Below, one piece after another: positions 1-64,000 of a stretch of 64,000 bases of DNA (position 1 is the first letter of the stretch; every line of letters starts with the position of its first letter). The position numbers and the translations under genes were made by a program. This DNA comes from Roseinatronobacter alkalisoli (GTDB lineage Bacteria; Pseudomonadota; Alphaproteobacteria; Rhodobacterales; Rhodobacteraceae): assembly GCF_028745735.1 (NCBI RefSeq), contig NZ_JAQZSM010000004.1, positions 62,001 to 126,000 of the forward strand, written 5' to 3'. Below the pieces are notes generated by a model, which worked only from the letters and a program-made list of their open reading frames with translations, was not told where the DNA came from and made no database searches.

Positions 1-15
1 TAGACAACTAGACAA
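1..15. promoter_or_regulatory. candidate PhnF operator (direct repeat)
   Basis: The motif TAGACAA occurs at 1-7 and again at 9-15, about 50 bp before phnF. HutC-subfamily GntR regulators such as PhnF often bind GTCTAGAC-like or repeated TGTCTA motifs, and the other strand here reads TGTCTA twice. The element is cut by the window edge, so its full form is unknown. That it is the PhnF autoregulatory site is inference. Confidence 0.3.
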
Positions 16-67
16 ATACAGGATTTACAGGTTTTATTCAAAGGGATTTTTATGAAAGTTTCACGAC

Positions 68-802
68 ATGACCAAACCTGCCGCCTTGTGGCAAAATATT
101 TACGAGATATTGCGCGCCGAAATCGCGCAGGGTGCATGGCGTGCAGGCGCGCGCCTGCCGACAGAGGCCGGACTGGCCCAGCGTTTTGATGTCAACCGCC
201 ACACCGTCAGGCGGGCATTGCAGGCGCTGGCCGATGACGGGCTGGTGCAGGCGCGTCGTGGTGCCGGTGTTTTCGTGCGCCCCGGTCCAGTTCCCTACAG
301 GATCGGCACGCGCACGCGGTTTCGCCAGAACCTGCTGTCGGCCGGGCGCACCCCGTCGCGCAAAGTGCTGCATTTGGGCCGACAAGCCGCCTCTGTGCCC
401 GAAGCGCAGGCGCTGGGTGTGTCCCCCGGCGCCCCGCTGCATGTGCTGGAATCCATAAGCTTTGCCGATGAATTGCCTATTTCGCTGGCCCGGTCGTGTT
501 TTTGCGCAACGCGCTTCCCTGAAATGGGTGCGGCCCTGCGCGATCAGGGGTCGGTCACCGCGGCGCTGGCACATGTCGGCGTCGGTGATTACACGCGCAG
601 ATCCACCCGTCTGACCGGCCATAATGCCGACCCGGTTCAGGCGCGGCATCTGCAGATCAAGACAGGCGATGCGCTGATCCTGTCGGAATCGATCAATATC
701 GACCCTATGGGCCAGCCTGTCGAATTCGGGCGCAGCTATTTTGTCGGCGCGCGGGTCGAACTGGTGCTGGACGGGTCAGAAACCGCGCCCTTTGTCATCT
801 AA
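68..802 (+). CDS. phnF: PhnF-type GntR/HutC transcriptional regulator of phosphonate metabolism
   Basis: This 244-residue protein has an N-terminal winged helix of the GntR class (about residues 5-75, with LPTEAGLAQRFDVNRHTVRR as the recognition region) followed by a UTRA ligand-binding domain (about 90-240). The length and the variant of the GntR motif match PhnF, the repressor of C-P lyase and phosphonate uptake genes. It is followed on the same strand by phnM, which supports the assignment. The direct repeat at the left edge of the window is a possible operator. In related bacteria phnF is often divergent from phnGHIJKL; that region would lie to the left and cannot be seen. Confidence 0.85.
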   Translation: MTKPAALWQNIYEILRAEIAQGAWRAGARLPTEAGLAQRFDVNRHTVRRALQALADDGLVQARRGAGVFVRPGPVPYRIGTRTRFRQNLLSAGRTPSRKVLHLGRQAASVPEAQALGVSPGAPLHVLESISFADELPISLARSCFCATRFPEMGAALRDQGSVTAALAHVGVGDYTRRSTRLTGHNADPVQARHLQIKTGDALILSESINIDPMGQPVEFGRSYFVGARVELVLDGSETAPFVI

Positions 803-853
803 GTGCAACATCCCTGCGGTATCTGCCCGACAAAACGCGAAGGATCCCTGTCG

Positions 854-2035
854 ATGCCACCACTGAACCTGCGCCTGACCGGCGCGCTTTGCCTGTTGAA
901 CAGCACGCTTGAAGATTGTGATCTGGTGATCAATGCCACCACATTCGGCCATGCCGATGGCGCCATGCATGAGATTGACCTGTCTGGCTACTGGCTTTTG
1001 CCCGGTATCGTCGATCTGCATGGTGACGGGTTTGAACGCCATATCCGCCCCCGCCCCACAGCCCCCTTTGACAAGCGCCAGGCGCTGCAGGCCGCCGATG
1101 CCGAACTGGCCGCGAATGGCGTGACAACCGCGTGGTTCGCGCAAAGCTGGTCATGGGAAGGTGGCTCGCGTTCTGCGGATGAAGCGGTTGCCCTGATGGC
1201 GGCCCGCCGCCAGATCGCGCATCGTCTGGGCACCGATATCCGCATTCAGTTGCGTTTTGAAACCCATATGCCGCGTGACCACGCAGCCCTTGTCGCGGTC
1301 GTGCGTGACTATCATCTGGATTATATCGTCTTCAACAACCACCTGCCCGAAGCGCTGGAAATGGCCGAAACCAAACCAGCGCGCTTTGCGACATGGGCGG
1401 CGCAGAACGGCCATGCGCCTGACGACCTGCTGGCCATCGTCATGGAAGCGAAACGCGCCGATCCGGAGATTCCGGCATTCCTGACCCGCGTGGCCGCAGA
1501 CCTGCGCGCACTTGGCGTGAAACTTGGCTCGCATGATGACACCGACCCCGAAACCCGCGCCTTCTATCGCGGGATTGGCGCGCATATCTGCGAATTCCCG
1601 ACCAGCATCGCCGCAGCCCGCGCTGCGCAACAGGCCGGTGAACCCGTGCTTATGGGCGCACCCAATATCGTGCGCGGGGGGTCGCAGGCCGGAAATATCG
1701 CAGCGATGGACCTTATCGAGGACGGGCATTGCTGCGCGCTGATCTCGGATTACTACATCCCTGCTCTGATGCAGGCGGCCTGGGTGATCGCCGATGCCCG
1801 CGTCCTGAGTTTCGCGCATGCCTGGGAAATGATCTCCACCCGGCCTGCTGAAATCATGGGCCTGACCGACCGTGGCAGGCTGGTGCCGGGGCAGCGCGCT
1901 GATCTGGTTGTCCTGAACCCCAATACCCGCCGCATAGAGGCAACGATCGCAGGTGGGCAGATCACCTATGCCAGCGCCAATGTCGCTTGCCGAATTCTGC
2001 AGGCGGGCCCCCGGCTGGCGATTGCGGCACAATGA
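854..2035 (+). CDS. phnM: alpha-D-ribose 1-methylphosphonate 5-triphosphate diphosphatase PhnM
   Basis: PhnM removes pyrophosphate from ribosyl-methylphosphonate triphosphate in the C-P lyase pathway. The 393-residue protein has the amidohydrolase metal motif HGDGFERH near its N-terminus, typical of PhnM, and the C-terminal composite domain ending in GRLVPGQRADLVVLNP. A GTG at 803 would lengthen it by 17 residues, but the ATG at 854 is preceded by GAAGGA at a good distance and is preferred. It lies 51 bp after phnF and 7 bp before the NUDIX gene, so the three are probably co-transcribed. Confidence 0.85.
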   Translation: MPPLNLRLTGALCLLNSTLEDCDLVINATTFGHADGAMHEIDLSGYWLLPGIVDLHGDGFERHIRPRPTAPFDKRQALQAADAELAANGVTTAWFAQSWSWEGGSRSADEAVALMAARRQIAHRLGTDIRIQLRFETHMPRDHAALVAVVRDYHLDYIVFNNHLPEALEMAETKPARFATWAAQNGHAPDDLLAIVMEAKRADPEIPAFLTRVAADLRALGVKLGSHDDTDPETRAFYRGIGAHICEFPTSIAAARAAQQAGEPVLMGAPNIVRGGSQAGNIAAMDLIEDGHCCALISDYYIPALMQAAWVIADARVLSFAHAWEMISTRPAEIMGLTDRGRLVPGQRADLVVLNPNTRRIEATIAGGQITYASANVACRILQAGPRLAIAAQ

Positions 2036-2042
2036 GATAACA

Positions 2043-2594
2043 ATGACCTATGCCCGCCTGATCGACGCAGAATTGCGCCCGATCCACCCTGTTGACCTGC
2101 TGGAGCATGACCATGTGCGCCGTGCGCGTGACTGGGTCGCGTCCGGCGTCGAACTTTGCCGCATCAAACCGCCCGCGACCCCGCCCATGCATCTGGTCAG
2201 CTATTTTCCCGTGATCGACAGTGGGCATATTCTGCTTGGTGATCACATTTCATCCGGGCTGTGGCTGCCACCGGGCGGGCATGTCGAAGCGGGCGAGCAT
2301 CCGCGCGATACTGTCAGCCGCGAATGCCTGGAGGAATTGCGCATCACCGCGCGGTTCGCCTGCGCAGCCCCGCTGTTTCTGACCATCGCGCAGACAGTGG
2401 GCGCCAATCCGCATGACGACGTGTCGCTATGGTATGCCTTGCAGGGCGATCACGCGCGCATTCCGGATTATGACCCGCGCGAATATCGCGCCATGCGCTG
2501 GTTTCGTTTTGACGATGCCCCGTTCGACGATACCGATCCCAATCTGGAACGGTTTCTGGCCAAACTGTCGGGACAGCAACCAGCAAAGCCTTAG
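2043..2594 (+). CDS. NUDIX hydrolase
   Basis: The 183-residue protein carries a NUDIX box around residues 78-101: GGHVEAGE, then RECLEEL after seven residues. The usual glycine after the final EE-x is replaced by arginine (EELRI). The metal-binding glutamates are intact, so it is probably active on a nucleoside diphosphate derivative, but the substrate is unknown. The gene starts 7 bp after the phnM stop, which suggests a housekeeping or pathway role in the phosphonate cluster. It ends 15 bp from the convergent acyltransferase gene. Confidence 0.75.
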   Translation: MTYARLIDAELRPIHPVDLLEHDHVRRARDWVASGVELCRIKPPATPPMHLVSYFPVIDSGHILLGDHISSGLWLPPGGHVEAGEHPRDTVSRECLEELRITARFACAAPLFLTIAQTVGANPHDDVSLWYALQGDHARIPDYDPREYRAMRWFRFDDAPFDDTDPNLERFLAKLSGQQPAKP

Positions 2595-2609
2595 CGCCGC
2601 GCGCTTTCC

Positions 2610-3242
2610 TCAATGCAGCGTGACCTGATCATATTTCGCCAGAAACTCCCCGATTTCCAGATTGCGGAAATCGCTTAATGCCATGCGCAGGCGGTCATGG
2701 TCCCAGTCCCACCAGGCCAGCTCGGTCAGCCTGCGCGCAATCTGCTTGGGAAAACGCCTGCGCAGTTTTTCTGCGGGAACGCCCACGACAATTGTATAGG
2801 GGGCGACATCGCGTGTGACCACGGCACCCGCACCGACAACCGCACCATGGCCAATGCTCACATCCGGCCGGATAATCGCGCCATGCCCGATCCATACGTC
2901 ATGACCAATGCGCACGCGCCGCGCGGCGCGGCGCTCAAAAAACGCCGCATCGGGTGTTTCGTCAGGCCAGTACATGTCTGACCGGTACAGAAAATGATGC
3001 AGGCTGGCGCGATCCATCGGGTGGTCTGTGGGACCAATGCGGACATTGGCAGCAATATTGACGAATTTGCCGATATCAGCATTGGCAATGTCGCAGCCCC
3101 GCGCGCAATAGCTATAGGCACCTATCGTGCTGTTCAGCATAACCGAACCCGCGCCGATCTCGGTATATGCCCCCAGCATGCTGTCGCGGATGTTGCAGCC
3201 CGGGTGGACCAGCGCCCCTTCGGGCGAAAGTTGTCGGCTCAT
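2610..3242 (-). CDS. hexapeptide-repeat acyltransferase of phosphonate clusters
   Basis: The 210-residue protein is built of left-handed beta-helix hexapeptide repeats: one series near residues 12-70 (IGAGSVMLNSTIGAYSYC) and a second near 110-150 (VRIGHDVWIGHGAIIRPDVS). The shape and the segment with DHPMDRASLHHFLYRSDMYW match the transferase family found in phosphonate operons, distantly related to chloramphenicol acetyltransferases of the xenobiotic type. It is last in the minus-strand run and its ATG overlaps the SDR stop (ATGA), indicating translational coupling. The acyl acceptor is not known. Confidence 0.75.
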   Translation of the reverse strand: MSRQLSPEGALVHPGCNIRDSMLGAYTEIGAGSVMLNSTIGAYSYCARGCDIANADIGKFVNIAANVRIGPTDHPMDRASLHHFLYRSDMYWPDETPDAAFFERRAARRVRIGHDVWIGHGAIIRPDVSIGHGAVVGAGAVVTRDVAPYTIVVGVPAEKLRRRFPKQIARRLTELAWWDWDHDRLRMALSDFRNLEIGEFLAKYDQVTLH

Positions 3243-3889
3243 CAGAAATCGCGCTCCTTGCCGCTCCAGTGCAGGAAACTGCCCGTCCGGGCCATGTCCA
3301 GCGTGTCTGCAATATCCAGTATGCCGCCCGCCACATCAGCGGGGTCTTCTTCAGCGTCATCTCCCCCCATGTCAGTGCGCACCCAGCCGGGATCGATCAG
3401 CGCCACGGCAATGCCGCGCGGGCGCAGGTCGGTGGCCAGCCCCTGCATCACCTTGTTCACGGCCGCCTTGGACGCGCGATAGGCAATTCGGTCCGATTTC
3501 GCATACCCCATCCAGGCCATCTGGCTGGATATCGTCAGTATACGCCCGCCCGCTGCCATCTGCGGCAGCACTGCCTGCGCGATGGCCAGTGGCGCCAGCG
3601 TGTTGACCAGCAATGTCTCGGCAAAGCCTTCGAAATCCATCTCCAGCGTCGATTGCTGTCGGGGGCCAATCACGCCCGCATTGTTGATCACGGCATCCAG
3701 CGCGCCCACCTGCGCCCCGATGGTGTGCAGGCTGCCCGGATGGCGCATATCGGCAAGTACTCCGCGCACGCCGTCAGGCGCTTCGCCCGCGCGCCGCACT
3801 GTGCCTGTCACACGCCAGCCGCGCGCGACGGCCTGCAAGGCCAGTTCACGCCCGATCCCGCGTCCGGCACCTGTAATCAGAATATGCAT
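3242..3889 (-). CDS. SDR-family oxidoreductase
   Basis: This 215-residue protein is a classical short-chain dehydrogenase. It has TGAGRGIG at the N-terminus for the dinucleotide, NNAG near residue 87, a serine in SSQMAWMG, and YRASK (the YxxxK catalytic pair) near residue 152. The substrate is unknown. It lies 73 bp downstream of phnE and is translationally coupled to the acyltransferase, so it may act on a phosphonate-derived sugar or aldehyde, which is inference. The gap before it holds a terminator-like hairpin. Confidence 0.75.
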   Translation of the reverse strand: MHILITGAGRGIGRELALQAVARGWRVTGTVRRAGEAPDGVRGVLADMRHPGSLHTIGAQVGALDAVINNAGVIGPRQQSTLEMDFEGFAETLLVNTLAPLAIAQAVLPQMAAGGRILTISSQMAWMGYAKSDRIAYRASKAAVNKVMQGLATDLRPRGIAVALIDPGWVRTDMGGDDAEEDPADVAGGILDIADTLDMARTGSFLHWSGKERDF

Positions 3890-3898
3890 GCACCTGCT

Positions 3899-3941
3899 TT
3901 CATTCTGGTAAAAATATCCCCGCCGGAGGCACCGACGGGGA
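3899..3941 (-). terminator. terminator-like hairpin after phnE; one of two copies of a repeat
   Basis: On the minus strand TCCCCG pairs with CGGGGA (3936-3941 with 3917-3922) and is followed by ATATTTTTACC, a terminator-like U-run. The flank TTCATTCTGGT-AAAATATCCC (plus strand) recurs at 15660 with one difference. The site lies between phnE and the SDR gene, so the last two genes of the run may be expressed less than phnCDE. Confidence 0.5.
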
Positions 3942-3962
3942 ATGCGTTCATGCCGGTTGCGG

Positions 3963-4820
3963 TTAATGCCCGCGCTCGCCGATGAACCGCTTGCGGATCA
4001 GCCCGGACCCCCAGTCGATCACTGCGATCACCACCAGCACGTTCAGCACCACGAAGGCCACCTGATCAAACAGTCCCGCACGGAAGCGTTCAATGATGAT
4101 CATGCCGATCCCGCCTGCACCCACAAGCCCCAGAATCGTCGCCGACCGGGTAGAGGATTCGAAAGAATACAGCGACAGCGAAATAAAGACCGGCAGGATC
4201 TGTGGCAGATAGCCGAAGCGGATGATCCGGCTGGTATCGGCCCCTGTTGCGCGTACGCCTTCCACCTGTTTGCGGTCGATATTCTCGATCGCTTCGGAAT
4301 ACAGCTTCGCCAGATTGCCCATGTCCGAAATCCAGATGGCCAGCACCCCGGCCAGCGGTCCCAGTCCGACGGCCCGCACGAATACCAGCCCCCAGACAAC
4401 CTGATCAATGCCGCGGAATACATCCAGCATACGGCGCACCGCATGGCGGATTACCCCCACCGGCATGGTGTTGCGCGCTGCAAAAAACGCCAGACCCAGC
4501 GCAAAGATCGTGCCCAGAAGCGTGCCGACAAAGGCCATTGCAATGGTTTGGGCAATGCCCTTGTAGATGTTGTAATACTGCCATGTGGCCATGTCCTGCC
4601 AAACCACCATGCGTGTGATCAGCGCCCAGGCCCGGTCGGATGCGGACAGTAGTTTGCCGATCTCGAAAAAGCCCAGCGACCAGACCAGATAGACCGCGAT
4701 GAAGGCCCAGCTTGCGGCTTTCAGCGTGGTGGCGAACGGATCGCCAAATGCTTTTGGGTGGCGTTTGCGCGTGGCTGCTATATCCACGTCAGAGATGGCA
4801 GCGTAGGTCAATGTGCTCAT
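3963..4820 (-). CDS. phnE: phosphonate ABC transporter permease PhnE (second copy)
   Basis: An inner-membrane permease of 285 residues with about six membrane segments. The binding-protein-dependent transport loop (EGVRATGADTSRIIRFGYLP, about residues 186-205) that contacts the PhnC ATPase is clear. Its start codon overlaps the stop of the first phnE (ATGA). Two PhnE-type permeases in tandem probably form a heterodimeric channel, as is common for phosphonate transporters. Confidence 0.85.
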   Translation of the reverse strand: MSTLTYAAISDVDIAATRKRHPKAFGDPFATTLKAASWAFIAVYLVWSLGFFEIGKLLSASDRAWALITRMVVWQDMATWQYYNIYKGIAQTIAMAFVGTLLGTIFALGLAFFAARNTMPVGVIRHAVRRMLDVFRGIDQVVWGLVFVRAVGLGPLAGVLAIWISDMGNLAKLYSEAIENIDRKQVEGVRATGADTSRIIRFGYLPQILPVFISLSLYSFESSTRSATILGLVGAGGIGMIIIERFRAGLFDQVAFVVLNVLVVIAVIDWGSGLIRKRFIGERGH

Positions 4821-5737
4821 TTCAGGGACTCCTTGCCAATCAGCGTATGGCGCGCGCGTTCGGACAGCAGATCAATTGCCGTGACTGTCAGCACGACCAG
4901 CAACAAAACAGCCGTTACCCGGTCATCGGAATAGAAACTGATCGTATGGCTGAGTTCCGCCCCGATCCCGCCTGCACCAACAAACCCGACCACAGCGGAG
5001 GCCCGCACATTGATTTCGAACCGCCACAGCGCATAGGATGTGAAATTGGGCAGCACTTGTGGCAGAATGCCATAGCGCATCTGTTCAAACCATGACCCGC
5101 CCACGGCTTTTATCCCGTCAACCGGGCGCATGGATGCGTTTTCGTTCACTTCGGAAAACAGCTTGCCCAACGCGCCGGTGGCGTGAATGGTGATGGCCAG
5201 CACCCCGGCAAGGGGGCCGATGCCGACTGCAAACACAAGGATCAGCGCGAACAGGATTTCGGGAACACCCCGGCAGAATTCCAGAAAGCGCCGTGCGGCT
5301 GCGCCCATCCACGGATAGGGGGTGCAGTTGCGCGCCGCCAGAAACGACAGTGCGATCGCAAGCCCCGTGCCCAGCAGCGTGGCAGTCAGCGCCATCAGGA
5401 TGGTTTCCCAGATCAGGCGCAGGTATTTCCAGAAATCATTGTACCAGTATCCGACAGAACCGGCGGGAAAGCGGCCTTCCGCGCTACGGCCTTCAAACAG
5501 CATGTCCCATTGCAATGATGGCATGACAGACCCGAAATATTCAAAGATCCGCGGAATGCCAGCGGCCAGCCGGTCGGGCGTGAAGCGCGAAATCCAGATT
5601 GACCATGCCAGAAAACCAAGAAACAGCACCGCCAGCGTGATATTGGCCAGCATCCGGTCGCGGATCATCCGGGTGCGGTGGGTTTCGAACAAGGATACCG
5701 GATCATGGTCCGGCCCGTTTGTGGTGATGCTGGCCAT
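4817..5737 (-). CDS. phnE: phosphonate ABC transporter permease PhnE (first copy)
   Basis: A 306-residue permease with about six membrane segments and the conserved coupling loop (DGIKAVGGSWFEQMRYGILP, about residues 205-224). It starts one base after the phnC stop, and the next phnE overlaps its 3' end, so all three are translated from one message. It resembles the second phnE but is clearly a separate paralogue, with a longer N-terminal segment. Confidence 0.85.
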   Translation of the reverse strand: MASITTNGPDHDPVSLFETHRTRMIRDRMLANITLAVLFLGFLAWSIWISRFTPDRLAAGIPRIFEYFGSVMPSLQWDMLFEGRSAEGRFPAGSVGYWYNDFWKYLRLIWETILMALTATLLGTGLAIALSFLAARNCTPYPWMGAAARRFLEFCRGVPEILFALILVFAVGIGPLAGVLAITIHATGALGKLFSEVNENASMRPVDGIKAVGGSWFEQMRYGILPQVLPNFTSYALWRFEINVRASAVVGFVGAGGIGAELSHTISFYSDDRVTAVLLLVVLTVTAIDLLSERARHTLIGKESLK

Positions 5738-5738
5738 G

Positions 5739-6563
5739 TCAGTTCACCACGCGGGCTTCGGGTTGCGCGGGGGCTGACGCACCGGGCCGCAGCGCGGTCG
5801 ATGTCATGGCTTCGGAGAATGCTTCTTCGGCTTCGGCACCATAGATTTCGCGCGCGGCACGGTCTGTCAGCTCCGTTGGTGTGCCGTCAAAGACGATGAC
5901 ACCATCCTGCATGCCGATGATGCGGTCGCAATACTGCCGTGCAGTGTCCAGCGTGTGCAGGTTGCAGATCACCGTCAGCCCGTCTTGCCTGTTGATCGCG
6001 CGCAGCGCGTCCATCACCACTTTGGCGTTTAACGGATCGAGGCTGGCGATGGGTTCATCGGCCAGCATGACGCGGGGTTCCTGCACCAGTGCGCGGGCAA
6101 TGGCCACACGCTGCATCTGTCCGCCCGACAGCGTGTCGGTCTGTTGCAGCGCCACATGCGCCATGCCCAGCCGGTCCAGCGCGCGGATGGCAAATGCGCG
6201 TTCTCTGGCTGTGAATATTCCCAGCATGGAGGACGCGAAATCATGGTGGAACAGCCGTCCCGACATCACATTGGTCAGCACGTTCAGGCGGCCCACAAGG
6301 TTGAACTGCTGAAACACCATCGCGCATTCATTGCGCCACTCGCGCAGGGCGCGGCCCTTCAGCGCGGTAATGTCGCGCCCCTGAAACAGCATCTGCCCGC
6401 CGGATGGTTCATTCAGACGGTTGATCATGCGCAGCAGCGTGGATTTGCCCGCGCCCGACCGCCCGATAATGCCGACCATCTGGCCGTCGGGAATGGTGAA
6501 TGTTGCGGGTTTGACGGCGATGGTGCTGTTGAACTGTTTGGTCAGGCCCTTGAATTCGAGCAT
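5739..6563 (-). CDS. phnC: phosphonate ABC transporter ATP-binding protein PhnC
   Basis: The 274-residue ATPase has Walker A ([12 protein letters not shown], about residue 34), the signature [15 protein letters not shown] (about 144) and Walker B ([12 protein letters not shown]). The combination with two PhnE permeases and two PhnD binding proteins identifies it as PhnC. It follows phnD after 84 bp that include a hairpin. Confidence 0.88.
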
Positions 6564-6609
6564 GGGTTCTCTCCTGTCAGCGGCGGGGAGGGCCGCGAAA
6601 ATGCACTGA

Positions 6610-6629
6610 CCCCTGCGAAAACGCAGGGG
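6610..6629 (-). promoter_or_regulatory. intercistronic hairpin between phnD and phnC
   Basis: An 8-bp GC-rich stem (CCCCTGCG with CGCAGGGG) with a four-base loop lies in the 84-bp gap. There is no good U-run after it on the minus strand. It is more likely an mRNA-stabilising or attenuating stem, of the sort that lets a binding protein be made in excess over its transporter, than a full terminator. Confidence 0.45.
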
Positions 6630-6647
6630 CCAGATGGGGTGTAAGTT

Positions 6648-7571
6648 TCAGCGCGAGCCAGCGAGTTCAGCTTCGCGCATGGCGACGATGCCTTCGTAAA
6701 ACGAATGATCGACTTCGGCGTAACCGTTGCCATCGCCGCCCACAGTGTCGGCGTAGCATTCGGGGTCCTGTTCCTTCAGACCCAGCATCGTGCTGACAGC
6801 CAGATCGCGGGCGTCTTCGGGCAGGTCATTGCGGAAGATGGTCGGACCGTTCGGGATCAGGTTTGATTCCCACACGATGCGGATGTCGTTCATGTCTAGC
6901 AGGCCGTTATCTACCATGCGGCGCAGGTTCCCGCGGGTGTAGCCATCAGATTCCTCGCCCATCAGCGAAGTCCAGGTGACGCCCGCGTCATACTGACCGT
7001 TCAGCACGGCGATGACCGCCTGTTCATGCCCGCCACCAAAGCCGGTGCGGCTGAAATAGGTCGTGTCGTCGATCCCGGCGGCGGCCAGTTCGGCGCGCGG
7101 AACAAGATAGCCAGAGGTGGAGTTCGGGTCGGCATAGGCCAGCGACATGCCTTCCAGATCGTCCAGGGTCCGGGCGTCGCTGTCGGCGCTGACATAGATG
7201 ACGGCGTAATACCCAAGGCTGTCATCCACGTTCTTGGTGGTCAGCAGCGGTGAGACGGCTTCGGGGTCTTGCAGATATACGCCCGCATAGGCTGATGCCC
7301 CGACACCCGCCTGATGCAGTTGCCCGGCCAGCAGGCCCTGCATCACACCGGCGTAATCCGATGCGGGAAACAGCTCGACCGGGACACCAAGCGCGTCAGA
7401 CATCAGGTCGGCGAAGCAGTCATAGCGGCGCAGGCGGTCGGCTTCATTCTCGCCGCCCAGAAGGCCGATATTGTAGGTGCCGAAATCCGCGCGCCAGTCA
7501 GCGGCGACAGGCATGACAGAGGTCATCAGAACAGCGAGCGTGGCAGCAACGCCAGTGAAGGTCTTGGTCAT
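6648..7571 (-). CDS. phnD: phosphonate-binding periplasmic protein PhnD (copy nearer phnC)
   Basis: The 307-residue protein begins with a signal peptide (KTFTGVAATLAVLMTSV, cleavage near VAADW) and has the PhnD features IGLLGGENEADRL, DPNSTSGYLVPR (about 140-151) and TGFGGGHEQAV. It captures phosphonates in the periplasm for PhnCE. The start at 7571 has AGGAAG upstream; longer reading is possible but lacks such a site. It is a close paralogue of the next gene upstream. Confidence 0.85.
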   Translation of the reverse strand: MTKTFTGVAATLAVLMTSVMPVAADWRADFGTYNIGLLGGENEADRLRRYDCFADLMSDALGVPVELFPASDYAGVMQGLLAGQLHQAGVGASAYAGVYLQDPEAVSPLLTTKNVDDSLGYYAVIYVSADSDARTLDDLEGMSLAYADPNSTSGYLVPRAELAAAGIDDTTYFSRTGFGGGHEQAVIAVLNGQYDAGVTWTSLMGEESDGYTRGNLRRMVDNGLLDMNDIRIVWESNLIPNGPTIFRNDLPEDARDLAVSTMLGLKEQDPECYADTVGGDGNGYAEVDHSFYEGIVAMREAELAGSR

Positions 7572-7632
7572 TGTGGTCTTCCTTTGCATGGATGATCGAC
7601 AAGCCCCCGCCAAACTCCCCCCAGCGCAGGCA

Positions 7633-7666
7633 ATAGAAAAAGGGCGGCCCGGAATGGGCCGCCCTT
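7633..7666 (-). terminator. intrinsic terminator between the two phnD genes
   Basis: On the minus strand an 11-bp perfect stem (AAGGGCGGCCC with GGGCCGCCCTT, five-base loop) is followed directly by TTTTTCTAT. This is a strong Rho-independent terminator placed after the upstream phnD copy, so that copy is probably expressed mainly alone, with partial read-through into phnD-phnC-phnE. Confidence 0.8.
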
Positions 7667-7673
7667 CAGAATT

Positions 7674-8600
7674 TCAGCGGGAACCTGCAAGCTCCTCGCG
7701 GCGCATTTCGACCACGCCTTCGAAGAAGCTGTGATCAACCGCGACCCAGCCCTGTCCTTCGCCGAAGGACACGTCGTAATAGCACTGCGGGTCTTGTTCC
7801 AGTTGGTTGGCCAGATAATCCTTCAGGATATCCTTGGCTTCCTGCGGAATGTCCTGACGGATCACAACGGGGCCGTTCGGGATGATCGGGCTTTCCCAGA
7901 TGATGTTCAGATCGGCCATGTCCAGCAGATCATTGTCGATCATGCGGCGCAGGTTGCCACGGGTGTAGCCCTCAGAGGCTTCGCCCTGTCCGGAAGCCCA
8001 GGTCACGCCTGCGTCATACTGGCCTTGCAGCACGGCAATGACCGCCTGTTCGTGACCGCCACCAAAGCCGGTGCGGCTGAAATATTCGTCATCATCGATA
8101 CCGGCGCGCTTCAATTCAAAGCGTGGCACAAGATAGCCCGAGGTGGAATTCGGGTCGGCATAAGCCAGCGATTTGCCTTCCAGTTCCTCCAGCGAGGTGA
8201 TGCCGCTATCGGCGCGGGTATACATCACGGCGATATAACCGGTGGACCCGTCAGCTTCGGCCGACACGAAAATAGGCTCTACTGAATTGGGGCCTTGCAG
8301 GTAGATGCCCGCATAGGCAGATGCACCAAGGGCTGCATATTCCAGCTGGCCCGCCAGAAGCCCTTGCATCACGCCCGCATAATCCGGCGCAGGGAACATT
8401 TCGACCGGGACGCCCAGACGCTCTTCCAGGGCTACGCGCAGACAGTCATTGTTGCGCAGACGGTCGGCTTCATTCTCGCCGCCCAGAAGGCCGATGCGGA
8501 ATGCAGGCATATCAGCGCGCCAATCTGCGCTGGCGGTCATGGGAAGGGTGCTCAGCGCAGTGGAAGCGACAAGCAATGTGGCAAGAGCCTTGGCATTCAT
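7674..8600 (-). CDS. phnD: phosphonate-binding periplasmic protein PhnD (upstream paralogue)
   Basis: The 308-residue protein has a signal peptide (cleavage near TASADW) and shares with its neighbour IGLLGGENEADRLR, YADPNSTSGYLVPR, TGFGGGHEQAVIAVL and an EELAGSR C-terminus, so the two arose by tandem duplication. Differences cluster in the middle of the protein, which allows a different ligand preference (for example phosphite or another phosphonate), but the sequence does not say which. It is first in the transporter run. The 242 bp before it up to modC contain no recognisable gene. Confidence 0.85.
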   Translation of the reverse strand: MNAKALATLLVASTALSTLPMTASADWRADMPAFRIGLLGGENEADRLRNNDCLRVALEERLGVPVEMFPAPDYAGVMQGLLAGQLEYAALGASAYAGIYLQGPNSVEPIFVSAEADGSTGYIAVMYTRADSGITSLEELEGKSLAYADPNSTSGYLVPRFELKRAGIDDDEYFSRTGFGGGHEQAVIAVLQGQYDAGVTWASGQGEASEGYTRGNLRRMIDNDLLDMADLNIIWESPIIPNGPVVIRQDIPQEAKDILKDYLANQLEQDPQCYYDVSFGEGQGWVAVDHSFFEGVVEMRREELAGSR

Positions 8601-8842
8601 ATGTGTGATCTCCGGATCAGGTTGGCAGCTTTGGTCCCGTATTCGGGAGTGCCGCCCTGATCGCAGGGATTTGTAACGCCTGTATGAGGGAATTGTGAAA
8701 TTTCAGGCAGGACTCGGGGATACGCGGGCGCAGCGATGCAGGTTGTGACACGCCGCTGTCATCTTTTGTCGTGGTGCTGTGGTGCTGGGGCGTGTGCTGA
8801 CGGGCAGCGGAAAACCGGGCAATTGCTGCTTTCGGCCAAGCG

Positions 8843-9952
8843 TTATGCGCGCGGCGCGGTTTGCTGCGTGACCTGCGCCGGGGCAATATGGTCGCGCGCG
8901 ACCGACATGGTTTTCAGGATCGCATGAACCGGGTCACCCGGTTGCAAGGCCATCTGGTCGGCGGCACGGCGGCTGATGCGGGCAAGGATTTCATGCGGGC
9001 CGACCATGACATGCACCATGACCCCCGGTCCGGCACCCGGCACAATCTGTGCCACATGCCCGGCAAGGATGTTCTGCGCCGACAATCCTTCGGGGCGCGC
9101 GCGCGACAGGATCACATCATGCGCCATGATGCGCACCTGCACACGCATGCCGGGCGGGCCGTCAATCATCGGCAGGTAAAGCGGGCCGGTCGCAGCGTCC
9201 AACTCGGTCAGGCCATCGGCAAGCTGTTCCCTGATGGTTGCGGGCAGCATTGCGGCCACATCGCGGATGCCCAATGCGCGCAGCGCGCCCGCATCTGCCA
9301 TCACCTGTGCAGTGGTGCCGGAATGCACGACCTGCCCCTTTTCGATCACCACCATCCGGTCCGCAAGAAGCTGCGCCTCGTTCACGTCATGGGTGACCAG
9401 CACAACCGGCATTTTCAGATGGGCGCGCAGCGCGATGATTTCGCTATAAAGTTTCGTGCGGGTTTCCCGGTCCACGGCTGAAAAGGGTTCATCCAGCAGC
9501 AATGCCTGCGGTTGACGGGCCAACGCGCGGGCAACCGCCACGCGCTGTTGCTGGCCGCCCGAAAGCTGCGCGGGCCTGCGTCCGGCCAGCCCGTGCATAT
9601 TCACCAGATCAAGGATGCGCGCGGCCTCGTGCCGGTCGGGCTGGTCCATCGCGGCCATGACATTCTGCATGGCGGTCATATGGGGGAAAAGCGCGTAATT
9701 CTGGAATACCAGACCAACACGGCGGCGATGCGGTGCAAGGTTCACCCGCGCGTCCGTATCCAGCCATGTCGTGCCGTTCACCCGCACCCGTGCCACATCC
9801 GGCCGCCACAGCCCTGCGATGGTGCGCAGCAGCGTGGTTTTGCCCGACCCGGAATGCCCCACCAGCGCCAGCAACTCGCCCGGGTTCACCCGGAAAGACA
9901 CATCAAGCGGGATGGGCGTCGCAGCCTTTGCCATTACATCCAGTGCCATCAT
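8843..9952 (-). CDS. modC: molybdate ABC transporter ATP-binding protein ModC
   Basis: This 369-residue ATPase has Walker A ([11 protein letters not shown], about residue 33), the signature [15 protein letters not shown] (about 130), Walker B ([11 protein letters not shown]) and the switch histidine (VTHDVNEA). The C-terminal 120 residues form the molybdate-binding TOBE/Mop-like region typical of ModC. The start overlaps the modB stop by four bases. It energises molybdate import by ModAB. Confidence 0.88.
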
Positions 9953-10617
9953 GACAACCTTCTGCCGATGCGCGACGACAGCCAGTATGTCACACTGATC
10001 GTGAACAGCGATATCGCCACAAGCACGGCTGACATGACCGCCGCGCCCCTGTCATCAAACCCTTGCACGCGGTCATAGATGGCGATGGCGATGGTTTTCG
10101 TTTCGCCGGGGATTGACCCGCCGACCATCAGCACGATACCGAATTCACCCAGCGTATGCGCGAAGGTCAGCACCATCGCCGTCAGCACACCGGGCCAGGC
10201 CAGCGGCAATTCCACGTTCCACAGGCTGCGCAAGGGGGACATGCCGCAGCAGGCCGCCGCCTCGCGCACTTCGGGTGCGATGGCTTCGAACCCGCGCTGG
10301 GCGGGCTGGATGGCAAAGGGCAGGTTGAAGATGACTGATGCCACCACCAACCCCTGAAACGTGAACACAAGCTGATGGCCGAACAGGTTTTGCCACAGAT
10401 CGCCGAGCGGCGAATTTCGACCGAACGCCACCAGCAGGTAAAAGCCGAAGACCGTGGGCGGCAGCACCAGCGGCAGCATCACCAGCGCCTCGACCAGCCC
10501 CTTGCCCCGGAAATCGTGATAGGCAAGGAACCGGCCCATCAGCACCGAGACCGGCAGCAGGATGATCACGGTCCAGCATGCCAGCCGCAATGACAGGAAA
10601 AGCGCGGTCCAGTCCAT
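9949..10617 (-). CDS. modB: molybdate ABC transporter permease ModB
   Basis: A 222-residue inner-membrane permease with about five membrane segments. The ModB signature region (FNLPFAIQPAQRGFEAI, about 116-132) and the loop EAAACCGMSPLRSLWNVELP (about 138-157) that docks to ModC are clear. It starts 3 bp after the modA stop. In the ModABC complex it forms the channel for molybdate or tungstate. Confidence 0.88.
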   Translation of the reverse strand: MDWTALFLSLRLACWTVIILLPVSVLMGRFLAYHDFRGKGLVEALVMLPLVLPPTVFGFYLLVAFGRNSPLGDLWQNLFGHQLVFTFQGLVVASVIFNLPFAIQPAQRGFEAIAPEVREAAACCGMSPLRSLWNVELPLAWPGVLTAMVLTFAHTLGEFGIVLMVGGSIPGETKTIAIAIYDRVQGFDDRGAAVMSAVLVAISLFTISVTYWLSSRIGRRLS

Positions 10618-10620
10618 GCG

Positions 10621-11412
10621 TCATTCACCTTCAGGCAGGGCGAAACCGTAGCGGTCCATGATGTCACGCGCCGCCGGTTCGTTCATATAGGCATAGAATG
10701 CCCTGGCCACGTCGCCCGCATTGTTCAGCAGCACCATGCGCTGGCGCAACGGGCTGTGCCAGTCATCGGGGATCAGGACATAGGTCCCGCGCGGGGCAAT
10801 TTCGGGGGCAAGGGCCAGCGCATAGGCGATGATGCCGCCTTCGGCATTGCCTGACAGCGCGAATTGTGCCGCCTGACTGACGTTTTCACCCAGTACCAGC
10901 ACTGATTGCAGATCATCCCAGATACCCCTGGTGATCAGGGCCTCTCTCGCGCGCATCCCATAGGGCGCGTGATCGGGATTGGCGATGGCGAAGCGGCTGA
11001 TCTGCCCCGCGGCCAGCATTTCGGCCAGATGGTCAAGTTCAGCGTCGGGCGTCAGGGTTGACCCGCCCGGCACCATGATCACCACGCGGCCAAGGGCATA
11101 TAGGTCGCCATTATCGCGGCTGAACCCGTCGGCATGCAGTTCGGCGATGAATCGTTCATCGGCAGCCATGAATATCTGGAAAGGTGCCCCTTCGCGGATC
11201 TGGCGTGCGAAATTGCCGGTGGACCCGAAGGACAGCCGCACGTCCATGCCTGTATCGGCGTGGAATGCCGCTGCAATTTCGGTCAAGGCGAATTGCAGGT
11301 CGGAAGCCGCGGCAATGACCGGGGCAGTGTTCTGCGCGGATGCGGGGCTGGTGATGAACGCAAAGGCGGCTGCGGCCGCAAGCATCGTGCGGCGGACAAT
11401 GGCTGCGGACAT
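10621..11412 (-). CDS. modA: molybdate-binding periplasmic protein ModA
   Basis: A 263-residue secreted binding protein. The start at 11412 (MSAAIVRRTML) gives a proper signal peptide with cleavage after SPASA; an upstream in-frame extension of 18 residues would read through the ModE site and is rejected. Motifs: AAASDLQFAL, SFGSTGNFARQI (about 63-74, oxyanion-binding serines) and NPDHAPYGMRA. It heads modABC. Confidence 0.88.
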   Translation of the reverse strand: MSAAIVRRTMLAAAAAFAFITSPASAQNTAPVIAAASDLQFALTEIAAAFHADTGMDVRLSFGSTGNFARQIREGAPFQIFMAADERFIAELHADGFSRDNGDLYALGRVVIMVPGGSTLTPDAELDHLAEMLAAGQISRFAIANPDHAPYGMRAREALITRGIWDDLQSVLVLGENVSQAAQFALSGNAEGGIIAYALALAPEIAPRGTYVLIPDDWHSPLRQRMVLLNNAGDVARAFYAYMNEPAARDIMDRYGFALPEGE

Positions 11413-11427
11413 CGGCGGACTCCATAT

Positions 11428-11451
11428 CGATATATCTTGTGGAATATATCG
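11428..11451. promoter_or_regulatory. ModE-type molybdate operator
   Basis: CGATATAT and ATATATCG form an inverted repeat of 8 bp per arm separated by 8 bp (cttgtgga). This matches the known ModE box layout of CGnTATATA arms. It ends 16 bp before the modA start and lies between modE and modA, exactly where ModE would repress modABC when molybdate is plentiful. Confidence 0.75.
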
Positions 11452-11477
11452 TAGCAGCAAAGCCACGCGGTCAAGCG

Positions 11478-11849
11478 TTATTTTTCGTCGGGAATATCGC
11501 GTAACAGCGCGCGCAGCGCATCCAGCCGCTGCGTTCCGGCCTCGGCGGCGTCGCGTTCAAAACCCCGGTAAAGCGACAGAACGTTCCGCCCGTTCGCGGT
11601 CAGAATGGCGCCGCCGCCACCCGGTCCCCCGCGCGTGCTTTCGACCAGGGGCGTGCGGAACATCGCGTTCAGAAGGCTGACCAGTTCCCATGCGCGCTTA
11701 TAGCTCATCCCCATTTCCCGCCCCGCCGCCGCGATAGAGCCGGTTTTGTCGATCCGTTCCAGCAATTCAGCCTTGCCGGGGCCGATCATTCCGGCCTCGT
11801 CAAAAATTATCCGGATGCGTAACCGGGGGTGCTGTGTGTCCGTCGCCAT
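11478..11849 (-). CDS. modE: short ModE-type winged-helix regulator (DNA-binding domain only)
   Basis: The 123-residue protein is a LysR-like winged helix of the ModE N-domain type: KAELLERIDKTGSIAAAGRE, MSYKRAWELVSLLN (recognition helix, about 50-63) and the GGxGGGGAxLT wing (about 76-86). It has no C-terminal molybdate-binding Mop repeats, so molybdate must be sensed otherwise or by another protein. Position between the GST-like gene and modA, next to a perfect ModE box, supports control of modABC. The start at 11849 gives the usual length; a longer in-frame stretch upstream overlaps the GST gene and is not used. Confidence 0.8.
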   Translation of the reverse strand: MATDTQHPRLRIRIIFDEAGMIGPGKAELLERIDKTGSIAAAGREMGMSYKRAWELVSLLNAMFRTPLVESTRGGPGGGGAILTANGRNVLSLYRGFERDAAEAGTQRLDALRALLRDIPDEK

Positions 11850-11868
11850 ACCCGCAATCTCTGGCGTT

Positions 11869-12747
11869 TCATGCAGAAGTGCAAGCGGCATCAGGGGTGC
11901 TGGAGGATGATCGGTCAGCCATCTGTTCACCACCGGTGCCGGGACCATCAGTGACAAGTCCCAGTGCCGCGTCGCTTGCCGTGCCCGCATATTTGTCGCG
12001 CGGCGGCCAGGGCCGATCCTGCCAATGCGGCGTGAACACGAAGCTTGATATTTTCCGCCCATCGACCAGCGCCCCGTTGCCAGCGCCCAGGGCGTAGTCG
12101 TAATAAAGCTTTACGATCTGTTCGTGCGTTACCTGATTTGTGGCCGGGTGTGCCATACAGGCATCTTGCCAGACCCGCACACGGTCATAGTCCGGCCCAT
12201 GCGGCAACGTGAAACCCTCATAATATTCGAGGAACCAGAAACGTTTGAAAACCGGCGCAAAGACAGCTTCCGCATAGCCGAAATCATCGAACAGCCAAGG
12301 GCCGCTGCGGCTGAAGTCGCGCAGAAAGCCATTGATATCCCGATAGATGGATAACAGCGTTTCAGCGTATTCGGCACGGCACGCGCGTTTCTGGTTCATG
12401 ACGAACAGATAGCCCGCCATTGTGATGGCCCCCTCAAGGGCGACAAGCATCGATTCTACCGCATGTTGTACCGGGTCGCTGCGGCGTAACCTTGGCCCAT
12501 CCAGCGTTTCATCCAGATAGCGCAGGATGACGCGGCTTTCCTTCAGGACCGTTCCATCAGGGACCAGCAAGACGGGCAGTGCGGTTGTCCCGCGTGTCAT
12601 TGCCAGCAGGGCTGGTTCCCGTGGTTTGCTGATGTCGACGGTCCGGAATTCAACAGCGCCTTCCTGCCCCCGCAGCGCCAGCAGAATTTCCAGCCGCTGC
12701 GAGAACGGACAGACGGGAATGTGGTACACAACATGTCCTGCGGTCAT
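11869..12747 (-). CDS. glutathione S-transferase-like protein
   Basis: A 292-residue protein with an N-terminal thioredoxin fold (HIPVCPFSQRLEILLALRG, with CPFS at the active site) and an all-helical C-terminal domain (about 95-220). After the GST fold come about 60 residues that end in a Ser/Thr/Ala-rich tail; this is longer than usual GSTs (200-230). A TTG four codons upstream would overlap the cupin gene stop; the ATG at 12747 is used. It follows the cupin gene and precedes modE by 19 bp. Function in molybdenum metabolism is not implied by any known homologue I recognise. Confidence 0.65.
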   Translation of the reverse strand: MTAGHVVYHIPVCPFSQRLEILLALRGQEGAVEFRTVDISKPREPALLAMTRGTTALPVLLVPDGTVLKESRVILRYLDETLDGPRLRRSDPVQHAVESMLVALEGAITMAGYLFVMNQKRACRAEYAETLLSIYRDINGFLRDFSRSGPWLFDDFGYAEAVFAPVFKRFWFLEYYEGFTLPHGPDYDRVRVWQDACMAHPATNQVTHEQIVKLYYDYALGAGNGALVDGRKISSFVFTPHWQDRPWPPRDKYAGTASDAALGLVTDGPGTGGEQMADRSSSSTPDAACTSA

Positions 12748-12751
12748 GAAA

Positions 12752-13195
12752 TCAGTCAATCGGCGGCCCGGTAAAGGTCAGGTTGTGGCGTCGTGCAGAT
12801 TCCGCGATTTCCGGCATGTCTTCCGGTATCCTGAATTGCCCCGCTGCCATATCGGCAAAGAAACCCTCAAAACCACCGGGCGTCAGGATCACCAGATGCC
12901 GCGAGGGTTCGTCCCCGACAACCCTGAAGCTGTGGTTTCTGCCACGCGGGATGAAGGCGCTTTCGCCGGGGCCGCGCAGAAACTCCGTACCCTCCAGCCA
13001 GATTTTGCAGATTCCGGTAATCACGACGAATGTTTCGTCTTCATTTTCATGGATGTGCCGCGGCGGCCCGCTGTTGACCGGGGACAAGCTGTCCACAATG
13101 GACATGGTGCCACCGGTCTGTTCGGGTGTGAGAATGGTTTTGTATTTGACACCCAGCCATTCGATGGCGCCGGGGTCGTCGGTCAGGTCTTTCAT
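12752..13195 (-). CDS. single-domain cupin protein
   Basis: The 147-residue protein has both cupin motifs: RHIHENEDETF (metal-binding HxH...E, about 46-56) and GESAFIPRGRNHSF (about 77-90). It is a small metal-binding beta-barrel of unknown substrate; such proteins act as dioxygenases, isomerases or binding proteins. It is the first gene of a run continuing into GST, modE and modABC, and is divergent from the LysR gene, which may control it. Confidence 0.7.
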   Translation of the reverse strand: MKDLTDDPGAIEWLGVKYKTILTPEQTGGTMSIVDSLSPVNSGPPRHIHENEDETFVVITGICKIWLEGTEFLRGPGESAFIPRGRNHSFRVVGDEPSRHLVILTPGGFEGFFADMAAGQFRIPEDMPEIAESARRHNLTFTGPPID

Positions 13196-13221
13196 CGTTT
13201 CACTCCTTATGGCGGGACTGA

Positions 13222-13239
13222 AACGAAAGCGCTTTCGTT
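13222..13239. promoter_or_regulatory. 18-bp perfect palindrome in divergent promoter region
   Basis: AACGAAAGCGCTTTCGTT is a perfect palindrome between the divergent cupin and LysR genes. Its core GAAAGCGCTTTC with a central CG is typical of LacI/GalR-family operators rather than of LysR sites (T-N11-A). It lies 27 bp before the cupin start. The binding protein is unknown. Confidence 0.55.
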
Positions 13240-13306
13240 GACATGAATATACCCTGACGCCATGATATCAGCCAAACTGTATTTCCTGATAGCGGGTATC
13301 GGCGGG

Positions 13307-14245
13307 ATGAATTTCGCGACATTCGACCTGAACCTGCTGCGTGTGCTCGACGCATTGTTTCGCGAAGGGTCAACTGTGAAGGCTGCCGAAAGGCTGGGCT
13401 TGTCGCAATCGGCTGTGTCAGGTGCCTTGTCGCGCCTGCGTCGCGCCCTCGGTGACCCGCTTTTTGTCCGACATGGCAACCGGTTGGTAACGAGTGACTA
13501 TGCAGAGGCCCTCCGGATCCCTTTGCACGAAGAACTGCAGCGACTTGAATCCCTGCTGTCACCGCCGGCCGCATTTGACCCGGAAACAGCTACGGGAACC
13601 TTCCGGATTGCCGCAAGCGATTTCTTCGCCGAGCTTCTGATGCCACCGCTGGGCGACATGCTGCATCAGACGGCACCGGGTATCCGCGCCCAGCTCGTTG
13701 ATCTGGTGCCCTATAACTATGTCGAGAGTCTGGAGCGCCGCAATGCCGATATTGCGCTGATCCCCGATACCGCGCTGCCACACTGGATCAGGCGCATGCC
13801 GTTGTTTCACGCCCCGTTTCGCGTGATCGCCAGATCAGAAAACCCTGCAATTGCGGGGATGGCCGCCGGTCAGACCATGCCTATTGACACATTCTGCGCG
13901 CTTCATCACGTCCTCTTTTCGCCCGAAGGGAACCTGGCAGCCATGGGGGATGCGGCGCTGGAACATGTGGGACGGCGCAGGCAGGTGGCCATGACGGTTC
14001 CTGTCTTCTCCGGTGTGTGCCGCGCCGTCAGTGAAAGTGATCTGATCGCTCTGGTCCCGGCCCAGCTGGCGGACAAGGTTGCCCCGGACTTCAACCTCCG
14101 GGTCTTCGTGCCGCCTGTGGAAATCGTTCCCGTCCTGATCATTGGCATCTGGCACAAGCGATCCGACAAGACGCCCCTGGCATCCTGGATGCGGGACAGG
14201 GTCTTTCATCTCATGAAAGCGCTGGAAACCGGCAGCCCTGCATAA
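13307..14245 (+). CDS. LysR-family transcriptional regulator (NodD/SyrM-like branch)
   Basis: A 312-residue regulator: the N-terminal helix-turn-helix (FDLNLLRVLDAL, then TVKAAERLGLSQSAVSGALS) is followed by RLRRALGDPLFVRHG and a substrate-binding domain. The start at 13307 puts the FDLNLL motif near residue 5, as usual for the family; an in-frame start at 13262 would add 15 residues with no ribosome site. It is divergent from the cupin-GST-modE run, its most likely target, and lies 142 bp before soxB. The inducer is unknown. Confidence 0.8.
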   Translation: MNFATFDLNLLRVLDALFREGSTVKAAERLGLSQSAVSGALSRLRRALGDPLFVRHGNRLVTSDYAEALRIPLHEELQRLESLLSPPAAFDPETATGTFRIAASDFFAELLMPPLGDMLHQTAPGIRAQLVDLVPYNYVESLERRNADIALIPDTALPHWIRRMPLFHAPFRVIARSENPAIAGMAAGQTMPIDTFCALHHVLFSPEGNLAAMGDAALEHVGRRRQVAMTVPVFSGVCRAVSESDLIALVPAQLADKVAPDFNLRVFVPPVEIVPVLIIGIWHKRSDKTPLASWMRDRVFHLMKALETGSPA

Positions 14246-14247
14246 CG

Positions 14248-14266
14248 GTCATTTCTGCAAAATGAC
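14248..14266. promoter_or_regulatory. inverted repeat upstream of sarcosine oxidase operon
   Basis: GTCATTT and AAATGAC are 7-bp arms around five bases, just after the LysR stop and about 120 bp before soxB. It could be an operator for the sox operon or part of the LysR transcript end. No U-run follows, so an operator is slightly favoured. Confidence 0.25.
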
Positions 14267-14387
14267 AAACAGTCGCGGCCTGATTTCGGTTTTCGCCCTA
14301 ATCATGACGCTTCTGGATTACCGGGGCGAACTGCACTAGTCCAGAAGGCAAGTCAGCGCATCCCACCACCCTCAGGAGCATCCGCGC

Positions 14388-15635
14388 ATGAAACGCTATT
14401 CCGCCTTTGCCATCGCCCGCGAGGCCCTTCGCCAACATAAAGGCTGGTCCCATGCCTGGACCAGTCCGGAACCGCGAAATTCCTATGATGTTGTCATTGT
14501 GGGGGCAGGGGGGCACGGTCTGGCCACGGCCTATTATCTGGGTCGCAATTTCGGCATCACCAATGTGGCGGTCATTGAAAAAGGCTGGCTTGGCGGCGGC
14601 AATACCGGGCGCAACACCACCATCATCCGTTCGAATTACCTGCAGGACCCGTCTGCCGCGCTATATGAAAAGGCGCGGTCGCTGTTTGAAAACCTGTCGC
14701 AGGATCTGAACTACAACATCATGTTCAGCCCGCGCGGTGTCATGATGCTGGCGCAGACAGAGCATGAAAAACGCGGTTATCTGCGTACCGAACGCGCCAA
14801 TGCCCTGCAAGGCGTGCAGACGCGCTTCATCCAGCCCGCCGAGGTCAAGAAACTGGTGCCGATCATCAATCTTGACGGGCCGCGCTATCCGGTGCTGGGG
14901 GCGCTGTGGCAACCGCGCGGCGGCACAGCACGCCATGATGCAGTGGCCTGGGGCTATGCGCGCGCCTGCTCCGACATGGGCATGCATATCATTGAACAAT
15001 GCGCGGTTACCGGGGTCGAATCCGCGGGCGGGCAGGTGACTGCTGTCAACACCACCAAAGGCACGATTACCTGCAAGAAGCTGGGCATTGTCGTCGCCGG
15101 CCATTCCGGTGCGCTGGCCGATATGGCGGGCTTCCGTCTGCCGGTCGAATCCGTGGCACTTCAGGCGCTGGTGTCAGAACCCATCAAACCCTGCATGGAT
15201 GTGGTGGTCATGGCCAACACAGTGCATGGCTATATGTCGCAATCCGACAAGGGTGAAATGGTCATTGGCGGTGGCGCGGACGGGTTCAACAACTACACCC
15301 AGCGCGGCTCATGGCACCATGTCGAGGAAACCGTGCGCGCGCTGGTCGAAACCTTCCCGATGATTTCGCGCCTGAAAATGCTGCGCCAATGGGGGGGCAT
15401 CGTGGATATGACAGGCGACCGCTCGCCCATCATCTCGAAAACCCCGCTTGGCAATTGCTTCATCAATTGCGGCTGGGGTACGGGCGGGTTCAAGGCCACG
15501 CCGGGGTCGGGCTGGGCCATGGCCGAACTCATCGCCAAGGGGGAGCCGGGACCACTGGCGCGCGAATTCTCCATGACGCGCTTCCGCGAAGGGCGGTTCA
15601 TCGACGAGTCCGTGGCCGCAGGGGTGGCGCATTGA
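14388..15635 (+). CDS. soxB: sarcosine oxidase subunit beta (heterotetrameric type)
   Basis: SoxB is the flavin subunit that oxidatively demethylates sarcosine to glycine, passing the methylene to folate in SoxA. The 415-residue protein has the FAD motif VIVGAGGHGLATAYYLG (about 36-52) and GGTARHDAVAWGYAR, whose histidine (about residue 183) is the covalent FMN attachment site in this family. CAGGAGC upstream is the ribosome site. It starts the sox operon, but the next canonical gene soxD is displaced by about 750 bp. Confidence 0.92.
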   Translation: MKRYSAFAIAREALRQHKGWSHAWTSPEPRNSYDVVIVGAGGHGLATAYYLGRNFGITNVAVIEKGWLGGGNTGRNTTIIRSNYLQDPSAALYEKARSLFENLSQDLNYNIMFSPRGVMMLAQTEHEKRGYLRTERANALQGVQTRFIQPAEVKKLVPIINLDGPRYPVLGALWQPRGGTARHDAVAWGYARACSDMGMHIIEQCAVTGVESAGGQVTAVNTTKGTITCKKLGIVVAGHSGALADMAGFRLPVESVALQALVSEPIKPCMDVVVMANTVHGYMSQSDKGEMVIGGGADGFNNYTQRGSWHHVEETVRALVETFPMISRLKMLRQWGGIVDMTGDRSPIISKTPLGNCFINCGWGTGGFKATPGSGWAMAELIAKGEPGPLAREFSMTRFREGRFIDESVAAGVAH

Positions 15636-15659
15636 TGCCTGCGTCTTCCGCGCCCCTCA

Positions 15660-15706
15660 TTCATTCTGGTGAAAATATCCCGGGGGTCCGGGGGCAGCGC
15701 CCCCGG
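15660..15706 (-). repeat. palindromic terminator-like repeat, second copy, inside the sox operon
   Basis: The plus strand reads TTCATTCTGGTGAAAATATCCC followed by a GC hairpin (CCGGGGGC at 15688-15695 with GCCCCCGG at 15699-15706). The first 22 bases match 3899-3920 with one change. In the copy after phnE the element acts as a minus-strand terminator; here it points against the direction of the sox operon and sits 24 bp after the soxB stop. Confidence 0.55.
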
Positions 15707-15726
15707 CCGTCCCTGAAGGAGGCAAC

Positions 15727-15783
15727 ATGCCGGCTCTGACCCGCCCTTGCTGCGACGTGACCGCCAAGGCGCATCTGATGCGC
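15727..15783 (+). pseudogene. relic of a soxD 5' end
   Basis: A GGAGG ribosome site at 15717-15722 precedes an ATG whose first 13 codons read MPALTRPCCDVTA, against MLTLTCPCCGVTA in the intact soxD at 16386. After an in-frame loss of about nine codons the match resumes (KAHLMR against EAHLKR), then ends. The fragment stands where soxD normally follows soxB. I read it as a truncated, internally deleted duplicate of soxD; chance similarity is unlikely because codons and spacing agree, but a formal alignment was not run. Confidence 0.6.
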
Positions 15784-15890
15784 CCGCGTCCGCATTCGTC
15801 GTTTTCACGGCGTGACGGGCAGCTTTGCAGGAACCAAACTGCCCATTCCGGGGTTTCTTACCTGAGTGCACTTTATCAGGAGAAACGCAC

Positions 15891-16280
15891 ATGGCCGACA
15901 AAATCGATTCACACGTCCCCCCCCGCGGCTACGGGACAGGCCCAGGCCCAGGCCCAGGCAACGAGACACATGTCTACCAGGGCGCGACACCGCCCCCTGC
16001 GAAACGCAGCAGCAACACGATGGCATTCATTGTCGGCGGCGTTGTTGTGGGCCTCATCCTGCTATACTTGTTGTTCGGTGGCTTTGGCAGCAGCACTCCG
16101 ACCTCAACAAGCACGGCACCTGCCGGAAGCTCTACCATCATCAACAACGATGCGGGGACAGGGGCCGCAGGGACAGGGGCTGAAGGCACAGCGCCCGCAG
16201 GCGATGGTGCGACTGCACCAGCCGCGCCCGAACCTGCAACTGGTGCCGAAACCGCACCAGCGCCTCTCCCGGCGGACTGA
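15891..16280 (+). CDS. small single-pass membrane protein in the sox operon
   Basis: A 129-residue protein not recognised as a known family. Residues 1-43 are polar with a PGPGPGPGN stretch; 44-65 form one clear membrane helix (MAFIVGGVVVGLILLYLLFG); 66-129 are a low-complexity Ala/Thr/Gly/Pro tail, probably periplasmic. CAGGAG at 15878-15883 supports the ATG at 15891. It lies between the soxD relic and the intact soxD, on the same strand, and is followed by a strong hairpin. It is not a part of sarcosine oxidase operons that I know, so it is probably an insertion. Confidence 0.6.
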   Translation: MADKIDSHVPPRGYGTGPGPGPGNETHVYQGATPPPAKRSSNTMAFIVGGVVVGLILLYLLFGGFGSSTPTSTSTAPAGSSTIINNDAGTGAAGTGAEGTAPAGDGATAPAAPEPATGAETAPAPLPAD

Positions 16281-16311
16281 CACAGGCCCATCCGGCCAGA
16301 TTCATGAACCC

Positions 16312-16347
16312 GCCAAAGCCGGGCGTCGTCAGACGTCCGGCTTTGGC
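16312..16347 (+). terminator. strong hairpin between the small membrane protein gene and soxD
   Basis: GCCAAAGCCGG pairs with CCGGCTTTGGC, and an inner CGTC/GACG stem extends it to about 16 bp with a four-base loop. No U-run follows, so it is a partial terminator, an mRNA processing stem or a barrier element. It separates the inserted gene from soxDAG by 39 bp. Confidence 0.45.
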
Positions 16348-16385
16348 ATGCCCGGTGCCTGCGCCGGGTCGCGAAAGGTTTGCCC

Positions 16386-16709
16386 ATGCTAACACTCACC
16401 TGCCCTTGCTGCGGCGTGACTGCCGAAGAAACCGAATTCAGCCCCGGCGGCGAGGCGCATCTGAAGCGCTTTGGCCCCGGATCATCGGATCAGGAATACG
16501 AAGCCTATATGTTCAACCGCAAGAACCCGCGCGGGGTGCATTTTGAACGCTGGCGCCACGCCTATGGTTGCGGCAAGTGGTTTCTGGCCGCGCGCTGCAC
16601 CATGACGCTGGAAGTCTTTGGCACCTATGCTGCCCAGACGCTTGAGCCGCCTGCCGAAATCGTCGCGAAAATCAAAGACAGACATCCCGGATGGGAGGGG
16701 TATTCATGA
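16386..16709 (+). CDS. soxD: sarcosine oxidase subunit delta
   Basis: A 107-residue zinc-binding subunit. CPCCGV near the N-terminus and HAYGCGKWF (about 57-65) provide the cysteine and histidine ligands seen in SoxD. It stabilises the SoxBDAG complex. GAAAGG lies 7 bp before the ATG at 16386. Its stop overlaps the soxA start (ATGA). A decayed second copy of its 5' end is at 15727. Confidence 0.9.
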   Translation: MLTLTCPCCGVTAEETEFSPGGEAHLKRFGPGSSDQEYEAYMFNRKNPRGVHFERWRHAYGCGKWFLAARCTMTLEVFGTYAAQTLEPPAEIVAKIKDRHPGWEGYS

Positions 16710-19700
16710 GCCATCGCCTGCCCCATGGCGGCCGGTTGATCGACCGCGCGCAGCCACAGAATTTCACCTTCAACGGCAAATCCCTGACAGGATTTCGCGG
16801 CGACACTGTGGCCGCGGGTCTGCTGGCCAATGACCAGATGTTGCTGGGCCGCTCGTTCAAATATCACCGCCCGCGCGGGGTTGTGGCAGCAGGGGCGGAA
16901 GAACCCAATGCCATGCTGGGCCTTGGGCAGGGCAACCGGTATGAACCGAACCAATGCGCCACCACGACCGAAATGTTCGACGGGCTGCAGGCCCAAAGCC
17001 AGAACCACTGGCCCAGTCTGGAATTCGACCTGTTATCGGTCAACAGCCTTATGCCGCAATTCCTGACGGCCGGGTTTTACTACAAGACCTTCATGCGTCC
17101 GCGCGCCTTCTGGAAACATGTCTATGAACCCATCATCCGCCGCTCTGCCGGGCTGGGCAAGGCACCGGACAAGGACGCGCGTGACCCCGACCGCTATGAA
17201 CAGGTTTACGCCTTCTGCGATATTCTGGTCCTTGGTGGCGGGATCGCGGGGCTTCAGGCCGCGCTGAGTGCGGCGCAGACCGGGGCAAAGGTCACGCTGT
17301 GGGAACAGACTGCCCATTGGGGCGGGCGCGCGCCTGTGGATGGCATGCAGATCAACGGCCAGCCCGCACAGGACTGGATTGACGCCACAGTGGCGGCGCT
17401 GCAGGCGATGGAGAATGTTCAACTGCGCACCCGCTGCATGGGCGCGGGCGTGCATGATCATGGCTATGTGCTGGGCTACGAACGTATCGCCGACCACATG
17501 CCCGGTACAGATGCGCCCCGCCACCGGTTGTGGCGCATGCGCGCGCGCCAGATCATTACGGCCACCGGTGCTATTGAACGCCCGCTGTCATTTGCGGGAA
17601 ATGATGTGCCCGGCGTGATGCTGGCATCCGGCCTGCGTGACTATATCGTCAATTACGCCGTGGCACCGGGCCAGCGCATTGTCGTTGTCACCAATAATGA
17701 CGATGCCTATCGCAGTGCCATCGTTGCGGTTGAAGCAGGGCTGGACGTCCCCGCCATCATCGACCCGCGCCCGGTGGTGGACGGCGATTTGCCCGCCCGT
17801 GCCCGTGCGCTGGGAATCACCGTTCTGGAAGGCCGCGCCATTCGCAAGGTGAAGGGCGGCAAGCGCGTCACCTCCGTCGAAATCTGCCGTCAGGACAGCA
17901 GCGGCGGCGTGGTGGAACGCAGCATTGACTGCGACGCGGTTGCCATGTCCGGCGGCTGGTCGCCGGTGGTGCATCTGTGGTCGCATTGCGGTGGAAAATT
18001 GCTGTGGGATGACGCGGGCAGCTTCTTCCGCCCCGACCCCGCGCGCCCGCCGCTGGGCGCGGATGGCGCGGGTTTCGTGCGCGCCTGCGGGGCGGCTAAC
18101 GGGCATCTGCAGGATGTGCTGGCTGACGCGCATGGCTGCGCACAGGCATGCGCACAGGCCACGCAAGCGCCGGGCCAGCCCGATGCGCCCGCGCAGATGG
18201 AAACACCTGCTGAGGCACCGATGCAGGCGGTCTGGATGATGCCGGCGCAGGCCAGCTATGATCTGCGCATGAAAATGTGGCTGGATTATCAGAATGATGT
18301 GAAAGTGTCCGACGTGCAACTGGCTGCGCGCGAAGGGTATCAGTCTGTTGAACACACCAAACGCTACACCACATTGGGCATGGCGACGGATCAAGGGAAG
18401 CTAAGCAATATCAACGGTTTGGCAATCCTGTCTGATGCGCTGGGCCAGCCTATTCCGGCGACCGGCACAACCACCTTCCGCCCGCCCTATACCCCGATTT
18501 CCATTGGTGCCATCGCGGGCGAAGCGCGCGGGCCGATTTTCCAGCCCCTGCGGCGTAGTCCGGTGCATGACTGGCATTCGGCCAATGGTGCGGATTGGGA
18601 ACCCGTCGGTCAGTGGCGGCGGCCCTTTGCCTATCTGCGGGCAGGTGAAACACGTCATGATGCCGTCAACCGTGAAGTGAAAAACACGCGCGAAAATGTC
18701 GGGCTTCTGGATGCCTCCACGCTTGGGAAAATTCTGGTGCGCGGGCCGGATGCAGGCCGTTTTCTGGACATGATGTATACCAACATGATGAGCACGCTGA
18801 AGCCCGGCAAATGCCGTTACGGGCTGATGTGCAACGAAAACGGTTTCCTGATGGACGACGGTGTCGTGGCGCGGCTGGATGAGGACAGTTTCCTTGTCCA
18901 TACCACCAGTGGCGGTGCGGATCACATTCATGGCTGGATGGAAGACTGGCTGCAATGCGAATGGTGGGACTGGCAGGTTCACACGGTCAACCTGACCGAA
19001 CAATTCGCGCAATTCGCGGTTGTCGGCCCCAAAGCGCGCACGCTTCTGGAACGCCTTGGCGGCATGGATGTCAGCCGCGATACGCTGCCTTTCATGGAAT
19101 GGTGCGAAGGCACGCTTGGCGGGTTTGACGCGCGGGTGTTCCGCATCAGTTTCTCGGGCGAGTTGTCCTTTGAAATTGCGGTGCCCGCCGGGCAGGGCCG
19201 CGCCTTCTGGGACAGGTTGATGGCGGAAGGGGCCGATCTGGGCATCATGCCATATGGCACCGAAACCCTGCATATTCTGCGCGCTGAAAAAGGCTTCATC
19301 ATGATCGGCGATGAAACCGATGGCACGGTCATCCCGCAGGATCTGGGGCTGAACTGGGCGATCAGCAAGAAGAAGGCGGATTTCCTTGGCAAACGCGGCA
19401 TGGAACGCGAAGCCATGGTCAACCCTGATCGCTGGAAACTGGTGGGCGTGGAAACGCTTGACGGGTCGGTATTGCCGCATGCGGCGCTGGCGGTGACGGG
19501 CGGCAAGAACGCCAACGGGCAGGCGCAGACCGAAGGGCGGGTTACATCGACCTATTATTCCGCCAATCTGGGGCGTGGCATTGCCATGGCACTGGTGCGC
19601 AATGGTCCCGACCGCATGGGCGAGGTGCTGAATTTCGCAGGTGATGCGGGCAAGGACATCAAGGCGCGGATCATTGATCCGGTATTGATTGACAAGGACG

Positions 19701-19720
19701 GAGCGAAGCAAAATGTCTGA
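16706..19720 (+). CDS. soxA: sarcosine oxidase subunit alpha
   Basis: A 1004-residue subunit, the full family length. In order: an N-terminal ferredoxin-like segment (FRGDTVAAGLLAND), a dinucleotide-binding domain (DILVLGGGIAGLQAALSAA, about 172-190) for NAD, a second Rossmann half, and a C-terminal GcvT-like tetrahydrofolate domain (about 600-1000; TLGKILVRGPDAGRFLD and EQFAQFAVVGPKARTLLERL). It accepts the methylene from sarcosine onto folate. GGGAGGGG precedes the ATG at 16706, which overlaps the soxD stop. Confidence 0.92.
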   Translation: MSHRLPHGGRLIDRAQPQNFTFNGKSLTGFRGDTVAAGLLANDQMLLGRSFKYHRPRGVVAAGAEEPNAMLGLGQGNRYEPNQCATTTEMFDGLQAQSQNHWPSLEFDLLSVNSLMPQFLTAGFYYKTFMRPRAFWKHVYEPIIRRSAGLGKAPDKDARDPDRYEQVYAFCDILVLGGGIAGLQAALSAAQTGAKVTLWEQTAHWGGRAPVDGMQINGQPAQDWIDATVAALQAMENVQLRTRCMGAGVHDHGYVLGYERIADHMPGTDAPRHRLWRMRARQIITATGAIERPLSFAGNDVPGVMLASGLRDYIVNYAVAPGQRIVVVTNNDDAYRSAIVAVEAGLDVPAIIDPRPVVDGDLPARARALGITVLEGRAIRKVKGGKRVTSVEICRQDSSGGVVERSIDCDAVAMSGGWSPVVHLWSHCGGKLLWDDAGSFFRPDPARPPLGADGAGFVRACGAANGHLQDVLADAHGCAQACAQATQAPGQPDAPAQMETPAEAPMQAVWMMPAQASYDLRMKMWLDYQNDVKVSDVQLAAREGYQSVEHTKRYTTLGMATDQGKLSNINGLAILSDALGQPIPATGTTTFRPPYTPISIGAIAGEARGPIFQPLRRSPVHDWHSANGADWEPVGQWRRPFAYLRAGETRHDAVNREVKNTRENVGLLDASTLGKILVRGPDAGRFLDMMYTNMMSTLKPGKCRYGLMCNENGFLMDDGVVARLDEDSFLVHTTSGGADHIHGWMEDWLQCEWWDWQVHTVNLTEQFAQFAVVGPKARTLLERLGGMDVSRDTLPFMEWCEGTLGGFDARVFRISFSGELSFEIAVPAGQGRAFWDRLMAEGADLGIMPYGTETLHILRAEKGFIMIGDETDGTVIPQDLGLNWAISKKKADFLGKRGMEREAMVNPDRWKLVGVETLDGSVLPHAALAVTGGKNANGQAQTEGRVTSTYYSANLGRGIAMALVRNGPDRMGEVLNFAGDAGKDIKARIIDPVLIDKDGAKQNV

Positions 19721-20279
19721 CATGTTGAACAGCGCGCTGCCGGGGGCAGGTTTTGCAGGTTTCGTCACGGTGAATGAGGCGGGCCTGCGCGGGATGATCA
19801 CCCTGCGCGGGGACCTGTCATCACCAGTGCTTGCGGGCGTATTGAAGGATGCGATGGGGCTGGACATGCCCGCACAGCGCCGCGTGACACAAGCCGGTAC
19901 CGCGTTCGCGGCCTGGATGTCACCGGATGAATTGTTGCTGATGCTGCCCTATGATCAGGCGGGCGCGATGGCGCAGAAACTGGCCGGCGCGCTGGCGGGT
20001 GAATTTGCGACTGTGGCCAACGTGTCCGATGCGCGGGCGGTATTCACGCTTCAGGGCGCGGCTGTCTTTGATGCGCTGGCCAAAATCTGCCCGGTGGATT
20101 TCAGCGATTTTGCCGAAGGCGATATTCGCCGCACCCGCGCGGCGCAGGTGGCCGCAGCGCTCTGGGTATCGGGCGCTGATCAGGTGACGCTGGTGTGTTT
20201 CCGGTCGGTCGCGCAATATATGTTCGACCTGCTATGCGCAGCAGCGGCACCCGGTTCGGAACCCGCGCTTTATGCCTGA
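19713..20279 (+). CDS. soxG: sarcosine oxidase subunit gamma
   Basis: A 188-residue subunit with the GcvT-like fold of SoxG (TAFAAWMSPDELLLMLPYD; NVSDARAVFTLQG; RTRAAQVAAALW). The start at 19713 overlaps the end of soxA by eight bases, so it is translationally coupled. It is the last gene of the sox operon and completes the four-subunit enzyme. Confidence 0.88.
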   Translation: MSDMLNSALPGAGFAGFVTVNEAGLRGMITLRGDLSSPVLAGVLKDAMGLDMPAQRRVTQAGTAFAAWMSPDELLLMLPYDQAGAMAQKLAGALAGEFATVANVSDARAVFTLQGAAVFDALAKICPVDFSDFAEGDIRRTRAAQVAAALWVSGADQVTLVCFRSVAQYMFDLLCAAAAPGSEPALYA

Positions 20280-20317
20280 CAAATCAAGGTGGTTGGCAGG
20301 AATCCGCCCCGCGCCCC

Positions 20318-20347
20318 TTGACGTTCCGGTATTCAGGGCTCTTATTC
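20318..20347 (+). promoter_or_regulatory. candidate housekeeping promoter of sodB
   Basis: TTGACG at 20318-20323 and TTATTC at 20342-20347, 18 bp apart, lie about 40 bp before the sodB start. The fit to a sigma-70 promoter is fair at -35 and weak at -10. The soxG stop is 38 bp upstream. Confidence 0.35.
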
Positions 20348-20385
20348 AGGGCAGTCGCGAACCAATAACCGAAAAGAGGTAGACC

Positions 20386-20985
20386 ATGGCTTTCGAACTT
20401 CCTGACCTTCCGTATTCGCATGATGCGCTGGCCGATCTGGGCATGAGCCGCGAAACACTGGAATTCCACCATGACATCCACCACAAGGCCTATGTTGACA
20501 ATGGCAACAAGCTGATTTCCGGCACCGAATGGGAAGGCAAATCGGTTGAAGACATCATCACCGGCACCCATCAGTCCGGCGCTGTGGCGCAGACCGGCAT
20601 TTTCAACAATGCCAGCCAGCACTGGAACCATGTGCAGTTCTGGGAAATGATGGGGCCGGGCACAGGCGGCATTCCGGGCGAACTGGAAAAGGCACTGACC
20701 GAAAGCTTCGGGTCCGTTGACAAGTTCAAGGAAGAATTTGCCGCTGCAGGGGCCGGTCAGTTCGGGTCGGGCTGGTGCTGGCTGGTCAAGGACAGCGACG
20801 GGTCACTGAAAGTCACCAAGACTGAAAACGGCGTGAACCCGCTGTGCTTTGGCCAGACAGCACTTCTGGGCTGCGATGTGTGGGAGCACAGCTATTACAT
20901 CGACTTCCGCAACAAGCGTCCTGCTTACCTGACCAACTTCCTTGAAAAGCTGGTCAACTGGGAGAATGTTGCATCGCGCATGTGA
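20386..20985 (+). CDS. sodB: iron-type superoxide dismutase
   Basis: The 199-residue enzyme converts superoxide to hydrogen peroxide and oxygen. Metal ligands are in FHHDIHHKAY (about 27-36), NNASQHWNHVQFW (about 70-82), and DVWEHSYYIDF (about 160-170). AQTGIFNNAS is typical of Fe-SOD. AAGAGG precedes the ATG. It has its own promoter candidate and a strong terminator, so it is probably monocistronic. Placing it after sarcosine oxidase, which makes hydrogen peroxide, may be coincidence. Confidence 0.92.
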   Translation: MAFELPDLPYSHDALADLGMSRETLEFHHDIHHKAYVDNGNKLISGTEWEGKSVEDIITGTHQSGAVAQTGIFNNASQHWNHVQFWEMMGPGTGGIPGELEKALTESFGSVDKFKEEFAAAGAGQFGSGWCWLVKDSDGSLKVTKTENGVNPLCFGQTALLGCDVWEHSYYIDFRNKRPAYLTNFLEKLVNWENVASRM

Positions 20986-21005
20986 TTGCGGCTTAAGACG
21001 GATAG

Positions 21006-21037
21006 AAAAGGGGCACCCATTCGGGTGCCCCTTTTTT
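21006..21037 (+). terminator. Rho-independent terminator of sodB
   Basis: A 13-bp perfect stem (AAAAGGGGCACCC with GGGTGCCCCTTTT, loop attc) ends in six T residues, 20 bp after the sodB stop. Confidence 0.92.
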
Positions 21038-21117
21038 GTTGGTACCCCCGCGTGGGGCAGTGTCATATCAGCAGGTAGCGCAGGGCTGGATGAATATGGC
21101 CGTTTGCGGACCCCCAT

Positions 21118-21225
21118 AGCGCCAGCGACATGCCAAGCCTTGAATGCCGGAATATGCCGCCTGCATAAAGTGAGCTTCTACAACGCCGGGCCGGTAGTCC
21201 CCGGCCCACCGATGGCGCGGGCTTC
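21118..21225 (+). repeat. dispersed intergenic repeat, copy A
   Basis: About 108 bp between sodB and the convergent AEC transporter gene. It shares long runs with copy C at 60564-60670 (inverted) and copy B at 28140-28243: for example TGCCGCCTGCATAAA, then CGCCGG-CCGG-AGTCCCCGGCCC, and a GGCGCGGGCTT end. The ends are inverted repeats (GCGCCAGCG and CG-TGGCGC). It contains no open frame. It looks like a small non-coding mobile or structured element. Confidence 0.7.
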
Positions 21226-21272
21226 ATGCAGGCCCCTTCCTTCAGGCCACGAACCACCCATAGCGCCCGCAA

Positions 21273-22202
21273 TCAGGGCAATATCTGCAACCAGACCCAC
21301 CCTGTGACAATAACCCCCGCAGTGCCGATCAGCACCGCCGATGCCGCCACACGTTTTGCCCGCCCGTAAAGATTGGCAAAGACATAGGCATTCACCCCCG
21401 GTGCCATCGCCGCCGTGACCACGGCGGACCGCATGCCCTGGGTGCCTACACCCAGCAGATGCGCCAGCCCGAAGGTGATGGCGGGATGCACCACCAGCGA
21501 CAGCGTGACAACAAAGCCGATGGTGCGCAGATCCCCTTCGGGACGGTAGCGGTACAGCACCCCCCCCAGCCCGAACAGCGCCGCAGGCAGGGCCGCACGC
21601 ACCATCATGTCCAGCGCCTGATCCATGACACCGGGAATGGGCAGGCCGGAAAAGTTGACGATGAACCCAAGCGCGATGCCGATGACCAGCGCGTTGCGGA
21701 ACATCGCTTTCAGCACCCGCAAGCCGGTGTCGCGCAGCCGCCCGCCACGGTTGCGTACCAGTTCCATCGCGGTGATGCCGATCCCGTAACAAATGGGCGA
21801 ATGCACTGCGATGATGGCGAAATTCGCGGCCAGCGCATCACTGCCGTAGGCGCGTTCGGTTATCGGTAACCCCAGCAACAGCGAATTGGAAAACAGCGCG
21901 ACAAAACCGATGACAACGCAATCTTCCCAGTCGCGTTTGAACAGCAGCCGCGCCCCGCCAAACCCAAGCCCGAAACAGATGATCGCGCCGGCATAGAAGC
22001 TGGCCAGCAGCCGCAGGTCGAAATCCTGCCCCAGATCCAGCCGCGCGATGGCCACGAACAACAGGCAGGGGATGGCGAAATTCTGCGTGAACAGCACCAC
22101 GCCGTCCACATGGGAATCCGTGATCAACTGGCGCCAGCGCGCGATATAGCCAAAACCGATAATCAGAAAAACCGGAAGAATGACATTCGCCAGCGCCTGC
22201 AT
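21273..22202 (-). CDS. AEC-family (auxin efflux carrier-like) transporter
   Basis: A 309-residue inner-membrane protein with about ten hydrophobic segments in two repeats of five, the AEC arrangement. ALANVILPVFLIIGFGYIAR at the N-terminus and AMAPGVNAYVFANLYGR (about 262-278) are typical. Substrates in bacteria are small organic acids such as malate or malonate; which one is unknown. Its start overlaps the MBL gene stop by one base, and it is the last gene of the operon. Confidence 0.8.
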   Translation of the reverse strand: MQALANVILPVFLIIGFGYIARWRQLITDSHVDGVVLFTQNFAIPCLLFVAIARLDLGQDFDLRLLASFYAGAIICFGLGFGGARLLFKRDWEDCVVIGFVALFSNSLLLGLPITERAYGSDALAANFAIIAVHSPICYGIGITAMELVRNRGGRLRDTGLRVLKAMFRNALVIGIALGFIVNFSGLPIPGVMDQALDMMVRAALPAALFGLGGVLYRYRPEGDLRTIGFVVTLSLVVHPAITFGLAHLLGVGTQGMRSAVVTAAMAPGVNAYVFANLYGRAKRVAASAVLIGTAGVIVTGWVWLQILP

Positions 22203-23002
22203 CAGATATCCAGCCGCAGTATCATGCCATCAAAGGCAGGGGTTACATTATCCGGGGTTTCCGTGTCTACTGTCACATAGTCCAGATCAAGATGCATATT
22301 CGTCAGCACCGCCTGTCTGGGGGCCGCACGGGCGATCCAGTCCAGCGTCATGTCCAGATGTGCATGGGTCGGGTGGGGTCTGCGGCGCAACGCATCCACA
22401 ATCCAGATATCGAGGCCCTGCAGCAGCGTCCAGCTTTCGGGGTAAATCTCGACCACATCAGGGCAATAGGCCAGCCCGCCCACCCGGAAACCAAGCGCGT
22501 CAATGGTGCCGTGATTCAGCCGCATCGGGTGCAGCACCAACGCGCCGCCCGCCCCATCGATGGTAACTGCGCCATCAATCGTATGCATGTCCAGAATGGG
22601 CGGATAGGGGGAACCCACCGGCTGCGTGAACGCATAGCCAAAGCGTGAATACAATGCGTCCTGTGTCGCCCCATCGGCCCAGACAGCCAGCCGCTGGCCG
22701 GTGTTGAACACAATCTGTCGCAAATCATCTATGCCATGGACATGATCGGCATGCGCGTGGGTGAACACTACGGCATCCAGCCGCGCCACACCCGCATCCA
22801 GCAATTGCGCGCGCATATCGGGCGATGTGTCGATCAGCACCTGCGTGCGCCCCCCCGCATCGCTGATACGTTCCAGCAGCAGTGAACAGCGGCGGCGGTT
22901 ATTGCGCGGGTTTTCCGGGTCGCAATCGCCCCAATGCCCACCCAGACGCGGCACCCCGCCCGATGACCCGCAGCCCAGAATGGTGACGCGCAGTTCCGCC
23001 AT
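22202..23002 (-). CDS. MBL-fold metallo-hydrolase (PhnP-like)
   Basis: The 266-residue protein has the metallo-beta-lactamase motif FTHAHADHVHG (about 81-91) and later metal ligands in LNHGT and HAHLDM. The N-terminus (ILGCGSSGGVPRLGGHWGDC) resembles PhnP, a cyclic phosphodiesterase; the substrate here is not proven. It overlaps tatD (TAATG). The tatD-MBL pair is common in alphaproteobacteria downstream of tmk-holB. Confidence 0.78.
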   Translation of the reverse strand: MAELRVTILGCGSSGGVPRLGGHWGDCDPENPRNNRRRCSLLLERISDAGGRTQVLIDTSPDMRAQLLDAGVARLDAVVFTHAHADHVHGIDDLRQIVFNTGQRLAVWADGATQDALYSRFGYAFTQPVGSPYPPILDMHTIDGAVTIDGAGGALVLHPMRLNHGTIDALGFRVGGLAYCPDVVEIYPESWTLLQGLDIWIVDALRRRPHPTHAHLDMTLDWIARAAPRQAVLTNMHLDLDYVTVDTETPDNVTPAFDGMILRLDI

Positions 23003-23787
23003 TACGCAGCCTTCCAGAACAGGCGGTCAAAATTCTTCGATGTCGCGGCGGCAAAATCAGCGTAGGTCATGCCGAAAGCCTTCGCCGCGACTTCTGCAGT
23101 ATGAACAGTATATGCCGGTTCATTGCGCCTGCCGCGATGGGGGGGCGGGGCCAGATAGGGCGCGTCGGTTTCTACAAGAATCCGGTCCAGCGGCGCGGCG
23201 GTGAAAATCTCGCGCAGCGCCCCGCTTCTGGGAAAGGCCGCAATCCCCGACATGGACAGATAGAACCCCAGCTCCAGCGCTGCCTGCGCCAGCCCCTCGC
23301 CGGATGAAAAACAATGCATCACGCAGGTATAGGGACCGGCGCGATATTCATCGCTCAGAATGCGGGCCATGTCGTCATCCGCATCGCGGGCGTGAATGAT
23401 CAGTGGCAGGCGCGTCTGGCGTGCCGCTTCAATATGGGTGCGCAGGCTTTCTTGCTGACTGTCCTTGCTGTCGGCGGTGTAGTGATAATCAAGACCCGTT
23501 TCGCCGATGCCCACCATTTTCGGGTGTTCGGCCAGTGCCACCAGTTCCGCGACACTTGCCATGGGTTCATCGGCCACGCTCATCGGGTGGGTGCCCGCGG
23601 CGAAAAACACGCCGTCATAGGTTTCCGCAATTGTCTGAACCTGCGGCAGGTTGCGCAATTTGGTGCAGATTGTCACCATGCGCGTAACACCGGCGGCGCG
23701 CGCGCGGTCAATCACGGCATCCAGTTCCGCCGAGAGTTCGGGGAAATCAAGGTGGCAATGGCTGTCAACGATCCGGGGTTGGGGCAT
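23002..23787 (-). CDS. tatD: TatD-family metal-dependent hydrolase
   Basis: A 261-residue TIM-barrel nuclease-type hydrolase. Metal and active-site motifs: VDSHCHLDF (residues 6-14), GIGETGLDYHY (about 93-103), LIIHARDADDD (about 126-136), VMHCFSSG (about 150-157) and LVETDAPYLAP (about 203-213). The start at 23787 is required by the N-terminal motif; a longer frame upstream overlaps holB. Related proteins act as 3'-5' DNA exonucleases or D-aminoacyl hydrolases. Confidence 0.87.
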   Translation of the reverse strand: MPQPRIVDSHCHLDFPELSAELDAVIDRARAAGVTRMVTICTKLRNLPQVQTIAETYDGVFFAAGTHPMSVADEPMASVAELVALAEHPKMVGIGETGLDYHYTADSKDSQQESLRTHIEAARQTRLPLIIHARDADDDMARILSDEYRAGPYTCVMHCFSSGEGLAQAALELGFYLSMSGIAAFPRSGALREIFTAAPLDRILVETDAPYLAPPPHRGRRNEPAYTVHTAEVAAKAFGMTYADFAAATSKNFDRLFWKAA

Positions 23788-23806
23788 GAACACTCCGCGC
23801 GTGTGA

Positions 23807-24907
23807 TCAAAGGAACCTGCGTGCCTCTGTTTCGGTCTGCAAGACCATATCAAGCACCAGCGCGGCAGGGTCAAGGTTGACTGCGCGCCCATGCCTTGCG
23901 CGTGCCCCCAACCGCTGGGCCAGTTCGGCATAGGCGCGCGCGGCTGCATCATGGGGCGCAAGGCGGGCCAGCAATGCGGCTTCGCCTGCAACGGCTTCAG
24001 GCCCCGGACCCAGAATGCCCGCCCGCGCCAGCCGCGCCAGAAACAGATCATAGAGCGTCAGCAGCAGGTCAAACCGCGCGTCATTGCCTTTGCCTGTGGT
24101 CATGTCGGCCAGGGCAAGTGCGGCCTGCCGGTCCAGCCGTGGCAGCCCGGAAAACAGCGTGACAAGCCGCTGATAAATGTCCGCACCACCGCCCTGCGCC
24201 AGCGCAATCGCAGCGCCTACCGACCCGCCTGACAATTCCGCAAGGGCCGGGGGTGCATCGCTGATGCCCGCCTGTTCAAGTGCCGCTTGAAAGTCCTGCC
24301 CCTGCAACGGGTGCGTGCGCAATTCGCGGCAGCGCGACCGGATCGTGGGCAACAGCCGCGACGGCTGATGCGCGACCAGTAGCAGGGTTGCATTCGCGGG
24401 CGGTTCTTCCAGTGCCTTCAGCAGCGCATTGGCCGCGTTGGGGTTCATGTCATCGGCGGCATCGACTATCACCACGCGCCTCCCGCCATCTGCGGCTGAA
24501 AGCCCGAAAAAGCCGTGCAGTTTGCGCATCACATCCACAGTAATGTCGCGGCGCAGATTTCCCTTGTCGTCACGTCCGCGCCGGATGACCAGCAACCCGC
24601 CATCCGCGCCCGCGCGCAGTCGCCTGACTGTAGGGTGGTCTTCGGGCATGTCCAGCGTGTCGGGGGCGAACATGCTGCCGCCGTCCAGCGGACTGGCCAG
24701 AAGGAAGCGCGCCAGTTTCCACGCCAGCGTGGCCTTGCCCACCCCGCGCGGGCCGCAAATCAGCCAGCCATGATGCAATCTGCCGGAATTGCAGGCCTGC
24801 AAAAAGGCGCGTTCTGCGGCCTGCTGGCCAAACAGAACCGGGGTCTGGCGGGGATGCGGTGCGCCGTCCAGCTGGTCGGGCAGGGGCAGCTCGGCGGTAT
24901 CACTCAT
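23807..24907 (-). CDS. holB: DNA polymerase III subunit delta'
   Basis: A 366-residue clamp-loader subunit. It has the P-loop CGPRGVGKATLAW (about 51-63), a VVIVDAADDMNPNAANALLKALEEPPAN segment (Walker B region and sensor) and TIRSRCREL, the SRC motif of clamp loaders. It overlaps tmk by four bases (ATGA), the standard tmk-holB arrangement. It helps load the sliding clamp during replication. Confidence 0.88.
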   Translation of the reverse strand: MSDTAELPLPDQLDGAPHPRQTPVLFGQQAAERAFLQACNSGRLHHGWLICGPRGVGKATLAWKLARFLLASPLDGGSMFAPDTLDMPEDHPTVRRLRAGADGGLLVIRRGRDDKGNLRRDITVDVMRKLHGFFGLSAADGGRRVVIVDAADDMNPNAANALLKALEEPPANATLLLVAHQPSRLLPTIRSRCRELRTHPLQGQDFQAALEQAGISDAPPALAELSGGSVGAAIALAQGGGADIYQRLVTLFSGLPRLDRQAALALADMTTGKGNDARFDLLLTLYDLFLARLARAGILGPGPEAVAGEAALLARLAPHDAAARAYAELAQRLGARARHGRAVNLDPAALVLDMVLQTETEARRFL

Positions 24908-25551
24908 CCTGCGCGCCCGTCGATGAAACGGCGTGCAATGGCCAGCACATCGGCGCTGATTGCGGCCATGTCGCGGGCGCCGTCAATCACCTGCACGCGG
25001 TCAGGGGCCATGCGCGCCAGGTCCAGAAACCCCGCGCGCAGCGCTTGCTGGAAATCCGCGCCCATATCCTCGAACCGGTCCTCGCCTGAATTGCGCGCCA
25101 GCCCGCGCGACAATGCGGCCTTGGCGTCCATGTCGATGACAAATGTCATGTCCGGTTCAAACCCGATGACCAGATCATGCAACTGGTCCACCAGGGGCCG
25201 CAGGCTGGCGCGTGCGGCCCCCTGATAAACGCGGGTGGAATCGGCGAACCGGTCGGAAATGACGATCGCCCCGCGCGACAATGCGGGCAGGACGGTTTTT
25301 TCCAGATGGTCGCGGCGCGCCGCATTGAACAGCAGGATTTCGGTTTCAGGAGACCAGCGGTCTGCGGTCCCTTCGACCAGCAGGCGGCGGATGGCTTCGG
25401 CTCCGGTGGACCCGCCGGGTTCGCGTGTCAGCACGACATCGCGCCCGTCCTGTTGCAGGGCCGTTGCCAAGGCGCGGGCCTGCGTGGATTTGCCCGACCC
25501 GTCAATGCCTTCGAATGTCAGGAAAATGCCGGTTCCGGGGCGTTGCAGCAT
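24904..25551 (-). CDS. tmk: thymidylate kinase
   Basis: A 215-residue kinase phosphorylating dTMP to dTDP. FLTFEGIDGSGKSTQAR (about 10-26) is the P-loop; LTREPGGSTGAEAIR is the dTMP-binding region; DRFADSTRVYQGAAR (about 98-112) holds the DR motif. It starts 2 bp after the carboxypeptidase stop and overlaps holB. Confidence 0.92.
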   Translation of the reverse strand: MLQRPGTGIFLTFEGIDGSGKSTQARALATALQQDGRDVVLTREPGGSTGAEAIRRLLVEGTADRWSPETEILLFNAARRDHLEKTVLPALSRGAIVISDRFADSTRVYQGAARASLRPLVDQLHDLVIGFEPDMTFVIDMDAKAALSRGLARNSGEDRFEDMGADFQQALRAGFLDLARMAPDRVQVIDGARDMAAISADVLAIARRFIDGRAG

Positions 25552-25553
25552 GC

Positions 25554-26741
25554 CTAATTCAGGGCCTCTTGTCCGGCGCCGCGAATTTTGGTGAACAGCC
25601 GTGACGCTGCCGCCTGCGCCCGCACGGTGAACCCGCCTTCGGCCACATCCGCGCCCGCGACCAGCGGAATACGCATCTGTGCCATGTCGGGAATATCCAC
25701 GACCAGTTCGCCAAGCTGCGTCCCTGCCGCGACAGGCGCAGGAACCGGCCCATCATAGACAACGCGCGCGTCCAGATTGCGTGCGCCGATTGCAGGCACC
25801 AGAATGCGCGCTTCTTTTGCGACCACAAGCGGGACGCTGTTTTCCGCACCCAGCCATACGGGTGCCCGCGCGATCACTTCGTCTTCGCGGGCGATGGTGA
25901 CCTGTGCGAACTGGCGAAAGGCCCAGTTGATGATGGCTTCAGCTTCCTGCACGCGGGCGCGCTCGCTTTCCAGCCCGCCAAAGGCAAAGATGATGCGCCG
26001 CTCCCCTTGCTGCACCGACCCGGTCAGGGAATATCCCGCCGCAGAGGTGTAGCCGGTTTTCAGCCCGTCCAGCCCGACACCGGCCCCCAGAAGCGGCACG
26101 CGGTTGGGTTGTGTAATGCCATTCCAGGTGAATTCCGGTTCCGACAGATAGGGGTAGTATTGCGGATAGGTGTTGATGATATGCTCTGCCAGAATAGCAA
26201 GGTCGCGCTTGGACATCAGGTGGTTGGGGTCCGGCCAGCCGGAGGCATTGGCGATAGAGGTGTTGCGCATTCCCAGTTCGCGGGCACGGCGCGTGGCCAT
26301 CTGGGCGAAGGCATCTTCGGTGCCCGCCAGCCCTTCGGCGACGACCACTGTTGCGTCATTGCCTGACAGCACCGCGATTCCGCGGATCAGGTCTTCGGCA
26401 GTGGGGCGGTCGGTCGGTTCCAGAAACATGCGTGATCCGCCCATCTGATAGGCGCGCGGCGATACAGTGAAGGTCGTGTCCAGCGACAGGCGTTCATCTT
26501 CCAGTGCTTCGAACAGCATCAGCAATGTCATCAGTTTTGACATCGAGGCCGGTGGCAGGGGCACATCCGCCGATTTTTCCAGCAGCACGGTTCCCGTGGT
26601 CAGATCGCGCACATAGGCCGATGTCGCGCTGGTTTCAAACCCCGCGACGGTTTGCGCCACGGCCTGCATACCGTGACCTGTCAGACCAAGCCCTGCGCAG
26701 GCAAGGCCAAGAAGATGGGTGCGAAGGAAGTTGCGCATCAT
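25554..26741 (-). CDS. dacA: D-alanyl-D-alanine carboxypeptidase (PBP5/6 type)
   Basis: A 395-residue secreted penicillin-binding protein that trims peptidoglycan pentapeptides. It has a signal peptide (cleavage near AVAQT), SMSKLM (SxxK, about 66-69), SGN (about 125) and KTGYTSAAG (about 230), the three PBP motifs, and a C-terminal PBP5-like beta domain. AGGAA lies just before the paired ATGs at 26741/26738; either could be used. It follows the SPOR gene by 84 bp and leads into tmk. Confidence 0.87.
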   Translation of the reverse strand: MMRNFLRTHLLGLACAGLGLTGHGMQAVAQTVAGFETSATSAYVRDLTTGTVLLEKSADVPLPPASMSKLMTLLMLFEALEDERLSLDTTFTVSPRAYQMGGSRMFLEPTDRPTAEDLIRGIAVLSGNDATVVVAEGLAGTEDAFAQMATRRARELGMRNTSIANASGWPDPNHLMSKRDLAILAEHIINTYPQYYPYLSEPEFTWNGITQPNRVPLLGAGVGLDGLKTGYTSAAGYSLTGSVQQGERRIIFAFGGLESERARVQEAEAIINWAFRQFAQVTIAREDEVIARAPVWLGAENSVPLVVAKEARILVPAIGARNLDARVVYDGPVPAPVAAGTQLGELVVDIPDMAQMRIPLVAGADVAEGGFTVRAQAAASRLFTKIRGAGQEALN

Positions 26742-26825
26742 GTCGTTCCTGCTTGCTGTCAATCTGTCTTGTCCATGTCTGCACAGGCGCAAGGCAGGCT
26801 GTTCGTCATTATCATCATGCCCGGT

Positions 26826-27815
26826 TTAGCGGCGCACGGCGTATGCGTCATTGAACCCCAAGCCTTTGACTTGTTCAAGTAGCTGTTGGCGTTCCTGCGA
26901 TGTGGCTGCCGGGCCAGCCGTGACCCGCCAGAACGCATTGCCCTGCGTGCTTCCGGCGTGGACGCGCGCGGACAGTCCGGCTGCGCTGGCCATTTCCTGT
27001 GCGCGCCGGGCATTGGCCTCGACACTGAAAATGCCAAGCTGGATATAGGGACGGTCCAGCGCGGATTGTGCTGGTGGCGCCTGTGGGGCTGGCATGACCG
27101 GCGCTGCACTGACCGGCGCAGGCATGGGCGCGCTGTCGGCAAGGGCAGTGGTGTCCACACCGTCTGTCACTGTGTCTGGCTGGGCATCGCGCCTGAAAAT
27201 GCGCGAGAACAGCCCACGGCGCGGCTGCGCCACATCTTCGGGGGGCAACGCGATAGGCGTGCCTGTGTCAGCGATGTCCGGTGCGACCGCGGCTGTGGCC
27301 ATTGGTTCCGGGGTGCTTGCCGGGGCAGGGGGGGGCGGTCCGGGTGCGGCATCTGCGGCTTGCATTGCGTCAGTGCTGCCTGCGGTTACGGCGATTTCCT
27401 CGCTGCGCAGTGCGATAACTTCAATCCGTGTGGGCGCACCGGCCAGCATGGCCACGGCTGCGGCTGCATCGGCAGAGACCTGAAACACAGGCCCCGGATT
27501 CATGCGTTCGCGCCGGAACAGCGCGCCGATGGTTTCCTGCCCGTTTTCGGTATTGCGGATGATCACGCGCTCGGGGTCGCGCACATCGGGATGGGCAACC
27601 CAGACCCCGCCAAGCGACGGGCGGCCATCCCAAAGCCCTGCATCGCGTTTTGAAAAGACATTGGGCGCCTCGATATCGCGTTCCGCGGTTTGGGCCGTCC
27701 GGCCAGCACCGCCATCGCTGCGGGCGTTGTCGCCACCAGTGCCATCCAGACAGGCCGCAAGGCCGACAGTCAGAACCACACCCATACCAAACCGAAATAA
27801 ACGACTGCTTCGCAT
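26826..27815 (-). CDS. SPOR-domain lipoprotein (RlpA-like architecture)
   Basis: A 329-residue protein with a lipobox (VGLAAC, Cys about 22), a central segment (about 80-140: VIIRNTENGQETIGALFRRE, then GPVFQVSADAAAAVAML) that resembles the double-psi barrel of RlpA, a Pro/Ala-rich linker (about 150-250) and a C-terminal SPOR domain (about 255-329, YIQLGIFSVEANARRAQEMA). SPOR binds denuded glycan strands at the septum. The barrel-like part lacks the usual RlpA catalytic signature as far as I can see. It heads the dacA-tmk-holB operon. Confidence 0.72.
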   Translation of the reverse strand: MRSSRLFRFGMGVVLTVGLAACLDGTGGDNARSDGGAGRTAQTAERDIEAPNVFSKRDAGLWDGRPSLGGVWVAHPDVRDPERVIIRNTENGQETIGALFRRERMNPGPVFQVSADAAAAVAMLAGAPTRIEVIALRSEEIAVTAGSTDAMQAADAAPGPPPPAPASTPEPMATAAVAPDIADTGTPIALPPEDVAQPRRGLFSRIFRRDAQPDTVTDGVDTTALADSAPMPAPVSAAPVMPAPQAPPAQSALDRPYIQLGIFSVEANARRAQEMASAAGLSARVHAGSTQGNAFWRVTAGPAATSQERQQLLEQVKGLGFNDAYAVRR

Positions 27816-28314
27816 TCTGCCCTCTTTGCCATTGTTCCGGCCTGATCTTGTGTCAGGTTACCGGGATGCGCCTGTTTGGCGACATGGCGCATCTATACAC
27901 CATGGCGTGTGATTTCCACAGTCCAAAACCTGCACCCCGGTGACATCCTGCGCATTTTACCGGCTGCATGTGGCAAGGGAAAGCTACAGTTGCGTGAACG
28001 CCGGGGCGGGTCAGGTCGACAGGGCGTGTTTTCCGGGGGCTGGCGTGAAACAGGCGTTGGGGCAGATCAAGGCGCGGGACAACGGCCGCAGGCTGGCCCA
28101 CGCCACAGGTCTGGCCGTCCCGCGGCCTGCCGGTTTTGCTGGCGCTGATTTAGTCCCTGCATGTCAGGATTGTGCCGCCTGCATAAAGTGAACTTCTATA
28201 ACGCTGGACCCGCAGACCCCGGCCAGACCTGTGGCGCGGGCTTGGTGCGCGGGCTTGGTGCGCGAATATCCGTCTCACTCCAGAAAGAATCTTACCCCTG
28301 ATCTGATCACCACC
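27816..28314. other. intergenic region of 499 bp
   Basis: Between the SPOR gene (5' end) and the nadE stop. It must contain the promoter of the SPOR-dacA-tmk operon at its left end and copy B of the dispersed repeat at its right. Short open frames on both strands (up to about 90 codons) have no ribosome sites or recognisable motifs, so no gene is called. A short direct repeat, GCGCGGGCTTGGT, occurs at 28234 and 28247. Confidence 0.6.
28140..28243 (+). repeat. dispersed intergenic repeat, copy B (diverged)
   Basis: Shares with copy A the stretch TGCCGCCTGCATAAAGTGA, a CTTCTA-AACGC-GG block, a CCCCGGCC block and the end GTGGCGCGGGCTT, with the same spacing. The left end is more diverged (GGCGCTGATTT). 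It lies just 3' of nadE. Confidence 0.6.
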
Positions 28315-29973
28315 CTAGCTGTTGTCACGCCAGCGATTGACCATCGGATAGCGCCGGTCCAGCCACAAGGCGCGGTTGCCAAGCCGGGGGCCGGGGGCGG
28401 CCTGATACCGCTTCCATTCCGAGATATAGATCAGGTGTTCCACCCGCTTGACCGTGTCGCGATCAAACCCCTGCGCCACCAGATCGGCCACAGGCAGGTC
28501 ATTGTCGATCAGCCCCTCCAGAATGGCATCCAGCACATCATAGGGCGGCAAGCTGTCATCATCGCGCTGATCCTCGCGCAGTTCCGCTGACGGGGGTTTG
28601 TCGATGATGCGCGCCGGAATGGCCTGCCCCTCGGGCCCTTTCATCCAGTCGCGGAAATTGGCGTTGCGCCAGCGGCAGGTGTCAAAGACGCGGGATTTAT
28701 ACATGTCCTTGATCGGGTTATAGCCGCCATTCATGTCGCCATAGATCGTGGCATAGCCGACGGCCAGTTCGGATTTGTTGCCAGTTGTTAGCAACAGCGC
28801 CCCGGTCTTGTTGGACACCGCCATCAGAATTGTTCCGCGCAAGCGCGATTGCAGGTTTTCTTCCGTAACGTCGGGGTCACGGCCCGCAAAAAGCGGCGCA
28901 AGGGCGGCTGTCAGCGCGGCGCGCGGGCCTTCTATGCCCACCTCGTCCAGATGTGCCCCAAGGCTGCGCGCCAGTTCGGCGGCATCTTCCAGCGAATGCC
29001 CGGATGTGTATTCCGATGGCAGCATGATGCAATGCACGTTCTGCGCGCCGATCGCGTCTGCGGCGATGGTCGTGACCAGCGCCGAATCAATGCCACCCGA
29101 CAGGCCCAGAACCACCTTCGCAAACCCCGATTTACCCAGATAGTCGCGCAGCCCCACGACCATGGTGCGGTAGTCCTGTTCCAGCGCATCAGGCAGATGC
29201 GCCAGCGGACCGGGTTCCGCGCGCCACCCGTCGGGGGTGCGGGTGAAATCCAGCGTGGCGATGGCTTCGTCATGTGCGGGCAGTTGCAGCGCCAGTTTCC
29301 CGCCCGGATTCAGGACAAAACTGGCCCCGTCAAAGACCTGATCATCCTGTCCGCCCACAAGGTTCAGATAGATCAGCGGCAGGCCGGTTTCCGTGACACG
29401 CGCCACCATATGGGCCAGCCGTGTGTCATAGCGGTCCCGCGCATAGGGCGACCCGTTGGGCACCAGCAACAGCTCCGCCCCTGATTCTGCCAGCGCCTCT
29501 GCCACGTCATCAAACCACGCATCTTCGCAGATGGGTGTGCCGATGCGCAGCGGTCCCGCAACATAGGGGCCGGAAATGTCGCCCGATGCGAACAGGCGCT
29601 TTTCGTCGAATACGCTTGTATTGGGCAGATGGTGCTTACGGATCGTGGCACGGATTGCCCCGCCGCCAAGGACCGCCCAGCAATTGTACAGCGCCCGGTC
29701 CTGAACCAGCGGCACGCCGATTCCCATCAGCGGACCATCAGCGCAATCCTGCGCCAGCTTGTCCAGTGCGGCACGCAGATCAGCCTGAAAAGCCGGTCGC
29801 CAGACCAGATCTTGGGTCTGATAGCCCGACAGGAACATTTCCGGCAGCGCCAGCATATCCGCGCCTGCATCGCGTGCCTGTTCCCATGCGTTACGCGCAC
29901 GCGCGGCGTTCCCGGCAATATCCCCTAGAACCGGGTTCAGTTGCCCAAGCGTCAGGCGAAAGCGGTCTGTCAT
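28315..29973 (-). CDS. nadE: glutamine-dependent NAD+ synthetase
   Basis: A 552-residue two-domain enzyme that makes NAD from deamido-NAD. The N-terminal nitrilase-type glutaminase (about 1-260) has MLALPEMFLSGY, RKHHLPN and GTPICEDAWFDD (Glu, Lys and Cys of the catalytic triad). The C-terminal synthetase has the PP-loop LGLSGGIDSALV (about 287-298) and later NKSELAVGYATIYGD. The start at 29973 (MTDRFRL) is the family form; a GTG/ATG 11 codons upstream is less likely. Confidence 0.9.
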   Translation of the reverse strand: MTDRFRLTLGQLNPVLGDIAGNAARARNAWEQARDAGADMLALPEMFLSGYQTQDLVWRPAFQADLRAALDKLAQDCADGPLMGIGVPLVQDRALYNCWAVLGGGAIRATIRKHHLPNTSVFDEKRLFASGDISGPYVAGPLRIGTPICEDAWFDDVAEALAESGAELLLVPNGSPYARDRYDTRLAHMVARVTETGLPLIYLNLVGGQDDQVFDGASFVLNPGGKLALQLPAHDEAIATLDFTRTPDGWRAEPGPLAHLPDALEQDYRTMVVGLRDYLGKSGFAKVVLGLSGGIDSALVTTIAADAIGAQNVHCIMLPSEYTSGHSLEDAAELARSLGAHLDEVGIEGPRAALTAALAPLFAGRDPDVTEENLQSRLRGTILMAVSNKTGALLLTTGNKSELAVGYATIYGDMNGGYNPIKDMYKSRVFDTCRWRNANFRDWMKGPEGQAIPARIIDKPPSAELREDQRDDDSLPPYDVLDAILEGLIDNDLPVADLVAQGFDRDTVKRVEHLIYISEWKRYQAAPGPRLGNRALWLDRRYPMVNRWRDNS

Positions 29974-30117
29974 GAAATCGTCCCGGAAGCTGATATTTGG
30001 CATCACATACCATGTTGTTCGCCCAAGGAAAGGGGGGCAAGGGCAAAGGAAAGCTCTTGCCAGCCTGAATGCCCCTGACTAGGCTCTGGCACAATGAACA
30101 GACAGGGAGAATGCGTT

Positions 30118-31530
30118 ATGGCCTTCAGAATGGTTACTGTGCCCGCTTTTGCAGTTGCCTGTGGATTGGCCCTTGCACTTCCCGCCATGGCCCAGGTGGA
30201 TGGGGTCATGACCCGCCAGTATGAAGATGGCGGCATATATGAAGGCGAATTCCGCGACGGGCTGCAGCATGGGCAGGGCACTTACCGCCTGCCCAACGGG
30301 TTTGAATACAGCGGCGACTGGGTTGACGGCGAAATCAGTGGTCAGGGCGTCGCGCGCTACCCCTCTGGTGCGGTCTATGAAGGGGAATTCAGCGCGGGCC
30401 GCCCGCATGGCACTGGCAAAATGACATTCGCGGACGGGTCCACCTATGAAGGGAACTGGCTGGACGGTGCCATCGAAGGGCAGGGAACCCGCGTATTCGC
30501 CAATGCCTCGGTCTATGAAGGCGAATTCGTGGCGGGCCAGCCGCATGGCACAGGCGTTCTGAACCGGCCTGATGGTTACCGCTATGACGGGGACTGGGCA
30601 GACGGGCAACGGCAGGGTCAGGGGCGCATCACCTATCCCGACGGGGCCACCTATGAGGGGGGCATGCTGTCGGATCAGCGCCATGGCACCGGAACGCTGA
30701 CACGCCCTGACGGGCTGGTTTACACCGGGGGCTGGTCCGAAGGGCAGCTTGCGGGCGACGGGGTGCTGACCCAGCCCGGCGGCGATGTGCATACCGGCGA
30801 ATTCCGCGACGGTTTGCGCCATGGCGCAGCGCGTGTTGAACAGGCGGACGGGCTGGTGTTTGAAGGGCAGTTCGTCAATGACCAGCGCGAAGGCGAAGGG
30901 CGGCTGACAGGGCCTGACGGTTATTTATACGAAGGCACCTGGGTCGCGGGCCGGATCGAAGGGACTGGCCGGCTGGCGCAGCCCGACGGGTCTGTCTATG
31001 AAGGGCAGTTCCGCAACGGACTGCCGGACGGGCAGGGGGAAATCACCTATGGCGACGGCTCCAGCTATGACGGCGAATGGTCCGAAGGATTGTTCCATGG
31101 TCAGGGGCGTGCGGTGTTTGCTGACGGGTCCGAATATGAAGGCCAGTTCCAGCGCGGCCTGTCCGAGGGGGAGGGGGTGATGACCTTCGCCGACGGGCGT
31201 GTCTATCGCGGGCGTTTTGCGGGCGGCGAATTGCACGGTCAGGGTGAAATGACCTATCCTGACGGTTCTGTCTATGTCGGCAGTTTTTCGGAAGGCGCGC
31301 GCGACGGGCAGGGCCGAATCGAACTGGCTGACGGTTTCAGCTATGAAGGGGACTGGTCCGCAGGCCGGATCGAGGGGCAGGGCATTGCCACCTATGACAC
31401 CGGCGATGTCTATGAAGGAGAATTCCGCGATGGCCAGCGTCACGGTCAGGGAACCTTGCGCTATGCCACAGGTGAAATTTTGTCCGGCGACTGGGAGGAC
31501 GGTCGTATGACTGTGCGCGACGCGGAGTAA
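30118..31530 (+). CDS. secreted MORN-repeat protein (18 full repeats)
   Basis: A 470-residue protein: a signal peptide (FRMVTVPAFAVACGLALALP, cleavage after AMA) followed by 18 complete 23-residue MORN repeats plus a partial one (pattern YEGEFRDGxxHGQGTxxxPDG) filling residues 38-470. Aromatic position 5 often alternates Phe and Trp, suggesting a 46-residue super-repeat. The ATG at 30118 has GGGAGA 7 bp upstream; the ATG at 30094 has none. MORN arrays form elongated beta-sheet scaffolds that bind lipids or proteins; the role here is unknown. It is apparently monocistronic with a hairpin terminator. Confidence 0.85.
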   Translation: MAFRMVTVPAFAVACGLALALPAMAQVDGVMTRQYEDGGIYEGEFRDGLQHGQGTYRLPNGFEYSGDWVDGEISGQGVARYPSGAVYEGEFSAGRPHGTGKMTFADGSTYEGNWLDGAIEGQGTRVFANASVYEGEFVAGQPHGTGVLNRPDGYRYDGDWADGQRQGQGRITYPDGATYEGGMLSDQRHGTGTLTRPDGLVYTGGWSEGQLAGDGVLTQPGGDVHTGEFRDGLRHGAARVEQADGLVFEGQFVNDQREGEGRLTGPDGYLYEGTWVAGRIEGTGRLAQPDGSVYEGQFRNGLPDGQGEITYGDGSSYDGEWSEGLFHGQGRAVFADGSEYEGQFQRGLSEGEGVMTFADGRVYRGRFAGGELHGQGEMTYPDGSVYVGSFSEGARDGQGRIELADGFSYEGDWSAGRIEGQGIATYDTGDVYEGEFRDGQRHGQGTLRYATGEILSGDWEDGRMTVRDAE

Positions 31531-31554
31531 TCCCGCCGCGCACGCCGGACAACG

Positions 31555-31584
31555 CAGGCCGCCTTCGGGCGGCCTGATGCTTTT
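31555..31584 (+). terminator. terminator of the MORN gene
   Basis: CAGGCCGCC-TTCG-GGCGGCCTG is a 9-bp stem with the stable UUCG tetraloop, followed by atgcTTTT, 24 bp after the stop codon. From here to 31757 no gene is seen. Confidence 0.7.
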
Positions 31585-31757
31585 GGGCATGTGCGGGTTT
31601 TCGGATGCCCGCCCGATACTATGACTCAACCTGAATATGCGCGACAGTGATGCGCCATAAATCGTTTTATATCAGACAGATGTAGCGCTACCTGCATGTC
31701 ATGCGCAAGCGGGCGGCCAATGCGCCAGTGCAGAATCCAGACTTGATGCAGCGCATT

Positions 31758-31797
31758 AAAAAAGCCGTGCAAGTCATTGACTTAACACGGCTTTTTT
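31758..31797 (-). terminator. terminator of tRNA-Leu (symmetrical)
   Basis: GCCGTG pairs with CACGGC, and an inner AAGTC/GACTT stem extends it; A and T runs of six flank the stem on the two sides, so it can act in both directions. It lies 12 bp after the tRNA 3' end on the minus strand. Confidence 0.85.
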
Positions 31798-31808
31798 GCA
31801 GTTCCGCA

Positions 31809-31895
31809 TGGTGCCCAGGAGAGGACTCGAACCTCCACGCCCTTACGGGCACTAGCACCTGAAGCTAGCGCGTCTACCAGTTCCGCCACCTGGGC
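31809..31895 (-). tRNA. tRNA-Leu (anticodon CAG)
   Basis: An 87-nt class II tRNA with acceptor arms GCCCAGG and CCTGGGC, discriminator A and encoded CCA. The anticodon stem CTAGC/GCTAG encloses TTCAGGT, giving anticodon CAG for CUG codons. A long variable arm (TGCCCGTAAGGGCG) and the T-loop GGTTCGAGTCC fit leucine tRNA. Confidence 0.95.
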
Positions 31896-32065
31896 AGGTT
31901 GCGTGAGGGGGTGTTTATGGCGCGGCGCTTTCGCTGTCAACGGGGGAAATGCAGGAAATGTGCCGCACATGAAAAAAACCGTTCGGGCTTGTCGTGCGCA
32001 CGGTGCAGGGCTATTGATGCGGGCATGAAACCCACGGGTATTGAACCGCAGGCGGAGGGCGCAGT

Positions 32066-33058
32066 ATGACGCAGCTTGTTACCATTTTTGGCGGGTCCGG
32101 CTTTGTCGGGCGATATATTGCGCGGCGCATGGCGAAGGCGGGCTGGCGCGTGCGCGTGGCAGTGCGCAGGCCAAATCAGGCGTTGCATGTCAGACCTTAC
32201 GGTGCCGTGGGGCAGGTGGAACCGGTCTTCTGCAATATACGCGATGACGCATCAGTGCGCGCGGTCATGCAGGGCGCGGATGCTGTGGTGAATTGCGTGG
32301 GCATTCTGGGCGAATACGGGCGCAACCGTTTTGACGCGGTTCAGGCCGAAGGTGCGGGACGGGTGGCGCGTATCGCGGCGGAACTGCAGGTTGCGCGGCT
32401 GGTGCATATTTCTGCTATCGGGGCGGATGCGCAGTCAGACAGCCAGTATCAACGCAGCAAGGCCGAAGGCGAAGCGCAGGTTATCCAGCATTTCCCCGAT
32501 GCCGTCATCCTGCGCCCATCGATCATTTTCGGCGTAGAGGACCAGTTCTTCAACCGTTTCGCGGCCATGACCCGGTTTTCGCCCTTCCTGCCTGTTGTCG
32601 GGGCGGATACCCGCTTTCAGCCGGTTTTCGTCGATGATGTCGCCAAGGCCGCCGAAACCGCATTGACCAGCGATATTGCGCCCGGCGTGTATGAACTGGG
32701 CGGCCCGGACAGCGCAACATTCCGCGACTTGATGCAGGCCATGCTGGCAGAAATCCGGCGGAACCGGATTATCGTGAATGTGCCGTTTTTTGTGGGCAGA
32801 ATGATGGGGGCGGTGTTGGATTTTGCGCAGATCGCGTCGCTGGGGCTGTTCAGAAACACAGTTCTGACGCGCGATCAGGTGCGCAGTCTGCAGCGCGACA
32901 ATCTGGTTGATGATGCGGCACAGGGCTTGGATGCACTTGGTATAACACCCACGCCGATGGACGCGATTTTGCCGTCCTATCTGTGGGTTCACCGCCCCGG
33001 CGGGCAATACAAGGCGATCCATGAATCGGCGTCGCGCCTGCGCAAATCAGGGCATTGA
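32066..33058 (+). CDS. NDUFA9-like NAD(P)-binding protein (complex I-associated SDR)
   Basis: A 330-residue atypical SDR. GGSGFVGRYIARRM (about 9-22) binds the dinucleotide; VNCVGILGE, AIGADAQSDSQYQRSKAEGE (YxxxK, about 131-135) and LRPSIIFGVEDQFFNRF are typical of the NDUFA9/39-kDa subunit family. In alphaproteobacteria this protein is thought to be an assembly or stability factor for respiratory complex I or a ubiquinone-related reductase. GCGGAGG is a good ribosome site. Confidence 0.8.
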   Translation: MTQLVTIFGGSGFVGRYIARRMAKAGWRVRVAVRRPNQALHVRPYGAVGQVEPVFCNIRDDASVRAVMQGADAVVNCVGILGEYGRNRFDAVQAEGAGRVARIAAELQVARLVHISAIGADAQSDSQYQRSKAEGEAQVIQHFPDAVILRPSIIFGVEDQFFNRFAAMTRFSPFLPVVGADTRFQPVFVDDVAKAAETALTSDIAPGVYELGGPDSATFRDLMQAMLAEIRRNRIIVNVPFFVGRMMGAVLDFAQIASLGLFRNTVLTRDQVRSLQRDNLVDDAAQGLDALGITPTPMDAILPSYLWVHRPGGQYKAIHESASRLRKSGH

Positions 33059-33073
33059 AAACTATTGAATAAC

Positions 33074-33110
33074 AAGGAAGGGCGGCCCATGAAGGCAAGC
33101 CGCCCTTCCC
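33074..33110. terminator. hairpin between convergent genes
   Basis: GGAAGGGCGGC pairs with GCCGCCCTTCC (33076-33086 with 33099-33109) in the 63-bp gap between the NDUFA9-like gene and the fasciclin gene. U-runs are weak on both sides, but the position suggests a shared, bidirectional terminator. Confidence 0.6.
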
Positions 33111-33121
33111 CTTCAGGGTGG

Positions 33122-33679
33122 TCAGCGCGGCAGCAGGACCGTGTCGACGACATGGATCACGCCGTTCGACTGGTTGACGTCGGAAATCGTTATCCGCCCT
33201 GCATTACCGGACTGGTCATAAACCCATAGGGTTCGCCCCCGAAGCTGTGCGCTGAGGGGTGCCCCTGACAGCGTTTCCATATGAACAAACCCATCGCTGC
33301 TGGCGCGTGCGCGCCGCATCAGTTCGGCCCCCCCAAGGTTTCCCGCCACAACATGCGATGTCAGCACGCGCTGCAATGTTTCCTTGTTTTCGGGCTGCAG
33401 CAGGGTGTCCACGGTCCCTGCCGGAAGCGCATCAAATGCAGCGTTCACAGGGGCAAATACCGTAAAGGGACCGGGGCCTTGCAGCGCATCGGCCAGGTCT
33501 GCGGCCTGCACCGCGGCGACCAGTGTCGTGTGATCCGCAGAATTCACTGCATTTTCAACGATGTTGCGCGTTGTCAGCATCGGCGCGCCGCCGACCATGG
33601 GATTGTCTGACGCCATGGCAGGTGACATCGCGACAGGGGCGGTAAGGGCCATCAGGGCCAGTATTGCAAACTTCTTCAT
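33122..33679 (-). CDS. secreted fasciclin (FAS1) domain protein
   Basis: A 185-residue protein with a signal peptide (KKFAILALMALTAPVA, cleavage near AMA-SD) and one FAS1 domain (about 38-185): TTLVAAVQAADLADALQGPG, FTVFAPVNAAFDALPAG (the H1 motif) and NGVIHVVDTVLLP (the H2 motif). FAS1 proteins mediate adhesion or ligand binding at the cell surface. It lies downstream of an ECF sigma/RskA pair with an ECF-like promoter of its own, the same association as mycobacterial SigK-RskA with MPT70/MPT83. Confidence 0.87.
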   Translation of the reverse strand: MKKFAILALMALTAPVAMSPAMASDNPMVGGAPMLTTRNIVENAVNSADHTTLVAAVQAADLADALQGPGPFTVFAPVNAAFDALPAGTVDTLLQPENKETLQRVLTSHVVAGNLGGAELMRRARASSDGFVHMETLSGAPLSAQLRGRTLWVYDQSGNAGRITISDVNQSNGVIHVVDTVLLPR

Positions 33680-33738
33680 GATTCACTCCCGGTTGATACG
33701 CGGGACAGCGCCTTGTTGCGCGTGTCCCATGTACAGTG

Positions 33739-33765
33739 AACGGGTGGTCGGGAATGAAAGTTTCA
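33739..33765 (-). promoter_or_regulatory. candidate ECF-sigma promoter of the fasciclin gene
   Basis: On the minus strand TGAAAC (33765-33760) and CGTT (33742-33739) are 17 bp apart, about 60 bp before the start codon. This resembles the GGAAC-N16/17-CGT layout of ECF promoters, with one change in the -35. That the adjacent sigma factor uses it is inference. Confidence 0.4.
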
Positions 33766-33791
33766 GCGCCGGGTAATGAAATTCGGACGGG

Positions 33792-34457
33792 TCAGCTTTC
33801 GGTCAGTTCCGCAACGGCCAGCACATCACCTGTAGGCAAACCTGTGGGCGAACCGCCTGCAGGTTCCAGACTGAGGGCAAGAACCTGCCCCTGCGCCAGT
33901 TCGGCAGGAATGGTCAGTTCCCCATCGCGCAATACTCCGAGCGAGCGCGGAATTTCCGTTTCATCGATGACCCATAATTCATAATCCAGATCTGCACCTG
34001 CACCCTGCCCACGCAGGGACACGCGCAATTCTGCGCTGGCCATGTCAAAGCGCGCCTGCAACACCAGTTCGCGGTCCTCTGCGACCAGTTCTGCCTGCAG
34101 CGTGGGGCCGGATGGCGGGGCGGCAATGTCCCAGACCAGAAGCGCCACACCGAATGCTGCCGCAACTGCGGTGCCCGACAGCAGGCCCCACAGCCATGAT
34201 CTGCGTTTGCGCCCGGGTGCGGCCGGGAAAAGCTGCGCTTCGATCTGCGGCATCAGGTCGGGGGCCGGGGCATCGTCATACAGGTCATTCAGGGGGGCCA
34301 GGCGGGTTTCCCATGCCTGGACGCGCGCCGCAAACGCGCCGTCAATGGCGGCGCGGTCCTTGGCGGCCTGCCAGTCATCGCCTTCCAGCAGGCCAAGGAC
34401 ATATTCAGCGGCCAGCACGTCATCAGGGGGCGGGGTGTCGTCGGTCTGTTGGCTCAT
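33792..34457 (-). CDS. RskA-family anti-sigma factor
   Basis: A 221-residue single-pass membrane protein. The cytoplasmic N-domain (about 1-85, AAEYVLGLLEGDDWQAA) binds the sigma factor; one membrane helix lies at about 88-110 (WLWGLLSGTAVAAAFGVALL); the outer domain ends in LDYELWVIDETEIPRSLGVL, typical of the RskA C-terminal domain. It lacks the HxxxCxxC zinc motif. The start overlaps the sigma stop (ATGA). Control would be by regulated proteolysis of this protein. Confidence 0.82.
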   Translation of the reverse strand: MSQQTDDTPPPDDVLAAEYVLGLLEGDDWQAAKDRAAIDGAFAARVQAWETRLAPLNDLYDDAPAPDLMPQIEAQLFPAAPGRKRRSWLWGLLSGTAVAAAFGVALLVWDIAAPPSGPTLQAELVAEDRELVLQARFDMASAELRVSLRGQGAGADLDYELWVIDETEIPRSLGVLRDGELTIPAELAQGQVLALSLEPAGGSPTGLPTGDVLAVAELTES

Positions 34458-35023
34458 TTGTCCAGACACTCCTTCAGGCTGATCAGGGCCCGCCGCAACC
34501 ATGTGCGCATGGTGTTCAGCGGCACATCGAACCTGCTTGCAAGCTCCTGATAACTTAGCCCCTGCAGATACGCCCCTTGCACTGCACTGGCGCGGTCTGC
34601 GGGCAGTTCCTTGATGCAGGTAACCACGCGCATCATTTCTGCACGGGCGAGTGTCCGGGTGGCGGCGTCGGGGGACGGGTCCGGCAGGCGGGCGATGGGA
34701 TCGTCATGTTCATCGCCACCATGGCCCGCAGGCTGCATCCGCAACCGTGCGGGGCGCGCGGACCGCAGGCGGTCAAGCGCATGATTTCGTGCAATGGCAC
34801 CTATCCAGCCCATTCCGGTTCCTTTTTCAGGATCAAAGGCCGACGCGCGGTTCCATATCTTTATCATGACATCCTGCAGCGCATCTTCAGCATCTGGCCT
34901 GTTGCCCAACATACGCATGAAAATGCCCATCAGTTTCGGCGCGGTCTGTTGATACAGGGTCCGCAGCGCGTTTTTGTCCTGCTGCGCGATGCGGTTCAGC
35001 AGATGCGCGATGTCGTCAGCCAC
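34454..35023 (-). CDS. ECF RNA polymerase sigma factor (SigK-like)
   Basis: Region 2 (about 8-80: LLNRIAQQDKNALRTLYQQ, DAEDALQDVMIKIWNRA, GWIGAIARNHALDRLR) and region 4 (about 125-185: CIKELPADRASAVQGAYLQG, LSYQELASRFDVPLNTMRTW) are complete. The GTG at 35023 gives 189 residues; ATGs at 35050 and 35056 are possible alternatives. It is coupled to rskA and follows marR on the same strand. Adjacent fasciclin gene suggests the SigK type. Confidence 0.82.
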   Translation of the reverse strand: MADDIAHLLNRIAQQDKNALRTLYQQTAPKLMGIFMRMLGNRPDAEDALQDVMIKIWNRASAFDPEKGTGMGWIGAIARNHALDRLRSARPARLRMQPAGHGGDEHDDPIARLPDPSPDAATRTLARAEMMRVVTCIKELPADRASAVQGAYLQGLSYQELASRFDVPLNTMRTWLRRALISLKECLDK

Positions 35024-35095
35024 GATACAAAGACCCTTTTTCCTGCGCATCAGCATAGCGCGCCGGGCGGTGAAGCATTGCTGCCTGCTGCACAA

Positions 35096-35536
35096 TCATG
35101 ATTCAAGCCGCAATCGCAATTCGCGCAGGACCGGGACGGTCTGGCGGACGCGGTCTTCGCCCAATGTTCTGGCGATATCGTCAATCAGCGGGGTGATCGC
35201 GGCAAGGGCTGCATCGCGCGCCGCCCGCCCTGCGGGGCTGATGGCAACCATCTTGCGCCGCGCGTCGTCCCAGTCTGGCCGGATATGCACATAGCCCGCC
35301 CATTCAAGTTTGCTCAATGTGTTGGTCATGGCACCGCGTGTGACATGAAACGCGCGCGCCAGTTCTGCTGGGCTGCGTTCTGCCTGTTGCCGGGCCAGCA
35401 GGTTCAGTACCCCGAAATGGGACAATTCCATTCCCTTTGGCAATACTTTGGACAGGCGGTTGCGCGCCAGCTGGTCGGCCATCAGCAATTCGCTGATCAG
35501 GGCATTGGCCAGATCGGGACGCGGTGTGGTGCTCAT
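35096..35536 (-). CDS. MarR-family transcriptional regulator
   Basis: A 146-residue winged-helix regulator: LSHFGVLNLLARQQAERSPA, LARAFHVTRGAMTNTLSKLE (recognition helix, about 62-80), AGYVHIRPDWDDARRKMVAI (wing). The start overlaps the nitrilase-family gene stop by four bases. The ligand and targets are unknown. Confidence 0.82.
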   Translation of the reverse strand: MSTTPRPDLANALISELLMADQLARNRLSKVLPKGMELSHFGVLNLLARQQAERSPAELARAFHVTRGAMTNTLSKLEWAGYVHIRPDWDDARRKMVAISPAGRAARDAALAAITPLIDDIARTLGEDRVRQTVPVLRELRLRLES

Positions 35537-36378
35537 GGCTGGGTGTGCTTTTCAAAGGGGCGGTCATGAAACAGTGATGGGATGCGGTTGCGTGCGGCCA
35601 GGATCCGGTCAAGGTCGATGGTGACAAATCCGACGCCCGGTCCGGTGCCCATATCCAGCAGCACCTCCCCCCAGGGGGCGATGGCCATGGAATGCCCGTA
35701 AGTCCGGCGCGGCTGGCCATGATCGGCCGGATGCTGTCCTGTCTGCGCCGGGGCCAGCACGAAACAGCCGGTCTCAATAGCCCGCGCCCGCAGCAATATT
35801 TCCCAATGCGCCGCACCCGTCACCGGACTGAAGGCCGCAGGCACCGTCAGAATTTCCGCGCCGGCCTGTGCCAGCGCCCGGTAAAGATAGGCAAACCGCA
35901 GATCATAGCAAACACTCAGCCCGATACAGGCAAGGTCCGTATTTGCCGTAACCAATGCTGAACCGGGGCGAAAGCCTGCTGACTCGCGGTAGGATTCGGT
36001 TTCCGATACCTGCACATCGAACATATGTATCTTGTCATAACGCGCGATGATTGCCCCGTCGGGACCAATCATGAAAGACCGGTTCGCGAAGCGCCCGTCC
36101 TTGTCCTGCGTTTTCAGCGCCAGAGATCCGACATGCACCCAGATCCCCAGGTTGCGCGCCGCATCGCGCAGGGCGGCAAGGGTCTGGTCGCTGTCCTCAT
36201 GCTGTAACACGCGGTCCTGTTGCGCGCGCGAAGATGACACGCAATTTGTCACTTCCGGTGTCAGGGCGAGACGCGCGCCCCCTGCGGCGGCTTCGCGCAG
36301 ATATTGCAGCGTCACTGGCAGATTCGCAGCAGGGTCGTCGCTGGAATTCAGTTGCAGAAGTGCCGCGCGCAGTCCCAT
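35533..36378 (-). CDS. carbon-nitrogen hydrolase (Nit1-type nitrilase superfamily)
   Basis: A 281-residue enzyme with the Glu-Lys-Cys triad: ALTPEVTNCV (Glu about 41), YDKIHMFDV (Lys about 114) and GLSVCYDLRFAYLYRALA (Cys about 154). The Nit1/NitFhit-like segments suggest a deaminated-glutathione amidase, a metabolite-repair enzyme, which would fit the glutaredoxin gene 5 bp upstream. The assignment to that activity is inference. Confidence 0.78.
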   Translation of the reverse strand: MGLRAALLQLNSSDDPAANLPVTLQYLREAAAGGARLALTPEVTNCVSSSRAQQDRVLQHEDSDQTLAALRDAARNLGIWVHVGSLALKTQDKDGRFANRSFMIGPDGAIIARYDKIHMFDVQVSETESYRESAGFRPGSALVTANTDLACIGLSVCYDLRFAYLYRALAQAGAEILTVPAAFSPVTGAAHWEILLRARAIETGCFVLAPAQTGQHPADHGQPRRTYGHSMAIAPWGEVLLDMGTGPGVGFVTIDLDRILAARNRIPSLFHDRPFEKHTQP

Positions 36379-36382
36379 GCTG

Positions 36383-36640
36383 TTAGTCCTTCAACAGGGA
36401 ATCAAGTTTGCCCGCACGATCCAGCGCATATAACTCATCGCAACCGCCGACATGGGTTGTCCCGATGAAGATTTGCGGCACAGTATGGCGCCCGCCTGCA
36501 CGTTTCAGCATTTCTGCGCGGCGGTCGGGTGTGCGGCTCAGGTCGATTTCTGTAAAGCTGGCACCTTTGGCACCCAGCAAGCGTTTTGCAGAATGGCAAA
36601 ATCCGCAAAGCGGCGTGGTATAGATTTCAATCGGTTGCAT
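36383..36640 (-). CDS. grxC: glutaredoxin 3
   Basis: An 85-residue dithiol glutaredoxin. The active site is TTPLCGFCHSAKRLL (CGFC rather than the common CPYC); HTVPQIFIGTTHVGGCDEL holds the cis-Pro and glutathione-binding GG-C-D motif. It reduces disulfides with glutathione. It lies 43 bp after comF. Confidence 0.88.
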   Translation of the reverse strand: MQPIEIYTTPLCGFCHSAKRLLGAKGASFTEIDLSRTPDRRAEMLKRAGGRHTVPQIFIGTTHVGGCDELYALDRAGKLDSLLKD

Positions 36641-36683
36641 TGCTGGCGTCCTGCGTTTCCGGGTTGCGCCGCACTATAGCCGA

Positions 36684-37454
36684 TCATTCCGCATGTGCAA
36701 CGCGCGCCAATGCGATGACACGAACAGACGTAGCACCGCATGCAAGCAGTGTATCGGTTGCAGCGGCAAATGTCGCCCCTGCTGTCATCACATCATCGAC
36801 CAGCAGGATATGACGCCCGGAAATGCGCCGGGCCTGCCGTGGGTTTGGGCGGAATGCCCCTTCGACATTGGCGAACCGCCCCATGCGCCCGCGCCCGTCC
36901 TGCGTGCCGGTATAGCGCGCGCGGTTCAGCAGGTCCGGGCAATGCTCAAGCCGCAGGTTTCCCGCCAGCGCAGATGACAGAACCGCGGCCTGATTGTAGC
37001 GCCGCTTCAGCAGGCGCAACCAGTGCAGGGGAACAGGGGCCACCAGCATGTCGGGTTGCAACAGCGGTTGCGCGGCCCGCGACATCCATTTTGCCGCAAC
37101 CGGCGCATGGTCCAGCCGGTCATGATATTTCAGGCCAAGCAGTATCTGCCTTGCCTTGTCACCGTAAACCATGACGGCGCGCCCCTGCTCCCATGGGCGG
37201 GCAATTGTCAGGCAGTCATCGCAGATGGCGCTTATCTGGTCGGTCACATCGCCGGGCAGGGGGGTGCCGCACAGGTCGCAGCATGATCCGAAAATGAAAC
37301 CGGTTTCGCGCCAGCAGACGGGGCATAGCGCGCCCGGTTCCTCGACCAGGGTGTCGCATGTCATGCATTGTGGCGGATAGATCGCGTGCAGGATGCGCCT
37401 GCCAAGGGTTCTGCCGGTGGCGCGCACGCGCTGCAAGGTGTTTTGCCTTTCCAA
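36684..37454 (-). CDS. comF: ComF-family phosphoribosyltransferase-like protein
   Basis: A 256-residue protein with paired zinc-cysteine motifs (PPQCMTCDT, CPVCW, CCDLCG, CDDC, about 28-80) and a phosphoribosyltransferase fold with ILLVDDVMTAGATFAAA (about 214-230). The likely start is a TTG at 37454 with TAGGAG upstream; an ATG farther upstream overlaps the divergent methyltransferase. ComF is needed for DNA uptake in competent bacteria; outside competence its role is uncertain. Confidence 0.82.
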   Translation of the reverse strand: MERQNTLQRVRATGRTLGRRILHAIYPPQCMTCDTLVEEPGALCPVCWRETGFIFGSCCDLCGTPLPGDVTDQISAICDDCLTIARPWEQGRAVMVYGDKARQILLGLKYHDRLDHAPVAAKWMSRAAQPLLQPDMLVAPVPLHWLRLLKRRYNQAAVLSSALAGNLRLEHCPDLLNRARYTGTQDGRGRMGRFANVEGAFRPNPRQARRISGRHILLVDDVMTAGATFAAATDTLLACGATSVRVIALARVAHAE

Positions 37455-37503
37455 GCGAACTCTCCTACATGAAGGGGCGTAGATATGACCAGAAAGCCCT
37501 TGC

Positions 37504-38355
37504 ATGACCCGCACCCCGCCAGAGCTGACCGACCGCGCCGCGCTGCTTCGCAATCGTGCGCGCGTGAATGACACCCGGCAGCCCCCCTTTCTGCACCAGA
37601 TCGCGCAGGAGGAGTTTCAGTTTCGCCTGAGTATGGTTAACAGATCGTTTAATTCGCCGGCCATCGTGACAGGTTTACCGCAGCTTTGGGCGGATTTCCT
37701 GCCAGATGCGCGCGTGGTTGCCGATGATCCCGTGCTGGACCTGCAGGAAGGGGCACATGATCTGGTAGTTCATGTCATGGCGCTGCACTGGTCATCGGAC
37801 CCGGTGGGCCAGTTGGTGCAGGCGCGGCGTGCCTTGCGGCCCGACGGGTTGTTTCTGGGGGTTCTGCTTGGTGGTCAGACCCTGAAGGAATTGCGCAGCG
37901 CCCTTGCGCAGGCAGAATCGGACCTGACAGGCGGGTTGTCGCCGCGGGTGTTGCCTATGGCCGAAATCCGTGACCTTGGCGCATTGTTACAGCGCGCGGG
38001 ACTGGCCTTGCCTGTGGCAGATTCGCTGACCCAGTCGGTGGCATACGGGACGATACAGCGCTTGTTTGATGACCTGCGCGCGATGGGTGAACGCAACGCG
38101 CTGGCCGCGCGCCGCCGCAGCTTCACCCCTCCTGCGCTGTTTCGACGCACGGAGCAAACCTATGCCGCGCATTACAGTGACAATGCTGGGCGGATCATGG
38201 CCACGTTTGAACTTATTTTCCTGACAGGATGGGCGCCGGATGCCAGCCAGCCGCGCCCCTTGCGGCCGGGTTCCGCCAAGGTTGCGCTGGCAGATGCGCT
38301 TGGTAGTGTGGAAACGCCGCTGCCCGATCAGGTGAAAATCCCCGGCAATGATTGA
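37504..38355 (+). CDS. SAM-dependent methyltransferase (NDUFAF5/BioC-like)
   Basis: A 283-residue protein. The segment LLRNRARVN...FLHQIAQEEFQFRL, then DLVVHVMALHWSSDPVGQL and ARRALRPDGLFLGVLLGGQT (about 105-124), matches the NDUFAF5 group of alphaproteobacterial methyltransferases, complex I assembly factors in mitochondria. The glycine-rich SAM motif I is degenerate here, which is common in this group. It is divergent from comF and precedes hemH by 42 bp. Confidence 0.75.
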   Translation: MTRTPPELTDRAALLRNRARVNDTRQPPFLHQIAQEEFQFRLSMVNRSFNSPAIVTGLPQLWADFLPDARVVADDPVLDLQEGAHDLVVHVMALHWSSDPVGQLVQARRALRPDGLFLGVLLGGQTLKELRSALAQAESDLTGGLSPRVLPMAEIRDLGALLQRAGLALPVADSLTQSVAYGTIQRLFDDLRAMGERNALAARRRSFTPPALFRRTEQTYAAHYSDNAGRIMATFELIFLTGWAPDASQPRPLRPGSAKVALADALGSVETPLPDQVKIPGND

Positions 38356-38397
38356 TTCCCAAAGAAAAACAGCTATGTCACGCGGGGACATAGCGGA

Positions 38398-39513
38398 ATG
38401 AAAGACCCTGCCATGCTTGATGCAAAGCCACAGTCAACAGCGGGCGGCTGCCCCGTTCATATGGACCATCCCGGGCAGGGGCGTCTGGCCCATGCCGATG
38501 CAGACCATCCCCCTGTGGCGCAGGCCAGAATCGGTGTGTTGCTGGCCAATCTGGGAACGCCGGATAATTATGATTACTGGTCTATGCGGCGTTACCTGAA
38601 TGAATTCCTGTCCGATAAGCGTGTGATCGATTACCCGGCATGGAAATGGCAGCCGCTTCTGCAACTGATCATCCTGACGAAGCGGCCTTTTACGTCGGGG
38701 GCGAATTACAAATCCATCTGGAACCACGACAAGGGCGAAAGCCCGTTGATGACCATCACCAAGGACCAGACAGCGGGCATTGCAAAGGCAATCGCCGCGC
38801 AGTTTGGCGACACTGTCATGGTGGATTTCTGCATGCGCTATGGCAACCCGTCCACCCGGTCCAAAGTTGAAGAAATGGTCAGGGCGGGCTGCGAGAAGAT
38901 TTTGTTCTTCCCGCTTTACCCCCAATATGCGGGCGCGACATCGGGCACGGCCTGTGACCAGTTCTTTCGCGCCCTGATGGATCAGAAATGGCAACCGGCG
39001 GCGCGCACGGTTGCGCCCTATTTCGACCATCCCGCCTATATTGATGCTTTGGCGCAGTCTGTGCAGCGCAGCTATGATGCGATGGATGAAAAGCCGGAAG
39101 TGCTGGTGGCGTCCTATCATGGCATGCCAAAGCGCTATCTGATGGAAGGCGATCCCTATCATTGCCAGTGCCAGAAAACCACGCGCCTGCTGCGCGAGGC
39201 GCTGGGCTGGGAGAAGGACAAGATACAGACATCATTCCAGTCGGTTTTCGGCACCGAAGAATGGTTGCGCCCCTACACGGTGGAACATGTTGCTGAACTG
39301 GCGCGACAGGGCGTCAGGCGGCTGGCAGTGGTGGCGCCTGCATTTTCGGCGGATTGCATCGAAACGCTGGAAGAAATCAACGAGGAAATCCGCGAGAGTT
39401 TTGAGCATGCGGGCGGTGAGCAGTTTACCTATATTCCCTGTCTGAATGATGATGCTGCGCATATTGATGCATTGGTTCAGGTAATTGCCGCCAATCTGTC
39501 TGGCTGGACCTGA
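38398..39513 (+). CDS. hemH: ferrochelatase
   Basis: A 371-residue enzyme that inserts Fe(II) into protoporphyrin IX, the last step of haem synthesis. Motifs: GVLLANLGTPDNYDYWSMRR, VDFCMRYGNPS, LYPQYAGATSGTACDQFF, VASYHGMPKRYLMEGDPY (active-site His) and CHCQCQKTTR. The N-terminus is about 40 residues longer than E. coli HemH, with CPVHMDHPGQG. Start codons at 38398 or 38413 are both possible. Confidence 0.9.
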   Translation: MKDPAMLDAKPQSTAGGCPVHMDHPGQGRLAHADADHPPVAQARIGVLLANLGTPDNYDYWSMRRYLNEFLSDKRVIDYPAWKWQPLLQLIILTKRPFTSGANYKSIWNHDKGESPLMTITKDQTAGIAKAIAAQFGDTVMVDFCMRYGNPSTRSKVEEMVRAGCEKILFFPLYPQYAGATSGTACDQFFRALMDQKWQPAARTVAPYFDHPAYIDALAQSVQRSYDAMDEKPEVLVASYHGMPKRYLMEGDPYHCQCQKTTRLLREALGWEKDKIQTSFQSVFGTEEWLRPYTVEHVAELARQGVRRLAVVAPAFSADCIETLEEINEEIRESFEHAGGEQFTYIPCLNDDAAHIDALVQVIAANLSGWT

Positions 39514-39625
39514 CAATCACGGCGCATTGCCATTGTTTTCCGGGCGGAAATGCAAAACCGGGAGTCCGGTTTTTCCGGCATCTTTCACATTTTGCGGCGG
39601 AACCGTGCCGCGCGTGTCTTCAGAA

Positions 39626-39657
39626 AAGAAAAATGGCGGGCACAAGGCCCGCCATTT
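39626..39657 (-). terminator. terminator of the 64-residue protein gene
   Basis: On the minus strand AAATGGCGGG pairs with CCCGCCATTT around a seven-base loop, followed by TTCTTTTC. It lies 24 bp after the gene's stop and between it and hemH. Confidence 0.8.
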
Positions 39658-39680
39658 CCACGAAACCGGAGTTTCGTATA

Positions 39681-39875
39681 TTATTTTGCGGCAACAGCAG
39701 CAGCCACAACCAGAAGCAGCATCAGCGGAACGATGATGCCAGCCGAAGAAGACTTGGTGTCTTCAACGATAACTGCCGGTTCAACAACCGGTTCGGCGTA
39801 TTTGCCGCCCATGCCACCGGCAAAAGCCGAAGTGGCAGCCATGGACAATGCTGCTGCGAGTGCGATCTTTTTCAT
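39681..39875 (-). CDS. small exported/membrane protein, ferrochelatase-adjacent type
   Basis: A 64-residue protein: signal peptide (KKIALAAALSMAATSAFA), a short acidic middle (EPVVEPAVIVEDT) and a C-terminal membrane helix (IIVPLMLLLVVAAAVAA). A perfect GGAGG ribosome site and its own terminator indicate strong expression. Proteins of this layout occur next to hemH in other Rhodobacteraceae, from memory; no function is known. Confidence 0.75.
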   Translation of the reverse strand: MKKIALAAALSMAATSAFAGGMGGKYAEPVVEPAVIVEDTKSSSAGIIVPLMLLLVVAAAVAAK

Positions 39876-40193
39876 AGTAACCTCCAGTATTTACCTGCAA
39901 CCCATTCATCAGGCGCAGGCACCCAAGACGAAATGTCGTAGCTGTGGTAAAATCACTTTCTAGCGACGAACGCAACGCAGAGATGTCATGTCCTGTGCAG
40001 GAATTTGCAAAAATCGTCAAATTCGCAACACTTTCGGGCCGCATTTCACTTCTGCTATCGCGTAGCATATACATGTCCCGACGCTGATAGTTGCATAACT
40101 GCCAAAGTCCGGGTGATCACGCCGAGTTGTGTTTGAAAACCCAAGGCGTAAGGGATATGGAGACAGCCTGTCGCGATAAGGATGAATCTGGAT
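39876..40193. other. intergenic region between divergent small genes
   Basis: This 318-bp stretch lies between the starts of the 64-residue protein and the CAP protein, so it must hold two divergent promoters. It is less GC-rich than its neighbours. I see no clear paired promoter boxes, operator or RNA gene in it. Confidence 0.5.
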
Positions 40194-40739
40194 ATGTTTC
40201 GGTCAATTGCTATTTCCCTGCTTGGTGCGTTGTTTCTTGCAGCCTGTGATGTTTCGCCTGTCGCCATGCGTATGGGACCGGACGGCAAGCCGGTTCCGGC
40301 TGTCTACAGGATCAGTTCCAATGACGCGCCGCGCGTGCGACAGCGCATGCAGGACGGTCTGAATACAATGCGTGCGCAACATGGTCTGGCGCCGCTTCAG
40401 GGCAATGCCGAACTGGCCAGCGCCGCAGCGACCCATGCGCAGGATATGTCGTTCCAAAGCCGCCCCTGGCATTGGGGCTCGGACGGATCCAGCCCGATGC
40501 AGCGCGCACAGCGCGCCGGGTATAGGGGGTCTTTCGTCGGTGAGATGGTTTCAGAAACCTTCGAGACGGAGATAGAAACCGTCACTGCATGGATGTCGGA
40601 AGCCGAAACCCGCGCCGTGATTCTGGACCGTCGCGCCCGTGATGTCGGTGTGGGCTGGCATCAGGACGGTAATGGCAAGCTGTGGTGGGTGGTTGTTCTG
40701 GGGGAACCTGCAGCAGGTATGCAGATCGCGGCGCGGTAA
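40194..40739 (+). CDS. CAP-domain (SCP/PR-1) lipoprotein
   Basis: A 181-residue protein with a lipobox (LLGALFLAAC, Cys about 18) and a CAP domain: LNTMRAQHGLAPLQGNAELA, AATHAQDMSFQSR (first His), VGEMVSETFETE and DVGVGWHQDGNGKLWWVVVL. CAP lipoproteins are anchored in the outer membrane or inner membrane surface; their enzymatic role is uncertain. An ATG four codons upstream (40182) is an alternative start. Confidence 0.8.
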   Translation: MFRSIAISLLGALFLAACDVSPVAMRMGPDGKPVPAVYRISSNDAPRVRQRMQDGLNTMRAQHGLAPLQGNAELASAAATHAQDMSFQSRPWHWGSDGSSPMQRAQRAGYRGSFVGEMVSETFETEIETVTAWMSEAETRAVILDRRARDVGVGWHQDGNGKLWWVVVLGEPAAGMQIAAR

Positions 40740-40767
40740 TTCAGGGCTTCAAGCTGTGAAAAGACAT

Positions 40768-40797
40768 AAGCCGCGCCCGAAAGGACGCGGCTTTTTG
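40768..40797 (+). terminator. terminator of the CAP gene
   Basis: AAGCCGCG pairs with CGCGGCTT around a ten-base loop, followed by five T residues, 28 bp after the stop and before the convergent trpA. Confidence 0.85.
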
Positions 40798-40828
40798 TAT
40801 TGGAAATCGCCGGGTCGGAAGGCGCTGC

Positions 40829-41620
40829 TTATCCCTGATGCGCCCCGTCTGCCAGCGCGCGCACATAATCCAGCACATCCGCCACTGGTTTGCCGGATGC
40901 AATTTCCTTGACGATCGCGGACCCCACGACGCAGCCATCGGCCACGCTGGCGATGTCCTGTGCAGTCTGCGGGGTTGATATGCCGAAACCGACGATCACG
41001 GGCAGGTCTGTCTGCGCCTTGATGCGCGCAACCTCTGGTCCGACCTGCGCGGCCTGTGCCGCCGCCGCACCGGTGATCCCGGTGATGGACACGTAATAAA
41101 CGAAACCGGATGTGTTCTGCAAAACCTTGGGCAGGCGGCGGTCATCGGTTGTGGGGGTGGCAAGGCGTATGAAATTCAGCCCTGCCGCCTGTGCAGGCAG
41201 GCATAATTCGCTGTCTTCTTCCGGGGGCAGGTCAACCACGATCAGCCCGTCAATGCCAGCATCCGTGGCCTTTTCCAGAAAATGCGCGACACCCATGCTG
41301 TAGATCGGGTTGTAATAGCCCATCAGCACAATCGGGGTGGTGTCATTTCCGGCCCTGAAACGCCGCACCATGTCCAGCGTCTTGTCCAGGGTCTGCCCGC
41401 CATCAAGCGCGCGCTGCCCTGCAAGCTGGATGGTGGGACCGTCCGCCATAGGGTCAGTGAAGGGCACGCCCAGTTCAATGACATCGACCCCGGCACCGGG
41501 AAGCCCCTGCATAATGGAAAGCGAGGTTTCAAGGTCGGGGTCACCCGCCATGATATAGGCGACAAAGGCCTTGCGGCGCTCGGATTTCAGGGCGGCGAAG
41601 GTGGTATCGATTCTGGTCAT
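40829..41620 (-). CDS. trpA: tryptophan synthase alpha subunit
   Basis: A 263-residue TIM barrel that cleaves indole-glycerol phosphate. [38 protein letters not shown] (catalytic Glu and Asp) and [15 protein letters not shown] are diagnostic. trpB is not adjacent in the window, so trpA appears as a single gene with pyc upstream on the same strand. Confidence 0.93.
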
Positions 41621-41661
41621 CTGATCCTGTCCCGAAGCTTTTGCAACGGTTTGGGGGAAAT

Positions 41662-41690
41662 CGGCGCGGGAATCAACTGCTCCCGCGCCG
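41662..41690 (-). terminator. hairpin between pyc and trpA
   Basis: A 10-bp perfect stem (CGGCGCGGGA with TCCCGCGCCG) lies 34 bp after the pyc stop on the minus strand and is followed by ATTTCCCCC. The U-run is poor; termination is probable but not certain. Confidence 0.5.
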
Positions 41691-41724
41691 TCCGTGGCCT
41701 TTTGCGCCGCTCTTGTGCAGGCGC

Positions 41725-44700
41725 TCAGTCCTCAAACTCGATCAGCAGATCCTTCGCTTCGATCTGGGTGCCTGCCTGAACATGCACGGATTTGACCACC
41801 GCATCGCGGTCTGCATGCATGCCGGTTTCCATTTTCATGGCCTCGATTGTCAGCAGCAGATCGCCCGCCTTCACCTTCTGGCCCGGATTGACCGCAACAG
41901 ATGCGACCGCGCCGGGCATGGGGGCGCCCACATGGGCGGGGTTGGCGATATCTGCCTTGGCGCGCTGCGCGGTCTTGGCCTTCACTTCGCGGTTGGCCAC
42001 GCGAATGGTGCGCGGTTGGCCGTTCAGTTCGAAAAACACCTTCACATCGCCATCATCGCCGGTTTCACCCACAGCAACAACGCGGATTTCAAGCGTCTTG
42101 CCCGGTGCAATTTCCGCTGAAATCTCTTCGCCCGGTTCCATACCGTAGAAGAAGGTCTGCGTGGGCAGGGTGCGCACGGGCCCGTAAATGCGGTGGCGGC
42201 CCATGTAATCCAGAAACACCTTCGGATACATCAGATAGCCGTTCAGATCCTCGTCATCGACGGTAAACCCTTCCAGTTCCTTGCTGAGGTCCGCGCGGGT
42301 GGCTTCCAGATCAACAGGGGGCAGGCGCGCACCCGGCCGTTCAGTCAGAGGGGATTCGTCCTTCAGAACCTTGCGCAGTATCCCTTCCGGCCAGCCACCG
42401 GGCGGTTGGCCCAGATTGCCGCGCAGCATGTCGATGACCGATTCGGGGAAACTGACATCGCGTTCGGGGTTTTCGACATCGGCGCGCGTCAGCCCTTGTG
42501 ACACCATCATCAGCGCCATGTCGCCCACCACCTTGGACGAGGGGGTAACCTTGACGATATCGCCGAACATCATGTTCACATCGGCATAGGTGCGCGCGAC
42601 TTCCGGCCAGCGGTCTTCCAGCCCCATGGACCGGGCCTGCGCTTTCAGGTTGGTGAACTGCCCGCCGGGCATTTCGTGCAGATACACTTCCGAACTGGGG
42701 GCCTGCTGCGCGGATTCGAACGCGGCGTAATGCGTGCGCACTTCCTCCCAGTAATCGGAAATCTTGCGGATCGCGCCCATATCAAGGCCAGTGTCGCGAT
42801 CGGTGAAACGCAGCGCCTCGACAATGGACCCCAGTGTTGGTTGGCTGGTATTGCCTGAAAACGCATCCATCGCGGCATCTGCGGCATCAACCCCCGCTTC
42901 GGCGGCAGCCAGAATCGTGGCCCCGGCAATGCCGCCCGTGTCATGGGTATGGAAATGGATGGGCAGGCCCACGTCTTCCTTCAGTGCCTTGATCAGTACC
43001 CGCGCCGACGCAGGTTTCAGCAACCCGGCCATGTCCTTCAGGCCCAGAACATGCGCGCCTGCCGCCTTCAGATCCTGCCCCATGCGGACATAATATTTCA
43101 GGTCATATTTCGCGCGGTCGGGGTTCAGAATGTCACCGGTATAGCAAAGTGTCCCTTCGCAAAGCTTGTTTGCCTCCAACACGGCATCCATGGCGACGCG
43201 CATGTTTTCAACCCAGTTCAGGCTGTCAAATACGCGGAACACATCAACCCCGGTTTCGGCGGCCTGTTTCACAAAGAACTGCACAACATTGTCGGGATAG
43301 TTGGTGTAACCCACCCCGTTAGAGGCCCGCAGCAACATTTGCGTCATCAGGTTGGGCATGCGCGCGCGCAGATCGCGCAGGCGCTGCCATGGGCATTCCT
43401 GCAAGAAGCGGTAGGCCACATCGAACGTGGCCCCGCCCCAGCATTCCATGCTGAACAATTGCGGCAGCATATGCGCATAGGCAGGTGCCACGCGGATCAT
43501 GTCGATGGACCGCATGCGTGTGGCCAGAAGCGACTGGTGCGCATCGCGCATGGTTGTGTCGGTCAGCAATAGCCGCTTTTCAGCGGCCATCCAGTCCGCC
43601 ACGGCCTGCGGTCCCTGTTCATCCAGAATTTGTTTCGCGCCGCGCGGGGGCTGCTGGACGGACACCTTTGGCGCGGTCGGGGTCTTGATCCCGGCTGGCG
43701 GGGTGGCGCGCCCGGCGGTTTCGGGGTGACCGTTCACGGTGATATCGGCAATATAGGTCAGAATCTTCGTCGCGCGGTCCTGCCGTTTGCGGAACTGGAA
43801 CAGGTCATCCGTCGTGTCGATGAATTTCGTCGTATAGCTGTAATCCAGAAATGTCTGATGTTTCAGCAGGTTGATGACAAAATCGATATTGGTGCTGACG
43901 CCGCGAATGCGGAATTCGCGCAGGGCGCGGTCCATCCGCGCAATCGATTCCTCTGGCGTTGCGGCCCATGCTGTCACCTTGACCAGAAGCGAATCATAGT
44001 AGCGCGTAATCACGCCCCCCGCATAGGCGGTGCCCCCGTCCAGACGAATGCCCATGCCTGTGGCGCTGCGGTAAGCAGTCAGGCGGCCGTAATCGGGGAT
44101 GAAATTGTTCAGCGGATCTTCGGTCGTGATGCGGCATTGCAGGGCGTGGCCCGACAAGGTGACATCGCCCTGGCTGGGCGTGCCGGTGGCATCTGACAGG
44201 GTTGCCCCTTCGGCCACGCGGATCTGCGCCTTTACGATGTCAATGCCGGTGACTTCTTCGGTGACGGTATGTTCTACCTGCACGCGGGGGTTCACTTCGA
44301 TGAAGTAGAACTTGCCCTCGTCCATATCCATCAGGAATTCGACAGTGCCCGCGTTCTGATAGCCCACGGCACGCCCGATCTTCAGGCCCAGTTCGCAAAT
44401 CTCGGCGCGCTGTTCCGGTGTCAGATAGGGCGCAGGGGCACGTTCAACCACTTTCTGGTTGCGGCGCTGCACAGTGCAGTCGCGTTCATACAGGTGATAC
44501 AGATTGCCATGCGTGTCGCCCAGAAGCTGCACTTCGACATGGCGCGCGCGCTGGATCATCTTTTCCAGATACCCTTCGCCATTGCCGAACGCGGCCTCTG
44601 CCTCTCGCCGGCCTTCGCGCACCTTGCTTTCCAGCTCATCAGGTCCGGTGATCGCGCGCATGCCGCGCCCGCCGCCGCCATGGCTGGCCTTGAGCATCAG

Positions 44701-45171
44701 CGGATAGCCGACTTCATCCGCCATCTTGCGTACCGCGTCCATATCATCGCCCAGAAGTTCGGTCGCGGGAATGACCGGAACGCCCGCTTCGATTGCGACG
44801 CGCCGCGCGCTGGCCTTGTCGCCAAGCGCGCGCATGGTTTCTGCCTTCGGGCCAATAAAGGTGATGCCGTTTTCCACGCAGGCATCAATAAGATCCGGGT
44901 TTTCCGACAGCAGCCCATAGCCCGGATGAATGGCATCTGCGCCAGACAGTTTGGCCACGCGGATGATTTCGTCAATCGACAGATAGGCCGCAACCGGCCC
45001 CATCCCTTCGCCAATGCGGTAGGCTTCATCCGCCTTGAACCGGTGCAGGCCCAGTTTGTCCTCTTCTGCGTAAACGGCAACAGTGCGTTTGCCCAACTCA
45101 TTGGCGGCACGCATGATGCGGATAGCAATTTCACCACGGTTGGCGATCAGGATCTTCTGAAATTCGGCCAT
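41725..45171 (-). CDS. pyc: pyruvate carboxylase
   Basis: A 1148-residue single-chain biotin enzyme that makes oxaloacetate from pyruvate and bicarbonate. Domains in order: biotin carboxylase (about 1-455; [23 protein letters not shown]-grasp [12 protein letters not shown]), carboxyltransferase (about 535-830; [20 protein letters not shown], metal-binding HFHTHDTGG), allosteric linker, and biotin carrier (about 1075-1148; [12 protein letters not shown] with the biotinylated Lys). Length equals the family norm. It is the main anaplerotic entry into the TCA cycle. Confidence 0.95.
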
Positions 45172-45258
45172 GACGGTCCTTTCTGCGAGTGCAAACCTGT
45201 CTTTGGTCCACGGAATAGACCAGTTTTCACAGTTTCGTAAAGGGATTGTAAGGTTTCG

Positions 45259-46422
45259 TTAGAATTCGGGCACCGGCGCAAGCCGCGCTGCGGCATCCTG
45301 CGCGCGGGATATGCCCAGCTGCACCATGCAGCTTTTCATATCTTCGGTCAGAATATTGTACAGATGCGTCGGTCCCTGTGCGCCTAGCGCCCCCAAAGCG
45401 TAATGCCAGCCCCGCCCCAGCATGGCAAAATCCGCGCCAAGGGCCAGCACACGCAGGATATCCAGCCCCGTTTCCAGTCCCGAATCGCAGATCAGCGGGA
45501 AATCCGGCCCGACAGCGGCGCGAATGGCGGGCAGGCAATGTATTGCCGCAGGCGCCCCGTCGAACTGGCGTCCTGCATGGTTCGAGACCCAGATGGCCTG
45601 CATGCCCGCATCGCGCAGGCGCGCAGCGTCGTCCGGCTCCAGCACTCCCTTGATGATCAGCGGCCCCTGCCATTCATCGCGAACTGCGCGCAGATAATCC
45701 CAGTCGGGCGCGGCGCGCAGCAGATATCCCGCATGGGCAGTGGACGGGGCGTTTCCGTCCAGTTTCAGATATTCCTCCATCAGGCGCAGGCGGGGGGTGC
45801 CATGCCGCAAGGTGCCAAGCGCCCAGACAGGGCGCAGGGCGATCTGGGCCAGAATCGACGGTGTAATCCGTGGCGGAATCGCAAGCTGTGCGCGCAATTG
45901 CCGTTCCCGGCGTGACGGGCCGGGCACATCAACCGTCAGCACCAGTGTTTCAAAGCCCGATTTGCGCGCGCGGGTCAGCAGATCACGGCGGATTTCAGGG
46001 TCTTTGGGCGGGTAAAGCTGAAACCAGCCCATATCGCCCGCAACCGGGCCTATATCTTCGGGCAGGCGCGTGGCCACAGTGCTGAGCGCATAGGGGATGC
46101 GACTGTTTCGCGCCATTGTCGCAAGGGCCGCTTCCGCCCCCGGCCAGATCAGGCCCGACATGCCAACGGGCGCGATACCTATCGGGCAGGAATAATCGCG
46201 CCCCAGAAAACGGGTGCGCAGATCGGGCGTGATCGGGCCGCGCAGGATTGCGGGGGTGAACAGAACCTGATCCAGTGCGGTGCGGTTGCGCTGTTTGACG
46301 GATTCCGTGCCCGTGGCGCTGTCGACATATTCCCACACGAAATGCGGCACCCGTTTGCGGCAGGCCGATTTCAGGTCTGAAAGGGCGGGATACTGCTGAT
46401 CTGGATGCATTACATCGCTCAT
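45259..46422 (-). CDS. FMN-dependent alpha-hydroxy-acid dehydrogenase (LldD-like)
   Basis: A 387-residue TIM-barrel flavoprotein. PIGIAPVGMSGLIWPGAEAA (FMN binding), WFQLYPPKDPEI, VLTVDVPGPSRRERQLRAQL and IWVSNHAGRQFDGAPAAI (catalytic His; usual NHGGRQ has Ala for the second Gly here) fit L-lactate dehydrogenase or a related hydroxy-acid oxidase. The exact substrate is unproven. It lies 87 bp upstream of pyc on the same strand; lactate oxidation feeding pyruvate to Pyc is a plausible link. Confidence 0.82.
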   Translation of the reverse strand: MSDVMHPDQQYPALSDLKSACRKRVPHFVWEYVDSATGTESVKQRNRTALDQVLFTPAILRGPITPDLRTRFLGRDYSCPIGIAPVGMSGLIWPGAEAALATMARNSRIPYALSTVATRLPEDIGPVAGDMGWFQLYPPKDPEIRRDLLTRARKSGFETLVLTVDVPGPSRRERQLRAQLAIPPRITPSILAQIALRPVWALGTLRHGTPRLRLMEEYLKLDGNAPSTAHAGYLLRAAPDWDYLRAVRDEWQGPLIIKGVLEPDDAARLRDAGMQAIWVSNHAGRQFDGAPAAIHCLPAIRAAVGPDFPLICDSGLETGLDILRVLALGADFAMLGRGWHYALGALGAQGPTHLYNILTEDMKSCMVQLGISRAQDAAARLAPVPEF

Positions 46423-46954
46423 ATTCCGAGGCTGCCATGCAGGTGATCATGTGAATGCGGAATTGGCAAGCGTGTCGTTCCGCGCCCGGCCTATACCAGA
46501 TGTTAAGGAACGGCCCATATGATGATCAGAACTATTCCCATGGGACGGATACGATGCACAGAATCATCAATCACAGTTCGTCGAATGACGTGTTGCAGTG
46601 CAGTTCGCATGATACGTGGCATTCCGGCCAGTTGGCGCTGGCGGGTGCCGACGTGGAACAGTGCGCTTTCCCGTGTTGGAAAATGGCGTTTATCGCCAGA
46701 CCCGAACTGACGGAAATTCTGGAAAAGGCGGTTATTTTGGAAAAAGCGGTGGTTCCGTTGACGGAAATTGCGCGACGGGCAACCAGCCAGACCGGCGACC
46801 GGCGCGGGAATAAACTATTCAGATGGGTCATTGGCAGCTTTCGGAATCCGGCGGCCATCTGAACGCTGCGACAATCACGATTTTCCGGCAAGCTGGCGGG
46901 AACGTTGGGCGAACATGGCTTTCCCTTTGCAGTGCGTTTCGTTATTGTCGCGCC
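46423..46954. other. intergenic region of 532 bp with a doubtful small ORF
   Basis: Between the starts of the divergent lldD-like and helicase genes. It must carry both promoters. One plus-strand frame from ATG 46554 to 46862 (102 codons) has GGA nearby but no recognisable motif; its product has a repeated LTEILEKAVILEKAVV stretch reflecting an imperfect DNA repeat at about 46715-46760. I do not call it as a gene. Nothing else is seen. Confidence 0.4.
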
Positions 46955-49381
46955 ATGAGCGATTTCAACACTGACCTGCCCCTCTCCGCCCGCGCCATGG
47001 CCGCGCGTCCTGCCCCATATCTGGAAGGGTTGAACCCCGCGCAGCGCCAGGCGGTCGAAGCGCTGGATGGTCCTGTCCTTATGCTGGCCGGCGCCGGAAC
47101 CGGCAAAACCAAGGCGCTGACTGCGCGTATTGCGCATTTGCTGAATTCCGGCCGCGCCTTTCCATCGCAAATTCTGGCTGTGACCTTTACCAACAAGGCC
47201 GCGCGCGAAATGAAGCTGCGGGTGGGTGGCTATCTGGGCGAAGCCGTGGAAGGTATGCCCTGGCTGGGCACATTCCATTCCATCAGCGCGAAATTGCTGC
47301 GCCGCCATGCCGAACTTGTGGGCCTGAAGTCCAGCTTCACCATTCTGGACAGCGATGACCAGTTGCGCCTGCTGAAGCAGTTGATTGCGGCGACCAATAT
47401 TGACGAAAAACGCTGGCCTGCGCGGTTATTGGCGGGAATCATCGACCAATGGAAAAACCACGCATGGACGCCCGAACAGGTACCCGCGCGCGAAGCCAGT
47501 GCGTTCAACAATCGCGGGACAGAAATCTACGCCGCCTATCAGGACCGGCTGAAAACCCTCAATGCCTGTGATTTCGGGGATCTGCTGTTGCATTGCATCC
47601 GGATTTTTCAGGTGCATCCGGATGTGCTGGAAACGTATCAGACACGGTTTCGCTATATTCTGGTGGACGAATATCAGGATACCAATATCGCGCAATATCT
47701 GTGGCTGCGGCTGCTGGCGGGCGGGCATAAGAATATCTGCTGCGTGGGCGATGACGATCAGTCGATCTATGGCTGGCGCGGGGCCGAAGTGGGTAATATC
47801 CTGCGGTTTGAACGCGATTTTCCGGGCGCAACTGTCGTGCGGCTGGAACAGAATTACCGCTCCACCCCGCATATTCTGGCTGCCGCAGGTCAGGTGATTG
47901 CCGGCAATGAAGGGCGTCTTGGCAAAACCCTGTGGACCGAAGCGGAAACCGGCGAAAAGGTGCGCTTGATCGGGCATTGGGATGGTGAGGAAGAAGCGCG
48001 CTGGATCGGCGAACAGATAGAGGATTTGCAACGCGGCACGCGCGGGCTTGCCCCGTTCGCGTTGAACCAAATGGCCATTCTGGTGCGCGCCAGCCACCAG
48101 ATGCGCGCGTTTGAAGACCGTTTTCTGACAATCGGCCTGCCGTATCGCGTGATCGGTGGCCCGCGATTTTATGAACGCATGGAAATCCGTGACGCGATGG
48201 CCTATTTCCGGCTGGCGGTCAGTCCCGGTGACGATCTGGCCTTTGAACGGGTCGTCAATACCCCCAAGCGGGGCTTGGGAAGCGAGACCCAGAAGAAGAT
48301 TCAACGAATTGCCCGTGTAAACGGTGTGCCTTTGGTGCAGGGTGCCGCAATGGCGATCGAGGCGGGCGAGATCAAGGGCAAGGGCGCGGCGCAATTGCGC
48401 AGGCTGATTGAAAACATTGCTCGCTGGAATCATTCAGTTTCTGGGACATTTACCCCTTCCACAGTTTCAAACGATGAATTGATCATTGACGACGAAGATG
48501 TAGGGGTAGCGGCCCGTGTTTTCGAAAGTGGGGCAAGCGCAGAGTCACATATCGAACTAGCCGAACAGATACTGGAAGAATCCGGCTATACAGAAATGTG
48601 GCTGAATGACAAAACGCCCGAAGCGCCGGGGCGGCTGGACAACCTGAAAGAACTGGTCAAGGCGTTGGAATCATTTGAAAACATACAAGGGTTTCTGGAA
48701 CATATTGCGCTGGTCATGGATAATGACAGCGATGGTTCCGTCGACAAGGTCAGCATCATGACCCTGCATGGCTCCAAGGGGCTGGAATTTCCCGTGGTGT
48801 TTTTGCCGGGCTGGGAAGACGGGTTGTTTCCGTCGCAGCGTTCCATGGACGAAACCGGATCGAAAGGTCTGGAGGAGGAACGCCGCCTTGCCTATGTCGG
48901 AATCACCCGCGCAGAGCAGCTTTGCACCATCAGTTTTGCCGCGAATCGCAGGGTGTATGGGCAATGGCAGGCACAGATGCCGTCGCGCTTCGTGGATGAA
49001 CTGCCCGCGGATCATGTTGATATCCTGACGCCGCCGGGCCTGTATGGTGGTGGGGGTATGGCTGCGACAATGGCGCAAAGCAGTGTTGAAGACCGCGCAA
49101 TGCGGGCCGATGCCTATAATTCACCGGGTTGGCGGCGCTTTCAGGCCGCGCAATCACGCCCGGCCGCGCAGCCGCGCCAAGCGTCGAAGATGGTAATTGA
49201 CGGGACCGCATTGCCGGTGTTCGAAGAAGGCGCGCGCGTTTTCCACACCAAATTCGGCTATGGGCGCGTGGCGTCCGTTGACGGTGACAAGCTGTTCGTT
49301 GAATTCGAAAAATCCGGCCCGCGCCATATCGTGGCAAGATTCGTAGTTCCCGCAGATCAGGCAGATGATCTGCCGTTCTGA
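46955..49381 (+). CDS. uvrD: UvrD/PcrA-type DNA helicase II
   Basis: An 808-residue superfamily 1 helicase for repair and replication. Motif I (LAGAGTGKTKALTARIA, about 43-59), Ia (VTFTNKAAREMK), II (VDEYQDTNIAQY), III (CVGDDDQSIYGWRGAE), IV (LEQNYRSTPHIL), V (VSIMTLHGSKGLEFPVVFLP) and VI (EERRLAYVGITRAE) are all present, and the C-terminus has the Tudor-like RNA polymerase-binding segment (GARVFHTKFGYGRVASVDGD). The start at 46955 is chosen because upstream codons in frame lack conservation. Confidence 0.9.
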   Translation: MSDFNTDLPLSARAMAARPAPYLEGLNPAQRQAVEALDGPVLMLAGAGTGKTKALTARIAHLLNSGRAFPSQILAVTFTNKAAREMKLRVGGYLGEAVEGMPWLGTFHSISAKLLRRHAELVGLKSSFTILDSDDQLRLLKQLIAATNIDEKRWPARLLAGIIDQWKNHAWTPEQVPAREASAFNNRGTEIYAAYQDRLKTLNACDFGDLLLHCIRIFQVHPDVLETYQTRFRYILVDEYQDTNIAQYLWLRLLAGGHKNICCVGDDDQSIYGWRGAEVGNILRFERDFPGATVVRLEQNYRSTPHILAAAGQVIAGNEGRLGKTLWTEAETGEKVRLIGHWDGEEEARWIGEQIEDLQRGTRGLAPFALNQMAILVRASHQMRAFEDRFLTIGLPYRVIGGPRFYERMEIRDAMAYFRLAVSPGDDLAFERVVNTPKRGLGSETQKKIQRIARVNGVPLVQGAAMAIEAGEIKGKGAAQLRRLIENIARWNHSVSGTFTPSTVSNDELIIDDEDVGVAARVFESGASAESHIELAEQILEESGYTEMWLNDKTPEAPGRLDNLKELVKALESFENIQGFLEHIALVMDNDSDGSVDKVSIMTLHGSKGLEFPVVFLPGWEDGLFPSQRSMDETGSKGLEEERRLAYVGITRAEQLCTISFAANRRVYGQWQAQMPSRFVDELPADHVDILTPPGLYGGGGMAATMAQSSVEDRAMRADAYNSPGWRRFQAAQSRPAAQPRQASKMVIDGTALPVFEEGARVFHTKFGYGRVASVDGDKLFVEFEKSGPRHIVARFVVPADQADDLPF

Positions 49382-49426
49382 CGGAAACGCAAACCGGCGC
49401 ACCAATACTGTTTTAAGAATCAAAAA

Positions 49427-49462
49427 GGCGGCAGTCCCAGGGAGGAGGAGGGGACTGCCGCC
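49427..49462 (-). ncRNA. CcsR-like sRNA hairpin 6, also the array terminator
   Basis: A perfect 12-bp stem (GGCGGCAGTCCC with GGGACTGCCGCC) carries a 12-nt loop that contains CCTCCTCCC. It is the longest stem in the array and is followed by TTTTTG on the minus strand, so this last copy ends transcription of the whole DUF1127-sRNA unit. Confidence 0.82.
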
Positions 49463-49472
49463 GATTTGCCAT

Positions 49473-49496
49473 GACCCCAGGGAGGAGGAGGGGGCC
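49473..49496 (-). ncRNA. CcsR-like sRNA hairpin 5
   Basis: A 6-bp stem (GGCCCC with GGGGTC, one G-T pair) holds the same 12-nt loop with CCTCCTCCC. It is one of the weaker stems of the array. Confidence 0.7.
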
Positions 49497-49539
49497 CGTT
49501 GCAATGTTCGGGTCCGTGACCCGATATTCTAGGGATAGA

Positions 49540-49563
49540 GCAGCCAGGGAGGAGGAGGGCTGC
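49540..49563 (-). ncRNA. CcsR-like sRNA hairpin 4
   Basis: Stem GCAGCC with GGCTGC (6 bp) around the 12-nt loop containing CCTCCTCCC. The stem sequence differs from the other copies, while the loop is identical, so selection acts on the loop. Confidence 0.75.
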
Positions 49564-49580
49564 GGTATCCCAACGACCAC

Positions 49581-49605
49581 CACCCAGGGAGGAGGAGAGG
49601 GGGTG
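49581..49605 (-). ncRNA. CcsR-like sRNA hairpin 3
   Basis: Stem CACCC with GGGTG (5 bp) around a 15-nt loop that contains CCTCCTCCC. It is the least stable copy; the loop has three extra bases. Confidence 0.65.
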
Positions 49606-49652
49606 TTCGTTTCGTGACCGGCTTCTGGCTTTCTGCCATGACCGGAATAGGG

Positions 49653-49687
49653 TGACGGTGATTGGGGAGGAGGATCAATCACCGTCG
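49653..49687 (-). ncRNA. CcsR-like sRNA hairpin 2
   Basis: GACGGTGATTG pairs with CAATCACCGTC (11 bp) around an 11-nt loop with CCTCCTCCC. The loop edge differs slightly (ATCCTCCTCCC), the only copy without the CTCCTCCTCCCT form. Confidence 0.78.
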
Positions 49688-49692
49688 CTCTC

Positions 49693-49718
49693 GGACCCCA
49701 GGGAGGAGGAGGGGGTCC
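49693..49718 (-). ncRNA. CcsR-like sRNA hairpin 1 (promoter-proximal)
   Basis: GGACCCC pairs with GGGGTCC (7 bp) around the 12-nt loop with CCTCCTCCC, only 7 bp after the stop codon of the DUF1127 gene. The arrangement equals that of R. sphaeroides, where CcsR1-4 follow the DUF1127 gene ccaF1 on one transcript. Confidence 0.8.
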
Positions 49719-49725
49719 AAAACCA

Positions 49726-49938
49726 TTAATTCTCGTATGCGGCCTCGTATGCCAGGCGCGTGATCATGGAGCGGCTGATGCCGAGATCTTCCAGTTCACG
49801 GCTGCTCAGGCTGCTCAGCTCATCATGGGTTCGTTTGTAAACCCGGTAGCGCGACATCGAATCTGCTACGCTTTCAACCCAACCCATCAGGTAGGCAACC
49901 GGGCGAAAGGAACCTGCATTTGCGGTTATATGTGCCAT
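49726..49938 (-). CDS. DUF1127 small protein (CcaF1-like), co-transcribed with sRNA array
   Basis: A 70-residue protein with an Arg-rich DUF1127 domain in its C-terminal half (RTHDELSSLSSRELEDLGIS then RSMITRLAYEAAYEN). The start at 49938 has GAGAAGG upstream. In R. sphaeroides the equivalent protein, CcaF1, binds RNA and affects maturation of the CcsR sRNAs encoded just behind it; the same gene order is present here. The upstream spacer has a possible heat-shock-sigma promoter. Confidence 0.85.
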   Translation of the reverse strand: MAHITANAGSFRPVAYLMGWVESVADSMSRYRVYKRTHDELSSLSSRELEDLGISRSMITRLAYEAAYEN

Positions 49939-49994
49939 GTTTTGCCTTCTCTTCTCACTGTGCTGCGGCGAGTGCCGCGTCTTCTTGTGATTGA

Positions 49995-50021
49995 AGATAG
50001 CGATTTGCTGCGCTCGCACAA
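49995..50021 (-). promoter_or_regulatory. candidate stress (RpoH-type) promoter of the DUF1127-sRNA operon
   Basis: On the minus strand TTGTGC (50021-50016) and CTATCT (50000-49995) are 15 bp apart, about 57 bp before the start codon. The C-starting -10 recalls RpoH-type promoters, which drive the homologous operon in R. sphaeroides. The fit is only partial. Confidence 0.33.
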
Positions 50022-50155
50022 TAGACGATGCTGCAATGCGGCTATGCGCTAGCGACATGTTTACGCTAGGGAAATTTAAAAAATGCCTGAAAATTGGACC
50101 ATCCGGTCCGGAATTCCGGCGTGCATTGGCGCGAAAGTTGACTTCGCAATGCAGA

Positions 50156-50590
50156 TTAATTGATCAAATGTTCAGAAATAATGGTAGCGGTATCAGTAAG
50201 TTCGCGTGCATCCCCTTGCGGGGGCGTGCTGAATGCCGTGGCGCCGTCGTGCAGGTATGCGGATGAGGTCACATCATGCATGTGATGCATGGGAACGACA
50301 TGGGCATGCGCGTGGGGGACGTGAATTCCGGTATAGAACATGGAAACACGCGGAACTTTGTATATTGCCTTCTGCGCGCGGGCAATTTTCTGGGCGCATG
50401 TCGTTATGCGCGTGGCCAGATGTTCGGGCAGATCTTCGAACCAGACATGGTGTGTCTTGGGAATCACCAGGCTGTGGCCTGCGCGGATCGGATGCAGGTC
50501 CAGAAATGCAAGGATATGGTCATCCTCATATATCTTGTGGGCAGGCAAGGCCCCCGACGCAATCTTGCAGAACAGACAGTCATGTTGCAT
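50156..50590 (-). CDS. HIT-family protein
   Basis: A 144-residue histidine-triad nucleotide-binding protein. CLFCKIASG at the N-terminus and HVPHAHAHVVPMH (about 97-109) with the HxHxHxx catalytic triad are clear. Such enzymes hydrolyse nucleoside phosphoramidates or AppppA-like compounds. The start at 50590 (MQHDCLFCK) is the family form; an upstream extension of 39 residues overlaps the divergent region before mrp. Confidence 0.82.
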   Translation of the reverse strand: MQHDCLFCKIASGALPAHKIYEDDHILAFLDLHPIRAGHSLVIPKTHHVWFEDLPEHLATRITTCAQKIARAQKAIYKVPRVSMFYTGIHVPHAHAHVVPMHHMHDVTSSAYLHDGATAFSTPPQGDARELTDTATIISEHLIN

Positions 50591-50724
50591 CTGGCCCTCC
50601 AGCCCTGTGAGATTGTGAATTTTTGCATGGAACAGGGTGCATGACAATTTGCAAACAGCCATGTAAGCCTTGCCGCCATGGCGCGCAAAGCCCATCTCTT
50701 CGCGCAAACCCGGAAGGAATTATC

Positions 50725-51795
50725 ATGAGTGTGACACGCGAAACGGTCCTTGATGCCCTGAAACAGATTGATGTGCCCGATGGCGGCGATCTGGTATCGC
50801 GCGATCTGGTGCGCGCACTTGTCATTGAGGGGGGCGCGATCCGCTTTGTGCTGGAGGCTGAAAGCGCCGAAATGGCCCAGCGGCTGGCCCCCGCGCGGCA
50901 GGCGGCGGAAGCTGCGGTCAAGGCGCTGGACGGGGTGACGCGGGTTTCGGTGGCGTTGACCGCGCATGGCCCCGCGCCAAAGGCAAAAGGTGCCGCGCCG
51001 TCGTTGAAAATTGGTGGCCACCCGCGTCCCCAAGGGGACAAGCAGGCGGTGCCCGGCGTGCAACATATTGTGGCCGTGGGGTCCGGCAAGGGCGGGGTGG
51101 GCAAGTCCACGGTTGCGTCCAATCTGGCCGTTGCGCTGGCCCGTCTGGGTGTGCGTGTGGGCCTGCTGGACGCCGATATATACGGGCCAAGCCAGCCCAA
51201 GATGATGGGGGTGGACCGCAGGCCTGCCTCGCCCGATGGCAAGAAGATCATTCCGCTTCAGGCGCATGGGGTCACGATGATTTCCATTGGCCTGATGCTG
51301 AAGGCCGATGATGCCGTGATCTGGCGCGGGCCGATGCTGATGGGGGCGTTGCAGCAACTTCTGACGCAAGTGGAATGGGGTGAGCTGGATGTGCTGATTG
51401 TGGACATGCCACCGGGGACGGGCGACATTCAACTGACACTATGCCAGAAATTCGATGTGCGCGGCGCGGTCATCGTGTCCACGCCGCAGGACGTGGCACT
51501 GCTGGACGCGCGCAAGGCGCTGCGCGCCTTTCAGACCCTGAAAACCCCGATTCTGGGACTGATTGAAAACATGTCCACCTATATATGCCCCAATTGCGGG
51601 CATGAGGATCATATCTTTGGCGAAGGCGGCGTCCGTGTTGAGGCCGAAAAACAAGGCCTGCCCTTTCTGGGGGAATTGCCGCTGAGTGTCGAAGTGCGTC
51701 TGGCTGGGGATGGGGGTATTCCTGTCGCTGCGACAGACAGCCCGGTTGCACGCGCGTATGAGCGTATGGCGCAACGCCTGATCGAGGTGATCTAG
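50725..51795 (+). CDS. mrp: Mrp/NBP35-type Fe-S cluster carrier ATPase
   Basis: A 356-residue protein: an N-terminal MIP18-like domain (about 5-80), a deviant Walker A (VGSGKGGVGKSTVASNLAVA, about 115-134), DADIYGPSQPKMMG, DMPPGTGDIQLTL, and the cluster-binding YICPNCGHEDHIFGEGG (CxxC). It carries Fe-S clusters to apoproteins. GGAAGGA precedes the ATG at 50725. Confidence 0.9.
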   Translation: MSVTRETVLDALKQIDVPDGGDLVSRDLVRALVIEGGAIRFVLEAESAEMAQRLAPARQAAEAAVKALDGVTRVSVALTAHGPAPKAKGAAPSLKIGGHPRPQGDKQAVPGVQHIVAVGSGKGGVGKSTVASNLAVALARLGVRVGLLDADIYGPSQPKMMGVDRRPASPDGKKIIPLQAHGVTMISIGLMLKADDAVIWRGPMLMGALQQLLTQVEWGELDVLIVDMPPGTGDIQLTLCQKFDVRGAVIVSTPQDVALLDARKALRAFQTLKTPILGLIENMSTYICPNCGHEDHIFGEGGVRVEAEKQGLPFLGELPLSVEVRLAGDGGIPVAATDSPVARAYERMAQRLIEVI

Positions 51796-52230
51796 CGTAT
51801 TGTCATACCGCGCGGAAACGGGGAGCAGATTGAACCCGGCCTGAAACAGTTGTGGATGTGGGCCACGTTGCGGTCTTTGCGTTGCATCTTGGAAACTCCG
51901 ACGCGCGTTTCGGGCCGCAAACTGCGCAAGCCGTCACCCCGGGTTGATTGCGCCCCCGGGTCCGCAGATTCAGGGATTGGCCGGGATTGCATGGGACGCA
52001 TGGAATTTCATGGGAATGGCGCATTTTCCGGCCGGAAAATTCCGTCCCGCACTGCGCCTTCTGATCGCGGACGAATCAACCGCACGTGATTCGGCGTGAT
52101 TTCAGGTGTTTTCCGGCAGCAATACCTGATGGTCAGCTGCGGTAGGCGCATTTGATTGTTGCTTATGTGCAACGATGAAGTCTTTTCAGAACAGTTTTTC
52201 ATATTTTATCATCCCTGTTCGCGCATGAGG

Positions 52231-52260
52231 TGGGATGCCATGGGTGCGCGGCATTTGGGG
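52231..52260 (+). promoter_or_regulatory. possible MraZ-binding repeats
   Basis: TGGGA, five bases, TGGGT, then after ten bases TGGGG. MraZ proteins bind direct repeats of (G)TGGGN separated by five bases upstream of mraZ. The site is about 400 bp before mraZ, farther than in E. coli, so this is a tentative call. Confidence 0.3.
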
Positions 52261-52566
52261 CGGTTCCTGAAATGTTCACACTATATGTAGTGAATTTTAG
52301 AAAATAATCACAGAATGCAGTAGGGTGTAATCCGCCTGCCTATATGTCATGCCCGTATTTTTCAGTTGATTACCATGCAATCCCATGTCATCCCTTTATC
52401 CAAGATGAACGGGCAATAAAGGGGCGACCAAAGACCCCGAACGAGGCAAACGGTTTCATACAGGCACCCGCTTTATCTTGAAACAAAACAGATCCGGCGC
52501 GCTTGCAGGCAGCATCCCCTCCCCCAAGGACGCACGCGCAAACCGGGCACCCAGCGATGGGACAGT

Positions 52567-52602
52567 CGGCGGATCGGGCAGTGGCAGCAGCTCGATCCGC
52601 CG
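52567..52602 (+). promoter_or_regulatory. leader hairpin upstream of mraZ
   Basis: CGGCGGATCG pairs with CGATCCGCCG (10 bp) around a 16-base loop, followed by TTTCCATTTT. It could act as an attenuator or as the terminator of a short leader RNA, 55 bp before the mraZ start. Confidence 0.45.
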
Positions 52603-52657
52603 TTTCCATTTTCAGACCCCATGACGGGGTCCAGAACAAAAAAAGGACCGCCGGGCA

Positions 52658-53170
52658 GTGGCACGCAGGTTCAGAGGCTCCTTCCACCAGAAGGTGGACA
52701 GCAAAGGAAGGGTTTCCATCCCCGCCTCTTTCCGTCGTGTCGTCGAAACCGGCGACCCGGACTGGACAGACGGGCTGCGCCCCAATCTGGTTATTGTCTA
52801 CGGGCTGGATGACCAGAACTGGCTGGATTGCTATACCGTCAACGCCATCGAGGATATCGAAGAACGCATCGACCAGATGCAACCGGGCAGCGATGACCGC
52901 GAAGCGCTGGAATTGCTGTTTCACGGTCTGGCTCAGGATATGCAGATCGACGAGGACGGGCGCATTGTCCTGCCACAGAAACTACGCGACAAGATCGGTC
53001 TGGACGGCGACGAAAAGGCGCTGTTCATCGCACTTGGCGACCGGTTCCAGATATGGCGCGAAGACACGTTCGAAGCGACCAAGACCGCCGCAACCCGCGC
53101 CTATCTGGCCGATCAGGGACCACGCTTCAACCCGCTGACAAAATTGCCATCGCGTCCAAGTTCACCATGA
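52658..53170 (+). CDS. mraZ: MraZ, dcw-cluster transcriptional regulator
   Basis: A 170-residue protein made of two SpoVT/AbrB-like repeats: [20 protein letters not shown] at the N-terminus and [20 protein letters not shown] at about 88-107. It starts with GTG, with AAAGGA 11 bp upstream. MraZ represses the dcw cluster in E. coli. Its stop overlaps the rsmH start (ATGA). Confidence 0.9.
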
Positions 53171-54156
53171 TGGCGCAAGATCAAGCCCCGCATATTCCGG
53201 TTCTGATACGCCCCATTCTGGCCCATCTGGCCCCTGTTGCAGGGATCTGGCTGGACGGCACATTCGGGGCCGGTGGCTATGCGCGCGCACTTCTGGACGC
53301 GGGCGCTGATCAGGTTATCGGGGTGGACCGTGACCCGCTGGCACTGGATATGGCGCGCGACTGGGCGGACAGCTATGGCGACAAGTTGCGGCTGGTGCAG
53401 GGCAATTTTGCGCAGCTTGACACCCATGCAGACGGGCTGTTGGACGGGATTGTCCTGGATCTGGGTGTGTCATCGATGCAGCTTGATCAGGCCGAACGCG
53501 GGTTTTCCTTTGGCAAGGACGGGCCGCTGGACATGCGCATGTCGCAATCGGGGCCAAGTGCCGCCGATCTGGTGAACACAGCGCCCGAATCCGTGCTGGC
53601 CGATATTCTGTATCATTACGGCGAAGAACGCGCATCGCGCCGGATTTCCCGCGCCATCCTGCGCGCGCGAACCGACGCGCCAGTGACCCGGACCCTGCAA
53701 CTTGCGGAAATCGTCGCAAGCTGCTTGCCACGCCCCAAACCAGGCCAGAGTCATCCGGCCACCCGCAGTTTTCAGGCGTTGCGCATTGCCGTGAACACTG
53801 AATTCGAATCCCTTGTGCAGGGGTTGGAAGCGGCGGAACGCGCGCTGCGTCCGGGCGGCAAGCTGGCGATTGTCAGCTTTCATTCGCTGGAGGACCGCAT
53901 CGTCAAGCGCTTCCTGCAACTGCGCGCCGGGCAGGGCGGGCGTGCCAACAGATATGCGCCGGAAACCCACACGGAAGCGCCGCGCTTCACCCTGATTGAA
54001 AAGCGCGGAATCAGCGCTGATGCCGATGAACTTGCGCAGAACCCGCGCGCGCGATCAGCGCGGCTGCGCATGGCGCTGCGCACTGATGCCCCCGCAGCAA
54101 AAGCCGATCGCGCAGCCCTTGGGTTGCCGGGGCTTGCCCTTGAAAATCTGGAATAG
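53167..54156 (+). CDS. rsmH: 16S rRNA (cytosine1402-N4)-methyltransferase
   Basis: A 329-residue enzyme. [32 protein letters not shown] (SAM motif I), [33 protein letters not shown] and [12 protein letters not shown] are diagnostic. It methylates C1402 of 16S rRNA in the P site. The ATG at 53167 overlaps the mraZ stop; the first two codons are both ATG. Confidence 0.93.
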
Positions 54157-54162
54157 GACGCC

Positions 54163-54534
54163 ATGCGAAGTTTTCTGTATTTCCTGACCGCTTTGGCCGT
54201 GATTGGCCTTGCCGCCTGGGCCTACCGTGAAAACCACCTGACCCAGCAAGCGATGAATGAACACCGCGCCCTTGAACGAGAGGTCGCAAGCCTTGGCAAT
54301 GCGATCACCATTCAGCGCACGGAATGGGCGTATCTGAACCGTCCCGACCGGCTGCGCGAATTGGTGGATGTCAATTTTGAACGTTTGCTGCTGGTGCCGA
54401 TGACCGCCGATCATTTTGGTGAGATAGGGCAGGTGGCGTATCCGTTGCCGGTGCTGCGCAGCGACTATTCCACCGCCGTTGAAGTGTTCGGCACACTTGA
54501 TGAAGATGCCGTTTCAGAGGAGCGCGAACCATGA
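54163..54534 (+). CDS. ftsL: cell division protein FtsL
   Basis: A 123-residue single-pass protein: membrane helix at about 4-20 (FLYFLTALAVIGLAAWAY), then a coiled-coil-like periplasmic part (LTQQAMNEHRALEREVASLG). It is recognised by position, size and topology rather than by strong sequence motifs. It links divisome parts with FtsB and FtsQ. It overlaps ftsI by four bases. Confidence 0.82.
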   Translation: MRSFLYFLTALAVIGLAAWAYRENHLTQQAMNEHRALEREVASLGNAITIQRTEWAYLNRPDRLRELVDVNFERLLLVPMTADHFGEIGQVAYPLPVLRSDYSTAVEVFGTLDEDAVSEEREP

Positions 54535-56327
54535 TTCGCACCCCGCTACGCCCCCTGGCCCGGGTTTTGAAGGCCCGGGAAACCGGTGAAAACCCCGACC
54601 ATATCGAACAGGAAAACCGCCGGTTGCGGCTGGAATCCATGCGCGACGCGGCACGCAGTCAGGCCGAAGGGCGCTTGCTGACGCTGGCCTTGCTGTTTGT
54701 GTGCGGATTTGTGCTTCTGGGGGCCAGAATGGGCCTGTTGGCGGCCACCGAGCCGCTGGAAATGAGCGTGGGCATGGTCGAGGATATTTCCAGCGCGCGC
54801 GCTGATATTGTTGACCGCGAAGGGCGTGTTCTGGCCACCAACTTGCCGACGCACGCACTTTATGCCGAAACCCGCCGCATGGTGGACCCGGTGCGCGCCG
54901 CGCGTGAACTGGCGCGCATTTTCCCCGATATAGATGCTGATCGGATGGCCGCGCGCTTCACGGACCCGCAGCGGCGTTTCATCTGGATCCGCACCCAGCT
55001 TTCGCCCGAACAACAGCAGGCCGTGCATGACATTGGTGAACCGGGGTTGTTGTTCGGCCCGCGTGACATGCGCGTCTATCCCAACGGGCGCATGGCTGCG
55101 CATGTCCTTGGTGGGGCGCGCTTTGGTCAGCAAGGTGTGCGCGCTGCGGAAATTCTGGGTGTGGCCGGGACTGAACTGTATTTTGACAGCCGCCTGCGCG
55201 ACCCCGGACAGTTGCGCGCGCCGTTGCATCTGTCGCTGGACCTGACAGTGCAGGCCACCGTGACAGAGGTTCTGGAAGGTGGCATGCATATGCTGAACGC
55301 CAAGGGTGCATCGGCGGTGCTGATGGATGTCTATACGGGCGAAGTGATCAGCCTTGTTTCGCTGCCGGATTTCGACCCGAACCTGCGCCCCGCCCCCCCG
55401 ACCGAAGGCGAACCAGCCGACAGCCCGTTGTTCAACCGTGCGGTGCAGGGCTATTACGAACTTGGGTCGGTGATGAAAAGTTTCGCTGTGGCGCAAGCGC
55501 TGGATGCGGGCACGGTCACCCCCCGGACCATGATCGATACGCGCGGCCCGCTGACTTGGGGACGGTTCCGGATCAATGATTTCCGCAATTATGGCGCGCA
55601 ATTGTCGGTTACGGATGTGATGGTTAAATCCTCGAATATCGGCACCGCGCGGATCATGCAGGCCCTTGGCGCAGAGGCACAGCAAACATTCCTGCGCAAA
55701 TTCGGGTTTCTGGACCCCGCGCCGATAGAACTGGCTGAAGCCGCGCGGTCGCGCCCGCTGCTGCCTGACCGCTGGTCGGATCTGTCAGTCATGACCATTT
55801 CCTACGGGCATGGCCTGTCCACCAGTCCGTTGGCGCTGGCCGCAGGCTATGCCAGCCTGGTCAATGGTGGCCGCAAGATTCAGCCCACCTTACTGCGTCA
55901 GGACAATGTGCAGGCGGGCGAGCAGGTTATTTCATCGCAGACATCGCAGCAGATGCGCCTGTTGCTGCATCAGGTCGTGCAGCAAGGAACGGCCTCTTTC
56001 GCGCGCATTTCCGGCTATCCGGTAGGCGGCAAGACCGGATCGGCGGACAAGCCGGGGCCGCGCGGCGGTTATATGAAGGATGCGGTTCTGGCCACATTCG
56101 CCAGTGTGTTCCCGTCACATGACCCGCGCTATGTATTGATTGTCACACTGGACGAAGGGGCAGATACAACCGGCCCGGAACCGCGCCGCACCGCTGGCTG
56201 GACGGCTGTTCCCGTGTCCGCCGAAATTACGCGCCGCGTGGCACCGCTGCTGGATATCCGGCCCATGCGGCTGGAAGCCGTCAATGCCGCATTTGCCGCC
56301 ACATCCCTGACGCCTGCGGGGCATTGA
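54531..56327 (+). CDS. ftsI: septal peptidoglycan transpeptidase FtsI (PBP3)
   Basis: A 598-residue class B penicillin-binding protein. A membrane helix at about 46-68, a dimerisation domain, and a transpeptidase domain with YYELGSVMKSFAV (SxxK, Ser about 312), VKSSNIGTARI (SSN) and GGKTGSADK (KTG, about 502). It cross-links septal wall with FtsW. No extra domain is seen. Confidence 0.92.
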   Translation: MIRTPLRPLARVLKARETGENPDHIEQENRRLRLESMRDAARSQAEGRLLTLALLFVCGFVLLGARMGLLAATEPLEMSVGMVEDISSARADIVDREGRVLATNLPTHALYAETRRMVDPVRAARELARIFPDIDADRMAARFTDPQRRFIWIRTQLSPEQQQAVHDIGEPGLLFGPRDMRVYPNGRMAAHVLGGARFGQQGVRAAEILGVAGTELYFDSRLRDPGQLRAPLHLSLDLTVQATVTEVLEGGMHMLNAKGASAVLMDVYTGEVISLVSLPDFDPNLRPAPPTEGEPADSPLFNRAVQGYYELGSVMKSFAVAQALDAGTVTPRTMIDTRGPLTWGRFRINDFRNYGAQLSVTDVMVKSSNIGTARIMQALGAEAQQTFLRKFGFLDPAPIELAEAARSRPLLPDRWSDLSVMTISYGHGLSTSPLALAAGYASLVNGGRKIQPTLLRQDNVQAGEQVISSQTSQQMRLLLHQVVQQGTASFARISGYPVGGKTGSADKPGPRGGYMKDAVLATFASVFPSHDPRYVLIVTLDEGADTTGPEPRRTAGWTAVPVSAEITRRVAPLLDIRPMRLEAVNAAFAATSLTPAGH

Positions 56328-56384
56328 ACAGCGGTCAGGTTTCAGGCTAACAGGCAGCACTTCCCCCGCAAGGAGTCAACGCGC

Positions 56385-57869
56385 GTGTCCGATCATCCCC
56401 CCCGCCCGCTTTCCGCGCTTGGCCTTAGCCCGACCCGCGGGTCGAATGTGACCGTCAGCGGGCTGGCGCTGGACAGTCGGCAGGTGCGGCAAGGCGCGCT
56501 GTTCGCAGCGCTGCCCGGCAGCCGCGTGCATGGGGGTGAATTCATTTCCTATGCGCTGCGCATGGGGGCCGGAGCCATACTGACGGACCGCGAAGGCGCG
56601 GCAATTGCGCAGGATGCGTTGGCGGGTTCCGACGTGGCGCTGGTTCTGGCCGAAGACCCGCGCGCGGCCTTTGCGCTGGCCTGTGCGCTGTGGTTCGGTT
56701 CCCAGCCCGTGGAAATGGTTGCCGTGACGGGCACGAACGGAAAGACCTCTGTCGCCAGTTTCACCCGCCAGATCTGGGCGCTTCTGGGACATGAGGCAGT
56801 GAATCTGGGCACGACAGGGGTTGAAGGCAGTTATTCCGCCCCCCTTGCCCATACCACACCGGACCCGATTACGCTGCACCGCCTGCTGGCGGAAATGGCG
56901 CAGGCGGGGGTCACCCACGCCGCAATGGAAGCATCGTCGCACGGGCTGGACCAGCGCCGCCTTGACGGGGTGCGTTTGCGGGCGGCGGCATTTACCAACC
57001 TGACGCAGGACCATCTGGATTATCATGGCACGATGGATGCCTATTTCGCCGCCAAGGCGCAGCTTTTCGACCGGTTGCTGCCCGATGACGGCGTGGCCGT
57101 CATCAATATGGATGACCCGCGCGGCGCTGAAATTCTGGCCATTGCCGAAGCGCGCGGGCAGGGCACGCTGACGGTTGGGCGCAGCCGGGATGCGGATATC
57201 GTGCTGCTTGGTCAGCGTTTTGAGGCAGCGGGCCAGACAATGCGCTACAGCTATGCTGGCCAGACCTATCAGGAACATCTGCCGCTGATCGGCGGGTTTC
57301 AGGCTGAAAATGTGCTGGCCGCTGTCGGGTTGGTGCTGGCCTGTGGTGATGACCCTGACGAAGTGGCGATGCGCCTGTCGCGTCTGGACGGGGTGCGCGG
57401 GCGGATGCAGCTTGCGGGCACGCGCGCGAATGGTGCCCCTGTTTTTGTCGATTACTCCCATACGCCCGCTGCGCTGGAAGTTGCGCTGCAAGCGCTACGC
57501 CCGCATGTCATGGGGCGCCTGATCGTGGTCTTCGGTGCTGGCGGTGACCGCGACAAGGGAAAGCGGCCATTGATGGGCAAGGCAGCGGCGGAAAACGCTG
57601 ATATCGTATATGTGACAGACGACAACCCGAGATCCGAAAACCCCGCCCAGATCCGTGCCGAAGTTCTGCATGGATGCCCGGACGCACATGAGGTACCGGA
57701 CCGCGCAGAGGCCATCTTGCGTGCTGTTGATGCGCTGGGACCGGGGGACGCGCTTCTGGTTGCGGGCAAGGGGCATGAAACCGGGCAGATCGTTGGTGAC
57801 ACGGTCTATCCCTTCGATGATGTGGAACAGGCGAGTGTGGCCATCGCCGCCCTGGAGGCCCGCGCATGA
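56385..57869 (+). CDS. murE: UDP-MurNAc-tripeptide synthetase (meso-DAP adding)
   Basis: A 494-residue Mur ligase. It starts with GTG preceded by AAGGAG. VTGTNGKTSVASFTRQIW is the P-loop (about 116-133), and DDNPRSENP (about 408-416) is the DNPR motif that selects meso-diaminopimelate. Its stop overlaps the murF start. Confidence 0.93.
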   Translation: MSDHPPRPLSALGLSPTRGSNVTVSGLALDSRQVRQGALFAALPGSRVHGGEFISYALRMGAGAILTDREGAAIAQDALAGSDVALVLAEDPRAAFALACALWFGSQPVEMVAVTGTNGKTSVASFTRQIWALLGHEAVNLGTTGVEGSYSAPLAHTTPDPITLHRLLAEMAQAGVTHAAMEASSHGLDQRRLDGVRLRAAAFTNLTQDHLDYHGTMDAYFAAKAQLFDRLLPDDGVAVINMDDPRGAEILAIAEARGQGTLTVGRSRDADIVLLGQRFEAAGQTMRYSYAGQTYQEHLPLIGGFQAENVLAAVGLVLACGDDPDEVAMRLSRLDGVRGRMQLAGTRANGAPVFVDYSHTPAALEVALQALRPHVMGRLIVVFGAGGDRDKGKRPLMGKAAAENADIVYVTDDNPRSENPAQIRAEVLHGCPDAHEVPDRAEAILRAVDALGPGDALLVAGKGHETGQIVGDTVYPFDDVEQASVAIAALEARA

Positions 57870-59305
57870 CCCTTTGGACAGCATCCGACGCCGTGCGCGC
57901 GACAGGTGGACAGGCCAGCACTGACTGGCAGGCCAGTGGTATTTCGATTGACACGCGCAGTCTGAAAGAAGGGGATCTGTTCATCGCGCTGAAAGCCGCG
58001 CGCGACGGGCATGACTTTGTGGCACAGGCCCTGAACAAGGGTGCCGCGGCTGCCATGGTTGACCATATTCCCGAAGGCGTGCCGGATGATGCGCCACTAC
58101 TGGTCGTGCCCGATGTGATGGCCGCGCTGACTGCGCTGGGTGCGGCCGGGCGCGCGCGCAGCAGGGCACGGGTTATCGCAGTGACCGGGTCTGTGGGCAA
58201 GACATCGACCAAGGAAATGCTGCGCGACATGCTGTCCGGTTTTGGCAAGACCCATGCCGCAGAAGCGAGTTTCAACAATCATTGGGGGGTTCCCGTCACG
58301 CTGGCCCGGCTGGCCCCGGACGCGGATTTCGCTGTGATCGAGATCGGCATGAACCAGCCGGGCGAAATTGCGCCATTGGCGCAACTGACCCGCCCGCATG
58401 TCGCCATGATCACCACAATCGCCCCCGCCCATCTGGAAGCGTTTGAGAATATCGACGGCATTGCCCATGAAAAGGCAAGCATTTTCAATGCCCTTGGCGC
58501 AGAAGGTCATGCAGTTTTTCCCTGCGACCTGCCGACAAGTCCGATCCTGCGCGATGCGGCCATGCAGTCGGGGGCGACGATCTGGTCTTTCGGCTATGGG
58601 TCTGATCGCGTGCGCCCGGCAGATATGACCCAGACCGAAGCCGCATTGGTATTGCGCGCGCATGTCGGGGATATGCGCGTTTCGGTCCGGCTGGCCAATG
58701 CGGGGGCGCATTTCGGCATGAACGGGCTGGGTTGTCTGGCTGTTGCGCAGGCATTGGGGCTTGATCTGGCGCGCGCCGCCCTTGGCCTTGGGCATTGGCA
58801 GCCCCCCGCCGGGCGCGGGTTGCGCCAGACCATTGTTCTGGATTCGGTCGAGGAACTGGGTTTCACCCTGATTGACGATGCCTTCAATGCGAACCCCGCA
58901 TCACTGGAAGCCGCGCTGGAGATGCTGGCGAAAATCACCCCTGCCCAGACCCAGACCGGTCGTCGTGGCCGTCGCATCGCCATTCTGGGCGATATGCTGG
59001 AACTTGGCCCGGACGAGCAGTCCCTGCATGAAGCGATTGCGCAATACCCTGCCATCGCCGCAGTTGATCTGGTGCATTGTGTCGGCCCGCGCATGGCGGC
59101 CTTGTCGCGCAGGTTGCCACTGCGTCAGCGTGGGCGTCAGGTGGCGCAGGCCGATGATCTGACAGGCCTGGTGCATTTGCTGGTCGCGCCGGGGGATGTC
59201 GTTCTTGTAAAGGGGTCCAAGGGAAGCCTTGTGTCCCGCGTCGTCGACGCATTGCGCAATCTTGCCGTGGCAGAGCCGGGCAGCCGCGCACACCGGAAAA
59301 GCTGA
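57866..59305 (+). CDS. murF: UDP-MurNAc-pentapeptide synthetase
   Basis: A 479-residue Mur ligase adding D-Ala-D-Ala. Motifs: [17 protein letters not shown] (about 108-124), [18 protein letters not shown], and [20 protein letters not shown]. It overlaps murE by four bases and ends 10 bp before mraY. Confidence 0.92.
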
Positions 59306-59315
59306 AGGAAGCACC

Positions 59316-60401
59316 ATGTTCTATTTCTTGACTGAATTTGCGGGCACATTGCCGGGGTTCAACCTGTTCCGGTTTATTACGGTGCGCGCGGGTGCGGCCT
59401 TTTTTACGGCGCTGATTTTCGGGTTTGTCTTTGGCAAGCCGTTGATCGACATGCTGAAGCGGCGCCAGTCCAACGGCCAGCCCATCCGCGAAGATGGCCC
59501 CGAAAGCCATTTGTTGACCAAGACCGGCACACCGACAATGGGCGGGCTGCTGATCCTGTCTGCGCTGACAGTCTCAACCCTGCTTTGGGCGCGGCTGGAC
59601 AACCCCTATGTGTGGATCGTGCTGCTGGTGACGGTTGCGTTCGGTGCTATCGGTTTTGCCGATGATCTGGCCAAAGTGTCCAAGGGCAATGTCAAAGGCG
59701 TGCCGGGCCGCGTGCGGCTGGGGCTTGGCGTGCTGATCGGCGTGCTGGCCAGTGCGGCGGCGATGTATGTTCATCCCGAAGACCTGCAAGGCCATCTGGC
59801 AGTTCCGGTGTTCAAGGAAGTGCTGCTGTCGCTGGGGTGGTTCTTTATTCCTTTCGGGGCGTTTGTCATTGTGGGGGCTGCGAATTCGGTCAACCTGACG
59901 GACGGGCTGGACGGGCTTGCCATCATGCCGGTGATGATTGCTGCGACCACGCTGGGGGTGATTGCCTATGCGGTCGGTCGGGTGGATTTCACGGCCTATC
60001 TGGATGTGCATTATGTGCCGGGCGTCGGCGAATTGCTGGTATTCACGGCAGCGCTCGCCGGTGGGGGGCTGGGGTTCCTGTGGTATAATGCACCACCCGC
60101 TGCGGTATTCATGGGTGATACCGGGTCACTGGCGCTGGGCGGCGCGCTGGGGGCGATTGCGGTTGCGATAAAACATGAAATCGTTCTGGCAATTGTCGGT
60201 GGTATTTTCGTGGTTGAAACGCTGTCGGTCATCATTCAGGTGCTGTATTTCAAACGCACCGGAAAACGGGTTTTCCTGATGGCACCCATTCACCACCATT
60301 TCGAAAAGAAAGGCTGGGCAGAGCCGCAGATTGTCATCCGCTTCTGGATCATTGCGCTTGTGCTGGCGCTGATCGGGCTGGCGACACTGAAAGTGCGCTG
60401 A
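59316..60401 (+). CDS. mraY: phospho-MurNAc-pentapeptide transferase MraY
   Basis: A 361-residue enzyme with ten membrane segments that makes lipid [14 protein letters not shown] (about 67-79), [25 protein letters not shown] (about 190-205), [12 protein letters not shown], and [13 protein letters not shown] are diagnostic. GAAGGA precedes the ATG at 59316. It is the last dcw gene in the window; murD, which usually follows, is absent. Confidence 0.94.
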
Positions 60402-60771
60402 ATGGGTTAGGGTTGCCTGCATCGGGGAACACGGCGGCTGAAGTCTGTCGCGAAAACCTGAGAGCAGCAAGGTCGGGCAGTTCCGAGCTGAAACGGGTGC
60501 TGGATCGCAAAGGCGCGGAGAAAGAGCCGCAGGTGGCCTGAAGCGGACGTTGGTTCTCGGATCAAGCCCGCGCCAGCGGTGGGCCGGGGACTGCCGGTCC
60601 GGCGTTCAAAGAATGCAGTTTATGCAGGCGGCATACTCCGGCATCAAAGGCTTGAATTGACGCTGGCGGTATCGGCAGGCCGCGGGACGGCCCGCCGATG
60701 GTGCGGCGGCCTTACGGCCTTTGCTCCGCACCTTTGTGTATCCCCTTCAGGCCAAGAAAAGTTCCTGACGT
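60402..60771. other. 370-bp region where the dcw cluster stops
   Basis: Between convergent mraY and tmm. The left half (60410-60541) keeps an open frame of about 43 codons ending in KRVLDRKGAEKEPQVA and a stop at 60539-60541, with no start or ribosome site; it reads like a gene remnant I cannot identify. The right half is copy C of the dispersed repeat, followed by GC-rich DNA without features. Confidence 0.45.
60564..60670 (-). repeat. dispersed intergenic repeat, copy C
   Basis: About 107 bp, inverted relative to copy A at 21118. Reading the minus strand it matches copy A along its whole length with scattered changes and no large gaps. The ends CCGCCAGCG and CGCTGGCGCGG are near-perfect inverted repeats, and GCCGGACCGGC forms an inner stem. 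Confidence 0.75.
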
Positions 60772-62118
60772 TCAACTACGCAGATAGGCTTCCATGCTGT
60801 CGTCCAGCGCGTCTTTCCACGGTGTGTGGTGGACAGGGGCCATTGTGCCGGTGATGACGGATTTGTAGCTGTTGTTGCGAAAGCCCATGATGTCCTTGGC
60901 CTTGTGCTTTTTCCATTCAAAGAACGCATCACAGGCCCCGTCAATATCGAAGGACGGGTAGTCGGTTTCGGCCACCAGTTCCTTCACGTAATCCGCCTGA
61001 TAGCGGATTGCATATTTGGTGTCCTCTCCTGCGTCCTCAAGGGTTTCGCGGTTGCGCACATCGTCCAGAAGGGCCTGTTTGTCGGCGGGAATCGCGATTT
61101 TACCCATGATGGCGTCGCGCACCCACCAGGCCTGAGCGTCGAACATGTTGAAGGTGAACCACTGGTCCTGCATGCCAAGGTAGAACAGTTTGGGGTTATG
61201 CACCCAGACCACCCCTTTATACAGATCCGCGGTTGCCAGCCGGTTGGCAGTTTTCAGGCGCAGGTCATCGGGCAGGAAGCTGAAGAAATGCTTGTAGCCG
61301 GTGCACAGAATGATCGCATCTATCTGTTTCGTGCTGCCATCCTTGAAATAGGCTGTGTTGCCGTCCACGCGGTCCAATGCGGGCTTTTCTTCCCAGTTTT
61401 CGGGCCAGTTAAACCCCATCGGCGCGGATCGGTAGCAGGAAGTAATTGATTTCGCGCCATATTTCCAGCATTGTGACCCGATGTCTTCGGCGGAATAGGA
61501 CGCGCCCATAACCAGAATGTCCTTATCCGCGAATTCGCGTGCATCGCGGAAATCATGGGCATGCAACACCCGGCCGTTGAACGTTTCAAACCCCGGATAA
61601 TGTGGGACATTCGGCACTGAAAAATGCCCCGATGCGACGATCACATGATCGAAGGTTTCGGAATAGACGTGATCGGTGGAATGGTCATGGACCGTCACGG
61701 TAAACAGGCCGGTGGCGTCGTCATAGGCGACCCAGCGTACCGCGGTGTTGAAGCGCACCCAGTCGCGCACGCCCGCTTTATTCACGCGCCCTTCGATATA
61801 GTCGAACAGCACCGCACGCGGCGGGTAGGACGCGATCTGTTTGCCGAAATGTTCTTCAAAGGAATAATCCGCGAATTCCAACCCTTCTTTCGGGCCGTTG
61901 GACCACAGGTAGCGATACATCGAACAATGGACCGGTTCGCCGTTTTCATCCAGCCCCGTGCGCCAGGTGTAATTCCACAACCCACCCCAGTTATCCTGTT
62001 TCTCAAAGCAGGTGATTTCGGGGATATTTTCGCCTTTCGCTGCTGCGGACTGAAAGGCGCGCAGCTGTGCAAGGCCCGAAGGGCCAGCACCGATAATGGC
62101 AATACGTTTTGTGGTCAT
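60772..62118 (-). CDS. tmm: trimethylamine monooxygenase (flavin-containing)
   Basis: A 448-residue class B flavin monooxygenase that oxidises trimethylamine to TMAO. Features: FAD motif [23 protein letters not shown] motif [15 protein letters not shown] (about 205-219) and the FMO signature [11 protein letters not shown] (FxGxxxHxxxF). The segments [20 protein letters not shown] and [19 protein letters not shown] match bacterial Tmm closely, from memory. The ATG at 62118 has GGAG 7 bp upstream; another ATG lies four codons earlier. It is divergent from the binding-protein gene across an array of AACCAA repeats. Confidence 0.85.
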
Positions 62119-62140
62119 GACATGCTCCATGTTGGCGGGG

Positions 62141-62201
62141 AACCAATTATAAGTCTGGTTTGAACCAAATTTGTGCCAGATAGAACCAATCTGTCAACCA
62201 A
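62141..62201. promoter_or_regulatory. AACCAA repeat array, candidate GntR operator
   Basis: AACCAA occurs at 62141, 62163, 62184 and 62196, and the second is part of the palindrome TGGTTTGAACCA (62156-62167). FCD-type GntR regulators bind T-GT-Nx-AC-A sites of this kind, and such a regulator is encoded 1.4 kb away. The array lies between divergent tmm and the binding-protein gene and starts 22 bp from the tmm ATG. Confidence 0.5.
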
Positions 62202-62285
62202 ATTTCACCACAGGGATAAATATTTTACCCAAAATCCCGAAACTTCAGGTCGCGGCGGGTAGTTTTCATGCTATATCATATCGCC

Positions 62286-63593
62286 ATGACAGGACCGAGC
62301 TTCGCACAAGGAATGGCTATCCGCAGTCTGCTGCCGACCTATCGGGTCGGTATGGCGCAGGAGGTCAGAATCGGCATGCTTGTGCCGTTGTCCGGGCCTG
62401 CAATGTCCTGGGGCCTGCCGGGGCTGAATGGCTGCCGCATATGGGAAGACTGGCTGAACGCGGCAGGGGGCGTGCTGATACAGGGAAACCGCTATCCTGT
62501 GCGCATCATCGCCCGCGACTGCGGCACAGATGCAGTTCAGGCCTTTGAAGGCGCGCGTCATCTTGTGCTGTCCGAAAAGGTTGCCCTGCTGATGATGCTG
62601 GGCGGGGACAGTTTCACCCCTGTCCGGGGGTTCCTAAGCCAGAACAAGGTGTTGACATCAACGCTACTGCCCAGTGACCTGTCGCCGGATACGCGCTATC
62701 TTATTGCGCCATCCGAAACGCACCCGGTCTATAATGTCACCGGCGTTGACTGGCTTGCGCGTAACCGCCCGGAATTGCGCAGGGTCGCGCTATGCAGCCA
62801 GAGTGATGCATTCGGCCTGCCGTCGCTTGCCACCTACCGCGTTGCATTCAGGGCGGCGGGCCATACGATCTGCCGCGAAATCCGCTATGACGCGCAGGAT
62901 ACCGATGTTGCAGCCATTGTGCAGCCCATGCTGGATTCAGACCCTGATATCCTGTGCTGGTGTACCAGTTACACGCCCATGGTGCATGCCATGACCGAAT
63001 ACGCCCATGCGCACGGCTTCAAGGGAACGATCCTGTCCTGCACGATGGACCAATATGACCAACTGGTTGCGCGTACATCGGTTGAGTTCATGGAAGGAAC
63101 CGTGTTCCAGTTCCCTGATTTCGACGACCCGCTGCTGTCAGAGAAGGCGTTTTTCTTCAACCAGCCGAACACGTTCTACACCGAATATAACCGCCGCTTC
63201 CCGGATAGCTGGAGTGCGGTAAGCTGGGAATATGCGGCCATTCTGGATATTTGGCTTGCCGCCGTGGAAAAGGTCGGCACACTTGCGACCGCATCCGTGA
63301 TGGCCGCCATGAAACAGATGGACAAGGTTAACCACGCTTTTGGCCCGGCGAAATGGTGGGGGAAATCCCTGTTCGGTATCGACAATGCGCTGATCGGCGA
63401 CTGGCCGGTTGTCACCATTCAGGACGGCAAGGCCCGCATTGTGGGGTTCGGGTCCGTGCCGGACTGGCTGGCCCAACATGAAACGGCGTTGCACAGCGAA
63501 ATGTCGACACTCGGGCAGCTTTGGGCGCAACGGCAGGAAGGGGGGCTGGCCTTGCAGACACTGGCCCCACGGCAGGCATATCCGGCGGCATAG
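62286..63593 (+). CDS. branched-chain/amide-type binding protein without a signal peptide
   Basis: A 435-residue protein of the periplasmic-binding-protein fold used by UrtA, FmdD and the cytoplasmic sensor AmiC: VRIGMLVPLSGPAMSWGLPG at about 28-47, then ARDCGTDAVQAFEGARHLV, VTGVDWLARNRPELRRVALC and FNQPNTFYTEYNRRFPDSW. The residues before the first domain contain no hydrophobic export signal at any possible start (62268, 62286, 62313 or 62352). It is therefore either a cytoplasmic ligand sensor or misread at its 5' end. No permease or ATPase genes are next to it. Confidence 0.7.
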   Translation: MTGPSFAQGMAIRSLLPTYRVGMAQEVRIGMLVPLSGPAMSWGLPGLNGCRIWEDWLNAAGGVLIQGNRYPVRIIARDCGTDAVQAFEGARHLVLSEKVALLMMLGGDSFTPVRGFLSQNKVLTSTLLPSDLSPDTRYLIAPSETHPVYNVTGVDWLARNRPELRRVALCSQSDAFGLPSLATYRVAFRAAGHTICREIRYDAQDTDVAAIVQPMLDSDPDILCWCTSYTPMVHAMTEYAHAHGFKGTILSCTMDQYDQLVARTSVEFMEGTVFQFPDFDDPLLSEKAFFFNQPNTFYTEYNRRFPDSWSAVSWEYAAILDIWLAAVEKVGTLATASVMAAMKQMDKVNHAFGPAKWWGKSLFGIDNALIGDWPVVTIQDGKARIVGFGSVPDWLAQHETALHSEMSTLGQLWAQRQEGGLALQTLAPRQAYPAA

Positions 63594-63599
63594 GGCCGT

Positions 63600-64000
63600 T
63601 CAGGTGTCGTGCAGCAGCAGTTTCTGTTCTTCTATCAGATGCAGCTTGATAAATTCGACCGCCGCTTCCACATCGCGCGATGCGATGGCGTTGAACAATG
63701 TATTGTAGCGGCTTTGATAATCCTGAATGCGGTCCGGGGTCAGGTGGCGGCGCATCAGGGCTGACCGGAAACTCTGGCGGCAGACCTGAATCGTCAGTTC
63801 ATAGCATGAGTCCAGAAGCGGGTTGCGCGTGCCCCGGGCAATCTTGCGATAGAAATCTTCTTCGCATTGCGTGAATTCATCCGCGTCATTGCGGACCTGT
63901 TCGATCCGGGTCAGGATATCGTCCAGTTCCTCTATTTCGCGCGGACTCATGTTGATCGTGGCAAGGCGCACCATTTCCGGCTCGATGATGGAACGCACGA
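63600..64000 (-). CDS. FCD-domain GntR-family regulator (partial)
   Basis: The visible C-terminal 132 residues form an all-helical FCD ligand-binding domain: MVRLATINMSPREIEELDDI, EEDFYRKIARGTRNPLLDSC (metal-site region), then DYQSRYNTLFNAIASRDVEA and AVEFIKLHL. The DNA-binding N-terminus lies beyond the window. It ends 6 bp from the convergent binding-protein gene. It is the best candidate for the regulator of tmm. Confidence 0.8.
   Translation of the reverse strand, partial: VRSIIEPEMVRLATINMSPREIEELDDILTRIEQVRNDADEFTQCEEDFYRKIARGTRNPLLDSCYELTIQVCRQSFRSALMRRHLTPDRIQDYQSRYNTLFNAIASRDVEAAVEFIKLHLIEEQKLLLHDT

Follow-up and report, generated by a model that had tools for sequence, protein, structure and literature searches.

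A DUF1127 gene followed by six hairpins

The window, by which we mean the whole 64-kb stretch of DNA that was analysed, carries on its minus strand a small gene of the DUF1127 family and, behind it, an array of six hairpins (Table 1). As in CcsR ("cuckoo") loci, the gene, recognized by its match to PF06568, is co-directional with the hairpins and directly upstream of them, and the first hairpin core begins 17 nt past its last sense codon. The motif CCTCCTCCC occurs exactly six times in the window, always on the minus strand and between 49440 and 49709 (within 270 bp), compared to a mean of 0.48 and a maximum of 3 in 100 shuffles of the window. Across the whole genome the motif alone is unenriched (21 places vs. 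19 for a reversed-pattern control), and it is therefore its clustering and the hairpins that count. A scan of both strands of the window for stems around CTCCTCC yielded these six hairpins and nothing else; each contains one of the six motifs, all are 3′ of the DUF1127 gene, and their loop sequence is CUCCUCCUCCCU. A relaxed hairpin core gave unstable counts and was left unused, and the strict core was kept. The predicted folding energy of the 313-nt 3′ region is -138.9 kcal/mol, versus -104.4 +/- 4.5 kcal/mol for its shuffles (z = -7.6), none of 100 being as good. The original prediction of six minus-strand hairpins with CCUCCUCCC loops behind a DUF1127 gene is thus borne out by the motif count, the hairpin scan, and Pfam.

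The last hairpin, H6, has a 12-bp stem followed by UUUUU, is nearly constant in 16 sequences from the genus, and likely doubles as an intrinsic terminator; it was not among the output of a terminator scan that accepts loops of 3-8 nt only. On the plus strand, a UvrD-type helicase gene that ends at 49381 converges with the array, 40 bp from the U-run (49382-49421). Read-through from that gene would yield RNA antisense to all six loops.

Table 1. Features of the locus, in the reading direction of the gene (window coordinates)
Feature	Coordinates	Strand	Evidence
O1 CGCATAGCCGCATTG, VtlR-box-like	50034..50048	-	3 mismatches to Brucella box, 0 to family consensus YGCATRGCNGCATTG (consensus derived from alignments in the present analysis)
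O2 TTGTGCGAGCGCAGCA, overlaps putative -35	50006..50021	-	Only exact match to the 17-nt consensus form in the 4.84-Mb genome
Putative -10 CTATCTT, heat-shock-sigma-like by inspection	49994..50000	-	Position conserved in genus alignment and family profile
DUF1127 gene, 70 aa, ccaF1-like, ATG start at 49938	49726..49938	-	PF06568, 47.1 bits (cut-off 23.3)
CcsR-type unit A: H1 (49687-49724) and H2 (49654-49686), both with CCUCCUCCC loops	49654..49724	-	Fold; RF02791 at 49648-49723, 37.6 bits, below cut-off
S1, motif-free spacer hairpin	49618..49645	-	Fold; helices 3 and 4
CcsR-type unit B: H3 (49572-49611) and H4 (49532-49571)	49532..49611	-	Fold, helices 5 to 8; RF02791 at 49530-49613, 14.3 bits, E 1.4
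S2, motif-free spacer hairpin	49508..49524	-	Fold; helix 9, 89.1% of cells paired
CcsR-type unit C: H5 (49466-49504) and H6 (49427-49462)	49427..49504	-	RF02791 at 49423-49506, 48.4 bits, below cut-off
Run of five U, directly 3′ of H6	49422..49426	-	Read directly

Three two-hairpin units

The exact motifs are spaced by 36, 78, 40, 67, and 40 nt, that is, as three pairs. The fold of the 3′ region comprises eight hairpins in the order H1-H2, S1, H3-H4, S2, H5-H6, in which S1 and S2 are motif-free and placed between the pairs. Two hairpins per RNA is also the reported form of R. sphaeroides RS0680a, in which each of two stem loops has the motif (PMC3927594), and of the Rfam model of CcsR1 (RF02791; 83 positions, two hairpins). 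At curated thresholds, Rfam reported one tRNA and nothing else in the whole window. A relaxed search, covering 49300-50150, placed one RF02791 match on each pair, all three below the gathering cut-off and the third weak (Table 1). Judged by spacing, fold, and Rfam matches, the array of six hairpins is thus three CcsR-size two-hairpin units. Its adjacent hairpins, with CCUCCUCCC loops and stems that drift and covary, are of the CcsR/cuckoo kind. The best unit falls short of the RF02791 cut-off of 65.3 bits, and two matches to RF02344 (ar14, NfeR1), at 44.0 and 42.4 bits, fall short of that family's 58.8. Where CcsR1 is matched best (94.1 bits), however, the five sister matches in that genome (40.3-56.0 bits) are also under 65.3, and the RF02791 cut-off therefore singles out CcsR1 itself and not the whole kind.

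It had been proposed that the locus is a CcsR locus expanded to six copies. That number counts hairpins, not RNAs, and the paired layout and the two motif-free hairpins between the pairs were overlooked; the count to be set against the four CcsR RNAs reported for R. sphaeroides (CcsR1-4; PMC10253847) is three. The two-hairpin unit, together with the family hairpin counts given below, rules out a six-copy expansion.

Conservation within the genus

We searched 20 genomes of the genus, 17 of which had a match, and aligned 16 loci including that of the window (alignment A3). Locus L197, on a contig that stops shortly past the gene, was used neither in the alignment nor in the comparison of hairpin slots, L203 was left out of the slot comparison only, and second DUF1127 matches in two genomes (L208 and L209) were excluded from A3. 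There are six hairpins at 15 of the 17 loci; one of the others is cut by the contig end and the other, L203, has five that pass the strict core, its second hairpin carrying the loop variant CTCTTCCTCCC.

In 34 of the 65 consensus pairs, both sides have changed at least once, versus 17.6 +/- 2.5 in shuffles (0 of 500 reach 34), where the structure scored comes from the same alignment, minus the two outermost pairs, and the shuffles ignore relatedness. Pairing is kept in 95.0% of cells across the 16 sequences and drops to 34.1-52.7% when the partner is slid by 1-3 columns. Pairs changed on both sides occur in all eight hairpins: helices 1 and 2 of unit A have 4 and 7 such pairs, and in S1, helices 3 and 4 are paired in 100.0% and 87.5% of cells, respectively. 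The array is real and well conserved.

The slot comparison (15 genomes) agrees with the earlier description of nearly invariant loops on differing stems. Mean loop identity is 0.86 between species and 0.85 between the slots of one genome. The 12-nt arms of slots 1-5 are less alike, at 0.47-0.54 (species) and 0.38 (slots); in slot 6, which is likely the terminator, sequence identity between species is 0.88. The further suggestion, that the variety of stems sets different half-lives or partners, found no support, as the arms of slots 1-5 drift between species while pairing is kept. Such drift is as expected if the stems serve mainly as scaffolds.

Occurrence in the family

At least one motif pair was found in 217 of 295 genomes of the family, a count to be read with the reversed-pattern control, which itself matches some genomes and is not independent (CCCTCCTCC lies within longer loops). 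Among the fetched loci, 122 of 145 clusters of at least two hairpins have a DUF1127 ORF no more than 1.5 kb upstream. These DUF1127-linked clusters comprise 2-24 hairpins, six being the commonest number in a sample chosen mostly by motif. We also chose loci by protein match: the best 30 of the 50 genomes with a match (61 searched), plus 18 other loci of the genus. Leaving aside the window's own, the 29 top-scoring loci (one per genome) have 0-14 hairpins with a median of 8, and three have none. The array is thus ordinary for the family and, with six hairpins, below the family median; arrays longer than six being ordinary, six does not amount to an expansion. Among DUF1127-linked clusters with at least four hairpins, the number is even in 78 of 108 and short and long spacings alternate strictly in 51 of 108. 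The paired layout is therefore common, but not universal.

Two arrays are very long, with 24 (L018, in genome G165) and 22 hairpins (L137). In L018 the spacing cycles through 39, 47, and 54 nt, with a period of about 140 bp, as if blocks of three hairpins had recently been amplified in tandem. Paired-motif matches in records titled Phycisphaerae, Bacillota, Geomonas, and Nonomuraea (L064, L070, L097, and L104) gave no hairpin cluster in the scan and are probably due to chance.

A stand-alone unit in the same genome

A fourth two-hairpin unit, of the CcsR type, stands alone in this genome, on the plus strand (G000:C76:38656-38737; L158 1657-1738), and matches RF02791 at 56.9 bits, below the cut-off. 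Its two flanking ORFs look, on inspection, like genes for an ABC-transporter ATPase and a ribosome GTPase, and no DUF1127 gene was seen beside it. A DNA search of the 20 genomes of the genus found it in none of the 19 others; the sole further match was the main array beside the DUF1127 gene of one species. By inspection, all that it shares with the main promoter is GCCGCATTGCAGCA, located about 28-29 nt before a CTAT.

A predicted CcsR-type operon

We consider it highly probable that the locus is a CcsR-type operon, in which a DUF1127 gene and three two-hairpin RNAs would share a transcript and the RNAs, once processed, would repress targets. What the DNA itself shows is the genes, hairpins arranged in pairs, folds that carry compensatory changes, conservation in genus and family, and the conserved promoter elements described below. 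The original assignment to a ccaF1-CcsR-type locus with loops resembling an anti-Shine-Dalgarno sequence stands. We infer the transcription, cleavage, targets, and repression. A stress-type promoter would give one transcript comprising the small ccaF1-like DUF1127 gene, the three two-hairpin RNAs, and the terminator hairpin. RNase E, aided by the DUF1127 protein, would then cut the linkers between the units to release three RNAs of roughly 70-85 nt, each exposing two CCUCCUCCC loops that could pair with the Shine-Dalgarno regions of target mRNAs, such that translation is repressed; having several units would mainly supply dose and redundancy. The precedents come from R. sphaeroides, where ccaF1 and CcsR1-4 are reported to be co-transcribed and processed by RNase E (PMC10253847, PMC8625941, PMC8307010), and from Sinorhizobium meliloti, where redundant CCUCCUCCC motifs of NfeR1 are described as silencing ntrB at its translation start (PMC10746234).

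The hairpins could instead be a structured 3′ untranslated tail with a terminator, which stabilizes the DUF1127 mRNA and gives rise to neither separate RNAs nor action in trans. All six are directly 3′ of the gene, the last is terminator-like, and a scan for sigma-70-type promoters found none downstream of the gene. A tail, however, has no need of near-constant loops on drifting stems, one two-hairpin copy occurs by itself at another place in the genome, albeit with its RF02791 score below the cut-off, and the R. sphaeroides RNAs are reported to be processed out of their transcript (PMC10253847, PMC8625941), all of which makes a mere tail unlikely. A CsrA-type sponge, with GGA loops, was set aside, as the loops on the transcribed strand are CCUCC and not GGA.

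The predicted operon shares with R. sphaeroides ccaF1-CcsR1-4 (RF02791 for CcsR1) the DUF1127 gene, and the tandem two-hairpin RNAs with CCUCCUCCC loops, behind which it has a likely terminator. It differs in having three units rather than four, none of which reaches the Rfam gathering score. The present locus has motif-free hairpins between its units. NfeR1 (alpha-r14; RF02344) of S. meliloti has the same loop motif on unrelated stems and is described as activated by a LysR-type regulator (PMC10746234). Unlike the array here, NfeR1 is a single sRNA of three hairpins under a promoter of its own. What the array adds is one well-preserved ccaF1-CcsR-type locus, a corrected way of counting copies, and genus-level covariation for each hairpin.

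Two conserved promoter elements

In the genus alignment, and likewise in the family, conserved blocks lie upstream of the DUF1127 gene, including the elements O1 and O2 (Table 1). The upstream regions behind the family counts were partly fetched by motif and hence biased, include some genomes twice, and are all related, so that the counts are not independent; four of 168 regions were shorter than 260 nt and were omitted from the counts for the O2 pattern, PhaR site, and VtlR box (n = 164). With these qualifications, the O2 pattern TTGYGCRNNYGCAGCR was found in 143 of 164 regions, versus a shuffle mean of 0.1. For the family promoter profile, 13 of the 168 regions had no usable TTGTGC and were omitted, and 149 of the remaining 155 are unique. 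O2 starts with the -35-like TTGTGC, and the profile has a -10-like CTATCTT or CCCATCTT downstream; TTGTGC and CTATCTT are conserved in both the genus alignment and the family profile, whilst a scan for sigma-70-type promoters found none at the locus. In the genome as a whole there are 75 O2-like places with up to two mismatches (5 for a reversed control), giving 30 loci. The DUF1127 promoter is the sole one of these in which mismatch-free O1 and O2 are spaced as in the family; the runner-up with that spacing has 4 and 2 mismatches. As judged from the DNA, these elements are a conserved two-site candidate operator ahead of the DUF1127 gene, which is new here.

Candidate regulators

The O1 region is within three mismatches of the Brucella VtlR box (PMC12595884) in 143 of 164 upstream regions. 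At the same threshold the box was found in 31 of 820 shuffles, 10 of 718 pha-locus tiles, and, when reversed, in 0 of 164 regions. The box is thus present across the family, but the window's own site, with three mismatches, is marginal by itself, being at a level that 31 of the 820 shuffles reach, and the case therefore rests on family-wide conservation. Among the 48 protein-fetched loci, including the window's, the box accompanies 41 of 43 with an array and three of five without, which suggests that it is tied to the DUF1127 gene and not to the hairpins.

In Brucella, the reported targets of VtlR include three DUF1127 proteins and AbcR2 (PMC12595884), and Agrobacterium VtlR is reported to directly activate abcR1, vrsA, and atu1667, the last of which encodes a small protein and has Brucella orthologues that VtlR activates (PMC7486931). 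Reading these two reports together, we take atu1667 and its Brucella orthologues to be DUF1127 genes. Furthermore, the VtlR orthologue LsrB is described as activating the sRNA NfeR1, whose loops likewise carry CCUCCUCCC (PMC10746234). The present locus resembles the VtlR regulon of Brucella and Agrobacterium in that DUF1127 genes and sRNAs lie behind a box, here a putative one, of the GCAT-N3-TG-N3-T type (PMC7486931, PMC12595884). In that regulon, the small-protein genes and the AbcR/VrsA sRNAs are listed as separate targets, whereas here they would share one putative transcript. The LsrB motif at nfeR1 is given as TGCA-N6-GCAT (PMC10746234), compared to five bases between the halves in O1.

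O1 and O2 could also be an RpoHI/RpoHII promoter plus other conserved DNA, with no part played by a VtlR-like LysR-type regulator. R. sphaeroides ccaF1 is reported to have such a promoter (PMC10253847), O2 opens with the -35-like TTGTGC and is followed by the -10-like CTATCTT, and LsrB/VtlR has been stated to be unique to Rhizobiales in a comparison that included R. sphaeroides (PMC11975290). However, the conserved GCAGCA half of O2 falls in the spacer between -35 and -10, and O1 is centred about 22 bp upstream of TTGTGC. A sigma factor alone requires no 15-bp sequence at that position. In addition, all 143 matches to the VtlR box within three mismatches have the same orientation. We regard a heat-shock promoter without a LysR-type regulator as a serious possibility, but one we tend to doubt.

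PhaR, the sensor of PHB, was proposed as the regulator from the enrichment of CTGCN3GCAG, which PMC12542648 gives as the PhaR site of R. sphaeroides, and the operon would then answer to the storage polymer. Of the 164 upstream regions, 103 contain this sequence, whereas shuffles average 2.0 and never exceed 4, and the PhaR N-terminal domain was found in 285 of the 295 family genomes. We rejected PhaR mainly on the central triplets: 88 of 107 sites have ATA or ATG there, whereas the R-N-Y form is seen in 62 of 72 strand readings at pha loci; the operator here does not have the R-N-Y centre of the PhaR type. Moreover, the O2 pattern is absent from all 60 fetched pha loci, and the looser TTGYGCN4GCA occurs in 11 of them. 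Ten of the 295 genomes had no PhaR match, two of these also having no DUF1127 match, and in the eight DUF1127 loci of the others O1 has three mismatches or fewer in five, four in two, and seven in one. This is a weak test, as five of the genomes are less than 90% complete; in the three nearly complete ones, O1 has 3, 4, and 7 mismatches and only one keeps it. Taken together, control by PhaR is very unlikely. Elsewhere in the genome (L318, G000:C1:320419-320457), upstream of phaR, two CTGCN3GCAG sites lie around TTGAAA, ahead of a phasin match that is weak (22.1 bits; cut-off 24.9), a layout as expected for PhaR control.

Returning to the VtlR box, we put at close to evenly balanced the prospect that the DUF1127 genes of this family are under a LysR-type circuit of the VtlR/LsrB kind, which would here drive the CcsR RNAs on the same transcript. 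We go no higher because of the Rhizobiales-only statement, the RpoHI/RpoHII promoter described for R. sphaeroides, the marginal O1 of the window, the related and biased regions, and the differing LsrB spacing. If such a circuit does exist, then either a VtlR orthologue has gone unrecognized or the box is read by a different regulator, and one ancient module, comprising a LysR regulator, a DUF1127 protein, and anti-Shine-Dalgarno sRNAs, would span two alphaproteobacterial orders. The operator would be of the LysR type if the VtlR-box reading holds; in other respects the locus, as far as its DNA indicates, is a three-unit CcsR array of an ordinary sort. The promoter result therefore matters more than the array, in that it offers a family-wide candidate operator for an sRNA operon and points to the LysR regulator of DUF1127 genes and sRNAs in Rhizobiales. 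In the sections of the report cited here, transcription of the ccaF1-CcsR operon is otherwise tied to heat-shock sigma factors alone (PMC10253847), and among the open-access papers listed for these regulators, none points, by its title or term counts, to a CcsR locus controlled by VtlR or PhaR.

The genome also has a second DUF1127 gene, which is without hairpins and has a poor box (4 mismatches). Two other members of the genus likewise have second DUF1127 genes without hairpins (L208 and L209), which are preceded by O1, with three mismatches, and O2.
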